A DNA stretch of 46,315 nucleotides from assembly GCA_012520315.1 (NCBI GenBank), contig JAAYOM010000106.1, positions 1 to 46,315 of the forward strand. Reading direction: 5' to 3'. Numbering within the stretch: the first letter of the stretch is position 1; the number at the start of each line of letters is the position of its first letter. Shown here one piece after another: positions 1-46,315 of the stretch. The stretch is from Bacillota bacterium. GTDB lineage: Bacteria; Bacillota; Limnochordia; Darwinibacteriales; Darwinibacteriaceae. The notes below the pieces were generated by a model. It saw only the letters and a list, made by a program, of their open reading frames with translations, had not been told where the DNA came from and ran no database searches. A program made the position numbers and the translations under genes.

Positions 1-278
1 ATTTCAAAAGCACCGGTAAACAGTCCTTCCCAGCCAAGGCGTTCAATCTCGGAAAGCATGCCCTTAGTGATGGAACTGCCAAATCCCATTACCGGAACGA
101 GGGCCCCTGCTCCGGCAAATTCCTGAAACGGTTCGTAGATGCCCAGTCCGCTGAGGACTGCCCCCAGACAGACCAGACCAACCAACAAATGTGCATTTGT
201 GCACTTCGTCACATCGATAATGAGCTGACCCAGTGCACAGACTGCTCCGCCCACTAAAAATGCAATAATATACTCTAT
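1..278 (-). CDS. spoVAE: Stage V sporulation protein AE (SpoVAE/SpoVAEb), 3' end cut by window edge
   Basis: Hydrophobic SpoVA subunit of the inner spore membrane channel that moves dipicolinic acid. Translating the minus strand gives about 92 codons beginning IEYIIAFLVGGAVCALGQ, which closely resembles the SpoVAC start (AFFVGGLICTVGQ), as expected for the homologous SpoVAC/SpoVAE pair. Later come GAGALVPVMGFGSSITKG, typical of the family, and then the sequence leaves the window. It lies 13 bases after the spoVAD stop with a G-rich Shine-Dalgarno (AGGGGGG). No ATG, GTG or TTG occurs at the expected place: the best-spaced codon in frame is ATA (276-278), and the next GTG would cut into the first membrane segment. 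The family call is firm; the start is uncertain. Confidence 0.85.
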   Translation of the reverse strand, partial: MEYIIAFLVGGAVCALGQLIIDVTKCTNAHLLVGLVCLGAVLSGLGIYEPFQEFAGAGALVPVMGFGSSITKGMLSEIERLGWEGLFTGAFE

Positions 279-291
279 AAGATCCCCCCCT

Positions 292-1296
292 TTAAGCCTC
301 TAACACTATGGCATGGGCAATGCAGGGTATAGATTCTCCCTGTGCCACAGTGAGCGAACTTAACAGCGCTCCCGTGGCCACGATCAGAACGCGCCGGGCC
401 TTCGCTGATTTGAGCTTGTTTAGGGCGTAACCCAGAGTCATAACGGCAATACAGGCCGCTCCGCTGCCTCCGGCCCCTGTCTTTTGGCCATCGCCGTAGA
501 TTTTGCTTCCCCCATCCTGCAAGCGATCCAGGCCTTGAATCCCTTCCTTTTCCAAGAGCAGCCTCAGCATTTTCCGCCCTTGTTTGCCTAGATCTCCAGT
601 GAGCACCATATCGTACGCATCTAAGTTCAGCTCGGTATCCTGAAGATGCTGTTTAATGGTGGCAAAGGCGGCTGGGGCCATGGCGCTGCCCATATCATTG
701 GGATCTTTCAGACCCATGTCCACAACTGCCCCGAAGGTGGCGTGGGTGATGCGGGGACCTTGATCTGCAAAGCCCAACAATGCGGCTCCTGCCCCAGTGA
801 CTGTATGGTGGTTGGTGACCTGGTGCTGAATGTTCAGTTCAATGGGATAGCGAAACTGTCTTTCCGCCGTCTGATAATGGCTGGCTGTACCGACCAGAAC
901 CTGGCTGGCAAAGTCACCCTGAAGTAAAGCCGCCCCAAGGCCCATGGCCTGGGCGAAGGTGGAACACGCTCCGTACACTCCGAGAAAGGGTGCAGCATAG
1001 GTAGTGGCGGCAAAGGTTGAGGAGATAATCTGATTTAAGAGATCGCCTGCGATTAAGAACTGAACATCATCCAGCTTGGTATTGTTCTTGCTCAGCGTCT
1101 TTTCAATGGCCATTTCCAAGATCAGCCGCTCCGATTTTTCCGGCGTTTTCTGATTCAACACGTCATCGGGAAGAATTTCATCAAAATCCAGGGCATGGGG
1201 CCCTTTCCCCTCCATTGGACCCACAATGGTATACGAACTGAGAATTCTAGGTTCTTTGCTGAACGTCACCGTTTGCGCCCCAAGGCGATTGCTCAA
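292..1296 (-). CDS. spoVAD: Stage V sporulation protein AD (SpoVAD)
   Basis: Thiolase-fold SpoVA protein that binds dipicolinic acid and is needed for its uptake into the forespore. The 334 residues match the family's usual length and carry the N-terminal TVTF/PRILSSYTIVGPMEGKGP region, the thiolase-like GVYGACSTFAQAMGLGAAL segment with its cysteine, and the glycine-rich GDGQKTGAGGSGAACIAVM stretch near the C-terminus. Start is TTG, placed 7 bases after a perfect GGAGG. It lies between spoVAC and spoVAE, the classic clostridial order, and is presumably transcribed with them in the forespore. Confidence 0.95.
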   Translation of the reverse strand: MSNRLGAQTVTFSKEPRILSSYTIVGPMEGKGPHALDFDEILPDDVLNQKTPEKSERLILEMAIEKTLSKNNTKLDDVQFLIAGDLLNQIISSTFAATTYAAPFLGVYGACSTFAQAMGLGAALLQGDFASQVLVGTASHYQTAERQFRYPIELNIQHQVTNHHTVTGAGAALLGFADQGPRITHATFGAVVDMGLKDPNDMGSAMAPAAFATIKQHLQDTELNLDAYDMVLTGDLGKQGRKMLRLLLEKEGIQGLDRLQDGGSKIYGDGQKTGAGGSGAACIAVMTLGYALNKLKSAKARRVLIVATGALLSSLTVAQGESIPCIAHAIVLEA

Positions 1297-1334
1297 ACAA
1301 ACACCTCCTGTCCGTTGATATACAGGCTTTTCTG

Positions 1335-1775
1335 TTAGAAAAGTCCAAGAATCAGGGCCTTGATCAAAGCAACGATAAAACCGGACAGAATGCCAAAAAC
1401 AATGACTGGACCGGCTATAATGAACATCTTGGCAGCCATGCCCAGCAAGAATCCTTCCCGCCGAAACTCCATCGCTGCAGAGGTGACTGTATTGGCAAAG
1501 CCCGTAATAGGTATGGCTGCACCGGCTCCTCCTTTTTCAGCGATTTCGTCATAGACGCCAAGACCGGTTAAAACTGTGCCAACTAGGATCATGATCGCGA
1601 GTGTCACTGCAGAAGCCTCAGCTTTAGTCCGTTCAATCTTTTCCGCAATGTTGAGGGCCACCTGCCCCACTGTGCAGATTAATCCGCCTACAAAAAACGC
1701 CCACAGCATGTTCTTTAAAAGGGGACGGGGCGGGCTGTGCTGCTGCACTAGTTTTTGATAATCTTCCGGCTTCAT
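1335..1775 (-). CDS. spoVAC: Stage V sporulation protein AC (SpoVAC)
   Basis: Multi-pass membrane subunit of the SpoVA channel; in Bacillus it behaves as a mechanosensitive component for dipicolinate release. About 146 residues with several hydrophobic helices, including AFFVGGLICTVGQ near residues 25-40, a GAGAAIPITGFANTVTSAAMEF loop and a hydrophobic C-terminal helix. An earlier GTG exists at 1784, but ATG at 1775 (MKPEDYQKLV) is 8 bases from the AAAGGAG ribosome site and is preferred. It is the first gene of a spoVAC-D-E unit preceded by its own SigmaG-like promoter. Confidence 0.94.
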   Translation of the reverse strand: MKPEDYQKLVQQHSPPRPLLKNMLWAFFVGGLICTVGQVALNIAEKIERTKAEASAVTLAIMILVGTVLTGLGVYDEIAEKGGAGAAIPITGFANTVTSAAMEFRREGFLLGMAAKMFIIAGPVIVFGILSGFIVALIKALILGLF

Positions 1776-1803
1776 TTGCATCACTCCTTTGGCTAACCGT
1801 TCT

Positions 1804-1832
1804 TAGTATGCTAAAACAAAGCCAAAGTATGC
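1804..1832 (-). promoter_or_regulatory. SigmaG-type promoter for spoVACDE
   Basis: On the minus strand, GCATA (1828-1832) is followed after 17 bases by CATACTA (1804-1810). This agrees with the known SigmaG/SigmaF pattern (GNATR, 17-18 bases, CATNMTA). It lies immediately after the terminator of the upstream unit and about 30 bases before the spoVAC start, where a forespore-specific promoter for spoVA genes is expected. Inferred from motif and position only. Confidence 0.7.
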
Positions 1833-1867
1833 AAAAAACGGGGCACCCACCTTGGTGGATACCCCGT
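1833..1867 (-). terminator. Strong intrinsic terminator after the SLH protein gene
   Basis: Minus-strand hairpin of about 14 pairs (1838-1867; ACGGGG and CCCCGT arms with an inner CC-AA-GG tip) followed by six T residues (1838-1833). It ends the exbB-exbD-tonB envelope unit and insulates it from spoVAC. Confidence 0.88.
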
Positions 1868-1887
1868 GAACTGCTTGGCTATAGTGA

Positions 1888-2997
1888 CTACTGAAAAACT
1901 CCTCCGGCGGATAAGGCACCGATAATGGCGCCGATTGCACCTAGGACAATGCCTATGGTGGCGAAAGTCTTGGCAGATTTCAGATCTTTATCTGCAGTCA
2001 TGCGGTATTCTGCAAAGTCTTCTTCAAGGGTCTTGATTTGCCGTTCTAGACGCTGCTCGCGAATGAGGGCAGCATTAATCTGGGCATTAACATCTGTGGA
2101 CAGTTCTGTTTTAACCGCCTCCAGGCCGGAAGTGTCTTCTTTAAGTACGATAATGTCAGCCCGGGCATCTTCGAGTTCTGCTGCCAGCTGCTGCCTGTTT
2201 TGGGTCTCCCGCTGGAGCAAAATGGCCACATTTTGCAGATCCTTTTCCAGCTGCTGGTTAGTCTGCTTTAGGGTCTGTATTTCAGTTAGAAGCTCACTGT
2301 CTGTCGCTTGCAGACTGGCAAAGACGGCCCCCTTCTCCCCTGCCCAGTTCTCCAGACCGTTAATGGCCTCTGCCTGGAGCACAAGCTCTTTCTCCAGCTG
2401 AATTACGGCGTTGATCAGTTCCGACAGACGCTGATCCGTTTCTTCGCTCATGCCTAACATCTGCTCATCCATGGCCAGCTGCACACTGACAATGCCCGCT
2501 TGAACCTGAGCCAGATCATTTTGCATAATCGACATATCATCTCGGATTTCAGAGACCTGCTTCTCCATATCCACCTGGGCACTGACAACTCTGCTCACCC
2601 GCTCCTCAGAGATGAGGGCATTATCTTCTACCCTCTTTACTGTTTCGCGGAGGACTTGCTGATCTGCATACCAGGTTGCCAAGTCCTCTTCAAAACGAAG
2701 CTGCAGCTCGCTAATTTCCTGCAGATCGCCTGAAGTACCCCTGACACGGGAAACTTCTATGTCTTCCAGCAGACGGTTGATCACATTGGCCAAGGCATAG
2801 CGGTCCACAGCCCTGGTGCCCTGGAATGTACCGTCTTCAAACACTGTCAGATACCCTCTGGCAATGGCGTTGTTCACCGCGTGATATGCCCAGTGGTCTG
2901 TGGGAACATCAGTAACGTTGGCCGACACTCCTATGGGCAGCAGCATATTCACGGCGAGTATTGCCAGCAGCCCATAGACAATTCTGTTCTTTTTCAT
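1888..2997 (-). CDS. SLH domain / coiled-coil / C-terminal membrane-anchor protein (Omp-alpha-like envelope tether)
   Basis: A 369-residue exported protein. Residues 1-26 are a signal peptide (MKKNRIVYGLLAILAVNML). Residues about 28-76 form one SLH domain (DVPTDHWAYHAVNNAIARGY, then DGTFQGTRAVDRYALANVIN), the subtype seen in outer-membrane-linked proteins of diderms. Residues about 90-340 are almost continuous heptad-rich coiled coil (Glu, Gln, Leu, Asp). The C-terminus is one glycine/alanine-rich hydrophobic segment (about 345-366, IGIVLGAIGAIIGAL). This order (SLH, long rod, C-terminal membrane anchor) is that of Thermotoga Omp-alpha, which ties the outer membrane to peptidoglycan. There is no beta-barrel, so it is not a full OmpM porin. 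ATG lies 8 bases after GGAGG and 21 bases after the preceding gene. The tether role is inference. Confidence 0.75.
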   Translation of the reverse strand: MKKNRIVYGLLAILAVNMLLPIGVSANVTDVPTDHWAYHAVNNAIARGYLTVFEDGTFQGTRAVDRYALANVINRLLEDIEVSRVRGTSGDLQEISELQLRFEEDLATWYADQQVLRETVKRVEDNALISEERVSRVVSAQVDMEKQVSEIRDDMSIMQNDLAQVQAGIVSVQLAMDEQMLGMSEETDQRLSELINAVIQLEKELVLQAEAINGLENWAGEKGAVFASLQATDSELLTEIQTLKQTNQQLEKDLQNVAILLQRETQNRQQLAAELEDARADIIVLKEDTSGLEAVKTELSTDVNAQINAALIREQRLERQIKTLEEDFAEYRMTADKDLKSAKTFATIGIVLGAIGAIIGALSAGGVFQ

Positions 2998-3018
2998 TAA
3001 GTAAGCCTCCTCACCCGT

Positions 3019-5037
3019 TTATGGTTGAATGATAATGTCTCTATGTTCGATCACTAGAGATGGCGGCTCTAGGATACCTTGCCTGGTTTGCACCCGTGCC
3101 CGATCCACTGAGACTCTGCCCAGACCAGCAGTCTTAGCCCGGAAGTGAATTGTCACCAGCGTGCCGTAGGAGAGTCGAAGTTCGTTTTCGGCCCCCCGAT
3201 CCCCTCTCAAACCAAGCACCTGTCCGGTGGCGTTTGAGACGGTAGGCATGTGCCAGTCTCCGTCTACAAACAAAGTTCCCCGGGAGATGTCCAGGGTCTG
3301 GCCGACTATCTCCAGATGCTCTGGGTCAAAGGACAGATCCAGCTCCGCAGCTATGAAATCATGGATGTTCGTGGCCCAAATTGGCAGTGAGAAGTAATCG
3401 CCGGCGTTAACCAAGCCGCCCCCTGCCACCTGAGGTTCTCCAATCCATACCTTGGGTTTCAGTTCCGGCACAATGATAAACATGTTTTCCACTTTCTGCT
3501 GGCCCCGCTCATCGATTGTGCGGAGTGAATACGGCAGAGGACCAGAAAACCCATCTTTCGGCCTGAGCAGCCACTTAAAGGTAACCTCCTGGCCAGGTTC
3601 AATTGTACCAGGAAAGCGCTTTGCATTCTGTCCCTGCACTAACTCCAGTCCGAGGGGATAAAGAATCTCAAATGTTCCTCCGTAGAACTTCGTACCCCCG
3701 TCATTGCGAACTACCGCCTTAGCTTCAAAGGTGGACGGTTCATAACGTTCATCACTGATACCCAAGCCGGGAGGTCCGCTAAAGAGCACCTGCAGCCGGG
3801 CGGGACTGAGCACCTGCACATTTCTCCTCACCCTGTTAGGCTCGCTGTTCAGGGCTGTCACTTCAACTTCGTAAGTAAATGTACCCTCTGAAATGCTATG
3901 CACACCTACCTGCCATCCTGTCTGCTTAGTTTCTCCGACTTCAAGGCTGTCTAGCTCAACTTTAGCAGGGCTGCCGACTAACTGCAAGCCTGGCGGCAGT
4001 TTCAGCTCTGCCACCACATTCCGGGCTTCGCCTTGTCCCTCATTTTGGACATAGGCGATAATGGAGAAGGTCTGGAATCCGTCTGGATCAGTGGTGATCT
4101 CTGCAGGCGATGTTACACCTAGCATCAGGTCGCCGGAGGCAATGGTCACACCGCCTAGTCCATAGTAAGACACATAACTTCTTACTTCTCCCGGTGCCAG
4201 GGAAACCTGATCCCAGAACAAGGCGATGGCACTGTCGAGCTCCCACTCGCCGAGGCGTTCGAAATCTCGACCTGGAGTAAAGTCAAAGTTCCAGGGATTA
4301 TCGGCTAAACTGCCCCAGTTTGTAAAGTAAACCCGATCGGGTGTAGTCACCCCGGGACCGGTCAAAGTCCCCTGGGACATGACCTGGGGATTGGCCAAAG
4401 AGTCAAAGGCCTGCCAAAATTGGGGCATATCCTGGGCATAGTACACATGATCAGTGGTTATGGCCCGGTCATCAACACGAAACGGGGCGCCGTCATTGCT
4501 GCCGAGCATGGTATCTAGCATCAGACGCAAACCGACCATATGGGGTACAGAGTCTACATTCTCCACATGATACTCGATCTGGGCAGTATCCAGCAGACCT
4601 GTGGTGCTGCTTCGGGTAATGCTGAGAATCTGCCAAACCTCGACAGGTCCAAGCCTCCAGCTGCTTTCTATTTTGTCATCAACAATGGTGGGAGGTTGAA
4701 TCATCTCACCGTAGAGAGCGTCAAAGCCTGCTCGCCGATCTGTTTTGCCACCGAAAACCCAATTTTGATTGTCTATGCGAACTGTGGTGTAGGAAGTCCA
4801 AGGATCATCACCGCCGTAAATTAGGTGCTTGTTCTGATCAGTCGTTCGATCAGGGTCTCCTCCTGTTGTCCCGACCGAAAAGCGGCCCGTGTCAGCCTGA
4901 TCGGCATTTACCACAATTCGAATGTACTCGTTATCGATTTGCTCCTTCGGTACTGCAGCCAAAACCGTGGTGACGAAGGAACAAGAAAGCGTCATCATGA
5001 GTACTGCGACTAAAGCAACTGCAAACTTCCTTCGCAT
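3019..5037 (-). CDS. Large secreted protein with CARDB/DUF11-like repeats and a C-terminal cohesin-like domain, function unknown
   Basis: About 672 residues starting at MRRKFAVALVAVLMM; the longer reading frame begins 36 bases upstream, but ATG at 5037 has the ribosome site (AGGGGGG). A signal peptide ends near residue 27 (TTVLA/AVP). Residues about 30-320 are a beta-rich region of unknown family (IRIVVNADQADTGRFSVGTT near the start). Residues about 330-530 look like two Ig-like CARDB/DUF11-type modules (AYVQNEGQGEARNVVAELKL; VVRNDGGTKFYGGTF). Residues about 537-672 resemble a cohesin fold (AELDLSFDPEHLEIVGQTL, LVTIHFRAKTAGLG). No dockerin or membrane anchor is visible. It follows tonB by 17 bases, so an envelope or outer-surface role is likely. 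I do not recognise the N-terminal family. Confidence 0.7.
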   Translation of the reverse strand: MRRKFAVALVAVLMMTLSCSFVTTVLAAVPKEQIDNEYIRIVVNADQADTGRFSVGTTGGDPDRTTDQNKHLIYGGDDPWTSYTTVRIDNQNWVFGGKTDRRAGFDALYGEMIQPPTIVDDKIESSWRLGPVEVWQILSITRSSTTGLLDTAQIEYHVENVDSVPHMVGLRLMLDTMLGSNDGAPFRVDDRAITTDHVYYAQDMPQFWQAFDSLANPQVMSQGTLTGPGVTTPDRVYFTNWGSLADNPWNFDFTPGRDFERLGEWELDSAIALFWDQVSLAPGEVRSYVSYYGLGGVTIASGDLMLGVTSPAEITTDPDGFQTFSIIAYVQNEGQGEARNVVAELKLPPGLQLVGSPAKVELDSLEVGETKQTGWQVGVHSISEGTFTYEVEVTALNSEPNRVRRNVQVLSPARLQVLFSGPPGLGISDERYEPSTFEAKAVVRNDGGTKFYGGTFEILYPLGLELVQGQNAKRFPGTIEPGQEVTFKWLLRPKDGFSGPLPYSLRTIDERGQQKVENMFIIVPELKPKVWIGEPQVAGGGLVNAGDYFSLPIWATNIHDFIAAELDLSFDPEHLEIVGQTLDISRGTLFVDGDWHMPTVSNATGQVLGLRGDRGAENELRLSYGTLVTIHFRAKTAGLGRVSVDRARVQTRQGILEPPSLVIEHRDIIIQP

Positions 5038-5054
5038 TCGTGCTCTTCCCCCCT

Positions 5055-6074
5055 CTATGGTGCATTCAGCCAACTAACCTCTCCGTACTCAAGTCTGGGA
5101 ACAATTCGATTGCTGTCACCTTCCTTGGCGAAGACAACTGCAACCTCCATCCTGTAATCATAAGGTTGACTCTCAAAGAACCACCTATTTTGAATATGTG
5201 ATACAGCTTGGAAATCTAAGCGCTCATCCCCTGAACCTCTCTCCAGGGTCACTTCCTGGAGCACCCCTGCGGCTGAGACGTCGATAGCCAAGAACACTAT
5301 CCCTTCAACCTGGTCATGCTCTGCATTCTTAGGGTACAAAGGCGCGCCGCCGCCATGCAGATCCCGTCCGCTTGCCGGTGGCGGAGGTGCTGGAGGTGCG
5401 GTCTCAGCTGTGCCTGTTCCGGACTGGGCAGTACCTGACTCATCACTTGCGCCCTCGGTGCCTGTTCCAGATCCACTCTGGTCAGAAGGTCTTTCCTGGG
5501 GTTCAGGCCGGGTCTGCGCCGGTGGTTGAACCGGTTCCCTTGGCTCTGTCTCCACAACAACCTCTGGACCTTCGGGGCTCGTGAGCAGCTCACCCTGTTC
5601 TACATTTTCAGGGACCTCAGGCACTTCAGGAACCTCGGGCGCCTCGGGAACTTCGGGTACCTCGGGAACCTCTTCCGCCATCTCTGGCACTTCAGGCTCG
5701 ACTGGTTCCACTTCGGTTACAGGCTCGGGATCTGGCTCTACTGGGCTGGCCTGTTCAACTTGGGCTTCCGGCACTTGGGCCTCCTCGGGCTCGGCTGTCG
5801 CCTGTTCCTGTGGAGGTTCATCTATTTGCGGCCGGGGCTCAGTTACTCTCGGAACCGTTGATTGGGAGAGAGGATCCGTCACCGGAGATTGCCGTGGATT
5901 AACAGATGTCTCAACATGCATAACCTGAACAACGCCTCCTCCTGCAAGTCCAGGAGCGTCAACTTCTAAGAGGGAACCCAAATCTGGCAATGCAAAAAAA
6001 AGGATGGCGTGGAGTATAATGGAAATTAAAATAAACCGATTTAACGGTGCATCATCACCAAAGGGGTTTTGCAC
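5055..6074 (-). CDS. tonB: TonB-family energy transducer
   Basis: Links the proton motive force of an ExbB/ExbD motor to an outer-membrane partner. The 339 residues have TonB architecture. An N-terminal membrane helix (residues about 14-30) contains the conserved SxxxH pair (Ser18, His22 in ISIILHAILFF). A long Pro/Glu/Val spacer follows (about 50-220, with repeats such as EVPEVPEAPEVPE and PEPVTEVEPVEPEVP). Residues about 240-335 are the TonB C-terminal domain (APLYPKNAEHDQVEGIVFLA, then GSGDERLDFQAV and the NRWFF segment). GTG start, 7 bases after GGAGG. Directly downstream of exbB and exbD. No TonB-dependent receptor is encoded in this window, so the substrate is unknown. Confidence 0.88.
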   Translation of the reverse strand: MQNPFGDDAPLNRFILISIILHAILFFALPDLGSLLEVDAPGLAGGGVVQVMHVETSVNPRQSPVTDPLSQSTVPRVTEPRPQIDEPPQEQATAEPEEAQVPEAQVEQASPVEPDPEPVTEVEPVEPEVPEMAEEVPEVPEVPEAPEVPEVPEVPENVEQGELLTSPEGPEVVVETEPREPVQPPAQTRPEPQERPSDQSGSGTGTEGASDESGTAQSGTGTAETAPPAPPPPASGRDLHGGGAPLYPKNAEHDQVEGIVFLAIDVSAAGVLQEVTLERGSGDERLDFQAVSHIQNRWFFESQPYDYRMEVAVVFAKEGDSNRIVPRLEYGEVSWLNAP

Positions 6075-6091
6075 ACCTCTCCCTCCTTCCT

Positions 6092-6496
6092 TTACGTTCC
6101 TTGTTCAACCGCTAAGCCTAGGCGATAGCCGCCTACACCGCGTATATGATCCAGCGCCCTGACCACATGCTCATAGCGAACTTCTTTGTCCGCCTTGACA
6201 ATCACAAAGATGTCAGGGTTAACCTGGAGTCTTGCAGCCAAGTCCTGTTCGAGCTCGGTGCCGGTAACGCTGCGGCCGGAGACATAAAAAGCGCCAGACT
6301 TGTCCACAAGCACTTCAAGACTTGTGCTGGTTTGGGCAGTACCGGTGACTGCCCGGGGCAGCTCCACATCCAGGCCCATAGGCTCAGTCTTCAGCGTAGA
6401 GAAGACCATGAAAAACACCAGCATAAAAAACATTACGTCAATCAATGGCGTTATATCCGGGCTGTTACGCCTTCTCTTGGAACGTTGAAAATTCAT
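6092..6496 (-). CDS. exbD: ExbD/TolR-family proton channel subunit
   Basis: Inner-membrane partner of ExbB. In 134 residues it shows a basic N-terminus (FQRSKRRRNSPD), a single membrane helix containing the proton-carrying aspartate (ITPLIDVMFFMLVFFMVF, Asp near residue 20), and a periplasmic domain with VIVKADKEVRYEHVVRALD, typical of ExbD/TolR. The start codon overlaps the exbB stop (TAATG), so the two are translationally coupled. ExbD rather than TolR is favoured because tonB follows directly. Confidence 0.92.
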   Translation of the reverse strand: MNFQRSKRRRNSPDITPLIDVMFFMLVFFMVFSTLKTEPMGLDVELPRAVTGTAQTSTSLEVLVDKSGAFYVSGRSVTGTELEQDLAARLQVNPDIFVIVKADKEVRYEHVVRALDHIRGVGGYRLGLAVEQGT

Positions 6497-7110
6497 TACA
6501 TGTCACTCCTTGCATCCAGCACATTAAGGAGCTCATTCGATTTTTTGCTCATATCCGCAATCAAGTTATTGACAACGCCATTGAGATAGCTGGCCAAGAT
6601 CATGGTAGGCACTGCGATAATCAGGCCGGCCGCTGTCGTAATTAACGCTTCGGCAATACCTATACTCAGGGCAGAAGCCTGGGTTACCCCTTCCATGGCG
6701 CCCAGTACATTAAAACTTTGGATAATACCGGTAACAGTCCCTAAAATTCCCAGTAAAGGCGAAGCCGTCACGATTAGATCCAGGGCGCCGAGACGCCTTT
6801 CCATCTTATGAATCTCTTCCTGGCCCACCACTGACATATGCTCTTTAATTTCCTCTCGTCCTTGGTCATAATGGGCTATTCCCGTGGCCAGAACTGCAGC
6901 AACAGGCCCCCGTGATTTTTTTGCAATCTGCATTGCTTCCAGCACTTTACCCTGACCCAACGACAGTTTAATATCTTCCAAGAGGTCATCGGTATCAACT
7001 CTTGCCCGCAGCAAATACCACAACCTTTCAATCCCGATTGCTACGGCAAAAACAGAGCATAGAAGCAATGGAATCATTACTGGACCACCTAGAGCGAAAA
7101 TTCTGAGCAT
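6496..7110 (-). CDS. exbB: ExbB/TolQ/MotA-family proton channel protein
   Basis: Membrane motor subunit of 204 residues with three hydrophobic segments (about 9-32, 107-130 and 148-172) and the conserved MotA/TolQ/ExbB core (ASPLLGILGTVTGIIQSF, then ALITTAAGLIIAVP). With ExbD it forms the proton channel powering TonB. It is the first gene of a five-gene unit (exbB, exbD, tonB, cohesin-like, SLH protein). Upstream of it are about 170 bases containing a terminator and a possible promoter. The ribosome site GGAGGGG precedes ATG. Confidence 0.93.
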   Translation of the reverse strand: MLRIFALGGPVMIPLLLCSVFAVAIGIERLWYLLRARVDTDDLLEDIKLSLGQGKVLEAMQIAKKSRGPVAAVLATGIAHYDQGREEIKEHMSVVGQEEIHKMERRLGALDLIVTASPLLGILGTVTGIIQSFNVLGAMEGVTQASALSIGIAEALITTAAGLIIAVPTMILASYLNGVVNNLIADMSKKSNELLNVLDARSDM

Positions 7111-7200
7111 AAATACCCCTCCGTTTACTTTCTAAAAGAAATGCATTCTTTAATGTTCGACACTGCCTAAGAGAATCCTTGCCCCTCTGCGCAGTTTCCG

Positions 7201-7209
7201 CTTATAACA
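7201..7209 (-). promoter_or_regulatory. Possible extended -10 promoter for the exbB unit
   Basis: The minus strand reads TGTTATAAG, which fits an extended -10 element (TGnTATAAT with one mismatch). No good -35 is visible. It lies after the GNAT-gene terminator and about 90 bases before exbB, the only intergenic space where this unit's promoter could be. Weak motif evidence. Confidence 0.3.
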
Positions 7210-7241
7210 TTCGTTAAAAACCTCAGCTTATGGGGGAGAAG

Positions 7242-7266
7242 AAAAAGAACCGCTAAATCGCGGTCC
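7242..7266 (-). terminator. Intrinsic terminator after the GNAT gene
   Basis: Minus-strand hairpin GGACCGC/GCGGTTC with loop GATTTA (7247-7266), followed by TTTTTCTTCT. It ends the dacF-spoIIA-sigF-PHP-GNAT unit. Confidence 0.8.
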
Positions 7267-7283
7267 TTTACTCGTATTGACAC

Positions 7284-7832
7284 TTAGACAGCCTGTGGGT
7301 GTTTGCCCTCTAGAAACTGGGCCTTTGTAATACCCATCAGGAAAATTTCTTCTCTGATGTTCTGCTCGGTCAGCCTATGCAAGCGTCCCTCTTTCTTGAA
7401 ACCAGCTTTCTCGTAACAGCGCAGTGCAGCCTTATTGTCGGCTTGCACACGCAAGTACACACGGCTTAGGTTCATGTTGAGAAAGGCTTTGCGTAAAAGG
7501 GTGATAACCGCATCGGTTCCATACCCTTGACCTCGCATCTCACCACTAAAGATCTCAATTTTCAGTTCCGCTTCACCACTTCGCCAGGCGATATGATCGA
7601 GTTCAATTTCTCCAATATTTTGATCCTCCAGGAGAATTTGATAATGCACCCGGTAGCGATGGGGACTGACTAACTCTAATGTTACCTTGCCCCCCATTAA
7701 TTGCGACATCTGCCCCAACTCCTCAAGTTCCGAATTAGCTTCGCGACTTCTAATTTTACGGTCGAAGGAGATTCTACTCAACATATTCGGGTAAAAACGG
7801 CAATGCCCTGCAGGGAAAAACCGGCAGCGCAA
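7284..7832 (-). CDS. GNAT-family N-acetyltransferase
   Basis: Transfers an acetyl group from acetyl-CoA to an unknown substrate. The C-terminal two thirds shows the GNAT fold: acceptor strands (HYQILLEDQNIGEIELDHI), the coenzyme A loop in motif A (SGEMRGQGYGTDAVITLLRKA, R-x-x-G-x-G/A type) and motif B (NLSRVYLRVQADNKAALRCYEKAGFKKEGRL), typical of the RimJ/RimL-like branch. The start is unclear: TTG at 7832 lies 3 bases after the PHP stop without a clear ribosome site, and ATG at 7784 is an alternative, so about 16 N-terminal residues may be wrong. It ends just before a terminator. Confidence 0.85.
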   Translation of the reverse strand: MRCRFFPAGHCRFYPNMLSRISFDRKIRSREANSELEELGQMSQLMGGKVTLELVSPHRYRVHYQILLEDQNIGEIELDHIAWRSGEAELKIEIFSGEMRGQGYGTDAVITLLRKAFLNMNLSRVYLRVQADNKAALRCYEKAGFKKEGRLHRLTEQNIREEIFLMGITKAQFLEGKHPQAV

Positions 7833-7835
7833 GGG

Positions 7836-8660
7836 TCACTTCAGCCCATCCCGTGCCTGCGCAAGGTCTTCTAACCAGTTCCAGGGTATTTTATACTTCC
7901 CTAGATAAATATGGTCCTTTCCGCCCGGCCCGTGGCAGTCTGAACCTCCGCTAGGCAGAAGGTTCAGCTCTTTTGCCACCTCCAGGAAGTGTTGAGTCTG
8001 TTTTTCTGTATGACTGTAGTGAATTACTTCCAGCCCAACCAAGCCGGCGTCAAGAAGCGAAGGCAAAACGTTCAGATCTGTCAGCAAACCTGGATGGGCC
8101 AGGACCGGAACACCGCCTGCCCCGCGAATCAACTCCACTGCCTGTTCGGGAGTTAACTTAGGCCGCTTAACGTAAGCTGGGGCCCCTTGTCCTATATAGG
8201 CGTCAAAGGCCTCCTGTTTTGTCTGTACAATCCCCTTCTTCACCATAGCCGAGGCAATATGGCTGCGGCTCAGGACATCCCGATGGGAAAACTCCTGTAC
8301 ATCTGCTTCGCTCAAAAAGATGCCTAAACCGTCCAGACGATCCAGGATCTTCTCCACACGGGCGATGCGTTCTTTCCTCAAAGCAGTCAGTTTGTTCTGT
8401 AAGGGTTCATAAGCGGGATTGATCCACAGTCCAACAATATGCACTTCTTCCCCATTATGACCTGCCGCACTCAACTCAATTCCAGGTATCACCTGCAGAT
8501 CCTTCCGCGCAGCCTTCAGGGCAGCTTCAATCCCCGCTGTGGTATCATGATCAGTGACAGCTAGAGCAGCCAGACCGGCCCCTCTTGCCTCGCGCACCAG
8601 CTCTTCTGGCGTCCAGGTACCATCGGATTCGGTTGTATGTAAATGTAAGTCAGCAAACAA
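7836..8660 (-). CDS. PHP-domain phosphoesterase (RNase AM / TrpH-YciV family)
   Basis: Metal-dependent phosphoesterase of 274 residues. The metal-binding PHP motifs are all present: DLHLHTTESDGT at residues 4-15, VTDHDTT near 35-41, PGIELS near 59-64, LAHPG near 185, and the closing GGSDCHGPG near 238. Family members act as nucleoside 3',5'-bisphosphate phosphatases or 5'-3' RNA exonucleases maturing 5S rRNA. The position after sigF has no obvious functional meaning. Confidence 0.88.
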   Translation of the reverse strand: MFADLHLHTTESDGTWTPEELVREARGAGLAALAVTDHDTTAGIEAALKAARKDLQVIPGIELSAAGHNGEEVHIVGLWINPAYEPLQNKLTALRKERIARVEKILDRLDGLGIFLSEADVQEFSHRDVLSRSHIASAMVKKGIVQTKQEAFDAYIGQGAPAYVKRPKLTPEQAVELIRGAGGVPVLAHPGLLTDLNVLPSLLDAGLVGLEVIHYSHTEKQTQHFLEVAKELNLLPSGGSDCHGPGGKDHIYLGKYKIPWNWLEDLAQARDGLK

Positions 8661-8674
8661 AATTATCCTCTTTT

Positions 8675-9385
8675 CTATAACTCGTATCGCAATTGTCGAA
8701 TAATCCTCGCTTCGATGCGGGAGACCTGCCCCTGGGAAATACCTAGTTCTTTTGCCACTTCACTTTGACTTTTCTCTGCAAAATAACGCAGCAAAATGAT
8801 GCGCCGCTCATCAGGGGCCAAACTTTCCAGGGCCTGTTTGAGCATAAGATTTTCGTGGTCTCCAGCTATCGCCACAAACTCCTGAAACTCAGGTGCCTCT
8901 GATCCGCCCCCGGCGATCCGGGCTTGCAGTGAATACACAGGAGAAACAGCATCGAAAGCAAACACTACATCTTCCGGTTCCACTTCGAGCTCAGCAGCAA
9001 TCTCCGAAATGGTGGGGTTGCGTCCAAGTACCTGACCTAGCCTGTCTTTGGTCTGCAGGGCTTCGGAGGCAAGTTTCCTTGTGGACCTACCCACCTGCAA
9101 AGTCGATGCCTTCCGCAGATGCTGTTTGATCTCCCCCATAATCTTGGGAACCGCGTAGGTGGAAAACCTTACATCATAATCGAGGTCAAAGTCACTGATC
9201 GCCTTGAGCAGACCTAAGGCGCCGATCTGTACAAGATCCTCATATTCTAGGCCGCGCTCTAAGAACCTTCTGGCAATACTGTGTACTAACGGAAGGTTCG
9301 CTTCTACCAATTGGCTGCGGGCCGCCAGGTCACCTTGCTGGGAACGGGAAATCAAGTGCCGGAACTCTGCCTGTGCCATTGGCAT
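8675..9385 (-). CDS. sigF: RNA polymerase sporulation sigma factor SigmaF
   Basis: First forespore-specific sigma factor. The 236 residues contain sigma-70 region 2 (RRFLERGLEYEDLVQIGALGL, then FDLDYDVRFSTYAVPKIMGEI), region 3 (RNPTISEIAAELEVEPEDV) and region 4 with its helix-turn-helix (SQSEVAKELGISQGQVSRIEA). SigF and SigG are close paralogues; the assignment rests on its position 2 bases after spoIIAB in the conserved spoIIAA-spoIIAB-sigF order. Activity would be held by SpoIIAB and released by SpoIIAA. Confidence 0.96.
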   Translation of the reverse strand: MPMAQAEFRHLISRSQQGDLAARSQLVEANLPLVHSIARRFLERGLEYEDLVQIGALGLLKAISDFDLDYDVRFSTYAVPKIMGEIKQHLRKASTLQVGRSTRKLASEALQTKDRLGQVLGRNPTISEIAAELEVEPEDVVFAFDAVSPVYSLQARIAGGGSEAPEFQEFVAIAGDHENLMLKQALESLAPDERRIILLRYFAEKSQSEVAKELGISQGQVSRIEARIIRQLRYEL

Positions 9386-9387
9386 CC

Positions 9388-9819
9388 CTAACTCTCCACA
9401 TCTTTGACCCGTTTAATCATGGTGACTTTAGTCCCTTTGTCCACTTCAGAGGCGACCAACACCTGATCCATGTACTCATGCATAAAAGTGAAACCCAGAC
9501 CCATCCGTTCCTCGGGAATGCTGGTAAACCCAACCTCCTGGGCTTGCTCAATATCGGCAATACCCTGCCCAAAATCTTCAATGATGATGCTTAACTTGGG
9601 CCCCTCATAACTGGCTTCAATTTTTACCAGGCCTTCCTGCAGAGCATAGCCATGGATGACCGAGTTAGATACAGCTTCTGAGACGGCCACTTTAATATCT
9701 TCAAGTTCATCCAATGTCCAGTCTAACTGGCTGGCAAACAATGCAACCGCCGTACGAGCAAAGGCTACATTTCGGGTATCGCTCGGGATCTCCAGTTTGA
9801 TCCAGTTTGTAGTTGTCAT
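9388..9819 (-). CDS. spoIIAB: Anti-SigmaF factor / serine kinase SpoIIAB
   Basis: GHKL-type kinase that binds and inhibits SigmaF and phosphorylates SpoIIAA. The 143 residues show the N-box (DIKVAVSEAVSNSVIHGY), the G1 box (IIEDFGQGIADIEQA) and the G2 region (ERMGLGFTFMHEYMD), all conserved in functional SpoIIAB. Located between spoIIAA and sigF. Confidence 0.97.
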   Translation of the reverse strand: MTTTNWIKLEIPSDTRNVAFARTAVALFASQLDWTLDELEDIKVAVSEAVSNSVIHGYALQEGLVKIEASYEGPKLSIIIEDFGQGIADIEQAQEVGFTSIPEERMGLGFTFMHEYMDQVLVASEVDKGTKVTMIKRVKDVES

Positions 9820-9832
9820 TAAAGTCGCCTCC

Positions 9833-10171
9833 TTAAACCCGCTCTAGGACATCTTTGGTTGACTTGGCAAACTCTGATATTTTCTGAAAGCCCGACATCT
9901 GCAGGATACGCTTAATCTGGGGATTGGCTTGCACAAAAAAGAGCCTTCCTCCCCGTTCCTGGACTACCCGATAACGGCCGAGAATGACTCCCAAGCCTGA
10001 ACTATCGATAAAGGAAAGACCTTTTACATCCATGATCAAATCCTTAATAGCAGAGTGGGTTTCAAAGAGTTTAGTCAGCTTGTCTTTAAATTCAGGCGAC
10101 GTGTGTAAGTCGAGCTCGCCCTGCAAAGTAACTACAAGTGCTTGTCCCACCAGTTCAAAATCATACTGCAC
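9833..10171 (-). CDS. spoIIAA: Anti-anti-SigmaF factor SpoIIAA
   Basis: STAS-domain regulator; its unphosphorylated form displaces SigmaF from SpoIIAB. The 112 residues include the phosphoserine site in KGLSFIDSSGLGVILGRY (near residues 50-67) and the usual EGxLDLHTSPEFKD-like first half (GELDLHTSPEFKDK). Start is GTG, 7 bases after GGGAGG. First gene of the spoIIA operon, downstream of dacF with a 72-base gap that carries a SigmaH-like promoter and a hairpin. Confidence 0.97.
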   Translation of the reverse strand: MQYDFELVGQALVVTLQGELDLHTSPEFKDKLTKLFETHSAIKDLIMDVKGLSFIDSSGLGVILGRYRVVQERGGRLFFVQANPQIKRILQMSGFQKISEFAKSTKDVLERV

Positions 10172-10195
10172 AGGCTTCCCTCCCTTTGACGGTAT

Positions 10196-10223
10196 AAAGA
10201 GTTTTTCGAGGGCAAAACTCTTT
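10196..10223 (-). promoter_or_regulatory. Inverted repeat (10-pair hairpin) between dacF and spoIIAA
   Basis: The minus strand reads AAAGAGTTTT (10223-10214), an 8-base loop, then AAAACTCTTT (10205-10196). The arms are perfect but AT-rich, and no long T run follows. It overlaps the candidate SigmaH -10 element. It could be a weak dacF terminator or an operator/mRNA leader structure. Confidence 0.5.
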
Positions 10224-10230
10224 TACCTGC
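10202..10230 (-). promoter_or_regulatory. Candidate SigmaH promoter for spoIIA
   Basis: GCAGGTAAA (10222-10230) is followed after 11 bases by CTCGAAAAA (10202-10210), close to the SigmaH pattern (RnAGGAWWW, 11-12 bases, RnnGAATWW) with one mismatch in the -35 box and at least two in the -10 box. spoIIA operons are SigmaH-controlled in Bacillus and clostridia, which supports the placement. Motif-level evidence only. Confidence 0.4.
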
Positions 10231-10243
10231 TAATAAAAGGAAA

Positions 10244-11413
10244 TTAAAATACAGCCTGTGCCATCGCCTGCCCAAGGCGCACTATCAAAGCAAAGAGGCT
10301 GAGTTTTTCCACAGTCTGGCCCACCGTTAACGGACTCTTGCCTACCGCTTCCTCGCCGTAGAAGGCAGTGATACTGCCAACTGTCTGACCTTCCCTAATG
10401 GGCAGATCCAGGTCAGTTTCCAATTCTATCACGGTTGTCAAATCAAGCTCCTTGCCGCGCTCTACTGTAACTAGAAATCGTTCAGGAAGAACCACATCTA
10501 CAAGCTGGGGCGCGCCTGTTGGGCATTCTAAAGTTCCCACCGCCTCTTTGGCGGCGTAAAGCTCCAGACTCTGATACTTCCGAAAACCGTAATCCAAGAG
10601 CGCCCGGGCAGCACTCTCCCGTTCTTCTTCATTCTTATGGCCAAGGGTTACGGCAATCAGGCGAAAGTCATCCCTTTCTGCGGTAGCTGCAATGCAGTAT
10701 CCAGCCTCTGTTGTAAACCCGGTTTTCATGCCATCCACCCCGTAGTAGCGGCGCAGCAGTTTGTTGCCATTCCAAAGGACCGGGATTTTGGTGGTGTCGG
10801 CGCGCATGGTATACTCGTAGGTCGATACATAGTCCATCAGAAGCGGAACTTCCATGGCATGCCTAACCAGTGCAGCAACGTCTTCGACACTCATCAGATT
10901 AGAACCTGACTCTTCAGGGAGCCCTGTACTGTTTGTAAACACAGTCTGCTTTAAACCGAGCTCCTGAGAGCGGGCATTCATCAGCTCCACAAAGCTAGTT
11001 TCGCTCCCGGCCAAAAATTCAGCCGCCGCCACCGCTGCGTCGTTGGCAGAACCGACTGCAATCGCATAGATCAGCTCACCTAAGGGCAGCTGTTCGCCTG
11101 CTTCCAGCCAAATCCGAGAGCCCCGTTTCCTGGCTGCAAAGGGACTGGCGGTAACCAAGTCCTCAAGCGTAACTTCACCGCGATCGACCGCCTCCAGGAT
11201 CAAAATCAGGGTCATCAGCTTGGAAACACTGGCAACTGGAAGTGCTTCTTCAGCATTGTCTGCCAAAAATACACGTCCACTGTAGGGATCCATTAAATAG
11301 TAGGCTTTGCCGCCAATCTCAAGGGCCGCCGCATGCCCAGTTATCACACATAAGCAGAGAAATACCGCAATCAGTACCTTGAACCAAGAGAACAAACGCA
11401 CCGCTAGAGTCAC
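10244..11413 (-). CDS. dacF: D-alanyl-D-alanine carboxypeptidase, DacF type (penicillin-binding protein)
   Basis: Removes the terminal D-Ala from peptidoglycan stem peptides, outside the membrane. It has a signal peptide (WFKVLIAVFLCLCVITGHAAA) and the three serine-peptidase motifs: SxxK in VASVSKLMT, SxN in VGSANDAAVAA and KTG in DGMKTGFTTEAG. A C-terminal beta domain follows and a hydrophobic/amphipathic tail (ALIVRLGQAMAQAVF) could anchor it to the membrane. The GTG at 11413 lies 6 bases after a run of seven G and is preferred over ATG at 11428, which has no ribosome site. DacF immediately before spoIIAA is a conserved arrangement in spore formers. Confidence 0.92.
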   Translation of the reverse strand: MTLAVRLFSWFKVLIAVFLCLCVITGHAAALEIGGKAYYLMDPYSGRVFLADNAEEALPVASVSKLMTLILILEAVDRGEVTLEDLVTASPFAARKRGSRIWLEAGEQLPLGELIYAIAVGSANDAAVAAAEFLAGSETSFVELMNARSQELGLKQTVFTNSTGLPEESGSNLMSVEDVAALVRHAMEVPLLMDYVSTYEYTMRADTTKIPVLWNGNKLLRRYYGVDGMKTGFTTEAGYCIAATAERDDFRLIAVTLGHKNEEERESAARALLDYGFRKYQSLELYAAKEAVGTLECPTGAPQLVDVVLPERFLVTVERGKELDLTTVIELETDLDLPIREGQTVGSITAFYGEEAVGKSPLTVGQTVEKLSLFALIVRLGQAMAQAVF

Positions 11414-11421
11414 ATTCTTCC

Positions 11422-11445
11422 CCCCCATTACAATAAATATGGGGG
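11422..11445 (-). promoter_or_regulatory. Hairpin covering the dacF ribosome binding site
   Basis: On the minus strand CCCCCAT (11445-11439) can pair with ATGGGGG (11428-11422) across a 10-base loop. The second arm is the dacF Shine-Dalgarno, so the structure could limit translation initiation. Seen directly as an inverted repeat; the regulatory role is inference. Confidence 0.4.
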
Positions 11446-11456
11446 AGGACGATCCA

Positions 11457-12773
11457 TTATAACTCTTTTGCGGTGATTTTCCGGTAAATCGTCGGTGCCA
11501 GCAAGGGCTTGCCGTCCGCTATTTCAAACGCTTGTAGCACTTTGGCCGCAGCTGCTTCAAGCTTCTGCCTATCATTGGCATAGAGTGTGGCTAGGGCCTG
11601 ACCCTTTTGGATATGGTCTCCAACCTCCGTTTGCAGTTCGATGCCTACCGCAAGATCGATGACAGAGTCCTTGTGCTCCCGGCCGGCACCTAGCTCCATG
11701 GCTGTGACACCTATTACCAGGGGGTCAACCTTGTGCACATAGCCGGCAGCCGGTGCCAAGACCTCCTTGGCATGCCCCGCCTGCGGAAGCAAGCTGAGAT
11801 CATCTACAACTTTTGCGTCGCCGCCCTGAGCCTTGATCAGCTCTCTGAACTTGCCCAGGGCCTGCCCTGTCCGGAAGTTTTCCTCTGCCATCCGGCGCGC
11901 TTCACTGCGAGAATTCGTGATATCTGCCACTAACAACATCTCAGCAGAAAGTTCCAGACATAGCTCGGTGAGCCGGGCAGGCCCTTCACCCCGCAGAGTA
12001 AGAATAGCCTCTTTCACCTCTAAAGCATTGCCAACAGCCCTGCCCAAAGGCTGATTCATATCAGTTACCAAGGCTACTGTTTCCCGCTTGGCAAGCTGGC
12101 CGATCTGCACCATGGTCCTGGCCAGTTCCAGGGCTTCTGCTTCAGTTTTCATAAACGCCCCCGCCCCAACCTTCACATCCAGCACGAAGCCGTCTGCTCC
12201 AGCTGCAATCTTCTTGCTCATGATGGACGATGCGATCAGGGGAATCGAGTCTACAGTTGCTGTGACATCCCGCAGGGCATAGAGGAGCTTGTCAGCGGGA
12301 GCCAGCTGACCGGTCTGACCGACCAGGCTGAGTCCAATCTTGTTGACCTGGGTGATAAACTGTTCAGGACTGAGGTCGACCTTGAAGCCGGGAATGCTTT
12401 CCAGCTTATCGACAGTACCGCCTGTATGTCCCAGCCCCCGTCCTGACATTTTGGCCACAGGGACACCAAGACTTGCCACCAGCGGGGTTACAATCAAGGT
12501 AGTGGTATCACCGACGCCTCCTGTGGAGTGTTTGTCCACTTTGACACCTTGAATCCCGCTAAGATCCAGAGTGTCCCCTGAACGGGCCATAATTAAAGTC
12601 AGCTCCGCTATTTCCTCCGCATCCATGCCCTGGAAATAGACGGCCATAATCCAGGCAGCCATTTGGTAATCCGGAATCTCGCCCCGCACATAACCTGTGA
12701 TCAAAAACTCCAGTTCGGAGCGGGAAAGACGCTGCCCATCGCGTTTTTTCTGAATTAAGTCTACAGCATGCAT
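11457..12773 (-). CDS. pdp: Pyrimidine-nucleoside phosphorylase
   Basis: Splits thymidine and uridine with phosphate to give base and (deoxy)ribose-1-phosphate. The 438 residues start MHAVDLIQKKRDGQRLS and contain the family signature SGRGLGHTGGTVDKLESIPG (near 110-130), the phosphate-binding KVDKHSTGGVGDTTT and SSIMSKKIAAGADG. The C-terminal barrel-sandwich domain ends in KPLLAPTIYRKI. Pdp rather than DeoA is favoured by gram-positive context; its product feeds DeoB, encoded 15 bases upstream. Confidence 0.94.
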   Translation of the reverse strand: MHAVDLIQKKRDGQRLSRSELEFLITGYVRGEIPDYQMAAWIMAVYFQGMDAEEIAELTLIMARSGDTLDLSGIQGVKVDKHSTGGVGDTTTLIVTPLVASLGVPVAKMSGRGLGHTGGTVDKLESIPGFKVDLSPEQFITQVNKIGLSLVGQTGQLAPADKLLYALRDVTATVDSIPLIASSIMSKKIAAGADGFVLDVKVGAGAFMKTEAEALELARTMVQIGQLAKRETVALVTDMNQPLGRAVGNALEVKEAILTLRGEGPARLTELCLELSAEMLLVADITNSRSEARRMAEENFRTGQALGKFRELIKAQGGDAKVVDDLSLLPQAGHAKEVLAPAAGYVHKVDPLVIGVTAMELGAGREHKDSVIDLAVGIELQTEVGDHIQKGQALATLYANDRQKLEAAAAKVLQAFEIADGKPLLAPTIYRKITAKEL

Positions 12774-12787
12774 CGCTTCACACCTTC

Positions 12788-13957
12788 TTATGATCTGATT
12801 TGCGGCAAGAAACTGATCCCGACTGTATCATACTCAATCCCAAAGAAGTCTGCCGCTGTCTTGGCCACATCTGCAAAGCTGTGCCGAATGCCTAAATCAA
12901 CTGACTTGACAGCTGAGCCAGCAACTAGCAGGGGCACGTATTCTCTGGTATGATCTGTACCTGGAAAGGTCGGATCACAACCATGATCAGCCAGAATCAG
13001 CAACAGGTCATCCTGCTGCAGGCCGGCTAGGATCTCGGGCAGGCGGGCATCGAACTCCTCTAAGCCCCTGGCATAGCCGGCTGGATCATTCCGGTGACCC
13101 CAGAGCATGTCAAAATCCACCAAATTGGCGAAGATGAGGCAGGATTCTTGCTTCTCCTGCATCAGTTCCACAACGCGATCCACTCCGGCCATGTTGCCCT
13201 TGGTGCTGAAGGATTGGCTAATCCCCTGACCGGCAAAGATATCGGAGATCTTGCCTACCCCATAGACCGAGATACCACCTTCGCTGAGGGCATCCAGTAC
13301 CGTAGGCTTGAAGGGGGGCAGGCTGTAGTCATGGCGATTGGCAGTGCGCTGAAAAGCACCGACCTCGCCTACAAAAGGCCTAGCAATCACCCTTCCGACC
13401 CCATGTTCACCCTGGAGAAGCTCCCGGGCAATCTCACACCAAGCATAGAGCTGGTTTAAGGGCACAACTTCTTCATGGGCAGCGATTTGAAACACGCTGT
13501 CTGCAGAGGTATAGACGATGGGAAAACCTGTCCTTATATGTTCCCCGCCCAGCTCTTCAATGATTACTGTACCAGAAGCGGGATAGTTACCCAGAGTCTT
13601 GCGGCCGATCTTAGCCTCAAAGGCATCCATAACTTCAGCCGGAAAGCCTTGCGGATAAGTTGGGAACGGCGCCTCCAGAGTAAGCCCTGCAATCTCCCAG
13701 TGGCCGGTGGTGGTGTCTTTTCCCTTAGAAACTTCCCCCATCTTACCCCAGGCGCCTGCAGGCTTGGCCACAGGCGGCACCCCCTCAACCGGGATAATAT
13801 TGCCAAGACCGAGCCTTCCTGCGTTGGGCATGTTCAGACCGCCCACAGCCCGGGCCACATTGCCTAAAGTGTTACTGCCTTCATCACCGTAAAGATGCGC
13901 GTCGGGCAGTGAACCTACCCCAACGCTGTCTAGTACAACCAGCACAATTCTTTTCAT
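12788..13957 (-). CDS. deoB: Phosphopentomutase
   Basis: Interconverts (deoxy)ribose-1-phosphate and -5-phosphate in nucleoside salvage. The 389 residues are standard. Alkaline-phosphatase superfamily motifs are present: [18 protein letters not shown] with the metal Asp, [15 protein letters not shown] with the catalytic Thr, and near the C-terminus [18 protein letters not shown] with metal ligands. ATG overlaps the xerD stop by 4 bases, indicating coupling. Confidence 0.97.
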
Positions 13958-14859
13958 GCTTCTTCTTCCTTTCTCGCCCGCGGGTGGGCCTTTCCATAGA
14001 CATCTCGCAAATGCCCCTTATCTAAATGGGTGTAAATCTGCGTAGTAGTTAAATCGGCATGGCCGAGCATTTCCTGAACAGAACGCAAGTCAGCGCCATG
14101 CCTTAAAAGATGGGTGGCAAAAGAGTGCCGGAGCATGTGGGGTGAGATATCCTGCTTGATGCCGGCTGCCCTAGCCCACCCCCTAAGGATTTTCCAAAAC
14201 CCCTGTCTGGTGAGGCGTTCACCTCTGGCATTCACAAAGAGAGCCCGCTGCCGGGGATTGGTCACCAGGCGCCCCCTGGCGTACTGGAGATACTCAGCAG
14301 TGGCCTTAAGGGCATGGGTGCCGATGGGAATGATCCGCTCCTTGTCCCCCTTACCTAGACAACGGACAAAACCAAGTTCATCAATGTCGCCCACGTCCAA
14401 GCCAACCAGTTCGGACACCCTAAGTCCTGATCCGTATAAAACTTCCAGCATGGCACGATCGCGATAACCTGTCAGCTTGTCCAGCCTTGGAGCCTTAAGC
14501 AGGGCCACAACTTCCTCTTCGCTCAGGATTTGCGGCAGGTTGTCTGGGAGTTTAGGCATGGCCGCGTAGGCGCAGGGATTGCTTGTTACCACTTGCTCAT
14601 CAGCCAAATAGTCAAAAAAGTTTCGCAAAGCAGAGATTTTGCGGGCCCTAGAGCGCGCACCTATCGATTGCCCTTCCAACTCTTTAAGGTATGCGGCAAT
14701 GTCCTGCGGCTCTACTTCAGTGAGGGAAAGTTCTCGCTTGGCCAAAAACTTCTGGAACTGGCGCAAATCTGTGGAGTAGGCACGGACAGTATTTTCCGCT
14801 AAGCCCTTTTCAATGCGCAGAAAGGAGTAGTAGGCATCGAAAATTAGTACATCAGGCAT
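13954..14859 (-). CDS. xerD: Tyrosine recombinase XerD
   Basis: Site-specific recombinase that resolves chromosome dimers at dif. The 301 residues have the N-terminal SAM-like domain ([20 protein letters not shown]) and the catalytic residues: Arg in [12 protein letters not shown], Lys in [12 protein letters not shown], HxxR in [17 protein letters not shown] in MLGHADLTT and the nucleophile Tyr in QIYTHL. Chromosomal context between spoIIM and deoB, as in Bacillus and clostridia, argues against a phage integrase. Confidence 0.95.
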
Positions 14860-14873
14860 CTAGACCCCCCCCT

Positions 14874-15524
14874 TCAGATTAGAAATCCACTGCCAAATTG
14901 GGCCAAAAGCGGAGTTAGGTAGGTTTCAATTAAAGCTGCCAGCACAAACAGGCAGGCGCTACAGAAGGTCAGGAATGTGGTACTGGCAAACTGGGCGTAA
15001 ATTCCGTCTTTAGACAGACCAAGCATTGTCCGAAGGGCGGTGGCCGCAAAGGACAATGCACCTCCTGCTCCGATTAAAAGGGCCGGAACGACCAGGAGAT
15101 TATGGGGCAGAATGCAGGTTGTAGACAGGATCAGCCCCTGCACCATTGTCTCCTGAACGAGAAAACCTACAGTAAATCCCAGGACAAACCCCCTGACAAA
15201 CACAACAGCCAAGATTAGCGGAGCGCCAATCACAGTTAGGCCTAGGAGGAAGAGCAAGCCCGCTGTCTTGACAACATTTTCTGTCACACTTTGCAGAAAA
15301 ACTTCACCTCGCGGTGCAGCCTGCCCATAGTTGTCCCCGAAAGAGTTGTATACACCTGCTATATAACTGGCTAGATCATCCTTCTGTACAGGTGAGAGCT
15401 TGTGAGTGGCCACAGCACCAAAACCTAAACCGGTGACGAACAATAATATAAGTGCTAAGTAGAGCGGCAAGTGGCGTAGAAAGTACTTAGCCGCAAGTTC
15501 AGTAAAGGCCCCTGCTGCAAACAT
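14874..15524 (-). CDS. spoIIM: Stage II sporulation protein M (SpoIIM)
   Basis: Membrane subunit of the SpoIIDMP complex that degrades septal peptidoglycan during engulfment. The 216 residues contain about five hydrophobic helices. Signals include YLALILLFVTGLGFGAVATH near the N-terminus, the NVVKTAGLLFLLGLTVIGAP helix and FVRGFVLGFTVGFLVQ, which match the stage II sporulation M family. It lies just upstream of xerD as in many Bacillota. Expression under SigmaE is expected, but no convincing SigmaE promoter was found in the 48-base upstream gap. Confidence 0.93.
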   Translation of the reverse strand: MFAAGAFTELAAKYFLRHLPLYLALILLFVTGLGFGAVATHKLSPVQKDDLASYIAGVYNSFGDNYGQAAPRGEVFLQSVTENVVKTAGLLFLLGLTVIGAPLILAVVFVRGFVLGFTVGFLVQETMVQGLILSTTCILPHNLLVVPALLIGAGGALSFAATALRTMLGLSKDGIYAQFASTTFLTFCSACLFVLAALIETYLTPLLAQFGSGFLI

Positions 15525-15572
15525 ATCCGATCCACCTCTTCAGCTTATGCATTAACTAACACTATGCTTCGC

Positions 15573-16208
15573 CTAGAGAAAATATGATCCTAGGTGGCCG
15601 GTGCTGTTGATGCAGACGGTCTCCCACCAAGACCTCTCCCCTTGTTCAAAGTGGACAAACTCAGAAATGCCTGTGTTGCTTTGATGAATGAGGTGGGCCC
15701 TCTCCAGGGGAATGTGAAGGAGTGAAGCAATAAGCAACCGGAGCGCACCGCCGTGTGAGACAACAACAATTGTCTGGCCCCGGGCATCAGCAAGGCGTGC
15801 TGCCAGAAAACTGTGAAAGCGCTCCAGAACTTCGCCCGGCAGTTCTCCTCCTGAAACTCGAGTGTTTAAAACATTTCGACTGCGAGCCTCCCATTCATCA
15901 GGATGTTCCTTTTTAACCTGTTCACGCGTCTTTCCTTCCCACACCCCAAAGGATATCTCTCGCAAACGTTGATCCACTATGGGCGTGAGCTGGTGACCCT
16001 TGGCGATGTGCTCAGAAGTCAACAGAGCTCGCTTTAAATCACTGCTGTAGACAGCATCGATGATGCGGCTTTGCAGAAACTTGCCTACAACTTCCGCCTG
16101 CTTTATTCCCTTCGGAGACAAGGGGCTATCTTGTTGACCCTGATAGCGCTTTTCCTTATTCCACAGAGTCTCTCCATGGCGAATCAAGATCACTGTGGTT
16201 TTTGACAT
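15573..16208 (-). CDS. Histidine phosphatase (phosphoglycerate mutase-like)
   Basis: Histidine-phosphatase superfamily enzyme of about 211 residues. The catalytic RHG motif is in VILIRHGETLWNKEKRYQGQ, the second Arg/Glu in YSSDLKRALLTSEHIA and FGVWEGKTREQV, and the second His in IVVVSHGGALRLL. The sequence resembles CobC/PhoE-type broad phosphatases more than glycolytic GpmA; the substrate cannot be told. ATG at 16208 is chosen over GTG at 16220 because the GTG would overlap the GGGAGG ribosome site. Confidence 0.88.
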   Translation of the reverse strand: MSKTTVILIRHGETLWNKEKRYQGQQDSPLSPKGIKQAEVVGKFLQSRIIDAVYSSDLKRALLTSEHIAKGHQLTPIVDQRLREISFGVWEGKTREQVKKEHPDEWEARSRNVLNTRVSGGELPGEVLERFHSFLAARLADARGQTIVVVSHGGALRLLIASLLHIPLERAHLIHQSNTGISEFVHFEQGERSWWETVCINSTGHLGSYFL

Positions 16209-16268
16209 GCCTTTTACCACCTCCCTATTGGTTTAGTTCACTTTCGTTACTGATCGATCATTTCCTTC

Positions 16269-16297
16269 CCCGCCTGCTCAATTTGGCAGCAGGCGGG
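16269..16297 (-). promoter_or_regulatory. GC-rich 10-pair hairpin spanning the DUF3866 stop codon
   Basis: CCCGCCTGCT and AGCAGGCGGG face each other across a 9-base loop on the minus strand and include the stop of the DUF3866 gene. No T run follows (GAAGGAAATG), so it is not a standard terminator; it could stabilise a 3' end or pause ribosomes. Confidence 0.5.
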
Positions 16298-17336
16298 CGC
16301 AAAACTGGGCGCAGGCCAGCACCCCGTGGAAGAATAGAGGGTCATCCTGTAATTTACGGCCCATGGTAGAAAACGGGAGCTCGGCAGCAAAAAGCTCCTG
16401 AAAGCAGGCATCTGTCTGCTCCCAGACTATTTTATGATTGACCGCCCCAAGCTGTTCGCCAGAGGGAAAAAGAGTCCGGTACCGGTCAGGCAGGGGCAGA
16501 TGCACCTTGGACTGCACCACTTTTGTCAGCACAGTGCGGGTATGATGGCTTATCCCCCTGTGCCTCGGCCTGGAATCCCCTTCACTTAAGCGGGGGATGG
16601 CCACCGCAGTGCCGGCTAGGTGCAGCACCGCATTGAGAAAGATGCCCTGTTCGATGGCGGTTGTTCCCCAAGCTGTTCCGGTCCCTACTACGCCCGGGCC
16701 CATCAACACCACTGCCAGATCAGCCTTAGCCGCATGTTTTGCAGCTAGGAGGGCGCTATAGATGTTGACAGCTTCAAAGTCACCGCCGAAGGCATGGCCG
16801 AAGGTGATTGTTTTATAGATCAAACCCCTGGTTTTTAGTATCTCGACTACATTACTAAAACCCAGGGGAAGTGCGGCACCGTCGCTCATCAGATAAACAA
16901 GGCGCTTTTTTTGACACAATTTATGTATTGTCCAGGCAAAGGGCGCAAGCATACTGTGGAGACTGCCGACCGCAACCGGCAGACCATGGAGGGATTCAGC
17001 GTCCTTTAGTGTCTGGTGGTAGGGGCTTTGCTCCTCTTCTACCGACAGTGTGCGCCCCTGCAGAGGTGTATAACGGAGCTTCATGATATGCCCGCTCTGT
17101 GCAAGACTACGTTCCCGGCCGTAAACGGCGAGAACGTAGTGCCAGCCTCCTGTACCTAACTGCAGTTCTGTTGCCGTGGTATTGAGCAAAACCTGATCAC
17201 CGCACCGGCAGGAACCTGTAAGTTCTGGATAGTTGAGAGCTTTAGCCCTGTTTGGGCCCAGCTCAACCACAAGTTCCTGCCGGCCGGGAAAACTCTTTAC
17301 TGAACTAACAACAGCCCACTTAATCGAACACTCCAC
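16278..17336 (-). CDS. DUF3866 family protein, function unknown
   Basis: About 352 residues. It matches my memory of the DUF3866 family found in clostridia and actinobacteria: an N-terminal beta-rich segment (ELVVELGPNRAKALNYPELTG; GDQVLLNTTATELQLGTGG) followed by a Rossmann-like alpha/beta part with VYLMSDGAALPLGFSN, the glycine-rich LMGPGVVGTGTAWGTTAIEQG and RHRGISHHTRTVL. The glycine-rich loop suggests a nucleotide or phosphate ligand, but no activity is known to me. GTG at 17336 is 8 bases from GGGAGG and is preferred over TTG at 17354. It sits 25 bases after korC, so it may be co-transcribed. Confidence 0.78.
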   Translation of the reverse strand: MECSIKWAVVSSVKSFPGRQELVVELGPNRAKALNYPELTGSCRCGDQVLLNTTATELQLGTGGWHYVLAVYGRERSLAQSGHIMKLRYTPLQGRTLSVEEEQSPYHQTLKDAESLHGLPVAVGSLHSMLAPFAWTIHKLCQKKRLVYLMSDGAALPLGFSNVVEILKTRGLIYKTITFGHAFGGDFEAVNIYSALLAAKHAAKADLAVVLMGPGVVGTGTAWGTTAIEQGIFLNAVLHLAGTAVAIPRLSEGDSRPRHRGISHHTRTVLTKVVQSKVHLPLPDRYRTLFPSGEQLGAVNHKIVWEQTDACFQELFAAELPFSTMGRKLQDDPLFFHGVLACAQFCARLLPN

Positions 17337-17361
17337 ACCAACAGCCTCCCCCAAGGATTTG

Positions 17362-17892
17362 CTATTGGTATGCCCTTCCTTGCTGCAAAGCTTGCATGTT
17401 CAATGGGATGAGATGGTGGTGGCGCTCGGAAAGGACCTCTTGCAACGCCTTTTCCACACTTTCGGCCTTGAGCAGATTAGTCGCCTCGAGGAATGTGCCC
17501 AGCATCACCATATTAGCCACCCGAGCATTGCCAAGCTCATCGGCAATTTGGTTGGCTGGTACTGCAATGGTTCGAATATCATCACGTTCGGATTTCTTGT
17601 CGATCAAAGACGAGTTGTAAATCAGCAGTCCGTCCTTGGCCACCCTGGGCTCAAAGCGATCGAAGGAAGGAACATTCATCACAATGGCTACTGTAGGTGC
17701 GGTTACGAGCGGTGAGCCAATTTCTTCCTCTGAAACCACGACCGAACAGTTGCAGGTTCCGCCCCTCTGCTCTGGACCATAGGATGGAAACCAGGAAACA
17801 GCCTTATCCTCGATCATCCCAGAGTAGGTAATCATCTGACCAAGTACCAGTACACCCTGACCGCCAAAACCGGCGATAATAATTTCAGCCAT
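17362..17892 (-). CDS. korC: 2-oxoacid:ferredoxin oxidoreductase, gamma subunit
   Basis: Gamma subunit of a KOR/VOR-type enzyme. The 176 residues start with EIIIAGFGGQGVLVLGQMI, the gamma-family signature, and continue with SWFPSYGPEQRGGTCNCSVVVS. ATG follows the korB stop with a one-base overlap and a good ribosome site (GGAGGG). It completes a four-subunit enzyme with korD, korA and korB. The exact substrate (2-oxoglutarate, 2-oxoisovalerate or other) cannot be read from the sequence. Confidence 0.92.
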   Translation of the reverse strand: MAEIIIAGFGGQGVLVLGQMITYSGMIEDKAVSWFPSYGPEQRGGTCNCSVVVSEEEIGSPLVTAPTVAIVMNVPSFDRFEPRVAKDGLLIYNSSLIDKKSERDDIRTIAVPANQIADELGNARVANMVMLGTFLEATNLLKAESVEKALQEVLSERHHHLIPLNMQALQQGRAYQ

Positions 17893-18644
17893 TAGTTACC
17901 CTCCTTTGCGGTGACATCCCGATATACACCTAGAGGATAATAAGGTACCATGTTCTCTTCCATCCACTGCAAGGCGTTAACAGGTGTCATGCCCCAGTTG
18001 ACAGAACATGTGGATAAAACTTCTACCATGGCAAAACCCTTTTTCTGCTGCTGAACTTCAAAGGCTTTTTTGATGGCCCTTCCAGCCTGAAGTACATGGC
18101 GTGAATCGTGGGTAGACACACGACTTAGGTAGGCCGGCCCCTCCAAAGTAGCCAAAAGCTCGCACATTTTAATCGGATAGCCCATTTCTTCGACAGTTCG
18201 GCCCCTAGGCGAAGTAGCCGTTTTCTGGCCCAACAGCGTTGTTGGTGCCATCTGACCACTGGTCATGCCGTAAATGGCATTATTGACAAAAATAACAGTA
18301 ATGTTTTCTGAACGAGCTGCAGCATGCACTATTTCCGCCATACCGATCGAAGCTAGATCTCCGTCGCCCTGATAGGTAAAAACTATATTTTCAGGACGCA
18401 CCCTCTTAACTCCAGTAGCCACCGCCGGAGCCCTGCCGTGGGCGGCCTGCTGCATATCACAGTTGAAGTAATCGTAGGCGAAGACGGAACAACCTACACT
18501 GGCAATGCCAATGGCCTGTTCTCGAATGCCCAGGCTGTCTATGGCTTCGGCAACCAGGCGGTGGATTATTCCATGGGTACAACCTGGACAGTAATGCATT
18601 GCTACATCAGTCAAAGCTTCGGGTTTTTGAAAGACTGTTTGCAC
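17892..18644 (-). CDS. korB: 2-oxoacid:ferredoxin oxidoreductase, beta subunit (thiamine-diphosphate binding)
   Basis: Binds thiamine diphosphate and transfers electrons to a cluster. In 250 residues it shows [15 protein letters not shown] with paired cysteines, [11 protein letters not shown], the ThDP motif [19 protein letters not shown] ending in [16 protein letters not shown], all standard for KOR/VOR beta subunits. GTG start overlaps the korA stop by one base after GGGAGG. Confidence 0.95.
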
Positions 18645-19705
18645 TAGTTGACCCTCCCTTCTAGGATCTCACGGGTTTTCGCTAACACATCTTCAGGAGT
18701 GGGAACCATGCCGCCCAAGCGATTGCTCAGGTAAACCGGGCTGATACCATTTACAGCCAGACGAACGTCTTCGATCATTTGACCCGCGCTCATTTCCACA
18801 GCTATAAACTGCCTTTCAGGCTTCGCCAGTTCGCAGAGACGTTCCTCGGGGAAAGGCCAGAGGGTGATCGGTCTAAACAGGCCGACTTTCAGCCCTTCCT
18901 TTCGAGCCATCTCCATTGCGGAGCGGGCTACCCTGCCGGAGGTTCCATAGCCAACCAAAATCACATCGGCATCTTCAGTGCCCACTTCCTGCCAGCGAAC
19001 TTCTTCCTCTTTAATTTTTTCATACTTGGCCAGAAGTGCCTGCATGTTCTTTTCTGCCTTGTCAGCGATAATATCCAAGGTGTTTACAACGTTGGGCTTG
19101 CGGTTCACAGCACCAGTTGTTGCCCATGGCTTGTCAAACTGCTTTGGCTCTCCATTTTCAGCAAACTCCACCGGCTCCATCATTTGCCCAAGGATGCCGT
19201 CGCTGAGAACCATCACAGGGTTGCGCCACTTGTCAGCAAGATCAAAGGCGAGGGTGGTGAGATCCGCCATTTCCTGCACATTGCCTGGGGCGAGAACGAT
19301 CAGGCGATAGTCGCCGTGTCCGCCGCCTTTCACAGCCTGGAAATAGTCGCCCTGGGCCGGCTGGATACCGCCCAATCCCGGGCCGTTGCGAACTACGTTC
19401 ACAATGACGCAGGGCAGCTGACCAGCGGCGATGTAGGAAATCCCCTCTTGCTTTAAGCTGATGCCTGGGCTAGAAGACGAAGTCATCACACGCACACCGG
19501 CTCCAGCAGCTCCGTAAACCATGTTGATAGCGGCTACTTCACTTTCTGCCTGTAAATAGACTCCGCCGCGCAGGGGAAGGTGTTCTGCCATATAGGCGGG
19601 AATTTCGTTTTGAGGTGTAATAGGATAACCGTAAAAAGCCTTCAGCCCCGCCCGAATGGCAGCTTCGGATAGGGCTTCATTCCCTTTCATTAAAGTCCTT
19701 GCCAT
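18644..19705 (-). CDS. korA: 2-oxoacid:ferredoxin oxidoreductase, alpha subunit
   Basis: Alpha subunit of 353 residues: pyrimidine-binding domain ([20 protein letters not shown], then [21 protein letters not shown] and [18 protein letters not shown]) and the C-terminal transketolase-like domain ([35 protein letters not shown]). It catalyses coenzyme A-dependent oxidative decarboxylation with ferredoxin as electron acceptor. The length and [21 protein letters not shown] loop resemble VorB/KorA of anaerobes. It lies between the ferredoxin-like korD and korB. Confidence 0.94.
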
Positions 19706-19709
19706 ACGA

Positions 19710-19937
19710 TCACTTCCTTTCGGGGCTTCTTCTCTTTATAGTTAATACAACATCAGGACACATGACAGCGCAAAGGGTACATCCTGTACACTTCTCTGGA
19801 GCAACCGCCTCAACAGAATGATAACCTTTCGAGTTAATCGCCTTGCCAATCCCCAAGACACCATGGGGGCAGGCGGCTACACACAAACTGCACTCTTTAC
19901 AAAGTTCACTGTTGACAATTACCTCACCTCTCGGCAT
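19710..19937 (-). CDS. korD: 2-oxoacid:ferredoxin oxidoreductase, delta (2x[4Fe-4S] ferredoxin) subunit
   Basis: A 75-residue ferredoxin-like subunit with two CxxCxxCxxxC motifs: CKECSLCVAACPHG at about 13-26 and CTGCTLCAVMCPDV at about 50-63. It carries electrons from the KorB active site to free ferredoxin. ATG follows GGGGAGGTGAACTG. First subunit gene of the korDABC set, 39 bases after buk. Confidence 0.93.
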   Translation of the reverse strand: MPRGEVIVNSELCKECSLCVAACPHGVLGIGKAINSKGYHSVEAVAPEKCTGCTLCAVMCPDVVLTIKRRSPERK

Positions 19938-19976
19938 CAGTTCACCTCCCCTCTCCCGTGTGAACGGGACATCCCG

Positions 19977-21044
19977 TTAATACTCCTTGGCTTGTTCATC
20001 GCCGCGCAGCACCGCTAAAGCTCCAAAGGCGAGGGCTTCCAACTCATTTTCGCCGGGCATTACTGTCACCGGCGCAATAAACTCTACCCTCTCCCTGACA
20101 CGTTTGACAAGTTCTGTGGAGTAGGCCAGACCGCCTGTTAAGACTATCTGATCAACTATACCGCAAAAGACTGTACTAATCCTGCCAATTTCCTTAGCAA
20201 TTTGATAACACATTGCCTCATAATAAAAGGCAGCCTTTTCATCACCGTATTGCATGCGGGCCACAATTTCACGGCTGTCATTGCTGCCTAGATGGGCCAC
20301 TAGACCTGAACGCCCCACAAACTCCCTCATCAGCTGAGATTTGGTGCAGCTGCGGTCAAAAACATAGTGCACTAGAGCATCTGTAGGCACAGAGCCCACC
20401 CGCTCTGGCGAAAATGGGCCTTCCCCGGACAAGGCCTGGTTAACATCGACAATTCTGCCTTTTTGGTGTGCCCCCACTGAGATGCCTCCGCCTAAGTGGG
20501 CAACGATTAAGTTTAATTCATGATAGGGTTTTCCGAGCTTGTCCGCGACCTTCTTCGCATTAGCTCTTTGGTTTAGGGCATGAAAGATGCTGATTCTCTC
20601 AATTTTGGGATTGCCGCTGATGCGGGCTACCGGCGCAAGTTCATCCACTACTACCGGATCGACAATAAATGAAGGAATTCCAAGGCGGGAGCTTAGGCCG
20701 TAAGCGATCAGTGCACCCAAGTTCGAGGCATGCTTGCCATAGCTTCCGGCGGCCATTTCCCTAACCATGGCTTGGTTGATCCTGTAGGTTCCGCCCGGAA
20801 TGGGAGCCAGAAGGCCTCCCCTGCCCACAATGGCAGTCAGCGAATCCAGTGGTATCTCTTCCTGCTTTAGCCACTCTTCTGTAACCTGCTCCCGGTATTC
20901 CTGCTGATCCACAATTTCAGCAAAGCGAGCTAGTTCATCGCTGGAATGATGGAGACTGGTTGCATGAGTCTGTATCTCATTTTTGAAAACCGCCAGTTTT
21001 GTACTGGTAGAGCCAGGATTAATAACTAAGATAACCTGATCCAT
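19977..21044 (-). CDS. buk: Butyrate kinase
   Basis: Converts acyl-phosphate (butyryl-, isobutyryl- or similar) and ADP to free acid and ATP. About 355 residues with the acetate/butyrate kinase motifs intact: VILVINPGSTSTKLAVF at the N-terminus, VGRGGLLAPIPGGTYRIN, IVAHLGGGISVGAHQKGRIVD and IVLTGGLAYSTELVKR. ATG at 21044 is 8 bases after GGGAGG; the longer frame upstream overlaps ptb. It lies 13 bases after ptb and next to the kor genes, so branched-chain or other 2-oxoacid-derived acyl-phosphates are plausible substrates. Confidence 0.95.
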   Translation of the reverse strand: MDQVILVINPGSTSTKLAVFKNEIQTHATSLHHSSDELARFAEIVDQQEYREQVTEEWLKQEEIPLDSLTAIVGRGGLLAPIPGGTYRINQAMVREMAAGSYGKHASNLGALIAYGLSSRLGIPSFIVDPVVVDELAPVARISGNPKIERISIFHALNQRANAKKVADKLGKPYHELNLIVAHLGGGISVGAHQKGRIVDVNQALSGEGPFSPERVGSVPTDALVHYVFDRSCTKSQLMREFVGRSGLVAHLGSNDSREIVARMQYGDEKAAFYYEAMCYQIAKEIGRISTVFCGIVDQIVLTGGLAYSTELVKRVRERVEFIAPVTVMPGENELEALAFGALAVLRGDEQAKEY

Positions 21045-21057
21045 AATGCTTCCCTCC

Positions 21058-21960
21058 CTACTCGTCCCCAAGTGACCTTAGGGCAAGTGCAATGGCATTA
21101 AGCTTACTTTCGGCACTGTCAGCCCGGGAGGTTAAGACAATGGGACATTTAGCCCCGTATATCACTCCAGCTATGGAAAGTCCGCCAACAAAGGACAGCG
21201 CTTTGTAAAGAAGGTTGCCTGCTGTAAGTTCCTGAACCATGAAGATGTCGGCGTTGCCTGCAACTTCGCTCTCGATCCCCTTTTGCTTCGCGGCCTCTTT
21301 AGAATAGGCGTTATCAAAGGCCAGCGGTCCGTCTACGAGAGCTTTTCTGCTGAACTGACCCCTTCTGCCCATCACGGCCAGGCAGGCGGCATCAATTGTA
21401 TCCTGCATTTGCGGATTCACAGTTTCCACCGACGCCAGAACCGCCGCTTTCGGGTTTGTAAGACCAATTGACCAGGCAAACTGAATCGCGTTATCTAAAA
21501 TTGCCACTTTCTGGGCCAGATCCGGCTTCACGTTCATTGCAGCATCTGTCAAGAGCGCCAGGCGACCTGCCGGCAATTCTACTGCTGCAATATGACTGAG
21601 CAGAGCCTGGGCCCTGATGCCAAATTCTTTATGCAACACAGCCCTTAAGATGGTGCCTGTGCTGAGCTGTCCTTTCATCAGCAAATCGCTCTTGCCTTCA
21701 CGAATAAAACGCACAGCCTCGGCCGCGCCCTCTTCGGGCGAGGAGGCATAGTGGATAGAAAATCCCTCTAGATTCACACCTGCTTCTCCAGCAGCCGCTT
21801 CAATTTGGTCGGCGGGACCGGTCACCAGCACTTCTCTCACCAAGTTGTGATCGATAGCCTCACGGCAGGCCTTCAGCACCCCGCCGTCTACTCCCCAGGC
21901 AACAGCAAGACTGCGCTTAGAATTACTGACAACGTCCTTCCTTAGACTGGCAAATCCCAT
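21058..21960 (-). CDS. ptb: Phosphate butyryltransferase
   Basis: Exchanges coenzyme A for phosphate on butyryl-CoA or branched acyl-CoA, feeding Buk. About 300 residues of the PTA/PTB family: AVAWGVDGGVLKACREAIDHNLV near the start, DLLMKGQLSTGTILRAVLH (substrate loop), LLTDAAMNVKPDLAQK and GVIYGAKCPIVLTSRADSAESK at the C-terminus. ATG at 21960 or TTG at 21966 could both be used; the difference is two residues. It lies between the degenerate buk paralogue and buk. Confidence 0.93.
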   Translation of the reverse strand: MGFASLRKDVVSNSKRSLAVAWGVDGGVLKACREAIDHNLVREVLVTGPADQIEAAAGEAGVNLEGFSIHYASSPEEGAAEAVRFIREGKSDLLMKGQLSTGTILRAVLHKEFGIRAQALLSHIAAVELPAGRLALLTDAAMNVKPDLAQKVAILDNAIQFAWSIGLTNPKAAVLASVETVNPQMQDTIDAACLAVMGRRGQFSRKALVDGPLAFDNAYSKEAAKQKGIESEVAGNADIFMVQELTAGNLLYKALSFVGGLSIAGVIYGAKCPIVLTSRADSAESKLNAIALALRSLGDE

Positions 21961-21982
21961 AGACAATACACCCTTTCCTTGA

Positions 21983-22888
21983 CTATTGGGTTGAGTCTTG
22001 CCCTAGAATGCTATGAGCGTCCGCGAGCAGCGCAGGCAGCCCTTGATTTCCAGGGTAGACTGACACAGGGGCGATAAACCCAATACGTTGGCGCAGAGCT
22101 TCAACGAAAGGCTCATGCCTCACTAATTCCCCGCCCAGTAAAATGGAGCTGACTCTGCCGCACAAGACGGCAGCTAATGCACCGATTTCTTTGCTGATTT
22201 GGTAGATCAGGGCTTCTCTAATCGCATCAGCCACTTCCCCTGACAAGTTCCACAGATCATCCAGATTGTCGAGGCCTAAATAGCCAAACAAACCGCCCTG
22301 CTCATGCAAGACTTCCAGAACCTCTTCCCTCCCGCCCGCTTCCATGCACAGGTCGAGTATACTGTCAAAGGGCAGTGCGCCGCTTTGCCGCAAGGCAAAG
22401 GGCCCTTCATCAAAGCTGGTCAGGGCATCCACTACAGTTGTACCTTGCAGGGCTCCTAGCTGATGTACCTGATCGAGGTGGGCGACAATAAACTGCTCGC
22501 CCGAGGGATCGAGTCCTTTGGCCTGGGCTTCCTGGCGAACCATGAACTTAAATATGAATGCATCAGTCGAACACTTCCGACTTAGAGCCGGCGTACCTGT
22601 GACAAAAGCTAACGGAGAGCATTCATCAGGATTAGACGGTTCACTAATGCAAACCTTTACATCAAGAACCTGGCCTAAGGAGGCGGCCAGCTCGGCCGAG
22701 GCTGTGCTCGCGGCTATGAGCTGAAGGTCTTGGCAAGCGATCTGAGGGCTCTTCAGCCAAGACAGAAGTTCCTGCTCGGTGGATTCGCGGCCTGAGGAAA
22801 GTGAAAAAGCGGCGGTTTCATACCGGTTGGGATCCCAGAGGGCTGCTTGAAGGATCTGAGCGTGAGGGTAAAGGGCGAGGATTGCCAT
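21983..22888 (-). CDS. Degenerate butyrate kinase paralogue (probable pseudokinase)
   Basis: About 301 residues, clearly homologous to the downstream Buk in its second half (EALIYQISKEIGALAAVLCG versus YQIAKEIGRISTVFCG; GFIAPVSVYPGNQGLPAL versus EFIAPVTVMPGENELEAL). The catalytic motifs are gone: the N-terminal NPGSTSTK is replaced by LYPHAQILQA, the GRGG substrate segment is missing, AHLGGGISVG reads AHLDQVHQLG, and TGGLAYS reads LLGGELV. The frame is intact with a good ribosome site (GAGGAG, 7 bases before ATG at 22888), so it appears maintained rather than decaying. It may be a regulatory or scaffold subunit; that is inference. Confidence 0.8.
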   Translation of the reverse strand: MAILALYPHAQILQAALWDPNRYETAAFSLSSGRESTEQELLSWLKSPQIACQDLQLIAASTASAELAASLGQVLDVKVCISEPSNPDECSPLAFVTGTPALSRKCSTDAFIFKFMVRQEAQAKGLDPSGEQFIVAHLDQVHQLGALQGTTVVDALTSFDEGPFALRQSGALPFDSILDLCMEAGGREEVLEVLHEQGGLFGYLGLDNLDDLWNLSGEVADAIREALIYQISKEIGALAAVLCGRVSSILLGGELVRHEPFVEALRQRIGFIAPVSVYPGNQGLPALLADAHSILGQDSTQ

Positions 22889-22908
22889 GCACATACTCCT
22901 CTCTTTGT

Positions 22909-22946
22909 AAAAAAATGAAAAAGCAGGTTGTAATTTCTACCTGCTT
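22909..22946 (-). terminator. Intrinsic terminator after pnp
   Basis: Minus-strand AAGCAGGT (22946-22939) pairs with ACCTGCTT (22928-22921) over a 10-base loop and is followed by TTTCATTTTTTT. It separates pnp from the ptb-buk-kor cluster. Confidence 0.85.
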
Positions 22947-22974
22947 CTTACTTCAATATTAATTTATTTCGCTA

Positions 22975-25086
22975 CTACGCTTCGGATTCCTTCTCTTTTG
23001 GCAACGCTTCTTTGCGTGAAAGATTTATTCTTCCTTGACGGTCAATCTCGATAACTTTGACCATTACTTCATCTCCGACATCTACCACATCTTCGACTTT
23101 GTTCACCCGCCGGTGCTCTAATTGTGAAATATGAACCAAACCTTCCTTTCCAGGGAGGATTTCAACAAAAGCGCCGAAGTTCATGATCCGTTTAACTGTG
23201 CCAAGGTAAGTTTCGCCAACCTCAACATCCTTCACATAGCGCTCCACCATGTTCTGGGCTTTCAGTCCGCCTTCGCCGTCAGTAGAAGCGATGTAAACCC
23301 GGCCATCATCTTCGATATCAATTGATACTCCGGTCTTGGCAATAATATCACGGATGATCTTGCCGCCAGGCCCAATTACATCGCGAATCTTGTCCACAGG
23401 AATTTCCATGGTGATGATGCGCGGAGCATAGAGGGATAAATCATTCCTGGGCTCGGCAATGGCTGCTGCCATCTTATCCAGGATAAACAGGCGTCCCTGA
23501 CGGGCCTGCTCTAGAGCTTGGGTCATGATCTCCTTGCTCACACCGCCAATTTTAATGTCCATTTGCAAGGCAGTGATGCCTTCCCTGGTACCTGCTACCT
23601 TAAAGTCCATATCTCCCAGGGCATCCTCGATGCCTTGAATATCGGTCAGGATGGTGAAATCTTCATCCAGCATCATTAAACCCATGGCAATACCTGCTAC
23701 GGGCCTTTTAATTGGAACTCCGGCATCCATCAGCGACAAGGTGCTCCCGCAAATACTGGCCATGGAGGATGAACCGTTCGATTCAAGAACCTCCGAAACC
23801 AGCCGCAGAGTATAGGGAAACTCTTCTTCGCTGGGAATAACCGGAAGCAAAGCACGCTCTGCCAACGCTCCGTGCCCGATTTCACGCCGGCCCGGTCCCC
23901 GTACAGGACGTGTCTCCCCAACGCTGAAGGGCGGGAAATTGTAATGATGGATGTAGCGTTTGCTCTCATCGTCAGTCAGGTTGTCAAGCAACTGCTCATC
24001 TGACTTAAGCCCCAGGGTTAGTGCCGTTAGTACCTGGGTTTGTCCCCGGGTGAACAAGCCTGTGCCATGCACACGGGGCAGTACGCCCACTTTACAGGTA
24101 ATGGGCCTAATCTCATCTGGCTTTCTGCCATCAGGTCTCAGCTTGTCTTTAGTGATCGAACGGCGCACTTCTTCTTTGACGATGTGGTCAAACACAGTGT
24201 CCAAAGTCTTGCTATGTTCCTCATGCAGCTCCTCACCCTGGGCTTGAAGATAGTCCTCGTGCAGCTTGGCCTGGAGTTCATCAACTAGGTTCTGCCTAGC
24301 TAGCTTATCGGTGGTAAGTAAGGCTTTCGCCAGATCGGCGGTGAAATTGTCACGAACCCACTTTTCAACTTCGGGATCAGGCTGGGCAATTACAACCTCG
24401 TGCTTGTCTTTGCCAATTGCAGCGCGAATCTTCTCTTGCAAGGCGCAAAGTTCTTTGACGATTGTGTGTCCAAAATCAATGGCATCTAGGACAACTTCTT
24501 CAGATACTTCTTTGGCGGCAGCTTCCACCATCATCACTGCATCACTTGTACCGGCTACGGTAATATCCAGCAGCGAGCGGGTTTGTTCTTCGAGCGTGGG
24601 GTTAATTACAAACTCTCCATCCACCATGCCGACATTGACTCCCCCAACTGGCCCTGCAAAGGGTATATCAGAGATGTGCAGCGCTGCACTGGCGCCAATT
24701 AAACCTGCAATGGTCGGGGAATTGCTTTTATCAACTGACAAAATCGATAGCACAATTTGAACATCGTTGCGAAAGCCGTCTGGAAACAATGGGCGCAAGG
24801 TGCGGTCGATCATGCGTGCAGAAAGGATGGCGTCTTCACTCGGCCTTCCTTCCCTGCGACCCCAGCCGCCAGGGATCTTGCCCGCTGCGTACATGCGCTC
24901 TTCATAGTCTACCAGAAGCGGAAAGAAATCAATGCCTTCTCGAGGCTTGCTGCTCATGGTGGCAGTGGCTAAGACAACTGTCTCTCCGTATCTGACCAGA
25001 ACAGAGCCGTTGGCTTGCTTAGCCAATTCACCAAACTCCAGAACTATGGGGCGACCCCCTAGTTCCAAACGAAACTCGGTTAACAT
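22975..25086 (-). CDS. pnp: Polyribonucleotide nucleotidyltransferase (PNPase)
   Basis: Phosphorolytic 3'-5' exoribonuclease of RNA turnover. The 703 residues show the two RNase PH domains (first [20 protein letters not shown]; second about 310-540 with [13 protein letters not shown] and the active-site [17 protein letters not shown]), then a KH domain with the GxxG loop ([17 protein letters not shown]) and an S1 domain ([30 protein letters not shown]). ATG is preceded by GGAGGTTAGAAT. Follows rpsO as in nearly all bacteria. Confidence 0.98.
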
Positions 25087-25173
25087 ATTCTAACCTCCAT
25101 TTATAATGTTATTAAGCTGGACTCGGTTCAACATACCAGAATCCAGCAATCCGCGGCACAGAACACCATCCAT

Positions 25174-25200
25174 AGTATAGCCTGTTTTGCCCTTCGTCAT
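25174..25200 (-). promoter_or_regulatory. Possible pnp promoter
   Basis: TATACT (25174-25179) is a good -10 hexamer on the minus strand. Upstream ATGACG (25195-25200) resembles TTGACA but with a 15-base spacer, which is short. The 127 bases between the rpsO terminator and pnp must hold a promoter or leader; I see no other candidate. Confidence 0.25.
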
Positions 25201-25213
25201 CTAAGCATAGGTT

Positions 25214-25237
25214 AAAAAAGAGCGGTGTTACCCGCTC
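25214..25237 (-). terminator. Intrinsic terminator after rpsO
   Basis: GAGCGG (25237-25232) and CCGCTC (25225-25220) form a stem with loop GTAACA on the minus strand, followed by six T. It lies 7 bases after the rpsO stop and is likely to be partly read through into pnp. Confidence 0.85.
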
Positions 25238-25243
25238 CTTTCC

Positions 25244-25510
25244 TTATCGACGCAAACCTAGGTCGGCAACTAGACTCCGGTAACGTTCAATGTCTTTCTT
25301 CATCAGATAATTCAAAAGACCCCGTCTTTGCCCGATCATCTTATAAAGACCTCGCCTAGAGTGATGGTCGTTCTTGTGTACTTTTAGATGTTCAGTAAGT
25401 TCCTGAATTCTCTTGGTAAGGAGAGCGACCTGAACCTCTGGGGATCCTGTGTCACCTTCGTGCCGACTATACTTTTCGATAATTTGTGCTTTTGATTCTT
25501 GAGAAATCAA
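25244..25510 (-). CDS. rpsO: Ribosomal protein S15
   Basis: Small-subunit protein binding the central domain of 16S rRNA. With TTG at 25510 the product is 88 residues, the family's usual size; the ATG at 25525 would overlap the ribosome site GGAGGTGA, which is 5-9 bases before the TTG. Signature segments: [19 protein letters not shown] and [18 protein letters not shown]. The 110-base leader after ribF (25511-25620) has short inverted repeats (around 25541-25557) but no clear terminator or promoter; S15 genes are often autoregulated there. Confidence 0.97.
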
Positions 25511-25620
25511 AAAAGTCACCTCCATAAAATGTAGATATGCCGCTTCCCAAGAAAAGCGCCGGAGATACGCATTTCCTAGAAAAGGGCCTTATGCCTCAGC
25601 GCAGTTGCTGAAACACAATG

Positions 25621-26505
25621 CTATTTTAGCACAACTTTTGAATCTTGTAAATGAAATCCAACCAACAATTGGCGTGATTGCGAGACGTCAGATTCAGTGA
25701 GCTGGTATGGACCCTTATCCCTCAGCTTGGCAAGGAGCTGGATCTTGACAGGCTCTGTTGTGATTTCTTCCATAGTCTCCAGGAATACACACTCAAAACC
25801 ATGGTGACCCTTGGGCCAGGCTGCAGCAGGTGCTCCTTTACCATCAGGCAGGACACACCAGATCAAATACACTCCCTCAGCGGGAAGAACAAGAGCTGGA
25901 TCGACTCTAAGGGTCAGCTGGGAGAGTTTTTGGCACTCCAAGCTCACCTGATAAGTTGGGAAATAGCCAAGATAATCAGCGGCCTCGGATAGGCTGCCTG
26001 CCTGCAAGAGCTCACGCACAGCAGTACTGCTAATGGCCTTTCCATTCCTTCCCTCGACGGGCTGAACCACTGTCACACCAAAGCCAAGCAGATCTCCCTG
26101 TTCCTGCAGGTACTGGACGTCGCCTGCACGTCCCTTGCCAAAGCGGTAGTCGAAACCGCAGATGACTTCCTTGGCAAGGAGCTCCTGCACTAATATTTTC
26201 TCGACAAAGTGCCGAGCCTCCATCTCTGTCAGATCGGGTCCAAAGTTTAACCAGGCGATTTCGTCAATGCCAAAGGAGCTGAAAAGCTCCACTCTGCGCT
26301 CAAATGTACTCACTAATGACAAAGTGCCGCGGAAGTACTGTACCGGCGGTATATCAAATGTAAAGACGGAGCTGGTGCCTCCACGGGGCTTGCGGGCAAT
26401 AGTTTCCTCCAGCAGTTTTTGGTGCCCGCGGTGAACTCCGTCAAAGGTGCCAAGTGCAACGCTGCGAGCGGGAGAATCCTGACGATTAATCCAATTTAAC
26501 TGCAC
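25621..26505 (-). CDS. ribF: RibF-type FMN adenylyltransferase with degenerate riboflavin kinase domain
   Basis: RibF normally makes FMN and then FAD. The N-terminal nucleotidyltransferase half is recognisable: VALGTFDGVHRGHQKLL (HxGH), VICGFDYRFGKGRAGDVQYL and GKAISSTAVRELLQAGSLSEAADYLG, although the usual FDPHP reads FDIPP. The C-terminal kinase half, from about residue 190, lacks the hallmark G-x-V-x-x-G-x-x-x-GR-x-LGFPTAN; instead it reads FPTYQVSLECQKLSQLTLR. Only weak echoes remain (LPAEGVYLIWC; ETMEEITTEPVKIQLLAKLR). GTG at 26505 is favoured, 7 bases from GGTGGG. Conserved position between truB and rpsO. FAD synthesis is likely; flavokinase activity is doubtful. Confidence 0.85.
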   Translation of the reverse strand: MQLNWINRQDSPARSVALGTFDGVHRGHQKLLEETIARKPRGGTSSVFTFDIPPVQYFRGTLSLVSTFERRVELFSSFGIDEIAWLNFGPDLTEMEARHFVEKILVQELLAKEVICGFDYRFGKGRAGDVQYLQEQGDLLGFGVTVVQPVEGRNGKAISSTAVRELLQAGSLSEAADYLGYFPTYQVSLECQKLSQLTLRVDPALVLPAEGVYLIWCVLPDGKGAPAAAWPKGHHGFECVFLETMEEITTEPVKIQLLAKLRDKGPYQLTESDVSQSRQLLVGFHLQDSKVVLK

Positions 26506-26520
26506 GATACATCCCACCCA

Positions 26521-27447
26521 TCACACCAGAACTCGAAAAGGCTGGATAATCAGCTGGTCAGCCTTTTTTATCTCCGCGAGGGCCAAGACATCACCCTCGA
26601 TATTTAAAAGCACTACTTCGTCTCCTGCCGTTAACGCCTCAGGGACATCGAGGAGATGCCCGGGCAAAATGAAGTTGCCGTGCTTGATTCTTTCCTCTAC
26701 CAAAGGATGGACTTTCGCCTTACTCCAGTCTTTCAAGGCATGCACCATGGGAAGGATAAAATCAAAATCAGCCTGTGCGGCCCGGGAGGCTATTTCCTCC
26801 ACGGTACAGGCCTCAGCTATTTGGAAAGGGCCACTGGCGATCCTGGTCAGATGGGACATATGGGCGCCTGCCTCAAGTTTCTCACCCAGATCATGGCAGA
26901 GGGTACGAATGTAGGTACCCTTTGAGCAGGTGACGCGCAGCAGAACTCGCGTGCCAAATCCAATCTGATCCTCTTCTTCGCTCCAGATGGCCATAATATT
27001 GATGGAATAAATGCTGACTTCTCGGGGCTTACGCTCAACAGAAATACCTTGCCTGTCCAACTCATAGAGCTTTTTCCCCCCTACCTTGACAGCAGATGCC
27101 ATGGGGGGAGTCTGCAGGATCGTACCCTGGAAGGAAGCCAGTGCTTCTGCGAGCTCCCGTGGGGAAATGGAGAAATCGGTGTTCATATCGCACGTGGCAC
27201 CGCTGGCATCCTGAGTTGCTGTGGATATGCCGAGGGTCAGCTCTACTACATAAGTCTTATTCTCCTCCATGAGATACTTGGAAAGTTTCGTGGCACTGCC
27301 GACCAGAATAGGCAGCACTCCAGCCGCACCTGGATCCAGGGTGCCTGCATGGCCGACCTTCTTGGTCTGCAGCTGTTTGCGTATAAAGCTCACTACTTGA
27401 TGGGAGCTCATGCCTGGAGGTTTTAGAACATTAATTATGCCATTCAT
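26521..27447 (-). CDS. truB: tRNA pseudouridine(55) synthase TruB
   Basis: Makes the universal pseudouridine 55 in the T-loop of tRNA. 308 residues from ATG at 27447 (MNGIINVLKPPGMSSHQ), 8 bases after AGG; the longer GTG start lacks spacing. Catalytic Asp is in KVGHAGTLDPGAAGVLPILVG; further family motifs are TPPMASAVKVGGKKLYELDR and CSKGTYIRTLCHDLGEKL. The C-terminal PUA-like part follows. Start overlaps the nrnA end by 17 bases. Confidence 0.97.
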   Translation of the reverse strand: MNGIINVLKPPGMSSHQVVSFIRKQLQTKKVGHAGTLDPGAAGVLPILVGSATKLSKYLMEENKTYVVELTLGISTATQDASGATCDMNTDFSISPRELAEALASFQGTILQTPPMASAVKVGGKKLYELDRQGISVERKPREVSIYSINIMAIWSEEEDQIGFGTRVLLRVTCSKGTYIRTLCHDLGEKLEAGAHMSHLTRIASGPFQIAEACTVEEIASRAAQADFDFILPMVHALKDWSKAKVHPLVEERIKHGNFILPGHLLDVPEALTAGDEVVLLNIEGDVLALAEIKKADQLIIQPFRVLV

Positions 27448-28423
27448 GCAATTCACCTGTCACTAGAAAGTGCTCTGCAATCTGTACAACCTTACTGGAC
27501 ACAGTGTGCAAATCGCCAAGAACAGTTGCCCCTGAGGCCAGCTTGTGTCCGCCGCCTCCGATGTGGCGCGCCAAACTGCCTACATCGGCATGGTTTGCCC
27601 GCAGGCCTATCCTAATCTCACCGGGACTGACTTCTCTAAAGACCATTGCGATTTCAGCCGTGTCCAGCATCCGGGCAAAACTGACCAAGTGATCGCTGTT
27701 TTTTGGATCGACCCCGAATTCACTGAACTGATCAAAACTTACCGTCATCCAGACCAGTTTGCCGTCCTGCGCCGTTTGAAGCCGGGACAGTGCAGCACCC
27801 AAGAGCCGCAGAAAACCTAAAGGCTGGCTGGAAAAGATCTCCCTGGCTATCGCTGCGGGATCAATGCCGAAGTTCAGAAGTTCACCGGCCATGAAAAGGA
27901 CCTCACTGGTGGTGTTGGCATGGCGAAAACCGCCGGTGTCCCCTACAATGCCGCCATAAATGGCGGTGGCAATTTTCTGGTCAAAGGAGACCTCCAGTTC
28001 ATGCAAGATGCGGTAGATAATCGTACAGGCAGCCGCCTCACTGGGCTCTACATAGACAATATCGCCGATTCCCCGGCCCCGCTGGTGATGATCAATGTTT
28101 ACAAGTCGTTTGGCGCTCTTAACGCCTTCTTTGATGCTGCCTGTGCGCTCAGGTTCACAGTCAACGACTATAACGCAGCTGTCGCCTGCTGTGAACCCGG
28201 CTGGAATGTGTTCTATTAGCTCCAAACCTGGCCAGCTGAGATCCTGAGGTACAGGGTCGCCGCTTACAACCCTGCACTCTTTTCCAAGCTGGGTCAGGCC
28301 GAAGTACAAGCCAAGCATGGCACCAAGGCAATCTGGATCAGGACTCTCATGCCCTACAATGATAAAGTCGTCTTCGTCTTTGAGATACTGGACAACTTCC
28401 TGGAGACTATTCATGACCACCAT
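27431..28423 (-). CDS. nrnA: DHH/DHHA1 family nanoRNase / pAp phosphatase (NrnA-like)
   Basis: Degrades 2-5 nucleotide RNAs and dephosphorylates pAp. About 330 residues with the DHH domain motifs (VGHESPDPDCLGAMLGL; VVDCEP; VNIDHHQRGRG; GIVGDTGGFRHANT) and the C-terminal DHHA1 nucleic-acid site (HIGGGGHKLASGATV). The long frame begins at 28501 inside rbfA; the ribosome site AAGGGGTG lies just before the ATG pair at 28426/28423, so the start is placed at 28423. Position between rbfA and truB is conserved in Bacillota. Confidence 0.93.
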   Translation of the reverse strand: MVVMNSLQEVVQYLKDEDDFIIVGHESPDPDCLGAMLGLYFGLTQLGKECRVVSGDPVPQDLSWPGLELIEHIPAGFTAGDSCVIVVDCEPERTGSIKEGVKSAKRLVNIDHHQRGRGIGDIVYVEPSEAAACTIIYRILHELEVSFDQKIATAIYGGIVGDTGGFRHANTTSEVLFMAGELLNFGIDPAAIAREIFSSQPLGFLRLLGAALSRLQTAQDGKLVWMTVSFDQFSEFGVDPKNSDHLVSFARMLDTAEIAMVFREVSPGEIRIGLRANHADVGSLARHIGGGGHKLASGATVLGDLHTVSSKVVQIAEHFLVTGELHEWHN

Positions 28424-28772
28424 CATCACCCCTTGACGATTGCAGCGTCCTGAGCAGAGCATCCATTTTTGCACCCTGCTCAAGGGAGGGGTCAAATTCA
28501 AAAATGATCTCGGGTGTATGCCTAATCTTCAGACGCCTGGACAGTTCGGTGCGGATAAAGCCTCTTGCCCTATTCAAACCTTCGAGGGTTCGTTCTCTTT
28601 CCTCATCGCTGCCGAGCTGGCTGTAGTAAATTTTCGCCCAGGACAGATCCCGGGAGACGTTTACGTCAGTAATGCTGATCATACCCAGGCGCGGATCTTT
28701 TACTTCCCTTGCAATAATGCTGCTTACCTCACGCTTTATATCTTCGGCAATTCGTTCAAGTCGATCTGCCAT
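28407..28772 (-). CDS. rbfA: 30S ribosome-binding factor A (RbfA)
   Basis: Cold-shock and 16S-maturation factor. 121 residues from ATG at 28772 (MADRLERIAEDIKREVSSII), 8 bases from GGAAGG, preferred to GTG at 28781. The type II KH-like fold is seen in DPRLGMISITDVNVSRDLSWAKIYYS and RLKIRHTPEIIFEFDPSLEQG. Encoded 13 bases after infB, before nrnA. Confidence 0.96.
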   Translation of the reverse strand: MADRLERIAEDIKREVSSIIAREVKDPRLGMISITDVNVSRDLSWAKIYYSQLGSDEERERTLEGLNRARGFIRTELSRRLKIRHTPEIIFEFDPSLEQGAKMDALLRTLQSSRGDDGGHE

Positions 28773-28785
28773 AACTATCACCTTC

Positions 28786-30855
28786 CTACAGGCTCCGTTC
28801 CACCTTTACCATAACGAAGGCTTCGAGGATGTCCCCCTCTTTAATGTCATTGAACTTCTCTACGCCAATACCGCACTCGTAGCCATGGGCTACTTCTCTG
28901 ACGTCGTCTTTGAAACGTTTCAGTGAAGATATCTTGCCCTCATGGATGATGACATTATCCCGCAAGACGCGAACTTCGGCAGAACGGGCGATCTTGCCGT
29001 CCAGCACGTAGCTGCCGGCGATAACTCCGCCAGGAATCTTAAAGGTTTGACGGACTTCGGCTCGGCCTTGCACTTCTTCTTTAAACTCGGGATCGAGTAA
29101 GCCGGCCATAGCTGCTTTCACATCATCTAACAAGTTATAGATGATGCGGTAGATGCGAATGTCCACCCCGTCACGCTCAGCGGCTTTGCGGGCGTTAGGT
29201 TCAGGCCGCACATTAAATCCGATAATTACTGCATTAGATGCAGTTGCCAGCAGCACGTCGGATTCAGAAATAGCACCCACCCCTTGGTGAATTACCTTAA
29301 CCCGAACTTCGTCAGTGGACAGTTTTTCCAGCGAAGAGCGGACTGCTTCCGCGGACCCTTGCACGTCTGCTTTGATTACCAGATTGAGTTCCTTCACATC
29401 GCCTTCCTGAATGCGCTGGAACAGATCGTCCAGGGTAACCCGGCTCGAACGGCTGAGATCTTTGTCACGCTGCTTTTCCTGCTGAATGGCTGCGACCTGA
29501 CGGGCGGTTTGTTCATCTTTCACTACTACGAAGAGGTCACCGGCTGCAGGCACATCGTTAATCCCCAAAACCTCTACTGGGGTTGAGGGTCCAGCTTCCT
29601 TAATTGTTGCACCTTGATCGTTGATCAGCGCCCTGACTTTGCCGCACACATTGCCAACAGCAAAGGCATCGCCAACGCGCAGCGTACCTGTGGAAATCAG
29701 CACAGTGGCCACCGGACCGCGTCCCCGGTCAAGCTTAGCATCAATTACTGTGCCTCGGGCAGGACAATTGGGGTTAGCCTTGAGATCTTCCATCTCGGCT
29801 ACCAGCAAAATCATCTCCAAAAGCTCATCAATGCCCTCATTATGCAAAGCGGAAACATTGACAGCGATTGTATCGCCGCCCCACTCCTCAACCACAAGAC
29901 CGTGTTCTGTCAGTTCCTGCTTAACCCGATCGGGGTTGGCAGCCTGCAGATCCGTCTTATTGATGGCCACAATGATGGGTACATTAGCGGCCTTAGCATG
30001 GTTCAACGCCTCTACCGTCTGGGGCATAACGCCGTCATTGGCTGCCACAACCAGGATCGCAACGTCAGTAGCCCTAGCTCCTCTGGCCCGAATCGCGGTA
30101 AAGGCCTCATGGCCAGGTGTGTCTAAAAATGTGATGGGCCTGCCATTGTAGTCAATCTGGTACGCACCAATGTGCTGGGTAATTCCGCCCGCTTCTGTGG
30201 CGGTAACTTTGCTCTCCCTGATTGCGTCAAGAAGGGTGGTCTTGCCATGGTCAACGTGACCCATAATCGTTACAACCGGAGGTCTCGGTTCTTGCAGTTG
30301 GGGATCTTCGCACACCTCGGAAAAAATCTCTTCTGCCAAGTCCATCTCTGGAGCGGTTGCAGCCCCAAACTCGCCGGCAACAATTGTGGCGATGTCAAAG
30401 TCAACTGATTGGGTTAAGGATGCCATGACACCAATCTTGATCAGTTCTTTGATCACTTCTGTACCTGACACACCGAGTTTTTCTGCCAGTTCCTGCACAG
30501 AGACCTGTTCGCCCAGGGTAATTGTTTTCTCTTCCTTCGCCTTGGCGGCAGGCCTTTCTGGCCTAGGGCCTGCACCCTTATTGCGCTTTTTGGGCGGCGC
30601 ATCTTTCTCTTTCCGTTCCTCCCGAGGGTGCTTCTTGATCTTTCTCACCTTGGGAACATCATCAGGCTCAGGAACTGCCTGGTCGGCTTCTTCATCGTCC
30701 GACTGATAGTGCTCCCTGAGCATATTGGCAATATCTGGTTCTATAGTGCTCATATGATTGGACACTTCTGCGCCCAAATCATTTAAGAACTCTACTACAA
30801 CTTTGCTCTCTAAACCGAGCTCTTTCGCCAACTCGTAGATTCTTATTTTTTTCAT
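28786..30855 (-). CDS. infB: Translation initiation factor IF-2
   Basis: GTPase that brings initiator tRNA to the 30S subunit. About 689 residues from ATG at 30855 ([20 protein letters not shown]), 8 bases after TAGGAG. IF2_N modules occur at both ends of a short charged linker (about 50-115; much shorter than in E. coli). G-domain motifs: [27 protein letters not shown]-terminal C1/C2 domains follow ([20 protein letters not shown]). Confidence 0.98.
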
Positions 30856-30866
30856 CAGCATCACTC

Positions 30867-31184
30867 CTAATTTTTCTCCTGCACTGACCCCTTAACCTGT
30901 TCCCGAATCACGTTGGCAAAATTCCGATCTGTAACTCCTAAGACCGCCCTAGGCGATTGGCCGATTGCTTGACCGAAATGATCCTTTTCACCGTATACTA
31001 GAAAACTAACATTGTGATTTTGAGCCAGTGAGCTAAACTTGCGGTACGTATTGGCAGAGGCATCTTCCGCGATCAGGAGCAGCAAAACTTGTCCTCTCCT
31101 GACTCCGCTTTCTGCAGCACCTTCCCCCGAGACAATTTTTCCGGCACGCCTGGCTAAACCTAGATAATTATAGACTTTGCTCAT
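30867..31184 (-). CDS. ylxQ: L7Ae-family ribosomal protein (YlxQ)
   Basis: Small RNA-binding protein of the L7Ae/L30e/S12e family (105 residues), with [26 protein letters not shown] and [20 protein letters not shown] as typical kink-turn binding segments. Start overlaps the ylxR stop by 17 bases. Part of the nusA-ylxR-ylxQ-infB cluster of gram-positive bacteria. Confidence 0.92.
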
Positions 31185-31440
31185 CTAAAACCCTCTTCAA
31201 ATCTGCGAAAACCTCTGGGCCGATCTTAACATTCAAAGCCCGTTCCAGCTGTCGGCCCTTACGGGCTTTCTCCAGGCAATCCTCAGTCGCGCAGATATAC
31301 ACTCCGCGCCCGGAACGCTTTCCGGTCAAGTCTAACTCCACTTTACCATCGGGTTCCCGGACTACGCGTACCAGTTCCCGTTTGGGCCTGGATTCGCGAC
31401 ATCCCACGCAAGTACGCATGGGGACATGCTTTTTGCGCAT
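31168..31440 (-). CDS. ylxR: YlxR/RnpM family RNA-binding protein
   Basis: 90 residues with the YlxR signature: PMRTCVGCRESRPKRELVRVV, then GRGVYICATEDCLEKARKG. YlxR homologues have been described as RNase P modulators (RnpM). The short basic protein keeps both zinc-like cysteine pairs (CVGC, and the lone Cys residues near 50-55). Located between nusA and ylxQ. Confidence 0.94.
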   Translation of the reverse strand: MRKKHVPMRTCVGCRESRPKRELVRVVREPDGKVELDLTGKRSGRGVYICATEDCLEKARKGRQLERALNVKIGPEVFADLKRVLDEQSL

Positions 31441-31450
31441 TGCCTATCAC

Positions 31451-32890
31451 CTATTTCTCATCATCAAAGTTGAAATTTATAGAATCCAACTGGGACAAAT
31501 CTGTGATAACTTTCTCTTTCTTCTTTTTTGACTTCCCGGTCTCCTGCTTTTCTTTGGAAGCAGTCCCGTCAGAGTCAATCTCTACTTTTCCAAAACGCTC
31601 CTGCCAACTCTTGCGCTTAATCACATTAGTCAGACTCGCCAAGTCAGCTTCACTAATATCCTGCACAACCGGCTGAGGTGCATCCTTAGCTTCCTTGTCT
31701 GCAGTCTCGGCCTCTGGCTGCACGGCTTCTGCAGCCTCCACTTCCCCGTCCTGAGTTTCGACTTCGTCATTGATGACTTCTTCTTCCCGCTCCATATCCA
31801 AATCCGGTTCTTCTCCGATTTCTTCCGCTTTGGGCAGAAGCTCCGCAAGGTCAGCCGCTTGCTCCTCACTCTTGATATCTATGCGCCAGCCCGTAAGACG
31901 TGCTGCAAGCCTGGCATTTTGACCTTCCTTGCCTATAGCAAGTGACAGTTGATCGTCAGGAACCACAGTATGGGCCACTTTCTCTTCTTCATCAATGATA
32001 GCGTATAAAACCTTGGCAGGGCTGAGTGCATTCTTGATAAACTCCTCTAGATCACTCCGCCACTCGACAATATCAATCCGTTCGTTGCCAAGTTCAGCCA
32101 CGACCGCCTGCACCCTTGAGCCGCGGGCCCCTACGCAGGCACCAACTGGGTCAATATTTGGATCTCGGCTGTATACCGCGATCTTAGATCGGTTGCCTGC
32201 CTCCCGGGCCACCGCTTTGATCTCAACTTCCCCGCTTTGAATCTCGGGAACTTCAAACTCGAACAAAGCCCTCAACAAACCTGGATGGGTGCGGGACAAA
32301 AATACCTGAGGCCCCTTGCTGCTTTGGCGTACCTCGTTAATATAAAAGCGCATCTTTTTGTGATGCTCGTAGCGTTCGCCAGGAATCTGTTCACTGAGGG
32401 GCAAAACGGCCTCTACATCACCTAAGTCCACAAGTACCTGCCTTTGGTCGGCCCGCTGCACATTGCCTATCACCACATCTCCTTCGCGATTGGAATAGAC
32501 GTCGTAAACAATCGAACGCTCGGCCTCCCTGATTTTTTGAATCACCACTTGCTTCGCGGTCTGGGCGGCAATTCTGCCAAAATCAGCGGGGGTAACTTCT
32601 TCTTCTACAATGTCATCCAAGCTGTAGTTAGCGTCCAAGGCCTGCGCTTCTGCCAGGGAGATCTCGGTAGCTTCATCTTCTACTTCCTCAACTACGACGC
32701 GCCTTGAATAGACATGGATTTCTCCTGTCTTGTCATTTAGCTCCACACGGGCACTTTCAGATGAGTTTGCACCGTAGTTCTTCTTGTAAGCAGAGACAAT
32801 GGCCGTTTCTATTGCCTCCAAAAGGATTTCTTTGGAGATGCCTCTCTCCCTTTCCAGTTCTGTTAGCGCACCAATAAGTTCCAGATTCAT
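31451..32890 (-). CDS. nusA: Transcription termination/antitermination factor NusA
   Basis: Binds RNA polymerase and controls pausing and termination. 479 residues: N-terminal domain (MNLELIGALTELERERGISKE), S1 domain (about 135-200, VVIGNVQRADQRQVLVDLGD), two KH domains (DPVGACVGARGSRVQAVVAEL; LAIGKEGQNARLAARLTG). An extra acidic, low-complexity tail of about 120 residues follows (about 350-475, Glu/Asp/Ala/Val-rich, then a Lys-rich run KKKKEK). Such tails occur in clostridial NusA. ATG follows GGGAGGCAAAGACTG. Confidence 0.96.
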   Translation of the reverse strand: MNLELIGALTELERERGISKEILLEAIETAIVSAYKKNYGANSSESARVELNDKTGEIHVYSRRVVVEEVEDEATEISLAEAQALDANYSLDDIVEEEVTPADFGRIAAQTAKQVVIQKIREAERSIVYDVYSNREGDVVIGNVQRADQRQVLVDLGDVEAVLPLSEQIPGERYEHHKKMRFYINEVRQSSKGPQVFLSRTHPGLLRALFEFEVPEIQSGEVEIKAVAREAGNRSKIAVYSRDPNIDPVGACVGARGSRVQAVVAELGNERIDIVEWRSDLEEFIKNALSPAKVLYAIIDEEEKVAHTVVPDDQLSLAIGKEGQNARLAARLTGWRIDIKSEEQAADLAELLPKAEEIGEEPDLDMEREEEVINDEVETQDGEVEAAEAVQPEAETADKEAKDAPQPVVQDISEADLASLTNVIKRKSWQERFGKVEIDSDGTASKEKQETGKSKKKKEKVITDLSQLDSINFNFDDEK

Positions 32891-32908
32891 CAGTCTTTGC
32901 CTCCCATT

Positions 32909-33370
32909 TTAGAGCTCCATGGCCAAATTCGCTTTGGCAATCAGCTCTAGGGGAATTTCTATGGTCTCCCCTTCCCATTTTAGTAACACGTTCTGATCCT
33001 GTAAGCCTTCCAACATTCCTGTAAAGCGCTTGCGTCCATGGATGCCGCGATAGGTGCGAATTTCCACGCTTCGTCCTGCAAAGCGCTGAAAATCTGCTTC
33101 CTTCTTTAAAGGCCGCTCCAAACCTGGAGAAGAAACTTCCAGAGAGTACGACCCGGGAATCGGGTCCTCTTCATCAAGTTTCTGATCCAAAATTTGGCTT
33201 ACGCTTTGGCAGTCATCTAAATCAATACCGCCCGGTTTATCTAGAAACACCCTGAGAATCCAGCTCTCATGTTCTTTAACGTATTCTACATCGATTAATT
33301 CTAAATCGCTGCCTGCAACTATTTCTTCAACCCATTCAGCAACCGTTGCTTCGATAGTTCTACGCGACAT
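32909..33370 (-). CDS. rimP: Ribosome maturation factor RimP
   Basis: Needed for 30S assembly. 153 residues with the two-domain RimP pattern: ELIDVEYVKEHESWILRVFLDKPGGIDLDDCQSVS, then SYSLEVSSPGLERPLKKEADF and the C-terminal beta-barrel (GRSVEIRTYRGIHGRKRFTGML). First gene of the nusA-infB operon, preceded by a leader of about 105 bases that contains a hairpin. Confidence 0.96.
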   Translation of the reverse strand: MSRRTIEATVAEWVEEIVAGSDLELIDVEYVKEHESWILRVFLDKPGGIDLDDCQSVSQILDQKLDEEDPIPGSYSLEVSSPGLERPLKKEADFQRFAGRSVEIRTYRGIHGRKRFTGMLEGLQDQNVLLKWEGETIEIPLELIAKANLAMEL

Positions 33371-33427
33371 GGGTCAAATCGCCCCCCTTTTAACCAAGAT
33401 TATGCCCCTTTTCTCGTTCCATACGTC

Positions 33428-33453
33428 AAAAGAGTGGGTAAAGACCCCACTCT
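33428..33453 (-). terminator. Hairpin with short T run in the rimP leader (polC terminator or attenuator)
   Basis: AGAGTGGG (33453-33446) pairs with CCCACTCT (33438-33431) over loop GTCTTTA; the T run after it is short (TTT then GAC). It lies downstream of the SigmaA promoter, so it acts on both the polC read-through transcript and the rimP leader. Confidence 0.6.
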
Positions 33454-33482
33454 CCCGGCAGTTCATTAGTTAACTCATACAT

Positions 33483-33512
33483 ATTATACCACATTTTCTA
33501 AAACAGTGTCAA
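33483..33512 (-). promoter_or_regulatory. Consensus SigmaA promoter for the rimP-nusA-infB operon
   Basis: TTGACA (33507-33512) and TATAAT (33483-33488) with an 18-base spacer and a TGn extension (TGGTATAAT) on the minus strand. Both hexamers match consensus exactly. The -35 hexamer lies in the last codons of polC (Gln-Leu-Thr-Leu-Phe-stop). Transcription would start near 33476. Confidence 0.85.
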
Positions 33513-36500
33513 TTGGTTCGTCTCCGGCAAGCCCTCCAGACATCCGTGGGTGCGCAGAGTCTCCACCACAGCCTTGGAAATGCCGGAACGCTGTCTCAGA
33601 TCTTCGATGGAGATAAACTCCCCGTCCTTACGGGCCTCTACAACTCCCAGGGCGGCGCTGGCACCTACGCCTTGCAGTGAAGCTAGGGGCAGGCGTAAAC
33701 TGGCACCCTCAATTGCAAAGACCCGGTCGGAAGATTTGTACAGATCGACGGGTAAAAAGGTCACACCCCGTGCAATGGCCTCCAGCACGATCTCCAAATG
33801 GGTCACCGTGCTCCTCTCCTTGGGGGTAGCCTCAAAGCCCTTGGCAGTAATCTCCTCAATTTCAGCCCTGATCGCCTGTTCTCCCCCTACCAGCAGTTGA
33901 GCATCGAGCTCTCCGGCCCGCAAGGAAAACAGGGCGGAATAAAATGGCAGGGGATGATGGACTTTAAAATAGGCGATGCGAAAGGCCATCATCACATAGG
34001 CAACAGCGTGGGCCTTAGGGAACATATAGGAGATCTTGTTGCAGGACTCGATGTACCACTCAGGAACATCGAACTTGTGCAGCAGGGCAACATCCGTCTC
34101 CTTCAGACCCCGCCCTTTGCGAACCTGTTCCATAATGCGGAAAGCATCTGTGGCTTCCAGTCCCCGTAGCATAAGGTAGGACATGATATCGTCCCTTGTG
34201 GCGATCACATTCGATAAGTCAGTGATGCCCTGGCGAATCAGGTCTTGAGCGTTGTTAGTCCAGACATTTGTTCCGTGGGACAGCCCGCTGATCCGGACTA
34301 GATCACTGAAGGTTTGGGGCGATGTATCAATTAGCATCTGCCGCACAAAACGGGTGCCAAATTCCGGAATGCCCAAGGTGCCAACGGGGGTTCCAATTTC
34401 TTCTTCGCTAACTCCCAGGCTCTCCAGGGAAGAAAAAATAGACATTGTTTTTTCATCATCCAGCGGTATATCCTGCACCGTAACTCCTGTCAGATCCTGC
34501 AGGAATCGGAGCATGGTCGGATCATCATGCCCGAGGATATCCAGCTTGACCAAGCTGTCCTCTAAGGCGTGATACTCAAAGTGAGTGGTGATAGTACCGC
34601 TGCGAGCATCATTGGCAGGGTATTGGATCGGGGTAAAGTCAAAAATGCTCTCGTCGGGCGGAACTACGACCATTCCTCCGGGATGCTGCCCCGTGGTGCG
34701 CCTGGCACCGGCAAGTTTGCTGACCAAACGGTTTACTTCCGCATTACGTTTGGTCTGATTGGTCTGCTCGAGGTACTTCATGACAAAACCATAGGCAGTC
34801 TTATCCGCCAATGTGCCGATGGTTCCCGCCCGAAACACATTTTCAGCCCCGAAGAGCTCGGCTGTATAATCATGAATCTGCGCCTGGTATTCACCGCTGA
34901 AGTTTAGGTCTATATCAGGAACCTTGTCCCCATGGAAGCCCATGAAGACCTCAAAGGGGATCTCAAAGCCGTACCTGTGGGTCACAGTACCGCAGGTGGG
35001 ACAGGCCTTTGCAGGTAAGTCTATCCCCGAACCAACTTCTCCTTCAGTGAAAAACTCGCTCCAGTAACACTCTGGACAGACATAGTGCGGCGGCAATGGA
35101 TTGACCTCCGTAATCCCGCACATGGTCGCCACCAAAGATGATCCCACTGAACCCCTAGAACCTACCAGGTACCCGTCATCCAGTGACTTTTTCACAAGTT
35201 TGTGGGCAATCAGGTACAGGGAGGCATAACCATTGCTAATAATGGCCTGCAGTTCACGTTCCAGGCGCGCCTGGACTATCGGGGGCAAAGGATCGCCATA
35301 AATAGCCCGGGCAGTGGTGTAGGTCATGTCCTCCAAATCCTCTTCCGCGTTCTTAAGACGCGGCGGATGCAGCCCTTCAGGAACGGGCCTCAGTTCTTCT
35401 ACTTGGTCGGCAACTTTGCGGGGATTCGTGATCACAACTTCCCGGGCCTTGTCAGCACCTAAATAGGAGAACTCTTCCAGCATTTCACCGGTTGTGCGGT
35501 AAAAGAGCGGCGCCTGACGTTCCGCATCGTCAAATCCCCTGCCTGCAAGGAGGATGGTTCTAATGAGGCTGTCTTCCGGCCGCAAAAAGTGAACGTCTCC
35601 TGTTGCCACAACAGGCAGTCCTAAATTCTCCCCAATTTTGACGATTTGCTGGTTAATCCTGATTAGATCCTCCCTGGATCCGACATGGGCTGTGCCGATT
35701 AAAAAACCATTGTTATCAATGGGCTGAATCTCTAAATAGTCGTAAAAGGAGGCAATTTCCATCACACCAGAATTTCCAGTCAGCACCGCCTGATAGACTT
35801 CCCCTGCTTCACAGGCAGACCCGAGAAGAAGTCCTTCCCGGTACTTTTCCAGCAAAGCGCGGGGGATGCGCGGCGTACGGTAAAAGTGATCCAGATGGGC
35901 ATAGGACACAAGCCGGTATAAGTTGTGCAGCCCCTGCTTGTTTTTCGCCAGAATCACAATGTGATAGGAACGTCCCTTGCTCTCGGCATCGTGGACTAGG
36001 TAGCCTTCCACACCGTAGATTATTTTCACACCATGCTTCTTGCCGGCCCAATGTGCATCGGGAAAGGCTTGAATCACGCCGTGGTCTGTGATGGCCAGTG
36101 CATCGTGTCCTAAGGACGCTGCAAGCTTGACTACATCATCTACATCAATGGTTCCGTCCAGGCCACTCATTTTTGTATGCAGATGCAGCTCGACCCGCTT
36201 TTCTGGGGCATCATCGCAAAGGGCAGGCGGCGCTTCCTCCAAGGCCAGACCCTGCACCATCAGGGCCAGCTGGTTGTCAAAGGACTGGAACTGCAGGTTC
36301 CCTCTCACTTTGAGCCATTGCCCCTTCTTAATCCCCAGATCCTCGGGCTCGTCCAAAAAAGCCTTACAGCTGAGGGTGTCAGTACCGTCATGAAGATCAA
36401 ACATAATCATCGTCTTGCCGGTACGGGTCAGTCGGGATTCAAAAGAGACCACTTCACCGCAGGCGACTACTCCCCGCTCTTCTTCCTGCAGTTCCACAAT

Positions 36501-36899
36501 GGGAACCGCCTGGCCGCGTATGGAATTCGAACGCAGGCTGCGGCTCCGTCCGTTTTTCCGCGGCGGGCTAGTGCTTTGCTCAGCAACCAGAGAACCGTTA
36601 TTGATTTGATTCTGCACTTGCTGAATTGCTTTTTCCAAGTAGAGCTGATCGGCCTGCACCTTCTCATTTGTCCACTCAAAACGAACACTCAGGACCTCCG
36701 GAACTTGATTCCGAATCGCCTGAGCTAACTCTTCCCACAGAGCCTCATCGCCCTGGGGCCTTCCCTTTAAAATAAACGTCCATTCTCTTTTCTCAGGATC
36801 TATAGCTATCTCTGCGATCTCTACTTTTTGAGCGATCGGATGCGAGCTGAAAGAGGCAAGAAAGAACCTGTCTTCAGGTTCGAGAAATAAGGAAGCCAA
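33498..36899 (-). CDS. polC: DNA polymerase III alpha subunit, PolC type, lacking the exonuclease insertion
   Basis: Replicative polymerase of gram-positive bacteria. 1133 residues against about 1430 for Bacillus PolC. In order: N-terminal domain (about 1-135), OB domain (about 143-220, VVSFESRLTRTGKTMIMFDL), PHP domain with metal ligands His239, His241, Asp248, His273, Glu298, His313 plus later Cys and Asp-x-His (SACEAGE; TGDVHF). The PHP runs unbroken from GVEGYLVHDAESKG to SYHIVILAKNKQGL, where other PolC proteins carry a DEDD exonuclease. Then come a zinc site (CPEC, CPTC), catalytic PDIDLNFSGEYQ, DVALLHKFDVPEWY and KISYMFPKAHAVAYVMM. TTG start, 7 bases after GGAGG. No frameshift is evident. 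Confidence 0.96.
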   Translation of the reverse strand: MASLFLEPEDRFFLASFSSHPIAQKVEIAEIAIDPEKREWTFILKGRPQGDEALWEELAQAIRNQVPEVLSVRFEWTNEKVQADQLYLEKAIQQVQNQINNGSLVAEQSTSPPRKNGRSRSLRSNSIRGQAVPIVELQEEERGVVACGEVVSFESRLTRTGKTMIMFDLHDGTDTLSCKAFLDEPEDLGIKKGQWLKVRGNLQFQSFDNQLALMVQGLALEEAPPALCDDAPEKRVELHLHTKMSGLDGTIDVDDVVKLAASLGHDALAITDHGVIQAFPDAHWAGKKHGVKIIYGVEGYLVHDAESKGRSYHIVILAKNKQGLHNLYRLVSYAHLDHFYRTPRIPRALLEKYREGLLLGSACEAGEVYQAVLTGNSGVMEIASFYDYLEIQPIDNNGFLIGTAHVGSREDLIRINQQIVKIGENLGLPVVATGDVHFLRPEDSLIRTILLAGRGFDDAERQAPLFYRTTGEMLEEFSYLGADKAREVVITNPRKVADQVEELRPVPEGLHPPRLKNAEEDLEDMTYTTARAIYGDPLPPIVQARLERELQAIISNGYASLYLIAHKLVKKSLDDGYLVGSRGSVGSSLVATMCGITEVNPLPPHYVCPECYWSEFFTEGEVGSGIDLPAKACPTCGTVTHRYGFEIPFEVFMGFHGDKVPDIDLNFSGEYQAQIHDYTAELFGAENVFRAGTIGTLADKTAYGFVMKYLEQTNQTKRNAEVNRLVSKLAGARRTTGQHPGGMVVVPPDESIFDFTPIQYPANDARSGTITTHFEYHALEDSLVKLDILGHDDPTMLRFLQDLTGVTVQDIPLDDEKTMSIFSSLESLGVSEEEIGTPVGTLGIPEFGTRFVRQMLIDTSPQTFSDLVRISGLSHGTNVWTNNAQDLIRQGITDLSNVIATRDDIMSYLMLRGLEATDAFRIMEQVRKGRGLKETDVALLHKFDVPEWYIESCNKISYMFPKAHAVAYVMMAFRIAYFKVHHPLPFYSALFSLRAGELDAQLLVGGEQAIRAEIEEITAKGFEATPKERSTVTHLEIVLEAIARGVTFLPVDLYKSSDRVFAIEGASLRLPLASLQGVGASAALGVVEARKDGEFISIEDLRQRSGISKAVVETLRTHGCLEGLPETNQLTLF

Positions 36900-36932
36900 A
36901 CTATCACCTCCAAAACAATAACCCGAGTTTGA

Positions 36933-37595
36933 CTACTCGCTGTTGCATTCCTCGTCCAGCGTTTTCTTCTCAGACCGCAAGGAACGTGCGATATCTTTAT
37001 ACATCTCTATGCGGGCCTGAAATCCCGTAACAAGCCCCCGCTTTTCTTCCTTCGTCACATGGGACATGTGCGCAAGGGGCACCTTAACGATATTTACACC
37101 CTGCCGCTCAGCATATTGCGTTAATGCTGTTTCCACGCCGTAACGGCTCCCCTCGAGGTCGGGCACAGCGTCAAAGAGCTCTTTTCTCACTGCACGCTGA
37201 CCTGAAAGGGAGGGCGTTATCTTTAAGGCTAAGTCCGTAAAGAGGCGCCCCTCTGAAAACACGCCAATGCTCATTGCTGTTTGACCTGTTAGGACCGGAC
37301 GCAAGAGATCCTCCACATGCTTCCTTTCCAGACCTACCAGGTCCGCATCGAGAAACAGCAGAACTGAACAGTTGGTGTGATTGGCGCCTGCCTTCATAGC
37401 CCCGCCCTTCCCAACGTTTTCCTCTAAGGCTACAACCTTAACCGGATATCGCTGTGCCGCCTGTACAGTGCCGTCAGTGGAGCCGTCGCTGACCACTATG
37501 ATCTCATTGATCAGAGGACAAGGCAGCAGCGCTTCAATCACCACACCAATAGTGTGTTCTTCGTTATACGCGGGAATTATGGCAGCAACACTCAC
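36933..37595 (-). CDS. GT2-family glycosyltransferase
   Basis: 220 residues with the GT-A fold start AAIIPAYNEEHTIGVVIEAL, the metal-binding region IIVVSDGSTDGTVQAAQ and the DxD-like FLDADLVGLERKH; then a segment with GQRAVRKELFDAVPDL and GVETALTQYAER. Its acceptor is unknown; family members make glycolipids, polyprenyl-phosphate sugars or glucosylglycerate. No membrane helix. GTG overlaps the proS stop by 4 bases, so it is coupled to proS; this gene is not usually found between proS and polC. Confidence 0.85.
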   Translation of the reverse strand: MSVAAIIPAYNEEHTIGVVIEALLPCPLINEIIVVSDGSTDGTVQAAQRYPVKVVALEENVGKGGAMKAGANHTNCSVLLFLDADLVGLERKHVEDLLRPVLTGQTAMSIGVFSEGRLFTDLALKITPSLSGQRAVRKELFDAVPDLEGSRYGVETALTQYAERQGVNIVKVPLAHMSHVTKEEKRGLVTGFQARIEMYKDIARSLRSEKKTLDEECNSE

Positions 37596-39310
37596 CGAAT
37601 CTCCCCATCCTTTAAGAGATTCTTAACTGTAGATGCAACATCTTCAATTGGCACGACCAGTTTTTCCTTAGTGCGGCGAATAATAATCTCCATTGCTCCC
37701 TGTTCAAGGGATTTAGCACCTATTGTCACCCGGATTGGAAAACCGATAAGATCGGCATCTTTAAACTTCACACCTGGGCGCTCATTCCGATCGTCCAGGA
37801 CTACTTCAACGCCGGCTGCCTTCAGTTCCTCATAAAGGTTCTGTGACGCCTTGGCCTGGGCTTCGTCCTTCATGCTGACGGGAACCACGATAACATGATA
37901 AGGTGCAACAGAAACAGGCCAGATAATACCATCCTCGTCGTGGTTCTTTTCAATAACTGCAGCTGCAGTCCTACCTACCCCAATGCCGTAGCATCCCATG
38001 ATCACGGGCTTCTCTTTGCCGTTTTCGTCTAAGAAAGTTGCTCCCATGGCCTCAGAATACTTAGTTCCGAGCTTAAAGACCTGACCCACTTCAATGCCGC
38101 GGGCACCTTCCAGTCTGCCTTCACAGCGGGGGCATAGATCCCCGGGCTGTACTTCCCGCAAATCGGCAAATTCCTTGACCTTAAAGTCACGGTCCAAATT
38201 GGCGTTCACCATGTGCTGATCCAGTTCATTAGCTCCAACTACGGCGTTGACCATATGCTCTATAGCATAATCCGCATAAAGCGGCAGACTTAAAGCTACA
38301 GGCCCTGCAAAGCCTACCGGAGCACCTGTGGCTTTGAAAATTGTCTCATCGTCGGCCAGCTCAAGAGTCTCACAGCCCAGCAGCTTGCGGAGCTTAATCT
38401 CATTAATGTTATGATCTCCCCTTACCAAGGCTGCAATCACTTGGCCATCGGCTACGTACAGCAGCGTCTTGATGCAGTCTTCCGGTTTGACATTCAAAAA
38501 CTCGCTAATCTGTTCGATAGTTCTGGCACCGGGAGTAGCCACTTTCGCCAGTTCACCCAGGTGCGGCTGTTCATCGCCTCCCCTGGGGATGCGCACTCCC
38601 TCGGCCCGCTCAACATTGGCTGCGTATTCGCACTGGGGACAAAAGAGAACCAAATCCTCACCGGAGTCTGCCAGCACCATAAATTCATGGGTAACATCTC
38701 CGCCAATTGCGCCAGAATCAGCTTCTACCGGATGGGCTTCAACGCCGCAGCGTGCGAAAATGCGGGCATAGGCTTTGTAAGCTGCCCAATAGCTCTCATC
38801 GAGCCCTTCGTTGTCACTATCAAAGGAGTACATATCTTTCATGATAAACTCGCGGCCCCGCATCAGACCAAAGCGCGGTCTCATCTCATCCCGATACTTG
38901 TTTTGAATCTGATACAGCCTCAGGGGCATCTGCCGGTAGGAACGCACCTCGGAACGCACTAGCGCGGTGATGATTTCTTCATGGGTTGGCCCAAGACAAA
39001 ACTGGCGTCCCTGCCGATCCCGCAGTCGGAACATTTCATCCCCGTAGTCCGCCCAGCGGCCCGACTCCTCCCACAGTTCAGCAGGTTGGACTATGGGCAG
39101 CAACACTTCCTGGCCGCCTATGGCATTCATCTCTTCGCGAATGATCTGTTCCACCTTGCGGATCACTCTCAGCCCCAAAGGGAGAAAGGCATAGACTCCC
39201 GCGGCCGACCGGCGCATAAGCCCGGCCCTCAGCATGAGTTTATGACTGACGATTTCGGCATCCGCTGGCGTCTCTCTCAGTGTAGGCGAATATAATTGCG
39301 ACATATACAT
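37592..39310 (-). CDS. proS: Prolyl-tRNA synthetase (bacterial type with editing domain)
   Basis: Class II synthetase of 572 residues: motif 1 region (LMRRSAAGVYAFLPLGLRVI), motif 2 (FCLGPTHEEIITALVRSEV, then NKYRDEMRPRFGLMRGREFIMKD), the INS editing domain (about 225-390, TPGARTIEQISEFLNVKPED) and motif 3 (GCYGIGVGRTAAAVIEK), followed by the anticodon-binding domain. ATG at 39310 sits 7 bases after AGGGG. Confidence 0.97.
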   Translation of the reverse strand: MYMSQLYSPTLRETPADAEIVSHKLMLRAGLMRRSAAGVYAFLPLGLRVIRKVEQIIREEMNAIGGQEVLLPIVQPAELWEESGRWADYGDEMFRLRDRQGRQFCLGPTHEEIITALVRSEVRSYRQMPLRLYQIQNKYRDEMRPRFGLMRGREFIMKDMYSFDSDNEGLDESYWAAYKAYARIFARCGVEAHPVEADSGAIGGDVTHEFMVLADSGEDLVLFCPQCEYAANVERAEGVRIPRGGDEQPHLGELAKVATPGARTIEQISEFLNVKPEDCIKTLLYVADGQVIAALVRGDHNINEIKLRKLLGCETLELADDETIFKATGAPVGFAGPVALSLPLYADYAIEHMVNAVVGANELDQHMVNANLDRDFKVKEFADLREVQPGDLCPRCEGRLEGARGIEVGQVFKLGTKYSEAMGATFLDENGKEKPVIMGCYGIGVGRTAAAVIEKNHDEDGIIWPVSVAPYHVIVVPVSMKDEAQAKASQNLYEELKAAGVEVVLDDRNERPGVKFKDADLIGFPIRVTIGAKSLEQGAMEIIIRRTKEKLVVPIEDVASTVKNLLKDGEIR

Positions 39311-39320
39311 AGCTTATCCC

Positions 39321-40376
39321 CTATCTTTCTGCAAGCAGGTTATTTGCCTCTTCGACTAAGGCATCAACTAATTCCTCTTCCGGAACTTTACGCAAAATCT
39401 CCCCATGGCGAAAAACAAGTCCAACACCCTTGCCGCCCGTAATGCCTAAATCGGCAGAGCGAGCTTCGCCGGGGCCATTTACGACGCAGCCCATGACCGC
39501 AATGGTTATGGGCAGAGGAAAATCACTTAAACGTTTCTCCACTTCTGCTGCTATTCCTTCTAAATCAATCTCAGTTCTTCCACAAGTTGGACAGGAGATA
39601 AAAATTGGCCCACGTCGGCGCAGACCCAGACTGGAAAGGACAGCCCAGCCAACTTTTACTTCTTCTACCGGGTCTGCAGTAAGGGATACCCTGAGGGTAT
39701 CGCCCAATCCCCTGGATAATAGCGCGCCAAGGCCGGCAGCGGACTTTACCGTACCAAACCACTTCGTGCCTGCCTCGGTGATGCCTAGATGGGTCGGATA
39801 ATTGACCCGTTTACTCAGTTTTTCATAAGCTTCAACCGTCATGTCTATTTCAGTTGACTTGAGGGAGACCACAATATCGTAAAAGCCTAGCTTCTCGAAG
39901 ATGGCAATGTGCTCTAAGGCACTTTCCACCATGGCCTCAGCTGTCCTGCCGTACTCTTCCAACAGGTGTTTGGCCACAGAACCTGAGTTAACCCCGATCC
40001 GAATCGGGACCTGCCTTGCCTGGGCAGCCTTAACCACTTCCAGGACTTTGGCTTCCGACCCGATATTTCCAGGATTGAGCCTCAGTTTATGAATGCCGGC
40101 CTTCAGAGCCTGCAGGGCCAAACGGTGATCAAAATGAATATCTGCAACTACAGGTATGGGACTTTGGGGCACTATGGTAAACAGTGCCTCCGCCGCTGCC
40201 TGGTCGGGAACTGCAACACGGACAATGTCGCAGCCAGCCTCAGCAAGGGCCTGGATTTGCCCCAATGTCGCGGCTGCATCCCTTGTATCGGTATTAGTCA
40301 TTGATTGGACTGTGATAGGCGCGCCGCCTCCGATCGGCACGTCCCCCACCATCACCTGGCGAGTGGAATCACGCAT
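39321..40376 (-). CDS. ispG: 4-hydroxy-3-methylbut-2-en-1-yl diphosphate synthase (IspG)
   Basis: Iron-sulfur enzyme of the MEP isoprenoid pathway. 351 residues from ATG at 40376 (MRDSTRQVMVGDVPIGGGAP), 8 bases after AAGGAG. TIM-barrel start QSMTNTDTRDAAATLGQI; the cluster ligands lie in ISCPTCGRTEIDLE and VMGCVVNGPGEARSADLG. Together with dxr and uppS in this block it serves undecaprenyl phosphate synthesis. Confidence 0.97.
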   Translation of the reverse strand: MRDSTRQVMVGDVPIGGGAPITVQSMTNTDTRDAAATLGQIQALAEAGCDIVRVAVPDQAAAEALFTIVPQSPIPVVADIHFDHRLALQALKAGIHKLRLNPGNIGSEAKVLEVVKAAQARQVPIRIGVNSGSVAKHLLEEYGRTAEAMVESALEHIAIFEKLGFYDIVVSLKSTEIDMTVEAYEKLSKRVNYPTHLGITEAGTKWFGTVKSAAGLGALLSRGLGDTLRVSLTADPVEEVKVGWAVLSSLGLRRRGPIFISCPTCGRTEIDLEGIAAEVEKRLSDFPLPITIAVMGCVVNGPGEARSADLGITGGKGVGLVFRHGEILRKVPEEELVDALVEEANNLLAER

Positions 40377-40393
40377 GCTGAACACTCCTTGTC

Positions 40394-41422
40394 TTAAGAG
40401 AACAGATTAATCCGGGCCAGATCTTTGAAAGTGGCAAACAGCATCAGGGCCACCAACAGAGCCAAGCCAACGAACTGAGCAATACCCCTGGCCTTTGGTG
40501 CCAAAGGCTTGCCGCGCACAGCCTCCACAAGCAGAATGAGAATCCATCCCCCGTCTAGAACCGGCACAGGGAGCAGATTAAGGAGGCCTAAGTTAATGTT
40601 GAGAATAATGGCTAGAATTATTAGGTTAGGCAAACCATGGCGGGCGGTTTCCCCTACGATTTGCACAATGCCAATCGGACCTGAAACCTCCACCTTCTGC
40701 TGCCCGGTAATCATCATCCCGATATCCTTGACCAGCTGGGTTGTGAGTCTCCAGGTCTGCTGCATGCCAGCCCGCAAACTGGCAAAAAAAGGATACTGGG
40801 GTTTTGCATCAATGCTGATGCCGACTCTGCCTATGCCTTCTCGATCTTCAGGCGTCACAGTGATAGTCACCAGTTCTTGCTGACGGCGAACTACTACTTC
40901 CATCTCCTGGGCAGGTGAAAGTCCGATCAGCTCCACAATCCGCTCGGAACTGTCCACCCTTTCACCGTTGACCGACACGAAAAGGTCTCCAGGCATAAGT
41001 CCGGCGGCCTCACCCGGTGAATTAGGCTCCACATAGGTGATGGTAGGAGGAACTGCGATCAGCATGAAGTACAGCACAAACAGGATAATTGCTAAGACAA
41101 AGTTCATTAAAGGTCCGGCAGCAATGGTGCTGAGGCGCCAAGGCAGACTCTTGCTGTTAAAACTGTCTTCAGCATCTTCCTCCACATCTTCTGCACCATC
41201 TACAGGCTCGTCCATGCCGGCCATCTTCACGAAACCTCCTAAAGGAAAGGCACGCAGCGAGTATTTAGTATCGCCCTTAGTTACACTTCCCAAGGCAGGT
41301 CCGAAGCCGATGGCAAACTCGTAGACTCGAATCCCGGCCAGCTTGGCGACGAGGTAATGTCCGAGCTCGTGAAAGAGTACGATAGTTCCAAATATTACGA
41401 CAAAAGCTATTAGTGTTACCAC
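40394..41422 (-). CDS. rseP: Site-2 metalloprotease RseP
   Basis: Intramembrane zinc protease that cleaves anti-sigma factors and remnant signal peptides. 342 residues from GTG at 41422 (9 bases after GAGG; the alternative GTG at 41431 overlaps the dxr stop). HELGHYLVAKLAG supplies HExxH; a PDZ domain (about 120-200, EPNSPGEAAGLMPGDLFVSVNG) follows; the second active-site motif is LLNLLPVPVLDGGWI (NxxPxPxLDG). Four hydrophobic segments. Confidence 0.95.
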   Translation of the reverse strand: MVTLIAFVVIFGTIVLFHELGHYLVAKLAGIRVYEFAIGFGPALGSVTKGDTKYSLRAFPLGGFVKMAGMDEPVDGAEDVEEDAEDSFNSKSLPWRLSTIAAGPLMNFVLAIILFVLYFMLIAVPPTITYVEPNSPGEAAGLMPGDLFVSVNGERVDSSERIVELIGLSPAQEMEVVVRRQQELVTITVTPEDREGIGRVGISIDAKPQYPFFASLRAGMQQTWRLTTQLVKDIGMMITGQQKVEVSGPIGIVQIVGETARHGLPNLIILAIILNINLGLLNLLPVPVLDGGWILILLVEAVRGKPLAPKARGIAQFVGLALLVALMLFATFKDLARINLFS

Positions 41423-41427
41423 ACTAA

Positions 41428-42558
41428 TCACCCTCTCTGTTCTAGCAAAGCCCGGGCTTTCAGTCGGGCTTCCTGATCTATGGCTAGTATTTGCTCTAAA
41501 GCCGGAAATGATTTACCCTGAAAGGTCTCGAGAACCTCAGCGACAATCTGAGGTATTTCGGTAAACTTCAGTTTCCCTGCTAAAAAGCCTGCTACAGCCT
41601 CTTCGTTGGCTGCATTTAAGGCAATTGGCTTTTCGCCCCCCGCTTCCCCCGCCTCGTAGGCTAAACGGAGACTGGGAAAGCGCTCCCAGTCTACTGCTTC
41701 AAAGGAGAGCGTTCCTGTCTTGACTAAATCCAGAGGTTGAACCGGAGATGGCCCTACCTCCGGATAGGTCAGGGCATACTGAATGGGCAGGCGCATGTCT
41801 GCCGTGCCCAGCTGGGCCAGGATCGTACCATCCTTGAGCTGAATCATAGAATGGACAATGCTCTCCGGGTGTACCACAACCTCAATTGCGCTGTAGGAAA
41901 AATCAAAGAGCCAGTGGGCTTCGATAACTTCCAGCCCCTTGTTCATCAGGGTTGCTGAGTCAATGCTGATTTTCCCGCCCATGTTCCAGTTCGGGTGGGC
42001 TAGGGCCTGCTCAACGGTGACTTCATCCAACGAACCCTTATAGGCCCTAAAAGGTCCCCCTGAAGCGGTTAGAATGATTTTTTCAGTTTTGTCCCGACTC
42101 CGTCCGGAAAAAAGGCTCCATAATGCGCTATGCTCCGAATCAATTGGTACAATCTGCTCCCGGTACTTCATCACCAAATGTCCGCCAGCAACTAAAGTTT
42201 CCTTATTGGCCAGTGCAACTCGCTTGCCGGCTTCCAAGGCCCTCAGCGTAGGCTGGAGACCCATGGCTCCCACTAAAGAAACCACAACCAGATCGCAAGC
42301 TGGATCGGCGGCCATCTCCTCCATACTTGCCAAGCCGCTAAAGACAGGAATTGAAAACTCTTCCCTGAGCGCCTTAGCATGGGCGCAACTGGCGATACAT
42401 GCAAATTTCGGCTTAAACTCTGCAATTTGCTTCCTCAACAGTTCATAGTTGGAGCCAGCCGAAAGCCCCAGCACCTTAAATTCAGGCATGTGACGTATCA
42501 CATCCAGGGTCTGGGTGCCAATAGAACCGGTGGAGCCGAGAATAACTAGATTAGGCAT
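41428..42558 (-). CDS. dxr: 1-deoxy-D-xylulose 5-phosphate reductoisomerase
   Basis: Committed step of the MEP pathway. 376 residues: NADPH-binding LVILGSTGSIGTQTLDVI, substrate and metal segment VPIDSEHSALWSLFSG and the NMGGKISIDSATLMNKGLEVIEAHWLF motif. ATG immediately preceded by an AGGAGA-type site. Confidence 0.97.
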   Translation of the reverse strand: MPNLVILGSTGSIGTQTLDVIRHMPEFKVLGLSAGSNYELLRKQIAEFKPKFACIASCAHAKALREEFSIPVFSGLASMEEMAADPACDLVVVSLVGAMGLQPTLRALEAGKRVALANKETLVAGGHLVMKYREQIVPIDSEHSALWSLFSGRSRDKTEKIILTASGGPFRAYKGSLDEVTVEQALAHPNWNMGGKISIDSATLMNKGLEVIEAHWLFDFSYSAIEVVVHPESIVHSMIQLKDGTILAQLGTADMRLPIQYALTYPEVGPSPVQPLDLVKTGTLSFEAVDWERFPSLRLAYEAGEAGGEKPIALNAANEEAVAGFLAGKLKFTEIPQIVAEVLETFQGKSFPALEQILAIDQEARLKARALLEQRG

Positions 42559-42597
42559 AAGACATCTCCTTCTGCGATCTGCAAGTTAAGCACTGTA

Positions 42598-43554
42598 CTA
42601 TTGAGTAACCTGTTCCTTGCTGAAAAGTGCCTTCAAAAAAACCATCAGGGCCGGCGCAAGCATGGCACCGAAGGGCCCCCAAAAGCGAAAGGCCACGTAA
42701 AGGCCTGCCAAGGCGGCCAAGGGGTGGAAACCGAGCCGATCGCCAACCAGGTAGGGCTCCCCCCATTGCCTTAACAGTAATAATATCAGATAGCCTATAC
42801 CCAAGGCTAGTGCTGTATATGTATTTCCCATGAAAAGCTGCAGGCCGGCCAGAGCAAAATAAACTAAACCAGGACCTAAAATAGGGACTAGGTCGCAGAT
42901 GCCAACCAAGAATCCTGACAAGAGTGGGTAGGGAACTTGGAGTATGGCGAAAAAAATTATGCTCACCGCCGTTGAAATCAGCATAAAGAGCAGCTGAACC
43001 TGGATGAAGTCCCACAAAAAGCCAAAAGTGTCCGAATAGACCTGCCTGGGGCTAAAGCTGCGAAAGCGCGGCAGCTGTTTGGCAAAAAACCTAGCGAGCA
43101 CCCATTTATCGCGACAAAAGAAATAGGCACTCACGGCAGCAATGGTCCAAATCAACACTAGATCTGGAATAGCCAGTGCCCACTTTAACAGGGTTTGGAG
43201 CCCTAGGCCTGTATCTAGAACCGCTATCGCATCGAAAAGCTGCCCGAGACGTTCTGAGTAGAAATCAGCAGAATTCGAAAACAAACCTGGAAAGAGCGAC
43301 AGCCCCTGCAGTTCATCCCAAAGCTGCAGCAAAAGGACAACAAGGGCAGCTGGCAAAGTTACGAAGGCTAATACGGTGAGAACTAAAGATGTGATCGCCC
43401 GTGGCCAGCCTCTCGCTTCAAGCAGACTGACGGGTACGTCCATGATAAAGGCCAGGAACAGTCCTAAAAAAAACGGTGCCAAATAAGGAAAGGAAAAGCG
43501 CAGGAAAATCAAGAGTCCACAAAAACCCACCGCAGCCAAGATAAAAGGTGGCAA
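42598..43554 (-). CDS. AI-2E/YtvI-type permease family membrane protein
   Basis: 318 residues with about seven membrane helices, including FSFPYLAPFFLGLFLAFIMD near the start and the family's C-terminal IGICDLVPILGPGLVYF-like segment (VGICDLVPILGPGLVYFALA). This is the AI-2E transporter family, which includes the sporulation protein YtvI. Substrate unknown. TTG start after GAGGTGAAGG. It sits between cdsA and dxr, not a universal neighbour. Confidence 0.85.
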   Translation of the reverse strand: MPPFILAAVGFCGLLIFLRFSFPYLAPFFLGLFLAFIMDVPVSLLEARGWPRAITSLVLTVLAFVTLPAALVVLLLQLWDELQGLSLFPGLFSNSADFYSERLGQLFDAIAVLDTGLGLQTLLKWALAIPDLVLIWTIAAVSAYFFCRDKWVLARFFAKQLPRFRSFSPRQVYSDTFGFLWDFIQVQLLFMLISTAVSIIFFAILQVPYPLLSGFLVGICDLVPILGPGLVYFALAGLQLFMGNTYTALALGIGYLILLLLRQWGEPYLVGDRLGFHPLAALAGLYVAFRFWGPFGAMLAPALMVFLKALFSKEQVTQ

Positions 43555-43586
43555 AATCCTTCACCTCTTCGGGGGCCGGAAGGCGG

Positions 43587-44354
43587 CTAGGCAAACAGAG
43601 TTAAAAGGGCAAAAAGTACAGGAAAGACTACAATCAGTGAGTCGAAACGATCTAAGATGCCTCCGTGACCCGGTAATAGACTCCCGGTGTCCTTAACAGC
43701 CCGCTCTCGTTTTAAGGCTGATTCAACCAAATCACCAAGCTGGGCACAGACCGAGAGGACCAGCGCGAACAGCACCAACTGAAGTGGAGACTGCCCTGTC
43801 ACTAAGGCAAAGGCAGCCCCGGTCAAGGCAGCTGCCAGCAGACCAAACAGTGAACCTTCCAGAGATTTATTGGGGCTGATCTTGGGAGCCAACTGGCGAT
43901 TGCCATAGCGAACCCCGCCGAAATATGCCCCTGTATCAGTCAGCCAGGTGATGGCTAAACCAAATAAGGTCCAGACGAGGCCGAACTCTTCCCTAACCAG
44001 AACCAGGAAGCTGTATAGTACTACTACATACATTACTCCCAGCATATTGAATGCGGAGGAAAAGTTGTGCATGCCGCTGAACGTGGCCCTGACCAAATAG
44101 TACAGCAGCTGGAAAACAAGCCAGAGAAGCAGTTTTGTACCGTCTACTCCACTATATGTGACAGCTAAAAAAGATAGTCCGGACACCACAAGGTAATCTA
44201 GATAAAGACCGGGTCCACTGATCCGGGAAAACTCGACCAATCCTGCCATGATAATTAGAAACACTAAGACGCGCCAAACCGTCCCGCCAAAATAGAGAGG
44301 GACCAGCAGAATTGGTATACCGATCAAGGCAGTGAGTATTCGTTGTGCTAACAT
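43587..44354 (-). CDS. cdsA: Phosphatidate cytidylyltransferase (CDP-diglyceride synthase)
   Basis: Makes CDP-diacylglycerol for phospholipid synthesis. 255 residues, about seven hydrophobic helices and the family signature near the C-terminus (CAQLGDLVESALKRERAVKD, then PGHGGILDRFDSL). Encoded 7 bases after uppS as in most bacteria. Confidence 0.96.
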   Translation of the reverse strand: MLAQRILTALIGIPILLVPLYFGGTVWRVLVFLIIMAGLVEFSRISGPGLYLDYLVVSGLSFLAVTYSGVDGTKLLLWLVFQLLYYLVRATFSGMHNFSSAFNMLGVMYVVVLYSFLVLVREEFGLVWTLFGLAITWLTDTGAYFGGVRYGNRQLAPKISPNKSLEGSLFGLLAAALTGAAFALVTGQSPLQLVLFALVLSVCAQLGDLVESALKRERAVKDTGSLLPGHGGILDRFDSLIVVFPVLFALLTLFA

Positions 44355-44361
44355 GTGCTTC

Positions 44362-45093
44362 CTATTGCTCCTTCGCTGTTACCTGACCGAAACGGCGCTC
44401 CCTGCCTGCATAATCCTGGAGGGCCCGTTCAAAATCTTCTTCGCCAAAGTCAGGCCATAAGACATCTGTGACGTAAAACTCGCTGTAGGCTGCCTGCCAA
44501 AGGAGAAAATTGCTAAGCCTCATCTCTCCCCCCGTACGAATAATTAAGTCAGGATAGGGAGTTGGATGGGTATACAAAAGACTGGCGATCCTCTCCTCAG
44601 TAATCTCGCCTGGCGATAAATCTCCCCGGGAGACAAGTTCAGCCGCCTGCCTGACAACATTGATGATTTCCTGGCGTCCGCCGTAATTAAAGGCGATGTT
44701 CAAGATCAATCCCTGATTGTCCGCCGTCACTTCTTCCGCTTGTTTCCACACTTTCAGAATCTCCGGAGACAGGCTGGTGCGGTCTCCCGCGAGCCTGACC
44801 TGAACCCCTTCCCTGCGCAGCTCTTCGATCTCCTGAACAAAAGTCTTATACATCAAGTCCATAAGAAAATCCACTTCATCTTTGGGCCTTGTCCAGTTCT
44901 CTGTGCTAAAAGCATAAACTGTCAGGGCGGATATTCCCCGATTGGAAGCATAGCGCACCGCAGTCTTCAACGCCTTTACGCCCTGCCGGTGGCCGAAAAA
45001 TCTGGGCATAGCTCTCCTGCTCGCCCAGCGCCCATTGCCGTCCATAATGATAGCTACATGGGCTGGCAGTCTGTTTAATTGCTTTCTTCTCAA
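44362..45093 (-). CDS. uppS: Undecaprenyl diphosphate synthase (isoprenyl transferase)
   Basis: Cis-prenyltransferase making the lipid carrier for wall synthesis. 243 residues from TTG at 45093, 7 bases after AGGAGG; the longer frame from 45120 places the ribosome site inside the gene. Motifs: HVAIIMDGNGRWASRRAMPR (catalytic Asp), GHRQGVKALKTAV, YAFSTENWTRPKDEVDFLM, IAFNYGGRQEI and DLIIRTGGEMRLSNFLLWQ. Confidence 0.96.
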   Translation of the reverse strand: MRRKQLNRLPAHVAIIMDGNGRWASRRAMPRFFGHRQGVKALKTAVRYASNRGISALTVYAFSTENWTRPKDEVDFLMDLMYKTFVQEIEELRREGVQVRLAGDRTSLSPEILKVWKQAEEVTADNQGLILNIAFNYGGRQEIINVVRQAAELVSRGDLSPGEITEERIASLLYTHPTPYPDLIIRTGGEMRLSNFLLWQAAYSEFYVTDVLWPDFGEEDFERALQDYAGRERRFGQVTAKEQ

Positions 45094-45104
45094 GGTTACA
45101 CCTC

Positions 45105-45335
45105 CTAGTTGATCGTCCAATCGGAACTGGCGCAGACGAGGACTATTGTCCCTGCAGCGGTGTTATGATCTCGGACCGCGATCACAAAGGCGTCCTCCTC
45201 AGAGGACACCTTACCGGGCGCCGCCGTGAACAGGAGCTTATAGGATACAGCTTCTTCCTTCAGAATCTGCTCGGCTTCCTCTAGAGGATATCCGATTAAG
45301 AAATCCCAGTGATGTAACCTGTTTCCCTCGCTCAA
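45105..45335 (-). CDS. Small conserved-looking protein with PASTA-like segment, function unknown
   Basis: 76 residues, no signal or membrane segment. The middle (FLIGYPLEEAEQILKEEAVS, then TAAPGKVSSEEDAFVIAVRD) resembles one PASTA-like unit (V/L-x-G-x-x-x-x-E-A-x-x-x-L). TTG at 45335 overlaps the frr stop by 4 bases, and the ribosome site (GGAAG) is close; no better start exists. The tightly packed position between frr and uppS supports a real gene. I do not recognise a named family. Confidence 0.65.
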   Translation of the reverse strand: MSEGNRLHHWDFLIGYPLEEAEQILKEEAVSYKLLFTAAPGKVSSEEDAFVIAVRDHNTAAGTIVLVCASSDWTIN

Positions 45336-45889
45336 ACTTCCATAATTTCCTTTTCTTTAGCCTTCAGCAGCTCATCTATTTGCCCAATAAACTCATTCGT
45401 TTGCTCTTGGATCACATCCTGCACACGATGGGACTCGTCTTCTGAGATATCTCCGTTTTTCTCCAGTTTCTTTACTGCATCATTCAAGTCGCGGCGAATG
45501 TTGCGCACGGCAACGCGGTGCTCTTCTGCATCTTTGCGTACCACGCGTACGAGCTCTTTGCGCCGCTCTTCGGTTAAAGTGGGAATAGCCAGACGAATAA
45601 CTGTACCATCATTGCTGGGTGTTAAGCCAAGGTCCGAAGCAAGAATAGCCTTTTCGACATCCTTAAGGGATGACTTGTCCCAGGGAGTAATCACCAAAAG
45701 CCTTGGCTCGGGCACACTGACACTTGCCATTTGGTTCAATGGAGTCGGAGTGCCGTAATAAGGGACTACAATGCGATCCAGGAGTGCAGGATTGGCTCTG
45801 CCGGTTCTGACACTCGCAAACGTACGCTTAGTTGCCGCAATGACATCTTCCATTTTGGCTTTACCTTCTTGAAGAATTTGATCAGTCAC
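45332..45889 (-). CDS. frr: Ribosome recycling factor
   Basis: Splits post-termination ribosomes with EF-G. 185 residues, the normal length, with the RRF core [42 protein letters not shown] and [28 protein letters not shown] start, 8 bases after GGAGG, inside the last codons of pyrH. Confidence 0.97.
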
Positions 45890-46315
45890 GTTGTTCGCCT
45901 CCTACATATGTACCAATTTTGAAACCGCATATTGCCTTGCCGATGCTGCCCTGTTCATCAAAGTTAAACACAATGATGGGTATGCCGTTGTCCATGCAGA
46001 GGGATGTGGCTGTAGAATCCATCACACCGAGGTTTTGGCTTATTACATCCAAATAGCTGATTGTCTCATAGCGGCGGGCATCGGGATGAATCCGAGGATC
46101 GGCGTCATAGACACCGTCAACGCCCCTTTTAGCCATTAAAATTACTTCTGCTTCTATTTCTAAAGCCCGCAGTGCGGCGGCGGTATCAGTAGAAAAATAA
46201 GGATTGCCAGTTCCGGTAGCAAAGATTACGACCCGACCCTTCTCCAAATGGCGGACCGCTCTGCGCCTAATATAAGGTTCTGCGATTTGCCGCATTTCAA
46301 TAGCTGTCTGCACCC
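45882..46315 (-). CDS. pyrH: Uridylate kinase (PyrH), 5' end cut by window edge
   Basis: UMP kinase of pyrimidine nucleotide synthesis, amino-acid-kinase fold. About 144 C-terminal residues are present: [58 protein letters not shown] and [20 protein letters not shown], all typical. The reading frame is open to the window edge, so the start lies beyond it. pyrH-frr order is conserved. Confidence 0.96.

Follow-up and report, generated by a model that had tools for sequence, protein, structure and literature searches.

A conserved ExbB-ExbD-TonB cluster with a cohesin-ended secreted protein and an SLH protein in outer-membrane-bearing Bacillota, a candidate for the work of Tol-Pal

The window analyzed in this work is a stretch of 46,315 nucleotides from a Bacillota bacterium whose genome is a 2.33-Mb draft, 88% complete. 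Its minus strand carries five closely packed genes that read as one unit, in the order and at the positions given in an earlier note on this DNA. The first two encode stator proteins, one exbB/tolQ-like (6496-7110, 204 aa; Pfam MotA_ExbB, 2.6e-29) and one exbD/tolR-like (6092-6496, 134 aa; ExbD, 8.6e-31). They are followed by tonB (5055-6074, 339 aa), whose product has a transmembrane helix, a proline-rich linker, and a C-terminal TonB_C domain (about 5151-5345; 1e-8). The fourth gene encodes a secreted protein that ends in a cohesin-like domain, hereafter P672 (3019-5037). Its open reading frame has 684 codons at full length (3019-5073, minus strand) and the ATG start gives 672 residues, in agreement with the size that the note had ascribed to its secreted cohesin-like protein. 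From its N-terminus, P672 has an N-domain (about 4126-4953), a NEW3 domain (about 3853-4068), and the cohesin-like C-terminal domain (about 3124-3408). The last gene encodes an SLH/coiled-coil protein (1888-2997, 369 aa), with the SLH domain at about 2800-2913 (Pfam SLH, 2.4e-5). The matches of the five genes to MotA_ExbB, ExbD, TonB_C, Cohesin (as well as NPCBM_assoc/NEW3), and SLH all exceed the curated Pfam cut-offs.

The unit is bordered by terminator-like hairpins on both sides, as previously proposed. The one located 3' of the SLH gene (1838-1867, minus strand) has a 13-bp stem and a T run. The other (7244-7269, minus strand) is conserved in relatives and is the end of an upstream GNAT/PHP unit, downstream of which a separate transcription unit begins. 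The two genes of this upstream unit, absent from the earlier note, encode a GNAT acetyltransferase (7284-7832), which is a neighbor across the class, and a PHP-domain phosphoesterase (7836-8660), both recognized with Pfam on the minus strand. They sit between exbB and sigF (8675-9385, minus strand), with spoIIAB (9388-9819) and spoIIAA (9833-10171) further upstream. On the other side of the cluster, Pfam identifies spoVAC (1335-1784) and spoVAD (292-1296), which together span positions 292-1784 of the same strand.

The five genes are found in the same order in all 47 judged loci of the window's class and in 35 of the 36 true P672 loci outside it. The profile search recovered the complete order at 82 of 84 judged loci. 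Locus L153 was added by inspection: its TonB-like open reading frame is divergent and has the S-x3-H helix. Locus L186 encodes a giant protein that has only the N-terminal part in common with P672 and is not an orthologue. With L153 included, no judged locus of a true P672 departs from the order (47 in the class and 36 outside it). Such a conservation of order is far beyond chance. The median intergenic gaps are about 15 bp, and the genes are therefore probably co-transcribed and partly translationally coupled. P672 is present in 70 of the 73 genomes of the class (39 of 42 genera), and a profile built from the class sequences detects it at full length in 88 of 398 genomes of the phylum, spread over 34 families. 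Drafts make up most of these genomes.

The genomic context is less constant than the cluster. The order sigF-(PHP)-GNAT-exbB-exbD-tonB-P672-SLH spans nearly the whole class. However, the class survey revealed spoVA genes 3' of the cluster at no loci but those of the window's family and two others, and in many loci of other classes the cluster lies away from sigF. The description of an island placed between sigF and spoVA is thus not supported, since the sigF side is old and class-wide and the spoVA side is local. Nor is this placement a key feature of the system, given the many other classes that carry the cluster elsewhere and its retention in the non-sporulating Halanaerobium praevalens (see below). 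The genomic place is beside the point and it is the cluster itself that matters. At one locus of the class (L090, genome G021), pdp and the PHP gene still flank the cluster, and there is no longer a dacF, spoIIAA, spoIIAB, or sigF gene nearby; sporulation may have been lost in this lineage.

The note's suggestion that the host probably has two membranes is supported. The window's genome has one strong match to Omp85 (E 8e-57), hence an outer-membrane assembly gene, and Omp85 is found in 71 of the 73 genomes of the class. Across the 398 genomes of the phylum, 87 of the 88 with a full-length P672 have Omp85, versus 15 of the 310 lacking P672 (Fisher p 1e-70, a value that ignores shared ancestry). 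The cluster is therefore essentially absent from genomes without Omp85, and the wide occurrence in monoderms that the note had envisaged as an objection is not observed. The sole P672 genome without Omp85 (G425) is a 91%-complete draft from a family whose members have Omp85. Genomes without Omp85 have only partial matches to P672, several of which correspond to the N-domain within much larger proteins.

Two families (f44 and f74) account for 13 of the 15 genomes with Omp85 and no P672. We infer that both are probably Negativicutes, and 12 of these 13 genomes encode Plug-domain receptors, some of them many. Hence, an outer membrane can do without P672. This group aside, the five genes occur in nearly all of the sampled Bacillota that have an outer membrane. 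Within the class, three genomes (G001, G020, and G023) have Omp85 and no detectable P672, and we rejected the idea that P672 loss tracks Omp85 loss at this level. One of the three, G020, is rated 98% complete and also lacks a TonB_C match, such that a real loss is possible. We identified LpxC in 31 of the 73 genomes of the class and in none of the 37 genomes of the window's order (the window's genome and 36 others), their Omp85 notwithstanding. LpxC is also missing from family f12. The presence of Omp85 along with the lack of LpxC indicates that the outer membrane of the host is most likely devoid of lipid A, and the gene content of the order suggests that this extends to all of it. Of the genes that the note proposed to search for in the host (lpx, BamA, and receptors), the outer-membrane assembly gene was thus found; LpxC, throughout the order, and Plug receptors, in the window's genome, were not.

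The key residues of the motor are conserved. In ExbB, the pore threonines T125 and T159 are kept in all 92 sequences and the channel glutamate E154 in 80 of them, and D20 of ExbD is invariant (91 of 91 sequences). The transmembrane helix of TonB carries Ser18-x3-His22, both residues being invariant in 48 sequences, and these occupy the place of the SHLS motif by which TonB docks on its motor (PMC12204202). Assignment of the stators to the Exb or Tol type is less clear-cut. The NCBIfam models score the exbB product higher as tolQ (96 bits) than as exbB (58 bits), and the exbD product higher as tolR (72 bits) than as exbD (53 bits), all of these scores being below the cut-offs (221 for tolQ and 127 for tolR). 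A stator tree places the island stators apart from those linked to receptors, with a support of only 31.

What does this motor act upon? The window's genome has exactly one TonB_C match, the tonB of the cluster, and we failed to identify any Plug-domain receptor in this 88%-complete assembly. Plug domains are also lacking in 64 of the 73 genomes of the class and in 58 of the 88 genomes with P672. The Plug model nevertheless works in this group, as it finds receptors in 9 genomes of the class and 44 of the phylum. The note had proposed to check if tonB co-occurs with P672, and this is the rule: 59 of the 68 TonB_C matches over the cut-off in the class are directly 5' of P672. Among the nine others, five lie on contigs that also carry a Plug receptor, three are in the same receptor-bearing genera, and the coordinates of the last (G053:C61) make it look like a cluster tonB split by a contig break. 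Where receptor regions were taken, a separate ExbB-ExbD pair was present too in four loci. Since the receptors of the class are usually adjoined by a second TonB, the TonB of the island is not the receptor TonB. The island motor probably has a load other than a receptor, for which these observations are the strongest evidence. The best reading of the single TonB_C match and the missing receptor in the window's genome remains the one of the earlier note, namely that the TonB motor works on the product of a neighboring gene.

Work published in 2009 on Halothermothrix orenii reported exbB, exbD, and tonB together without a receptor and raised the possibility of another function, while allowing for divergent receptors (PMC2626281). 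Among diderm Firmicutes, Ton systems have been listed only in Negativicutes (PMC12204202). One may ask if the cluster is an ordinary Ton uptake system, with receptors too divergent for the Plug model and with a P672 that binds nutrients at the cell surface. Its TonB_C, ExbB, and ExbD are genuine members of their families, 30 of the 88 genomes with P672 do have Plug receptors, the N-domain of P672 has a fold like those of carbohydrate enzymes, and the H. orenii authors left room for such receptors. Yet, the model detects receptors in this very group, these receptors usually come with their own TonB elsewhere in the genome (and their own ExbBD where examined), and Pfam reveals no outer-membrane barrel gene within the cluster. 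We thus regard uptake as unlikely, even if it is the alternative that withstands the data best.

P672 comprises a signal peptide, a beta-super-sandwich N-domain, NEW3, an Ig-like domain, and the cohesin-like C-terminal domain, as judged from domain matches, structure models (pLDDT 88), fold searches, and an alignment of 52 sequences. A fold search with the modeled N-domain retrieves the N-domains of GH94 and GH116, galactose mutarotase, and the periplasmic domain of YidC, and a search with the whole chain gives only generic multi-sandwich matches (integrin and similar, TM about 0.2). The cohesin domain is closest to those of ScaB-type scaffoldins. The N-domain also occurs within very large proteins (about 1200-2600 residues) at four loci from genomes without Omp85 (L185, L186, L199, and L200).

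The SLH protein combines its SLH domain with a coiled coil and a hydrophobic C-terminal tail, the latter in 81 of 91 orthologues, and its coiled coil is very variable, with total lengths from 213 to 1480 aa. This layout makes it a candidate peptidoglycan tether, although the tail could lie in the inner membrane instead. At two loci the coiled coil has grown to give proteins of 1447 (L077) and 1480 residues (L078), and TonB is short there (264 and 255 aa). We considered that coiled-coil length might be matched to TonB length and found no clear relation (Spearman 0.19, p 0.07). The L077 protein has no Pfam SLH match, although its N-terminus is SLH-like in appearance. L149 has a second SLH/coiled-coil gene, located upstream of exbB (12072-12764, minus strand), and similar profile matches are found upstream of exbB in L152, L158, and L167. 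Just downstream of the cluster and on the same strand, 11 loci outside the class carry a gene for a SleB-like cell-wall hydrolase (L174:10384-10968, L181:6110-6703, L169:10257-10835, and eight more); both of the two tested have PF07486.

The likeness to scaffoldins and the recurrence of the P672 N-domain in giant proteins where the genome lacks Omp85 would fit a motor that energizes surface-layer assembly or secretion, with P672 and the SLH protein as cargo or as an exported scaffold akin to a cellulosome cohesin. This is improbable, to a slightly greater degree than uptake. Full-length P672 is almost confined to genomes with Omp85, one SLH domain with a hydrophobic tail at the very end of the protein resembles the layout of a tether more than that of an S-layer lattice protein, and the cluster in the window includes no secretin or secretion gene.

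Upstream of exbB we identified a bipartite promoter-like element (7156-7179, minus strand; AGGATTCTCTTAGGCAGTGTCGAA) made of AGGA and, 17-18 nt on, TGTCGAA, with a single match in the window versus 0.04 expected by chance. TGTCGAA is the commonest 7-mer upstream of exbB (46 of 87 loci, from -200 to +60) and is never reversed. It precedes any other gene of the region in at most 3 loci and is found in 3-4% of random stretches. Taking the 38 non-redundant loci with TGTCGAA or TGACGAA upstream of exbB, the spacing to AGGA is 17-18 nt in 37, across classes. The boxes of sigma-H have a spacing of 11-12, and a strict sigma-H pattern occurs in 48 of 87 loci. TGTCGAA is also the core of the Spo0A box. 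The element fits the consensus sequences of sigma-H promoters, RNAGGAWWW at -35 and RNNGAATWW at -10 (PMC8510167). It is thus a candidate sigma-H-like or 0A-box-like element, and because TGTCGAA fits both, the regulator may be either.

Halanaerobium praevalens, a species that does not sporulate (PMC3156398), keeps the whole cluster and misses the element (L174), from which it follows that the cluster is neither specific to sporulation nor confined to spore formers. Response regulator-like and kinase-like genes lie just before exbB in this species (L174:3353-5427). A sporulation device, for example one that handles the outer membrane at engulfment under SigF or SigH, would account for the class-wide linkage to sigF and for the sigma-H-like or 0A-box-like TGTCGAA before exbB, but is very improbable in view of H. 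praevalens, of the many loci that sigF does not adjoin, and of the persistence of the cluster in G021 where the spoIIA-sigF genes are gone.

Among known systems, Tol-Pal is the one that the cluster most invites comparison with. The succession of two stators, an arm, a soluble adaptor, and a wall-binding tether is that of tolQ-tolR-tolA-tolB-pal in Escherichia coli, and both systems would combine a proton stator pair, a transmembrane force arm, a secreted adaptor, and a tether, with a tie to the outer membrane. The stators score higher with the tolQ and tolR models than with those of exbB and exbD, under the cut-offs in each case. However, the arm of the cluster is proline-rich with a TonB_C domain, P672 is predicted to be a chain of beta-sandwich, Ig, and cohesin domains where TolB is a beta-propeller, and the tether has an SLH domain, a coiled coil, and a C-terminal tail where Pal is an OmpA-domain lipoprotein. 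Pfam detects no Pal-type OmpA-domain lipoprotein in the cluster, which has SLH instead, and neither ybgC nor cpoB was recognized beside it. PF00691 proved unsuitable as a test for Pal, because most genomes have about one match and the one examined, the only match of the window's genome, adjoins a MotA-like open reading frame and is probably MotB. The likeness is thus one of gene order, of the types of parts, and of setting. The genes pal and tolB have been reported missing from atypical diderms, among them the diderm Firmicutes (PMC8871954).

With Ton systems, the cluster shares the ExbB, ExbD, and TonB_C families, the conserved motor residues, and the S/H motif, but not the receptor, which is missing from the window's genome and from most carriers of the cluster, the receptors of the class usually having their own TonB. 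As Tol-Pal fails on the fold of TolB and the type of Pal, and Ton uptake on the receptors, the cluster would be a separate variant of the PMF-driven systems that exert force across the envelope. The orphan ExbB-ExbD-TonB of H. orenii is the same observation of a motor without receptor, made in one Halanaerobiales genome; that text (PMC2626281) is silent on the cohesin domain of P672, on the SLH protein beside it, on the conservation of order across the phylum, and on the likeness to Tol-Pal. The OmpM and SlpA tethers have an N-terminal SLH domain and a coiled-coil stalk that is meant to reach the wall (PMC10628300). The SLH protein of the cluster shares these two features and, unlike OmpM, has a short hydrophobic helix at its end and no C-terminal beta-barrel. 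A closer layout is that of Omp-alpha (OmpA1) of Thermotoga, described as an outer-sheath anchor with SLH, a long coiled coil, and a hydrophobic C-terminus in passages that name no motor partner for it (PMC3387000). Thermotoga maritima, used as a control, has no TonB_C match. We found no description of the five-gene cluster in the searchable literature, a scope outside which much of the subscription literature lies.

Given the parts and their order, the conserved motor, its independence from receptors, and the association with Omp85, we lean, with some reserve, towards a machine that spans the envelope of outer-membrane-bearing Bacillota and uses Ton-type parts for the work of Tol-Pal. TonB would be its arm, with the N-terminal helix docking on the stator via the Ser/His motif and the C-terminal domain reaching through the wall. 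P672 would be a soluble secreted adaptor in the role of TolB, and TonB may grip it by strand addition, by analogy with TolA, which grips the N-terminus of TolB in this way and is thought to pull TolB off Pal, the freed Pal being able to bind the wall (PMC7391070). In turn, P672 would bind the SLH protein, the tether in the role of Pal, whose SLH domain would sit on the cell wall and whose tail would lie in the outer membrane. A pull on P672 would then free or move the tether, and cycles of such pulls would allow the outer membrane to follow the wall at growing and dividing sites. In spore-forming relatives, the sigma-H-like promoter suggests that output may rise at the transition to asymmetric division.

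More tentatively, and with somewhat less confidence than in the machine itself, we propose that diderm Bacillota, except the probable Negativicutes, may have their own force-driven machine for tethering the outer membrane, with P672 and an SLH protein standing in for TolB and Pal as the adaptor and the tether that a TonB arm operates. The Tol-Pal logic may have been invented independently here, or the machine may be a relic of a transition from Ton to Tol; its loss would have accompanied that of the outer membrane. This cluster provides a named and testable candidate, one that occurs partly in cultured species, for the means by which diderm Bacillota and other Terrabacteria keep their outer membrane in place and constrict it without Tol-Pal. 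If true, this would inform the question of how TolA evolved from TonB, and that of which features disappeared as Bacillota became monoderm.
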